Below are positions 1 to 21,265 of a stretch of DNA of 21,265 nucleotides, piece by piece. Numbering within the stretch: the stretch's first letter is position 1; each line of letters begins with the position of its first letter. The stretch comes from Priapulus caudatus (taxonomy: Eukaryota; Priapulida; Priapulimorpha; Priapulimorphida; Priapulidae). The position numbers were made by a program, and so were the translations under genes. The stretch spans positions 1 through 21,265 of the forward strand of contig NW_014577887.1 in NCBI RefSeq assembly GCF_000485595.1. The letters are read 5' to 3'. The notes beneath the pieces are model-generated. The model saw only the letters and a list, made by a program, of their open reading frames with translations. It made no database searches and was not told the DNA's origin.

Positions 1-988
1 CGGTGAGTCTCCTAGCGTGTGGCAATGACAAACTATTGCCCACTGCTATTACTGCTGGTCTGACACGTGAGTCTCCATAGGGCGAGGTGCATGACAACTA
101 TTCCCTCGGCTAAGTACTCGCTGGGCCTTGACAGCGGTGAGTCTCCTAGACGTGTGGCATGACAACATTCCCCTGCTAGTACTGCGGCCATGACACGGGA
201 GTCTCCTAGCGAGGGTGCATGACAACTATTCCCCTGTAGTACTGCTGGGTCTGACATCGGTGAGTCTCCTAGCGAGCGTGTGGCAATGAACATATTCCCC
301 TGCTAGTACTGCTGGCCTTGACACGGTGAGTGCTCCTAAGCGGTGGCATGACAACTATCCCCTCTAGTCACTTGGCTGGGCCTTTGACACGGTGAGTCTC
401 ACTAGCGTGGCTGGCATGACAACCTATTCCCGCTGCTAGGACTGCGGGACTGACACGTGAGTCTCCCTACGTGTGCAAATGACAACTATTCCCCTGCTAG
501 TAACTGACTGGCCTTGACACGGTGAGTCTCCCTATCGTGGTGGCATGACAACTATTCCCCTGCTAATGTACTCGCTGGGCCTGAACACGGTGAGTCTCTA
601 GCGCAGGTGGGCATACACTATTACCCCTGCTAGTATGCTGGTCTTGACACGGTGAGGTCTCCTAGCGAGGTGGCATGACAACTATTCCCACTGCTATGTA
701 CCTGCTGGGGCCCTTGACACGGTTGAGTCTGCCTAGCGTGGTCATGAAACAAACTAATTCCCGCTGCTAGTACTTGCGGCCTGTGACACGGTGAGTCTCC
801 TAGCGTGTGGCATGACAACTATTCCCCTGCTAGTACTGCTGGGTGCTTGACACGGAGAGTTCCTAGCGTGTGCATGACAACTATTCCCACTGCTCAGTAT
901 TGCCTGGCCTTGACAACGGTGAAGTCTCCTAGCGTGGTGGCATGAGCAACTAATTGCCCCTGCTAGTATTGGGCTGGGCCTTGACACG

Positions 989-1052
989 GTGAGTCTCCTA
1001 GCGTGGTGGCATGACAACTATTCCCCTGCTAGTACTGCTGGGCCTTGACACG
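989..1052 (+). repeat. Clean reference unit of the 64-bp satellite
   Basis: This unit matches the consensus without indels. Positions 989-1001 are the spacer gtgagtctcctag: it begins with a strong 5' splice site (ACACG before GTGAGT) and ends in a short pyrimidine stretch plus AG, like a weak 3' splice site. Positions 1002-1052 are 17 in-frame codons, phase 0 at both ends. The spacer joins directly to CGTGGTGGC. The native exon has TGGAAG before CGTGG and the spacer has CCTAG there, so AGCGTGG is shared at the duplication joint, which fits a microhomology-mediated first duplication. Thirteen nucleotides is below any spliceosomal intron length I know of, so removal of the spacer as an intron is not claimed. 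Confidence 0.9.
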
Positions 1053-4000
1053 GTGAGTCTCCTAGCGTGGTGGCATGACAACTATTCCCCTGCTAGTACT
1101 GCTGGGTCTTGACACGGTGAGTCTCCTAACGTGTGATGACAACTATTCCCACTGCTATGACTGCTGGGCCTTGACACGGTGAGTCCTCCTAGCGAGGTGG
1201 CATGAAACATTCCCCTGCTAAGATTGAGCTGGGCCTTGAACACGTGAGTCTCCCCTAGCGTGGTGGCAGACAACTATTCCACTGCTAGTAGCGCTGGGCC
1301 TTGACACGGTGAGTCTCCAGCGTGGTTGGCATGACAACTATTTCCGCAGTCTGCTAGTATGCTGGGCCTTGACACGGTGAGTCTCGTAGCGTGAGTGCAT
1401 GACAACTAATTCGCCCTGCTACGTACTGCGGACCTGACACGGGTGAGTCTCCATAGCGTGGTGCAATGACAACTAATTCCCATATCTCTGCTAGTACTCG
1501 GCTGGGCCTTGACACGGTGAAGTCTTCCAGCGAGGTGGCATGACAACTAAATTCCCCCCCTGCCTAGTATGCTGGGGCCTTGACAGCGGTGAGTCTCCTA
1601 GCGGGGTGGCATGACAACCGTATTCCCCCGCTGCTAGTACGCTGGGCCCTTGACATCGGTGATCTCCCTAGCGTGGGTGGCATGACAACTATTCCCGCTG
1701 CTAGTACTGCTGGCCCTTGACTCCTAGGATGAGTCTCCTAAGCGTGGTGGCAATGACAAGAGCGTAATTCCGCCTGCTAAGTAACTGCTGGGACCTTGAC
1801 ACGGTGAGTCCTCCTAGCGTGGTGGCATGACAACTATTCCCCTGCTAGTACTGCTGGGTCTTGACACGGTGAGTCTCCTAGCGTGTGGGCATGCACCAAC
1901 TATTCCCCTAGCTAGTACTGCTGGGTCCTTGACACGGTGAGTCTCCCTAGGCGTGGTGGCATGACAAGCTTTCCCCTGGCTAGTAACTAGCTGGGTCTTG
2001 ACAGCGGTGAGTCTCCCTAGCGAGGTGTGCAATGACAACTATTGCCCCTGCTGTACTGCGGCCCCTTGACACGGTGAGTCTCCTAGCGGTGGTGGCAAAT
2101 GACAACTATTCCCAAGACTGCCTAGTACTGCTGGGTCGACACAGGTGAGTCTCCTAGTCGTGGTGGAATGACCACTATTCCCACTAGCTAGTACTGCTGG
2201 GGTTTGACACGTGAGTCCCTCCTAGCGTGGTGGCATGACATACTTATTTCCCTGCTAGTACTGCTGGGTCCTTGACACACGGTGAAGTCTCCTAGCGTGG
2301 TGCCATGAACAACTAATTCCGCCTGCTAGTAACTGCTGGCGCTTGACACGGTGAGTCTCCTAGCGTGTGGCATGACAAACTATCCCAACTGCTAGGTACT
2401 GCTGGGTCTTGACGACGTGAGTTCTCCTAAAGGCGTGGTGGCATTGACAACTATTCCCCCTGCTAGTACTGCTGGGCCTTTGACACGGTGAGTCTCCTAG
2501 GGCGTGGTCGCATGACAATACTATCCCCTGCTAAGTACTGCTGGCCTTGACCCCGACGGTGAAGTCCTCCTTAGCGTGTGGCATGACAAAACATAATTCC
2601 CACTGCTAGTAATTGGGCTGTGGTCTGACAGCGGTGAGTCTCCGTAGCGAGGTGGCATGACAACTTATTTCCCCTGCCTAGTACTGCTGGGTCTTGACAC
2701 GGGTGAGCTACCTAAAACAGTGGTGGCATGACAACTATCCCCTGCTAGTAACTGCTGGGCCTTGACACGCTGGCGTCTCCTACGTGGTGGCATGACAACT
2801 ATTCCCGCCTGCTAGTATTGCTGGGGTCGCCTTGACACGGTGAGTCTCGCTACGAGGTGGCATGACAAACTATTTCCCCGCTAGTACTGCTGGTCTACAC
2901 GGTGAGTCTCCTAAGGCGTGGTGCCAGTGACCCAACTAACATTCCCCTGCTAGTACTGCTGGCCTTGACACCGGTGAGTCTCCTAGCGTGTGGCATGAAA
3001 CAGACTATTCCACCTGCTAGTTACTGCTGGGTCTTGAACATCGGTGAGTCTCCTACGTGGTGGCAATGACAACTATCCCGCTGCTAGTACTGCTGGGACC
3101 TTGACAACGTGAGTCTCACTAGCGTGGTGGCATGACAACTATCCCTGGCTAGTAGCTGCCTGGTCTTGACACGGTGAGTCCTAGCGTGTGAGCATGACAA
3201 CTTATTCCCTGCTATGTAACTGATGGGTCTTGCACGGTGAGTCTCGCTAGCGTGGTGGGCATGACAACTATTCCCGCTGCTAGTCACTGCTGCCTTGACA
3301 CGGTGAGTCTCCCTATGGCGTGGTGGCGATGAACAAAAAACTATGTCCCCTGCCTAGTACTTGCTGGGTCTGACACGGTGAGTCTCCTAGCGTGGTGGCA
3401 TGACAACTAATTCCCCTGCTAGTTACTGGCTGGGCCTTGGACACGGTGAATCTCCTAAGGCGTGTTGGCATGACAACTATTCCCGGCTGCCTAGTAACTG
3501 CTGGCCTTGACAACGGGGAGTCTCCGCTAGCGTGGTTGGCATGAACAACTATTCCCCCTGCTAGTACTGCTGGGCCTCTGACACGGATGAGTCTCCCTAG
3601 CGTGTGGCCATGACAAACTATTCCCCTGCTAAGTAAACTGCTGGGCGCTTGACACGGTGAGTCTGCCTAGCGTGGTGGCATGACAACTATTCCCCTGCTA
3701 GTCTGCTGCGGGTCCTTGACACGGTGAGGTCTCCTAGCGTGGTGGCTGACAACTATTCCCCTGCTAGTACTGCTGGGCCTTGACACGGTGAGTCTCTAGC
3801 GTGGTGGCATGACAACATTCCCCTGCTAGTACTCTGGGCCTTGACACGGTGAGTCTCCTAAGCGGGGTGGCATGACAACTATTCCCTGCTAGTAACTGCT
3901 GGGCCTTGAGCACGGTTGAAGTCTCGCTAGGGCGTGGTGGGCATACAACTATTCCCTGCTAGTGACTCGCTGGGCCTTGAACTACGGTGAGTCTCCCTAG

Positions 4001-5147
4001 CCGTGGTGGCATGACAACTATTCCCCTGCTATACTGCTGGGCCTTGGACACGGTGCTCTCCAGCGAGGTGGCATGACAACTATTTCCACCTGCTAAGTAC
4101 TGCTGGTCTTGACACGGTGAGATCTCCGTAGCGTGGTGGCATTGACAACTAATTCCCTGGCTAGTACTGCTGGCCTTGACACGGTGAGTCTCCTAGCGAG
4201 GTGCATGACAACTATTGCCCGCTGCTAGTATTGCTGGGCCTTGGACACGGTGAGTCTGCCTAGCGTGGTGGCATGACACATTACCCCGTGCTAGTAATTG
4301 CTGGTGTCTTGACCACGGTGAGTCCCCTAAGGTGGGTGCATGACACCTATTCCCCTGCTAGTACTGCTGGCCTTGACACGGTGAGTCTCCTAGGCGAGGT
4401 GGCATGACAACTATTCCCCCTGTAGATTGCTGGGCGCTTGACAGCGGTGAGTCTCCTAGCGTGGTGGCATGACAACTATTCCCCTGCTAGTACTGCTGGG
4501 CCTTGACACGGTGAGTCTCCTAGCGTGGGTGGGCATGAACAACATTGCCCCTGCTAGTACTGGCGGACCATTGACACGGTGAGTCTCCTAAAAAGCGTGG
4601 TTGGCATGACAACTATTCCGCCTGCTATGTAACTGCTGGGCCCTTGACACGGGAGTCTCCTAGCGTGGTGGCAATGACCAACTATTTCCCCCTGCTAGTA
4701 CTGCTGGTCCTTGAACAACGGTGGAGTCTCCATAGGCGAGGTGGCATATGACAACTATTCCCCTGCTAGTACTGCTGGGCCTTGACAACGTGAGTCTCCT
4801 AGCGGGGTGGCAATGACAAACTATTGCCCCTGCTAGTACTGGCTGGGGACCTTTGACAGTCGGTGAGTCTCCTAGCGTGTGCATGACAACTATGTCCCGC
4901 GCTAGTAGCTGCTGGGCCTTGACACGGTGAGTCCCTTCCTAGCGTGGGTGGGCATGACAAGACTATTCCCTCTGCTAGTAACTGCTGGGGCCTTTGACAC
5001 GGTGATCTCCCTAGCGTGGTGGCCATGACAACTATTCCCCAGCTGCTAGGTAACTGAGCTGGGTCTTGACAACGGTGAAGTCTTCCTAGCGTGGTGGCAT
5101 GACAACTATTCCCCAGCTGCTAGTACTGCTGGTCTTGACACAAGCGG

Positions 5148-5186
5148 TGGGGGGGGGGGGGGAGGGGGGGGGGTGGGGGGTGGGGG
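5148..5186 (+). other. G-homopolymer insertion inside the satellite
   Basis: A run of G broken by single A and T bases replaces the ...cggtga... region of one unit, after which the unit resumes at gagtctcctag. A smaller G run sits at the same place in the unit near 6063-6073. The most economical reading is long-read base-calling or polishing noise at the GGTGAG site. A real local G expansion cannot be excluded. Confidence 0.6.
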
Positions 5187-7472
5187 AGTCTCCTAGCGTG
5201 GTGGCATGACAACTATTCCCCTGCTAGTACTGCTGGGTCTTGACACGGTGAGTCTCCTAGCGTGGTGGCATGACAAAACTATTCCCACTGCTAGTAGCTG
5301 GCTGGCCTTGACAGCGGTGAGTCTGCCTAGCAGTGGTGGCATGACAACTATTCCCCTGGCTAGTACTGCGGTGCTTGACAGCGGTGAGTCTCGTAGCGTG
5401 GTGCATGACAAACTATTCCCGCTAGCAGTACTGCTGGTCTTGAACAACGGTGAGTCTCCTAAGCGTGGTGGCATGACAACTAATTCCGCTGCTAGTACTG
5501 CTGGTCTTGAACAGCGGGAGTCTCCTAGGCGTGGTGGCATGACAACTATTCCCACTGCTAGTACTGCTGGGCCTTGAACACGGTGAGGTCCTCCTAGCGT
5601 GGTGGCATGCCACACTATGTCCCGCCTGCTAGTTACTGCTGGGTCTTGACACGGTGAGTCTTCCTAGGCGTGGTGCATGACAACTATTCCCAGCTGCTAA
5701 GTACTGCTGGCCTTGACAGCGGTGAGGTCTCTTAGGCGTGGTGGGCATGGACAGACTATAACCGCTGCTATAACTGCTGGGCCCTTGAGCAGACGGTGAG
5801 TCTCCTACGTGGTGGCATGACAACTATTCCCCTGCTAGTATTGCTGGTCTTGACAGCGGTGAAGTCTCCTAGCGAGGTGGGCATGACAACTATTCCCCTG
5901 TAGTACTGCTGGTCTTGACAGCGGTGAGTGCATCCTAGCGGTGGTTGGCATTGAACAACTATTCCCGCCTGCTAGTTATGCTGGGCCTTGACCGGTGAGT
6001 CTTCCTAAGCGTGGTGGCATGACAACTAATTCCCCTTGCTAGTATTGGCTGGGGCCTTGACAGGGGGGGGCGGGAGTCCCTAGGCGATGGTGGCATGACA
6101 GACTATTCCCTGCTAGTACTGCTGGGTCTTGACACGTGAGTCCTCCTAGCGTGGTGGCATGACAACTATTCCGCCTGCTAAGTACTGCTGGGCCCTTGAA
6201 CACGGTGATGTCCCTAGGGTGTGAATACAACTATTCCCGCTGCTAGTACGCTGGTCTTGACACGGTGAGTCTCCTAGCGTGGCTGGCATGACAACTATTC
6301 CCCGGCTGCAGTACTGCTGGTGCCTTGACAACGGTGAGTCTCCTAGCGTGTGGCATGACAACTATTTCCGGCTCTGCTAGTACTGCCTGGGTCTTGGACA
6401 GCGGTGAGTCTCCTAGGCGTGGCTGGCATGACAACTATTTCCCCCCGCTGCTAGTATGCGGATTCTTGACACGGTGAGTCCTCCCCTAGGCGTGGTGGCA
6501 TGACAGACTAATTCCGCCTGCTAGTAACTGGCTGGGCGCTTGACACGGTGAGTCTCCTAGCGTTGTGGTGGCATGACAACTATTCCCCTGCTAGTAACTG
6601 CATTGTCTTGACCACGGTGAGTCTCGCATAGCGTGGTGCATGACAACTATTCCGCCTGCTAAGTACTGCTGGGCCTTGACACGGTGAGTCTCCTAGCGTG
6701 GTGGCATGACAGAACTATTCCCCTGCTAGTACTCGGCTGGGCCTTGAACATCGGGGAGTCTCCTAGCGTGGTGCATGACAACTAATTTCCCCTGCTCTAG
6801 TACTGCTGGGCGCTTGACACGGTGAGTCTCGCTAGGCGTGTGGCATGACATACTAATTCCCGCTGCTAGTTGAACTGCTGGGCCTTGACACGGTTGAGTC
6901 TCCTAGCGTGTGGCAATGAGCACTATTGCACTGCTAGTGACTGGGCTGGCCCTTGACACGGCTGAGTCTCCTAAAGCGTGGTGGCATGACAACTGATTCC
7001 GCTGCTAGTACTGGGCTGGGGCTTGACCGGTGGTCTCCTAGCGAGGTGGCTATGAACAACTATTCCCCCTGCTAGTACTGCTGGGCTACCTGTGACACGG
7101 TGAGTCTCCTAGCGGGGTGGCAATGGACAACTATTCCGCCTGAGTACTGGCTGGGCCTTGACAAACGGTGAGTCTGCACTAGCGTGGTGGCATGAAACAG
7201 ACTAATTCCCCTGCTAGTACTGCTGGGCCTGTGACACGGTGAGTCTCCCTAGGCTGTTGGTGGCCATGACAACTATTTCCCCTGCTAGTACTGCTGGGTC
7301 CCTTGACACCGGGGTGGGAAGTCTCCTTAGCGAGGTGGCATGACAACTATTACCCTGCGTAGTACTTGGCTGGGTCATTGACATCGGTGAGTCTCCCTAG
7401 CGTGGTGGCATGACAACTATTCTCGCCGCTAGTTTACTGCTGGGACCTTGACAGCGGTGAGTCTCCTAGCGT

Positions 7473-7485
7473 ATCTCTCTCAAAA
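7473..7485. other. Foldback joint with probable PacBio adapter remnant
   Basis: To the left the satellite reads in the DGK sense on the plus strand; to the right the DGK exon reads on the minus strand. The 13 nt between them are atctctctcaaaa. The first 11 (ATCTCTCTCAA) equal the start of the SMRTbell hairpin adapter, which continues AACAACAAC. An untrimmed adapter makes a read turn back on its own complement, which is the geometry seen here. The rest of the adapter is absent, so this is a remnant at best. The change from noisy to clean sequence falls at the same point. Confidence 0.7.
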
Positions 7486-7603
7486 TGTCAAGGCCCAGCA
7501 GTACTAGCAGGGGAATAGTTGTCATGCCACCACGCTTCCACTCCTCCAGCGATACTGTGCCGTCTGAATCGTAGTCAATCTCCACCATCATATCTTGTAG
7601 GAT
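7486..7603 (-). CDS. Dgk: Type I diacylglycerol kinase, EF-hand 2 exon (3' end disrupted)
   Basis: The exon begins after an AG at 7604-7605 (tgtttgccgtatag, a modest 3' splice site) in phase 0. It reads [20 protein letters not shown] and continues [19 protein letters not shown], 39 codons. The EF-hand 2 calcium loop [12 protein letters not shown] has Asp at 1, 3 and 5, Gly at 6 and Glu at 12, so it should bind calcium. The following [14 protein letters not shown] segment is a hallmark of type I DGKs and joins the EF-hands to the first C1 domain. In satellite units the exon runs on to GLDT and the donor gtgagt. Here the sequence leaves that path after GACA (7486) and enters the foldback joint, so the native donor is missing. 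The upstream intron (7604-7813) is only 210 nt and shows nothing else. Confidence 0.94.
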
Positions 7604-7813
7604 CTATACGGCAAACATGTCGATCGCATCAACGCCAGTTACCCATCTACACTGCCACATTGTCTGTCGAGCCCCCAAAGTAGCACCGAGATATGAGATG
7701 AAAGATGCTTATCCTCATACATTGCCACGTTGTGAAAGTGTATTATATCAGAAACCAGTGAAAACAAATTTGCTTTTATTTACTCCTAATGTTATAGACA
7801 CAGAACAACTTAC

Positions 7814-7888
7814 CGGTCGCAGCTCTGTCACATCCCAACCAAGATATTCAGCTACGTTCATCATTTGGTTCACTATGCAATCTAATTC
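7814..7888 (-). CDS. Dgk: Type I diacylglycerol kinase, exon between the two EF-hand loops
   Basis: This is a 75-nt, 25-codon exon, phase 0 at both ends. It starts after a good acceptor (aatttctcag) and ends at a strong donor (CCG before gtaagttg). It reads [20 protein letters not shown] followed by TELRP. This is the exiting helix of EF-hand 1 and the entering helix of EF-hand 2 in type I DGKs, whose family pattern here is QMM.VAEYL.WD.TEL.P. Its first residue, Glu, supplies position 12 of the EF1 loop begun in the exon at 9519-9568, so the calcium site is split by an intron. Both neighbours join it in frame. Calcium binding to these EF-hands relieves autoinhibition of the kinase, which converts diacylglycerol to phosphatidic acid at membranes. 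Confidence 0.96.
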
Positions 7889-8378
7889 CTGAGAAATTAC
7901 GAAATGTCATACACATTATAACGACATATGCTTGCATTAGTCCCAATACGTTCACTGTATAATCTAATATTCTTTTATATTTTCTACTTAAATCATTTTC
8001 TTTCTATCCGCTAGAAACGCCGCCAGCAAACTCTCTCGTCGACTCTAGGTATCGGTGAGGAGACGCTTGCTCACTGAGTGCATGCGACTCCGTCTGTGTG
8101 GTGGCATATGTGTTTGTGTTTATTAAACAACTTGCAACCATGTAAGTAAACGTTAACACAAATTAGCAAGCTATATGTGCAGTCGCGCAGTCACGAGTGT
8201 GCTAGTTTAGGGTTCAATACCCTGGCGAATTCCGCGCAACAATCTGTATAAGAAACACAACAACTTTCCCACCATGTGCCAACCGCCACGTCTATACTGG
8301 CACCATTATTTTATCGGTTGCTCAATATTAAATACAAACGTTGCGACCAGAGTCTGATATATAATAAGCAAAGTATAG

Positions 8379-8397
8379 GCAGGCAAAATTTGCCTGC
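8379..8397. repeat. Short perfect palindrome
   Basis: gcaggcaaa and its exact complement tttgcctgc are separated by one A, giving 9-bp arms. It lies inside an intron and no function is apparent. Confidence 0.6.
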
Positions 8398-8668
8398 AGA
8401 GTCTACGAATACACCGCCATGCCCTCGCTTAGGCGGACATCATACGTGCCTGGAGGAAATACGCGTCTGCGAACAACAGGACACAGTGCGCAGTGCCGTT
8501 GGAGTGCCACAATGCCACGCTTTCATTCCAGATAATTATAACTAACTCCTTTACACGAGTGACGTGCACGGTATGCCTATACATTTCGATACTGCGAAGA
8601 GCGGTAACAATCGCAAATGGAATAACGGTGAGACAGTACCCTTCCCTGTGTTTTTAACTAGTTAGAAG

Positions 8669-8818
8669 GCACTACGTCACGCAGTCAGCTGGCAGGAGTC
8701 CAGTCATCGCTATTGCTCGCACTACGTCACGCAGTCAGCTGGCAGGAGGCCAGTCATCGCTATTGCTCGCACTACGTCACGCAGTCAGCTGGCAGGAGTC
8801 CAGTCATCGCTATTGCTC
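8669..8818 (+). repeat. Tandem triplicate, 50-bp unit
   Basis: Three head-to-tail copies start at 8669, 8719 and 8769 with gcactacgtcacgcagtcag. Copies 1 and 3 look identical, and copy 2 has one T-to-G change (ggagtcc to ggaggcc). The near-identity suggests a young duplication. It lies in the DGK intron and has no similarity to the 64-bp satellite. Each unit carries tacgtcac, close to a CRE half-site, but no regulatory claim is made. Confidence 0.95.
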
Positions 8819-8925
8819 CACTTAGAAAATCACGCCAGTAAAATCCTGTTCTACCCGTGTTTACAGACACCTATCAATTCGAGATTGTTCAGCCGCGCAT
8901 ATACGCGTTTACACGTTAAACCTGA

Positions 8926-9009
8926 ATATATATATACATTATATATATATATAATATATATATATAATATATATATATACTATATACTATATATATGCAA
9001 GTATATATA
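8926..9009. repeat. AT-rich dinucleotide tract
   Basis: An interrupted (AT)n tract of about 84 bp with ac and aa interruptions, within the same intron. The open frame at 8813-9010 owes its C-terminal Ile/Tyr run to this tract. Confidence 0.9.
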
Positions 9010-9518
9010 AAAGAAAACGCATTGCTGCGGTTAGAGGTAGGATTAGTATTATTATTGTGGTGATGGTTACATAACCTTACCCCCTGACCCTGACCCTACC
9101 CCTAATCCTAAGCTTACGCACATTCCTTAAGCTTTACGCTATTGGGATATATGAGTTCTCCGCGCCGCCACGAGGTGGTAAGATCACACCCCCAACGTTG
9201 CTCTAATGCAATATTTTTAAGTATCATAATATGATTATTAGGTTATATTATATATATTTTTTTTTTTTCATTTATGCATTATTTAATCTGATTAACTATT
9301 AACCTTAACTTATGCGTGCGGCGTGAGCTAGGTCTTCTTAACATTCTGCTTCACGCACCTCGCACTTGCTACCATTTCCGTGCGAGTTCTATTTCATATA
9401 ATTGCTCATTATACTTAGATAGGCCTACACGTCATGCTTCAGTTCACTCATACGGTTATCCAAAACTATAGCACAGAACGCAACAAATTACCGATATTTA
9501 TGAAGGCGAAACACTTAC

Positions 9519-9568
9519 TGTGTTGTCTAAGATACCGTTCCCGTCTGTGTCATATAACCGGAACATAA
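9519..9568 (-). CDS. Dgk: Type I diacylglycerol kinase, EF-hand 1 loop micro-exon
   Basis: A 50-nt exon between acceptor acatttcag and donor ACA/gtaagtg. It starts with two bases (TT) that complete a Phe codon begun by the last base of the exon at 10033-10218, then reads MFRLYDTDGNGILDNT and ends in phase 0. DTDGNGILDNT is positions 1-11 of a canonical EF-hand loop (Asp1, Asp3, Asn5, Gly6, Asp9); the Glu at position 12 comes from the next exon. FMFRLYD is the conserved lead-in of type I DGKs. The short length hides it from open-frame searches. Phase, splice sites and family match all agree. Confidence 0.95.
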
Positions 9569-9753
9569 CTGAAATGTAGCAGAAAAACAATTGGTTCGAA
9601 TATCACAGACGTTCGTCCGGATCGTATGCAAAACTGCTTAATAGTTAAGTAAGGTAAGTATACTGCGTTCCCTGCGCCACGCTCTGCACACACACGCTCT
9701 CTCTCTCTCTCTCTCTCTATCTCGCACACCATCTCTCTCTCTCTCTCTACTCT

Positions 9754-9817
<64 letters not shown>

Positions 9818-10032
9818 TCACGCACGCACACACGCACACACGCACGCACGCACGCACGCGCACACACACACACCCACACATGCACACGCAAGCGCACGCA
9901 CGCACATACATAGACAATGCAAAAACAAATCCACAAAATCCCAAATCCAAATGCTATCTACTAATTTGCACACACACCTTTTAGTATATGTTTTCTGTAT
10001 GTTCCGCATGCCATTTAATCATCTGTACTTAC
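9569..10032 (-). other. DGK intron with CT and CA microsatellites
   Basis: A 464-nt intron. About half of it is simple sequence, listed next. No other feature is seen. The open frames at 9550-10009 on the minus strand, rich in Cys-Val or Arg-Glu repeats, are translations of the microsatellite. Confidence 0.85.
9697..9910 (+). repeat. Compound (CT)n-(CA)n microsatellite
   Basis: CT runs at 9697-9719 and 9732-9757 lead into an unbroken CA run to about 9815. Impure CACG/CGCA repeats follow to about 9910. Viewed on the minus (gene) strand this is (TG)n then (AG)n, in the intron between two DGK exons. Confidence 0.95.
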
Positions 10033-10218
10033 ATTCCAACTTGTCCTCAGGTCTAGCACCTTCGAGAAGGGACAGGTAGCAAACGATGTCCTTGAGAGGC
10101 ACTCTTGAAGTATATATGTCTATTATGCTGCTAGCCTTTGACAGCTTGCTGCTCTCAGAGTGTGACTTGAGCAGAGACGACGCTGACCTCTTGACCCACG
10201 TGACGTCATCTGAGTGGC
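10033..10218 (-). CDS. Dgk: Type I diacylglycerol kinase, linker end and EF-hand 1 entering helix
   Basis: A 186-nt exon starting after acceptor aactacattgcag and ending at the strong donor GAAT/gtaagtacag. The first two bases (GC) complete a codon from the preceding exon. It begins HSDDVTWVKRSASSLLKSHS, a Ser/Lys-rich low-conservation linker, and ends VPLKDIVCYLSLLEGARPED plus KLE. The last base T starts the Phe codon finished by the next exon. LKDIVCYLSLLE.GRPEDKLEFMF is a signature stretch of type I DGKs between the recoverin-homology domain and EF-hand 1; here Ala replaces the usual second Gly or Arg. Splice phases on both sides agree with the neighbouring exons. The in-frame ATG at 10238-10240 lies upstream of the acceptor and is probably intronic. 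Confidence 0.95.
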
Positions 10219-10279
10219 CTGCAATGTAGTTCAGTGTCACATAATTCTCCGTGTCATCGATGCAAAGACTGTCATATAG

Positions 10280-10394
10280 TTACAATCGCTGTCGTATACA
10301 AAGGGGTCACTTCGGAAAAAATAGCTACCAAATCATTACAATCACCGCCACGTCGTTCAATGGCTGCCATACGATTTCAATAGCCGGCGTATCA
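10280..10394 (+). repeat. Degenerate 19-20-bp short tandem motif
   Basis: Three adjoining diverged copies of a motif like TT(A)CAAT.GC.G.C.TA.. begin at 10336, 10356 and 10375, and a fourth lies at 10280. The copies differ at several positions, so this is an old or imperfect repeat. Confidence 0.45.
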
Positions 10395-12597
10395 TTAAAA
10401 CGATCATTATGTGGTCACAGTGGCCTAATTTTTCTTCCTCATGAAATCAGAATTTCCCGCCTATATAAGAACCGTGTGATTGTCCAATACTGAACGACTT
10501 GTCGAAATTTTAAGAAGTCGTTTCGCCACACGTGCATCATTCATCAGGTGCCCGTAAAAGGAAGCTAGCTCTGCTAGGCAGGTGACTTAGCGCTCAAACG
10601 CGCTGACAGACAACACAACGAAACAACGGATCGAACGATGCAAAGAACGATAAGAAATCTAGATGTAATAAGAGAACGCATGCGTAGTTGCTGACGGAAA
10701 CATCGATGCGCATTCGCGATAATGGCAAAGGTCCTCGCAAATGAGTTGTCATCAGGAACCTTTTTAAAATATCACGGACGAACAAATTCGTTGCTAAACA
10801 CCGGTAAAAGTCGCTTCCAATACTGTGCAGACTGAACAACTTCCCGTACGCCGGGCAGACGTTTAATTTGAAATTGATCCAACAACGCACATTTCGTAGA
10901 CAGGCATTTCCGCATTATATCGTAGGAGATTTCATCGATGGTGTGCAGAAAAATTCAAGAACCTGTGCGTATGACAATGGCGCGCACGCGAGCACTTCCG
11001 GCGATCATTCAGCAGCGTCCAGAAGGAGTTTTAACGAATGCGAATTGAAGTTTATGAGGTCTATAGAGAGACGGCCTGCGGCTGGGAGGTTTACAACGCA
11101 CGTAACAGATATCAGCGTAAATCTACATTAGCTAGGTTTAACAAAGCTTTATAGCGACGCGCGACCTTGTGCAAAGATGTCAGGATCATTACAGAAGCAC
11201 GCAGGCACGAACATGTGCGGCATAACGATTGATATCGTCCTGAAATTGTAAATCCACCCGTCCAAAGGCGACAGTCGCTCGTACGGAAAAGATTTATATG
11301 GCACTCGGCTCGTAGTAGTACACGATATAATAATCAACATTGAACATAATAATCGAATTTTCTTCTCGATGTCAAGGCCGACCAAAAGCTGACGCAGGGG
11401 TAGCTTACAATTTACATGCGCAATTCAAGCGTAATTCTGGTATCCATGTAAGTAAAACGATGCTGCAATTTTATCGAAAACATTTCTTTTTGGGTATCGA
11501 AGGCCGTTCCAGCGCGCATTGGCGCTGCATACAGCCAGATCATTTCGCGGAACTCGTGAGCGAGGACGGACTTGAATTGCAACAGAATCCGGAGTTAAAC
11601 GTGCAATAAAGAGCACGCCGAAGTCGCACCAATTTAAATTATGTAATCTTTCGATTTGCCCGAGGGTTCAATCCCAACATGTGGAGCATTAGGACGCGGA
11701 TGTTACGGGACAAGTGCTCGTCCGTAGCGATTATGACTGCAGCGTGCATAATACGCACACGAGAAGGAGCGCAAATTTCAAAATCAGCTACGTTTACAGT
11801 GTGCAGAACAGACTGTGACAACAATGCATTATGCGCCCGCGAGAGGGTGCTACTAGACTAGATTTAATATGACGCATTTAATGCGGCATGTTTAACACGA
11901 CACACCGCACATGCACGGTCATGGCCGTGCGCGAGTGACCTCTGAATCACCTCGTAGGGTTGCTTCACGAGCTCGAGCACGCGAGCTTCATCACAGCAAC
12001 TACAAGGTAATAATCCGTTATACGGCTACGCGAGCAAAACGGAAAACAATGATACTGACTACATTCGAAACCAGTAACCTGAAAATGTGGAGTGAAAGGC
12101 AAAACACAATGACGAGCAAACACGCGCTTATCCATAACAACTATAATAAATATATAGACCTTTGACGCGTCTCAACTCGATAATCTTAAATCAAACTTAA
12201 TAAATTTCAGGCAGATTCACCTGAATCAATGGATTTAATAACGGTTATCGCAACAGATCGACTTTCCTAGCCGTCAGCCGAGGTACGGCAGCGTAAGCTA
12301 CCTTCAAAAAATGATAACGTTTCGTCGGGCAAGTTTCTACTCGCCGAGATAACTCTAGCATACGCCTATTGGCTACGTAGTGAATGCTCGATTGAGTGGA
12401 AACGTCTATAGTTTATATAGAAATGCACATGTATAGATTCGGCAATGTATAGTCGGTTACTAATAAAAGACAATATACTGACAACGGGGGAAGTATGGTA
12501 ACGTGCGTGGCGTCTGTAATGTCCACTTGCATCCATTACAGGAATGTATAAAGTGACAAGATTGTCATGATCGTTCAAGCATTCCTTAGACGTAAAT

Positions 12598-12623
12598 ACA
12601 GATAAATATTTGTATTTATCTGT
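12598..12623. repeat. Perfect 11-bp hairpin
   Basis: acagataaata and its exact complement tatttatctgt flank a 4-nt loop (tttg). It is intronic and AT-rich, and nothing links it to a known element. Confidence 0.6.
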
Positions 12624-13268
12624 TGCTTGTCCAAGTGCAGTCAGGAAAATAACGCGTCGAAATGCATTGCAATGCAAATAGTGGCAGATTCATGCATCTT
12701 GCAATTGATATCTATACTACTAATAAAACTGTCTATGCAATCCGTCATGTATTGATTTCGGACCCCCCAAAATGCCACGCTGTTAGTTTATAACCATGAG
12801 GGTGGCCTAAGCATATTTAAAAGTATACACTAAAACTAATATATCAAAGTAAGTAAAATATTAAAAGCCTATAAGGTAAATACCGAGACACCTAGATACC
12901 AATTGAATGCTCAATACTTAATACGCAGTATTCATGATAACTTGGCGCAATTTCATAACATTGCTGTATATCCAGAAGCTTTCACTACACAGAATCATTG
13001 AATCGTTAGAACCGTTTTTGTCTGAATATTGTTTATTGTTTGTTTCTCTGTTACGAATCTATCCTTAGAATCAAGTAAATATATGTGGCTAAAGTTGTTT
13101 CCGAGCAACGCCGGTTACCCGGCTAGCCTGTTATTGTAATTATAGGTACAAGCAGCATGGATTTCTGAGTTGCAAAGCCATCGTTTTGAAACAGGGCTTA
13201 TACAGTTGTGATAATGTCCGGATATAAACTAAACAGTATGTACCAAGTATCTGAGCTAAGAAGAACAG

Positions 13269-13580
13269 TGACGACGCCGACGACAACGATGACGACGACC
13301 ACCACCGCCCACGCCACCGCCACCACCACCACCACCGCCACCGCCACCACAACCGCCACCGCCACGGCCACCGCCACTGCCACCGCCACGGCCACCAACA
13401 CCGCCACCAAAACCGCCACCAACATCGCCACGGCCACGACCACGGCGACGGCCACCAACACCGCCACCGCCACCAACACCGCCACCGCCACCAACACCGC
13501 CACCGCCACCGCCACCGCCACCGCCACCGTCACCGCCACCGCTACCGCCACCGCCACCACCACCGTCACCGTCACCGTCC

Positions 13581-13623
<43 letters not shown>

Positions 13624-13848
13624 CACTACTACTACTACTACTACAACTACTACTACTACTGCTACTACTACTACTACTACTACTACTAGTTCTTCTTCTT
13701 CTTCTTCTTCTTCTTCTTCTTCTTCTTCTTCTTCTTCTTCTTCTTCTTCTACTTCTTCTTCTACTACTACTACTACTACTACTACGACGACGACGACGTC
13801 GACGACGACGACAACGACGACGATGACGATTACTACTGCTGCCGCTGC
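13269..13848 (+). repeat. Compound trinucleotide microsatellite block
   Basis: Successive 3-bp repeat types follow one another: GAC/CAC at the start, a long CCACCG-type stretch to about 13580, (CTA)n at 13581-13688, (TTC)n at 13690-13771 with a CTA interruption, (CTA)n again to about 13784, (ACG)n to about 13827, then GCT/GCC. Triplet repeats without stop triplets stay open in several frames. That explains the overlapping 284-, 259- and 227-codon frames of poly-Val/Ala/Glu, poly-Thr/Ser and poly-Gly/Ser/Arg here. No flanking sequence supports any of them as a protein. The block lies between DGK exons, in an intron. Confidence 0.95.
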
Positions 13849-14068
13849 TAGCGCGTTTACCGGAATAGTACATAACAGAAGGCGGAATATAGTGAAAACA
13901 GCATGCATAAATGATGCGAAAAGAACATGTATTGAGCATTGCAGAAGTCTACCAGGTTTAACGAGGGCGCAATCCAAAGTACAGTAGACAACAATCATGC
14001 TGATGACGTAGTCAGCCACGCTATCGCGCGACAACACCGATAATGGCGACAACGACCGTCATAGTTAC

Positions 14069-14278
14069 CGTTCTGCGTCAACACTGAATTATTAGATTTC
14101 TTGGAAGAGTTTCTCGAGTGGTTTGATGGAATGGGTGACGACTCTGCCGACTTCGCGTCGCTAACTACCTGGCAGTCGGTTCGATGGATGCTCATCGAAG
14201 GATGCGTGGAACTGGAGAAGCTGCCTAGAATCCATAACCAAGGCAGCGCACCACCATCACATCTCGGCACAGAACTCT
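14069..14278 (-). CDS. Candidate DGK serine-rich linker exon
   Basis: A minus-strand open frame bounded by an acceptor-like sequence (ggttttcatggcag, exon starts AGAGTTCT) and a donor-like sequence (AACG/gtaactatg). This gives 210 nt, phase 1 at both ends, so it fits between the candidate exon at 15527-15784 and the exon at 10033-10218 without shifting the frame. It would encode about 69 residues including SAESSPIPSNHSRNSSKKSN, a low-complexity Ser/Asn segment of the kind seen in DGK linkers. There is no conserved domain to confirm it. The opposite strand also has an open frame (14101-14409), so coding status is uncertain. It could be an alternative or false exon. Confidence 0.4.
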
Positions 14279-15268
14279 CTGCCATGAAAACCGCGAATCG
14301 CTGCATACCGAATACGTTTCATACAGAGCGGCGTGGAGTGTGCATCGCATACCATGACAACACCACACAAGCGTCCCACGCCATTGCTACTATTAGTGAT
14401 AGGCTATAGAGAGACACGAGAGGAGGGAAAGTAAATTGTTCATTATTTCGGGTGACAATATCGTTAAGCCACAAACACCACAAATGCGCACACATGCGCG
14501 CACGCGAAAAAGGCGCACAAATACCCTCGCACGCACGCACGCACACCGACACACAACCCATTTATTCCACTCATAACTAGGGTGTATCTGGAATGATTAA
14601 ACTAATTATAACAATCAATTTCGTACGTTTTCCAACGCAGTTATACAGAAGTGTACGTTGCAATGTGCACGTATAGGTAGGCGATTCAGAAGCAGCACTC
14701 GCGAATTACAGCCTGGACATAATTAAACATTGAGTACACAGGAAAGCGGTAACGTGTGTGTTTCGGGAAGGCTAACACGCTTTCTAGTCGCCAAATGAAG
14801 TGTAACCTCATCGGAAGCGCTGTTGATACATAATCTACATTGGAACACATAAACACCATGCACTCATATAGTAAACACACGCTCAAACCACCTATCTCGT
14901 GTTGCTGTATAACGAGTTGAATTTATGTATGTCAATTGTAAAACAGGCCTATAGGTTTAAGTATATCAAACACTAGCGGTGTTACGTTAAACTTGCAATG
15001 GGCGTCTGGGTGATTATACTTATGCGCGAATTTTTATAGTGAACAGTGGCAGGCTGGAAAGCACACGTATAGGACGAGCCCGCTTGCACGGGACGATTTA
15101 AGAGAATAAAGTGATAGCAAATATAAAGCAACTCTTAAAGCAAGATATTAGTGCGCATCACTATATAACCGTTTATGTATTCTATCTTTAATATTCAACT
15201 TTGTTGTTGATCGAATTCCCCGGGAGGAACAAACAGTGTCACCAGGCACTCGCTGCTTACACTACAAT

Positions 15269-15300
<32 letters not shown>

Positions 15301-15526
15301 GAGGTTGATATAATTATATTGTATCATATAATATTATTGAACAGTATCTAATTTCTGAAGCGGCCAAAATGATCTCTAAACAAAAACACAGTCTGTTAGA
15401 GTATTAGTTATAATTTTTAGTTAGTATTGTAGGACAGAAGGCACAATATTACGGTAGCGTTATCTATCTAATCAAAAATGTTTGAACAGGCGTGGTGTAA
15501 TGCTCCAACCGGAGGGGTGTTAGTAC
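14279..15526 (-). other. Intronic DNA with minor simple repeats
   Basis: No gene recognised. It contains an impure CACGCA/GCACAC stretch at about 14480-14556 and an (AC)n(AT)n tract at 15269-15300. The minus-strand frames at 14319-14561 and 14686-14886 are unrecognised and partly repeat-derived. Confidence 0.6.
15269..15300. repeat. (AC)n(AT)n microsatellite
   Basis: A short acacacac run continues into a pure AT run of about 11 units. It lies in the DGK intron. Confidence 0.85.
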
Positions 15527-15784
15527 CTGCGCGCCCCTGGCTGCCCGTCTCAGAGCCGGCTGAACCATCGTGTTTTCCTATGTGACCAAGCATGTGTATC
15601 TTCTCCGTCAGTCCGTGAAGCTTTTCCGACATACTTGTATGCTGGGACTTCGGTTCGGACTTGTCGAGCAGGCCGTGACCCCCGTGACCTGCATCGATGA
15701 CGACTTTGTTCTCGTTATGCGCCGTGATTGGTGCGCACATCGTCTGCTGCGTTGCTACGGCAACCTCCTTTATCAGCTCTTTAC
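15527..15784 (-). CDS. Candidate DGK linker exon
   Basis: A 128-codon minus-strand open frame (15468-15854) contains a segment bounded by a good acceptor (cacacgcgttttgcag/GTAAAGAG) and a weaker donor (GCGCAG/gtactaac). This gives 258 nt, phase 1 in and phase 1 out, which matches the phase-1 end of the exon at 19545-19695 and the phase-1 start of the exon at 10033-10218. It would encode 85 codons beginning KELIKEVAVATQQTMCAPIT, with a later stretch SMSEKLHGLTEKIHMLGHIG that could form an amphipathic helix, and a Gly/Ser-rich end. The composition looks coding and it sits where type I DGKs have a variable linker between the DGK_N domain and EF-hand 1. I recognise no homologous domain, and the donor lacks the usual G at +5, so alternative splicing or a false exon is possible. 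Confidence 0.55.
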
Positions 15785-16519
15785 CTGCAAAACGCGTGTG
15801 CGCCTCAGAAAACGTTGTGGCGGCAGAGGTGTGGGATTGCGCTAGGCCACCCAAATGTCGTCGTTTGCTTACGAGTCAAAAAGACTAACTGAGACTGACA
15901 CACTAGATTCTGATACTAGCCCGGACTCGCCGACAGGGCTTTATGGGTGTTCGTGCAGATTTAGTGAGACGCATTAAGGCTCTATGAGATGTGTGAAGAT
16001 CCCCGCGGAAATATCTGAGAATTACGAAGCCTTGCTGTTAAGAATTGCTGATACTTGCTCATATTTTGCGAAGACCGGCAGCGACTAGGACAAAGTCTAT
16101 GACATTCAACTACACTAGCTGATACACAAGGAGATTTGCTATCGATTTGTCAAGACTCGCCGATAGCCGTGAATCCTAGCTGAGACTCGGAATCACTAGC
16201 CGAGAGTCGGGCAAATATTCGCCGATCTTAGATCTCGGTCTCTTGAGTCAGCGAAGAGACGCTGGTTCGTGCCATCAGGAAGTCAATGAGCTCGTTATTA
16301 TCATGTGACATTATATCATCCGTTCGCCGAACCTGATTCACAAGACCAGGGACCTGCTAAATAAATCCCCGGCGCACACCGCAGCGTCATACGCACATAT
16401 ACGAAGAAGATGGCAAAACGAGAAATCACGTGACACTGTCTGTTCAATCTTCGTTCGATCTTCGATACTTGGCGGTTCGATATATCGTACATATACATAT
16501 ACATATACACCATGCGTGC

Positions 16520-16556
<37 letters not shown>

Positions 16557-17572
16557 ATTAAGGATACCGCTACCCCTGAGTATGCTAAAATGGGACGTGT
16601 TCGATCCTAGCATAATATTCTAACGACCATGTAACAAAATCGTACTTACTCGGATACTGACACTGCAATATAAACAGTGGTAATGGTGACACCAGCCTTT
16701 AGTGATTGGTTAGGAACGTCTGGGTATATGACAACTCCATAGCTACGCGGACTGTCATACAGTTCATACTACTTACTCGTGGCCGCCGTGTGGATACAGT
16801 AGTAACCGCCGTATACGTTTTAAAATATAGGTCTATTCTAAGACTACGTGTATTAAAGTATTTATTCCATTATGTAGGTATATGGCTGATTCTTTACCAA
16901 TAAAATACAATACAATAAAATAATATAATACAAGGAAGGAGCTCTGTGTAAGGGAATTAACAACTGCCAGTAATGCGCAAACTGAGTGCTCATTGCCATA
17001 ACAGCAACAATAACGTGTTTGCAGGCTTGTTTGCAATGTCTAATAAATATGTTGTAACATATTTGCTTATTCACTTGTTTCCCATGTAAACTAGAGTAAC
17101 GGAATCAAACTGTTCTGTTTATAAAAATTCAATATTTTAAATATTACCGACAACATACTGAATCCAGTTTTTTTTTAATGCAACTTGCTAAACCACAAAG
17201 GGGATCAGTTTATTTCCAAAGCTCTTTATCCCTTATACGATAAGCTCCTGCATTAAAATCTATTATGATGCATTTGTGCCCCGCTGTGTGAAAGATTCCT
17301 CATTTGCGCAAAAACTAACTGCATTATTCAGTCTTCTTAGCCATGTAAGACAAACAGATCTGTATCCACTTATAAACTTTGTCTCTCATAACTAGACCAA
17401 CCGGCAAAGTAGCTTGCTTCTTTTGAACAGTGGTTATTATGCTTGTAAACGTTATCCAAGCTCATAAATTCAGTGTATAGGCTACCGACATACAGTACAT
17501 ACACATGCAATTGAATCATATGCAAGAAATATTAAAATAATATGAATTTAATATATAATATTATAAAAATTG
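15785..17572 (-). other. Intronic DNA, no recognised gene
   Basis: About 1.8 kb. Around 15920-16240 a loose motif resembling gactcgccga or ctagccgagagtcgg recurs several times without a clear period. A CATATA/GT microsatellite lies at 16487-16553. The short frames at 16316-16613 come from it. No exon is seen. Confidence 0.6.
16487..16553 (+). repeat. (CATATA)n-(GCGT/GT)n microsatellite
   Basis: Three to four catata units, then cgtgcgtgcgtg, then a pure GT run to 16553. Confidence 0.9.
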
Positions 17573-17999
17573 TTAAAGCCGCACAATGCGCATCCAAACG
17601 CTAATTTATCCAGTACTAGACTAGCAAATACTTCGTGTCATGCATAATCACACTACCTTATGACAAAATAAACTCTAGTTCCTCCCATTTCACTGCGCGT
17701 TGTCTTATAAAAGGTATTTGAAAATACCTCCAATGTTGTTCAAATTCTCCGATGTTGTTGACACTTCCCTGCCAAGCAACCGTACAGCGGTGCTGCGGTA
17801 CAGCGGTACGGGTGTAGCAAAGAGAAAAACATGTGACGTCACCTCACCACTTCGAGGCTAAATTGTTTGGCAAACGCAGTGAAATGGGAGGAACTAGAGT
17901 TTATTTTGTCATAAGGTAGTGTGATTATGCATGGCACGAAGTATTTGCTAGTCTAGTACTGGAGAAATTAGCGTTTGGATGCGCATAGTGCGGCTTTAA
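17573..17999. mobile_element. 427-bp foldback/MITE-like element bounded by TTAA
   Basis: Two 125-bp arms, 17573-17697 and 17875-17999, are reverse complements with only three mismatches (about 98 percent). The similarity stops exactly at TTAA on both outer ends: left ttaaagccgcac, right gtgcggctttaa. TTAA is the target-site duplication of the piggyBac superfamily, so this could be a non-autonomous piggyBac-type MITE. However, the terminus AGCCGCAC lacks the CCC start usual for that family, and because TTAA is its own complement it could simply be the end of the arms. The 177-bp centre has no open frame of note; it contains a small hairpin (aggtatt...aatacct near 17711-17728) and a tgacgtca palindrome. 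High arm identity suggests recent insertion or recent arm conversion. It lies in the DGK intron. Confidence 0.8.
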
Positions 18000-19544
18000 T
18001 GATTTCTTTTTCTATTTTCCCTGACTACGGGTATGCAGGAAATTCATAAATTTAGCTAAAAGACACCTAGATCAAAGTGTGAATATAATTATACAGTTCC
18101 TTCGTGAGTTGTAGTTGGGGCTTTCAGACAAGGCTGCGATCACATTACTGCCTCGCCATGGTGACGAACACCAGTTTTAACAAAATTCAGAATTTATGTC
18201 TTTAAAGTACCAGCAGTGTCATGTGCGAGTGGATGAGAAACGGCGCTTGCATCGTATACTAAAAACAGTAATTTAAAATTTTGCATATACAGTCTCCAAG
18301 CTGACATTATATTGACGAAATTATTACCATTTATGCAAACTGATAACATATTTAACCACCTACAAAGAAACATTGCATATTTCACAGTTGATAAATATCT
18401 TGTAGCATTAGTTTAAAAAAACAAAAGGTTTCAAAACTTGTTTATCAATTCGTCATATAGTCCATTGGCCTCTGCTTTTCACGATATAGTTCACGCATTC
18501 AAGTCAAATCCTGTAAGTTAAAATGCTCATGCTTTGTCTGCACACTCTCCAATATCAAGTGATACCGTTGTAGGCCTACATCTATTGACTGATTTAGTTC
18601 TTCAAAATAGTGCTGCAATGTAATTAACTTTCTGCATAGGTAGGCACCAACTTCCTACGAGCCTTCTACTCCTAATACCTTTCCTAACCCTGCAGTGCCA
18701 GTACTAGTGGACGTGGCTACGTGTTCTTAATTGTTTACTTCGACAGCGACGGGGGTCTTCGCAACGATACTCCTTTACTATGACGTGTTAAGAAGACAAA
18801 ATTTGAACGAGTAACGTCATTAATAAGCGCTCCAATCGGCGACGGAAAACAATAGGCAAAATGCCGAAGCGAACTTGATTGTCAAATTGATTTCTGCACT
18901 CCCGTAATGCCTAGATGAGCTACGAATACTATATCTCAGCCTAGGATTGTCTTAGAGGCAAGCGGTGGGTTTTGTTATAGCGATGAAAGAACGCTGCTTA
19001 ATTCAATAATACCAACTAATTCCAGACGTGCAATTAAAATAGAATCATTGTACCGTAAACAGTTTTCCCGTTTTCCCGTTGTACACTCTATGTATTATTA
19101 GATTTTGACGGTATTTATGTTGTTTAGAGATGTAACGTTCGGGGTGTTGTCATAACATGGTTCATGCTAATACGAGCCATATAACTCTAATTTTTTGCCA
19201 TAACCTTTTGATTGTTTCCGCCGATGCTATCCTCCGCTACCTTTAAGCTCTTGTGTCTCCAACAATTAAGACAGCAGCAAGAACACGCAGTAAGAGAAGA
19301 CAATGCACACACACACGGTCGCCACGAGCGTGCTGTATGCATATACACACTGCCTTACCGCTATACACACTGCACATATGCATATACACACTGCCTTGTT
19401 GCTATCGGGGAAAGCCCCCACGGGAACGTTCGACACATCATGTCACATGGGTGTACGAGAAAAAGACGACAATGCATTTCTTTCGTAAATCGCTTGTCAA
19501 TTAATAATTGCTCGCTAGCATCTGCAAACGCGAACGCTACCCAC
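18000..19544 (-). other. Intronic DNA, no recognised gene
   Basis: About 1.5 kb without a recognisable exon. Overlapping frames at 19212-19550 (plus strand) cover a 41-bp partial duplication (gcatatacacactgcctt at 19339 and 19380) and do not resemble a protein. The 18194-18385 minus frame is unrecognised. Confidence 0.6.
19339..19405 (+). repeat. 41-bp imperfect duplication
   Basis: gcatatacacactgcctt recurs at an offset of 41 bp (19339 and 19380), with a third partial ctatacacactgc between them, giving roughly 1.6 copies. Confidence 0.7.
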
Positions 19545-19695
19545 CTCTGAACTCTTCGAGCTGCTTCTGCTGCATGATCTGACTGTGCTGATGTTTCTTA
19601 ATGAATGAGAGAAAGAGATGCTGGCACAGGTCCGTCGGCACGTCCACCTCCAGGTATGTGTCCATGAACAGTTTAAAGCCCTCATAGTCAATATG
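19545..19695 (-). CDS. Dgk: Type I diacylglycerol kinase, N-terminal DGK_N (recoverin-homology) exon
   Basis: A 151-nt exon that starts in phase 0 after a strong acceptor (cttctgtttgctccag/CATATTGAC) and ends AGAG/gtgggtag in phase 1. It encodes 50 codons beginning HIDYEGFKLFMDTYLEVDVP and then TDLCQHLFLSFIKKHQHSQI. The core I.FEGFKLFM..YLE...P..L..HLF.SF is the conserved heart of the DGK_N domain that precedes the EF-hands in DGK alpha, beta and gamma, which is why I place the gene in type I. The C-terminal MQQKQLEEFR leads into the variable linker. An open frame continues upstream of the acceptor, but that part is translated intron and (TG)n repeat. The exons carrying the start codon should lie to the right, probably outside the window. 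The enzyme is cytosolic and membrane-recruited, phosphorylating diacylglycerol. Confidence 0.95.
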
Positions 19696-19755
19696 CTGGA
19701 GCAAACAGAAGTCGGCCATGTAAGCTTCGAAAAATGGAGAAGACAGCTTGCTAGG

Positions 19756-19756
<1 letters not shown>

Positions 19757-19846
<90 letters not shown>
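19757..19846 (+). repeat. (CA)n-(CTA)n microsatellite next to an exon
   Basis: A pure CA run to about 19814, then (ACT)n to 19846. On the gene strand it is (TAG)n(TG)n ending about 60 nt before the acceptor of the 19545-19695 exon, so it lies close to the branch-point region of that intron. Confidence 0.95.
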
Positions 19847-20792
19847 AGGCACTGGAGCGAAGACAAGACGGTCACGGTGGTGACGTCATGTTTCCAAGTC
19901 CTAATTCTGCACGCTGCAAAATATTTCTACTCTCAATAATTATTGTCTTAAAGTTTCAACGAATCAGTGCACAAACAAGAATATTATAGAGTTGTTTTCC
20001 TATAATTTATATAGTGTTCTATAACATCTATAGAGATCTATAGTATATTCGTTGGTTTCTCTTTATATCCATAATTTTATTGTTTGTGCACAGCGGCGTG
20101 CGTGCGGTGTACTCATGTGTTGCAGAGAAGCATTTGAACGGCATTTACAGAAAATTATCGGCAATAATAGGCAAAAGAGAGTAGAGAAACATTAAGACTT
20201 TGGTAGTAAATACATTTCGTGTTTATTTCCCATCATTTTGTAATTGAAACGTTCCAAGTGCCCGTGGTTATGTATCGGAGCTTAGTCTCTTTACGTAGGA
20301 GCGGTATGGATCTACTATCGTTCTAAGTTTAAGTGTAGGAGTAGGAAAGGAGATATGAGACAAACCACCTAATAAAACACTATAACTATATGAGTGACAT
20401 ACCACACGGACGTTTATTCTCAGCCGTAATAACGGTTATACAAGTTGACTGAAGTACGGCTAAGATGTCAGTAGAGGCAAGGGATAGGCTAAGAGACGGC
20501 CAAGCTCTACCCGAGTACGGTAGGCCCGTCTTCTTATAAGCCTGTCGGGTGCTAGGTAATTGGGATCGTAGAAGCGCGAAACAGTGACACGTTTCTCACG
20601 GTGTGACTTCGCGACAGGTGTCTTTTTATTATCTTTCCTCATTTCGTGTCGCACCTGAATGGTTTCGTGAGCTTCATTATTCCCACAAGTGCGCTCCAAC
20701 ACCGACGCGGTTTACCTGTCGTAAGCCCGACGCGCTTCGTGCGTGTTTTACTCGCTACAGTTAAACACTCGACTGTAAGCGCGTGGCTACTG

Positions 20793-20866
20793 CTAGCTCT
20801 CAAACTATAGCCCTTCGCTCTGACACAGGCCTGAGGCAGAGCGATGGGCTATAGTTCTAGAGCTAG
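20793..20866. repeat. Imperfect inverted repeat, about 30-bp arms
   Basis: Arms 20793-20822 and 20837-20866 are near reverse complements around a 14-nt loop (ctagctct...gctctg against cagagc...agagctag). The right arm is also part of the direct repeat with 21031-21074. Confidence 0.8.
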
Positions 20867-20868
20867 GC
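20825..20868 (+). repeat. 44-bp dispersed repeat, copy 1
   Basis: Matches 21031-21074 at 41 of 44 positions, with the shared core gggctatagttctagagct. The same core occurs inverted at 20793-20822. Confidence 0.85.
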
Positions 20869-21030
20869 CTAGTATAGCCAAATATACGCGCATCTTATAT
20901 CTATACCCATGTAGCCACGGGTAGAGTGAAGGCCTACGTAGCATGTAGTAGATAAAATATTGCAACATAACATGGAAGAGCACAAGTTAATTCCGACTAC
21001 TCTGTTACTCTCTTACTGTTCAATTACACA

Positions 21031-21074
21031 ACAGGCATGAGGCAGAGGGAAGGGCTATAGTTCTAGAGCTAGGC
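21031..21074 (+). repeat. 44-bp dispersed repeat, copy 2
   Basis: Second direct copy of the 20825-20868 sequence, three substitutions apart, 206 bp downstream and just before the hexamer array. Confidence 0.85.
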
Positions 21075-21094
21075 TACTGCGTCCTGCGTTATTC

Positions 21095-21265
21095 CATCTA
21101 CCTCTACATCTACCTCTACCTCTACCTCTACCTCTACCTCTACCTCTACCTCTACCTCTACCTCTACCTCTACCTCTACCTCTACCTCTACCTCTACATC
21201 TACCTCTACCTCTACCTCTACCTCTACCTCTACCTCTACCTCTACCTCTACCTCTACCTCTACCT
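21095..21265 (+). repeat. (CCTCTA)n hexanucleotide array, open at the window edge
   Basis: About 28 units of CCTCTA run to the last base. CATCTA variant units occur at 21095, 21107 and near 21196. The motif differs from the metazoan telomere repeat (CCCTAA), so it is read as a microsatellite. Confidence 0.95.

Follow-up and report, generated by a model that had tools for sequence, protein, structure and literature searches.

The start of this Priapulus caudatus contig raises the question of whether the end of a coding exon, together with its 5' splice site, has been multiplied into a kilobase-scale tandem array. The window analyzed here comprises the first 21,265 of 139,543 contig bases, so the array, which occupies positions 1 to 7472 of the plus strand, is a contig end. 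In this stretch, TRF reports 110.3 copies (76% match, 16% indel), and a wraparound alignment gives 110.3 copies of a 64-nt unit in head-to-tail arrangement. Each unit consists of 51 nt of exon end and 13 nt that carry a splice donor: the codons of the unit specify 17 residues and are followed by GTGAGT, and in the remaining 13 nt an ACG codon is completed, after which GTGAGTCTCCT follows. The 51 nt are identical to positions 7486 to 7536 on the minus strand (100%, query 14-64), which are the last 51 nt of the adjacent diacylglycerol kinase (DGK) exon with EF-hand 2 (7486 to 7603, minus strand). The first-pass annotation had described the unit as a 17-codon stretch plus GTGAGT, had recognized the same stretch at the end of a DGK EF-hand exon, and had proposed that this exon end and its donor seeded the array. 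The description is confirmed in the unit sequence, the match to the exon holds at 51/51 nt, and the proposed seeding is supported by this identity.

The assignment of the gene to the DGK family follows from Pfam matches (DAG_kinase_N, 3.6e-25, plus EF hands), from the best solved relative (DGK alpha, 6iie), and from a protein search, in which the best match is a predicted P. caudatus DGK 1-like protein (P0001) among the best 120 of 164 proteins. Residues 54-304 and 306-391 of P0001 are found exactly in seven minus-strand stretches of the window: the coding blocks at 19543-19698, 15525-15782, 14067-14222, 10034-10216, 9519-9566, and 7814-7888, each read exactly from the window, and a last stretch at 7469-7603 that encodes residues 347-391. 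The catalytic part is absent from P0001. A comparison with Rfam gave no match at gathering score. Other features of the window include a foldback element at 17567-18005 (131-nt inverted arms, 96% complementary, 177 nt apart), which looks like a short DNA transposon, an intronic compound run of ACCGCC, CTA, and ACG repeats at 13298-13829, and two direct 44-nt copies, 93% alike, at 20825-20868 and 21031-21074. About 28 copies of TCTACC (21097-21265) close the window, and the contig reads N directly thereafter.

The sequence quality of the array is that of an uncorrected read. Only 2 of about 110 units are letter-perfect. Relative to the unit, the array contains 8.7% insertions, 2.8% deletions, and 1.9% substitutions, with ranges across 500-base bins of 5.1 to 11.4%, 1.2 to 6.2%, and 0.4 to 5.4%, respectively, and 355 of the 612 insertions are equal to the next base. 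These values agree with the insertion-dominated error of about 15% that is typical of raw long-read sequence, and they are close to the 9% insertions, 4% deletions, and 2% mismatches of the simulated PacBio RS-like reads in the PBJelly paper (PMC3504050). This profile fits a PacBio origin, which it does not prove. The unit-to-unit differences are mostly read noise, and a G-rich run at 5149-5186 (plus strand) is probably noise as well. Three 50-nt tandem copies at 8669-8818 of the same window are 98-100% alike, clean where the array is noisy. The PBJelly paper also describes the extension of contig flanks, the assembly of several reads per gap, and the retention of an adapter in about 1% of reads (PMC3504050); software of this type was presumably used to extend the P. 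caudatus assembly.

The starts of 34 other contigs served as controls, of which 26 begin with N and 8 are readable. Long noisy arrays are present at the start of three of these eight (C660, C760, and C831) and a short noisy tract at the start of C834; the starts of the remaining readable contigs, C960, C832, C835, and C836, have no noisy array. The array of C831 changes strand internally at about 1000-1013 without an adapter remnant and is followed by a long G run (piece L045, about 1567-1611), and both features look like raw-read faults. This G run resembles that at 5149-5186 of the array studied here. The C760 array has 13.4% insertions and 5.9% deletions against one trial unit and 5.8% insertions and 12.6% deletions against another, and the C660 array fits its trial unit poorly, so the controls show noise rather than an identical profile. 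An array in C810, located away from the contig end and beside masked sequence, has 0.3% insertions and zero deletions. By eye, C760 (piece L026, about 2155-2200) and C831 (piece L045, about 1380-1440) have a common array type and a similar flank, CTACTAGTACTACTCT, and these two contig ends may therefore represent the same locus twice.

As assembled, the array and the exon meet in opposite orientation: the sense of the gene is read on the plus strand in the array and on the minus strand in the exon. In the latter direction, the exon reads CTTGACA-TTTTGAGAGAGAT and then enters the reverse complement of the array; it has no splice donor here and instead continues into TTTTGAGAGAGAT. Positions 7473 to 7485 belong to neither the array nor the exon, and on the plus strand ATCTCTCTCAA (7473-7483) is identical in 11 of 11 nt to the start of the SMRTbell adapter as printed in PMC12745853. 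With one mismatch allowed, this 11-mer occurs once in the window, and at least one match is obtained in 21 of 100 shuffles, so the weight of the match lies in its position at the junction. Among 88,954 readable bases of the genome, the exact 11-mer is found only at 7473-7483, and the start of the other adapter strand is found once, in C834. The phase of the repeat is informative as well: the array starts at unit position 51, the exon ends at unit position 50, an agreement expected by chance once in 64, and base 1 of the window is exactly the unit base that is due after the exon. When positions 1 to 7485 are reversed, exon and array therefore meet with no base missing, and the adapter comes to lie at the free end. 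Since base 1 continues the phase of the exon, the extension was probably attached without reverse-complementing. The 7.5-kb extension is therefore probably in the wrong orientation, and the true orientation of the array would be direct, in the same sense as the exon. This false junction is also the reason that P0001 ends in ILREIR (residues 386-391), which is encoded across it and partly by adapter-like sequence. The assembled arrangement, previously taken at face value, is not supported, with an inverted array, a missing exon donor, and an adapter match at 7473-7483. Given the raw-read quality, the contig end, and the wrong orientation, the true transition from exon to array is not what the window displays.

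Beneath this noise, the array looks like real DNA. Pair-HMM likelihoods on 109 units support the substitutions 43C>T (LR 115, about 35% of units), 4T>A (LR 49, about 16%), and 35C>T (LR 20, about 10%), with weaker support for 4T>G (LR 7.6); the largest LRs in error-only simulations (n = 8), which model random errors and not context-dependent ones, are 3.0 to 9.3. Two further candidates at position 25, C>G (LR 21) and C>A (LR 8.7), have no lag-48 support and were treated as miscalls of a CCCC run, and 42G>T (LR 39.5) was treated as a shadow of 43C>T. By alignment, the order of variants in units 17-60 (1128-4129, plus strand) recurs in units 64-108 (4330-7398, plus strand) at an offset of 47 and then 48 units. 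The score of this correspondence is 42.7, where 150 permutations average 7.6 and reach 11.4 at most, and 19 of 24 variant-holding unit pairs are identical between the blocks. Across 44 matched pairs, 22 substitution calls are present in both units (43C>T 12, 4T>A 4, 35C>T 3, 4T>G 2, and 54T>G 1) versus 3-9 at ten control offsets, whereas replicated insertions (25 versus 8-27) and deletions (14 versus 2-23) are at control level. The substitutions were therefore present in the template, and the indels represent noise. In a three-substitution test, the repeat was matched in 0 of 3000 trials when units were permuted together, with a value of 0.0007 when sites were permuted apart; when six alleles were tested jointly, the doubtful position 25 among them, the corrected p was 0.008. 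Taken singly at lag 48, 4T>A is not significant (p 0.15) and 4T>G has a p of 0.07. Many evolved arrays are expected to share variants between near neighbors. Across 101 features and lags 1-24, no clear excess of such sharing is seen (z of -1.9 at lag 1; smallest p 0.037, at lag 11), and the block repeat surfaced only in a scan of longer lags. Several features, 43C>T among them (p 0.004), give signals at lag 3, and a peak at lag 24 is seen for 35C>T (5 pairs versus 0.65 expected).

Taken together, we consider it likely that P. caudatus has a real exon-derived array and that a broken contig was extended by a misoriented raw read. The first idea raised by the error profile was an in vitro artifact, in which a polymerase copied one 64-nt template, by way of a tiny circle or slippage at a fragment end, and the genome has one copy. 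Raw-read quality, an adapter at the end, and variants that are not shared from neighbor to neighbor would suit such an origin, but it predicts random errors only, and three sites recur far above simulation. The repetition of the variant order over 44 units argues further against copying of one template; on this ground the idea was dropped, and it is now judged very unlikely. The number of copies is a separate matter. It is possible, as a tentative reading, that the array is real and that 64 rather than 110 units were sampled, with units 64-108 being a second read or passage over units 17-60 that was joined in phase by the extension step. This would explain why the order of variants recurs in the second block and the indels do not, and it is compatible with the assembly of multiple reads per gap in the PBJelly paper (PMC3504050). 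The shift in offset from 47 to 48 within the block would be more natural for a real duplication, although a slip in segmentation could mimic it, and the unit phase is unbroken. A minimum of about 64 units is therefore the firm figure, as the noisy sequence of units 64-108 may cover the same stretch a second time.

In the searchable part of the 385-Mb assembly (2952 contigs), all 107 matches to the 64-mer (E <= 0.001), a lower bound that includes the exon copy, since masked stretches read N, lie on the contig of the array. A real exon-derived array could nevertheless lie elsewhere in the genome, from which a read was misplaced through its match to the last 51 nt of the contig; such an alignment would keep the phase, and the masked stretches of the assembly cannot be searched. 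Against this origin, no other contig in the searchable part carries the 64-mer, and the published PBJelly program, if that was indeed the one used here, requires about 200 aligned bases (PMC3504050), which makes misplacement improbable. That the clean sequence ends inside the first unit favors an array beside the exon. Acceptance of the layout as assembled, namely a head-to-head inverted array beside the exon, a native ATCTCTCTCAAAA, and a broken gene copy, would match the assembly as given, but it requires that an adapter 11-mer at the junction, a 1-in-64 phase, and raw-read quality confined to the array all arose by chance, and we regard it as highly implausible.

These results also define what can be kept of the earlier claims about the extent and class of the array. 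Its many copies in template DNA are borne out by the recurrent substitutions, the repeated order, and the replicated calls relative to error-only simulations. About 110-fold amplification describes the sequence as assembled, with the firm minimum at about 64 units. A location at the exon-intron boundary is the likely one; as assembled, the array is inverted, and its true junction with the exon is not seen in the window. The search of the assembly with the 64-mer, which the first-pass annotation had proposed, indicates that it is private to this contig (107/107 matches, searchable part), and the refuting case of a genome-wide satellite without an exon match was not found in the searchable assembly. 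The term "satellite" overstates the case, as the array has no matches on other contigs of the searchable assembly and is, on present evidence, best classed as a minisatellite confined to one locus, unusual in its origin and situated in a contig end that was misassembled.

Most likely, then, the exon is directly continued in P. caudatus by a minisatellite that is private to this locus and comprises about 64 units or more. In the proposed model, the array would start within the DGK EF-hand exon, at its final 51 nt, and run in the sense of the exon into the following intron, each unit comprising the exon end, GTGAGT, and a small number of bases from the intron. Its origin was probably a short duplication in tandem where exon and intron meet, which unequal exchange then probably enlarged, and it would be present in germline DNA next to the exon. 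The contig would have broken where the array begins and been extended with raw PacBio sequence that was attached without reverse-complementing, such that the adapter end now abuts the exon. Re-oriented, the junction would read exon ...CTTGACA and then CGGTGAGTCTCC.

Such an arrangement would have consequences for splicing. A reading frame that continues beyond the first donor stays open for 19 codons and then hits a stop ahead of the next donor, and normal DGK mRNA would therefore need the first donor. The unit contains CTCCTAG before CGT, an acceptor-like motif, but ordinary splicing requires an intron longer than the 13 nt available here. Because each 51-nt (17-codon) stretch is preceded by this motif, the splicing machinery could skip units, include them as in-frame mini-exons, or be drawn to them as decoys. 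There is a slim chance that transcription of this conserved gene passes through an array of nearly identical splice donors, dozens to more than 100 in number. Each of the four coding changes supported by replicates (4T>A, 4T>G, 35C>T, and 43C>T) is synonymous, a property of 50 among the 192 changes possible in the unit, and the chance of an all-synonymous set is about 0.005 for four changes or 0.018 for three sites. Constraint on the copies at the level of the protein, or ongoing exchange with the working exon, would be in keeping with this outcome, which, with so few changes, is only a hint. The fifth replicated change, 54T>G, removes the GT of the donor and is supported in about 4 units.

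If confirmed, the locus would show a natural amplification, dozens-fold or more, of an exon end and its 5' splice site within a conserved gene, and it would lend itself to testing how splicing chooses the first among many near-identical donors. It is also a warning, in that an uncorrected and apparently wrong-way read extension truncated an annotated protein. The literature titles and abstract openings surveyed describe no kilobase array of an exon end and donor, which is weak evidence of absence. Among known systems, the array shares with satellite DNA a long homogeneous tandem structure and a possible higher-order block, but it lies on one contig only (searchable part) and has no sign of many loci or heterochromatin. 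Its contig-end position, raw error profile, and SMRTbell adapter remnant are those of a PBJelly-type raw long-read extension, although, unlike the extension described in the PBJelly paper (PMC3504050), it is probably attached on the wrong strand. The array is similar to minisatellites or VNTRs in its unit of tens of nucleotides (roughly 10-100 nt for the class), head-to-tail order, kilobase scale, and single locus, as well as in its interspersed variant units and repeated block order. It differs from these in that the unit contains the exon end and 5' splice site of a conserved gene.
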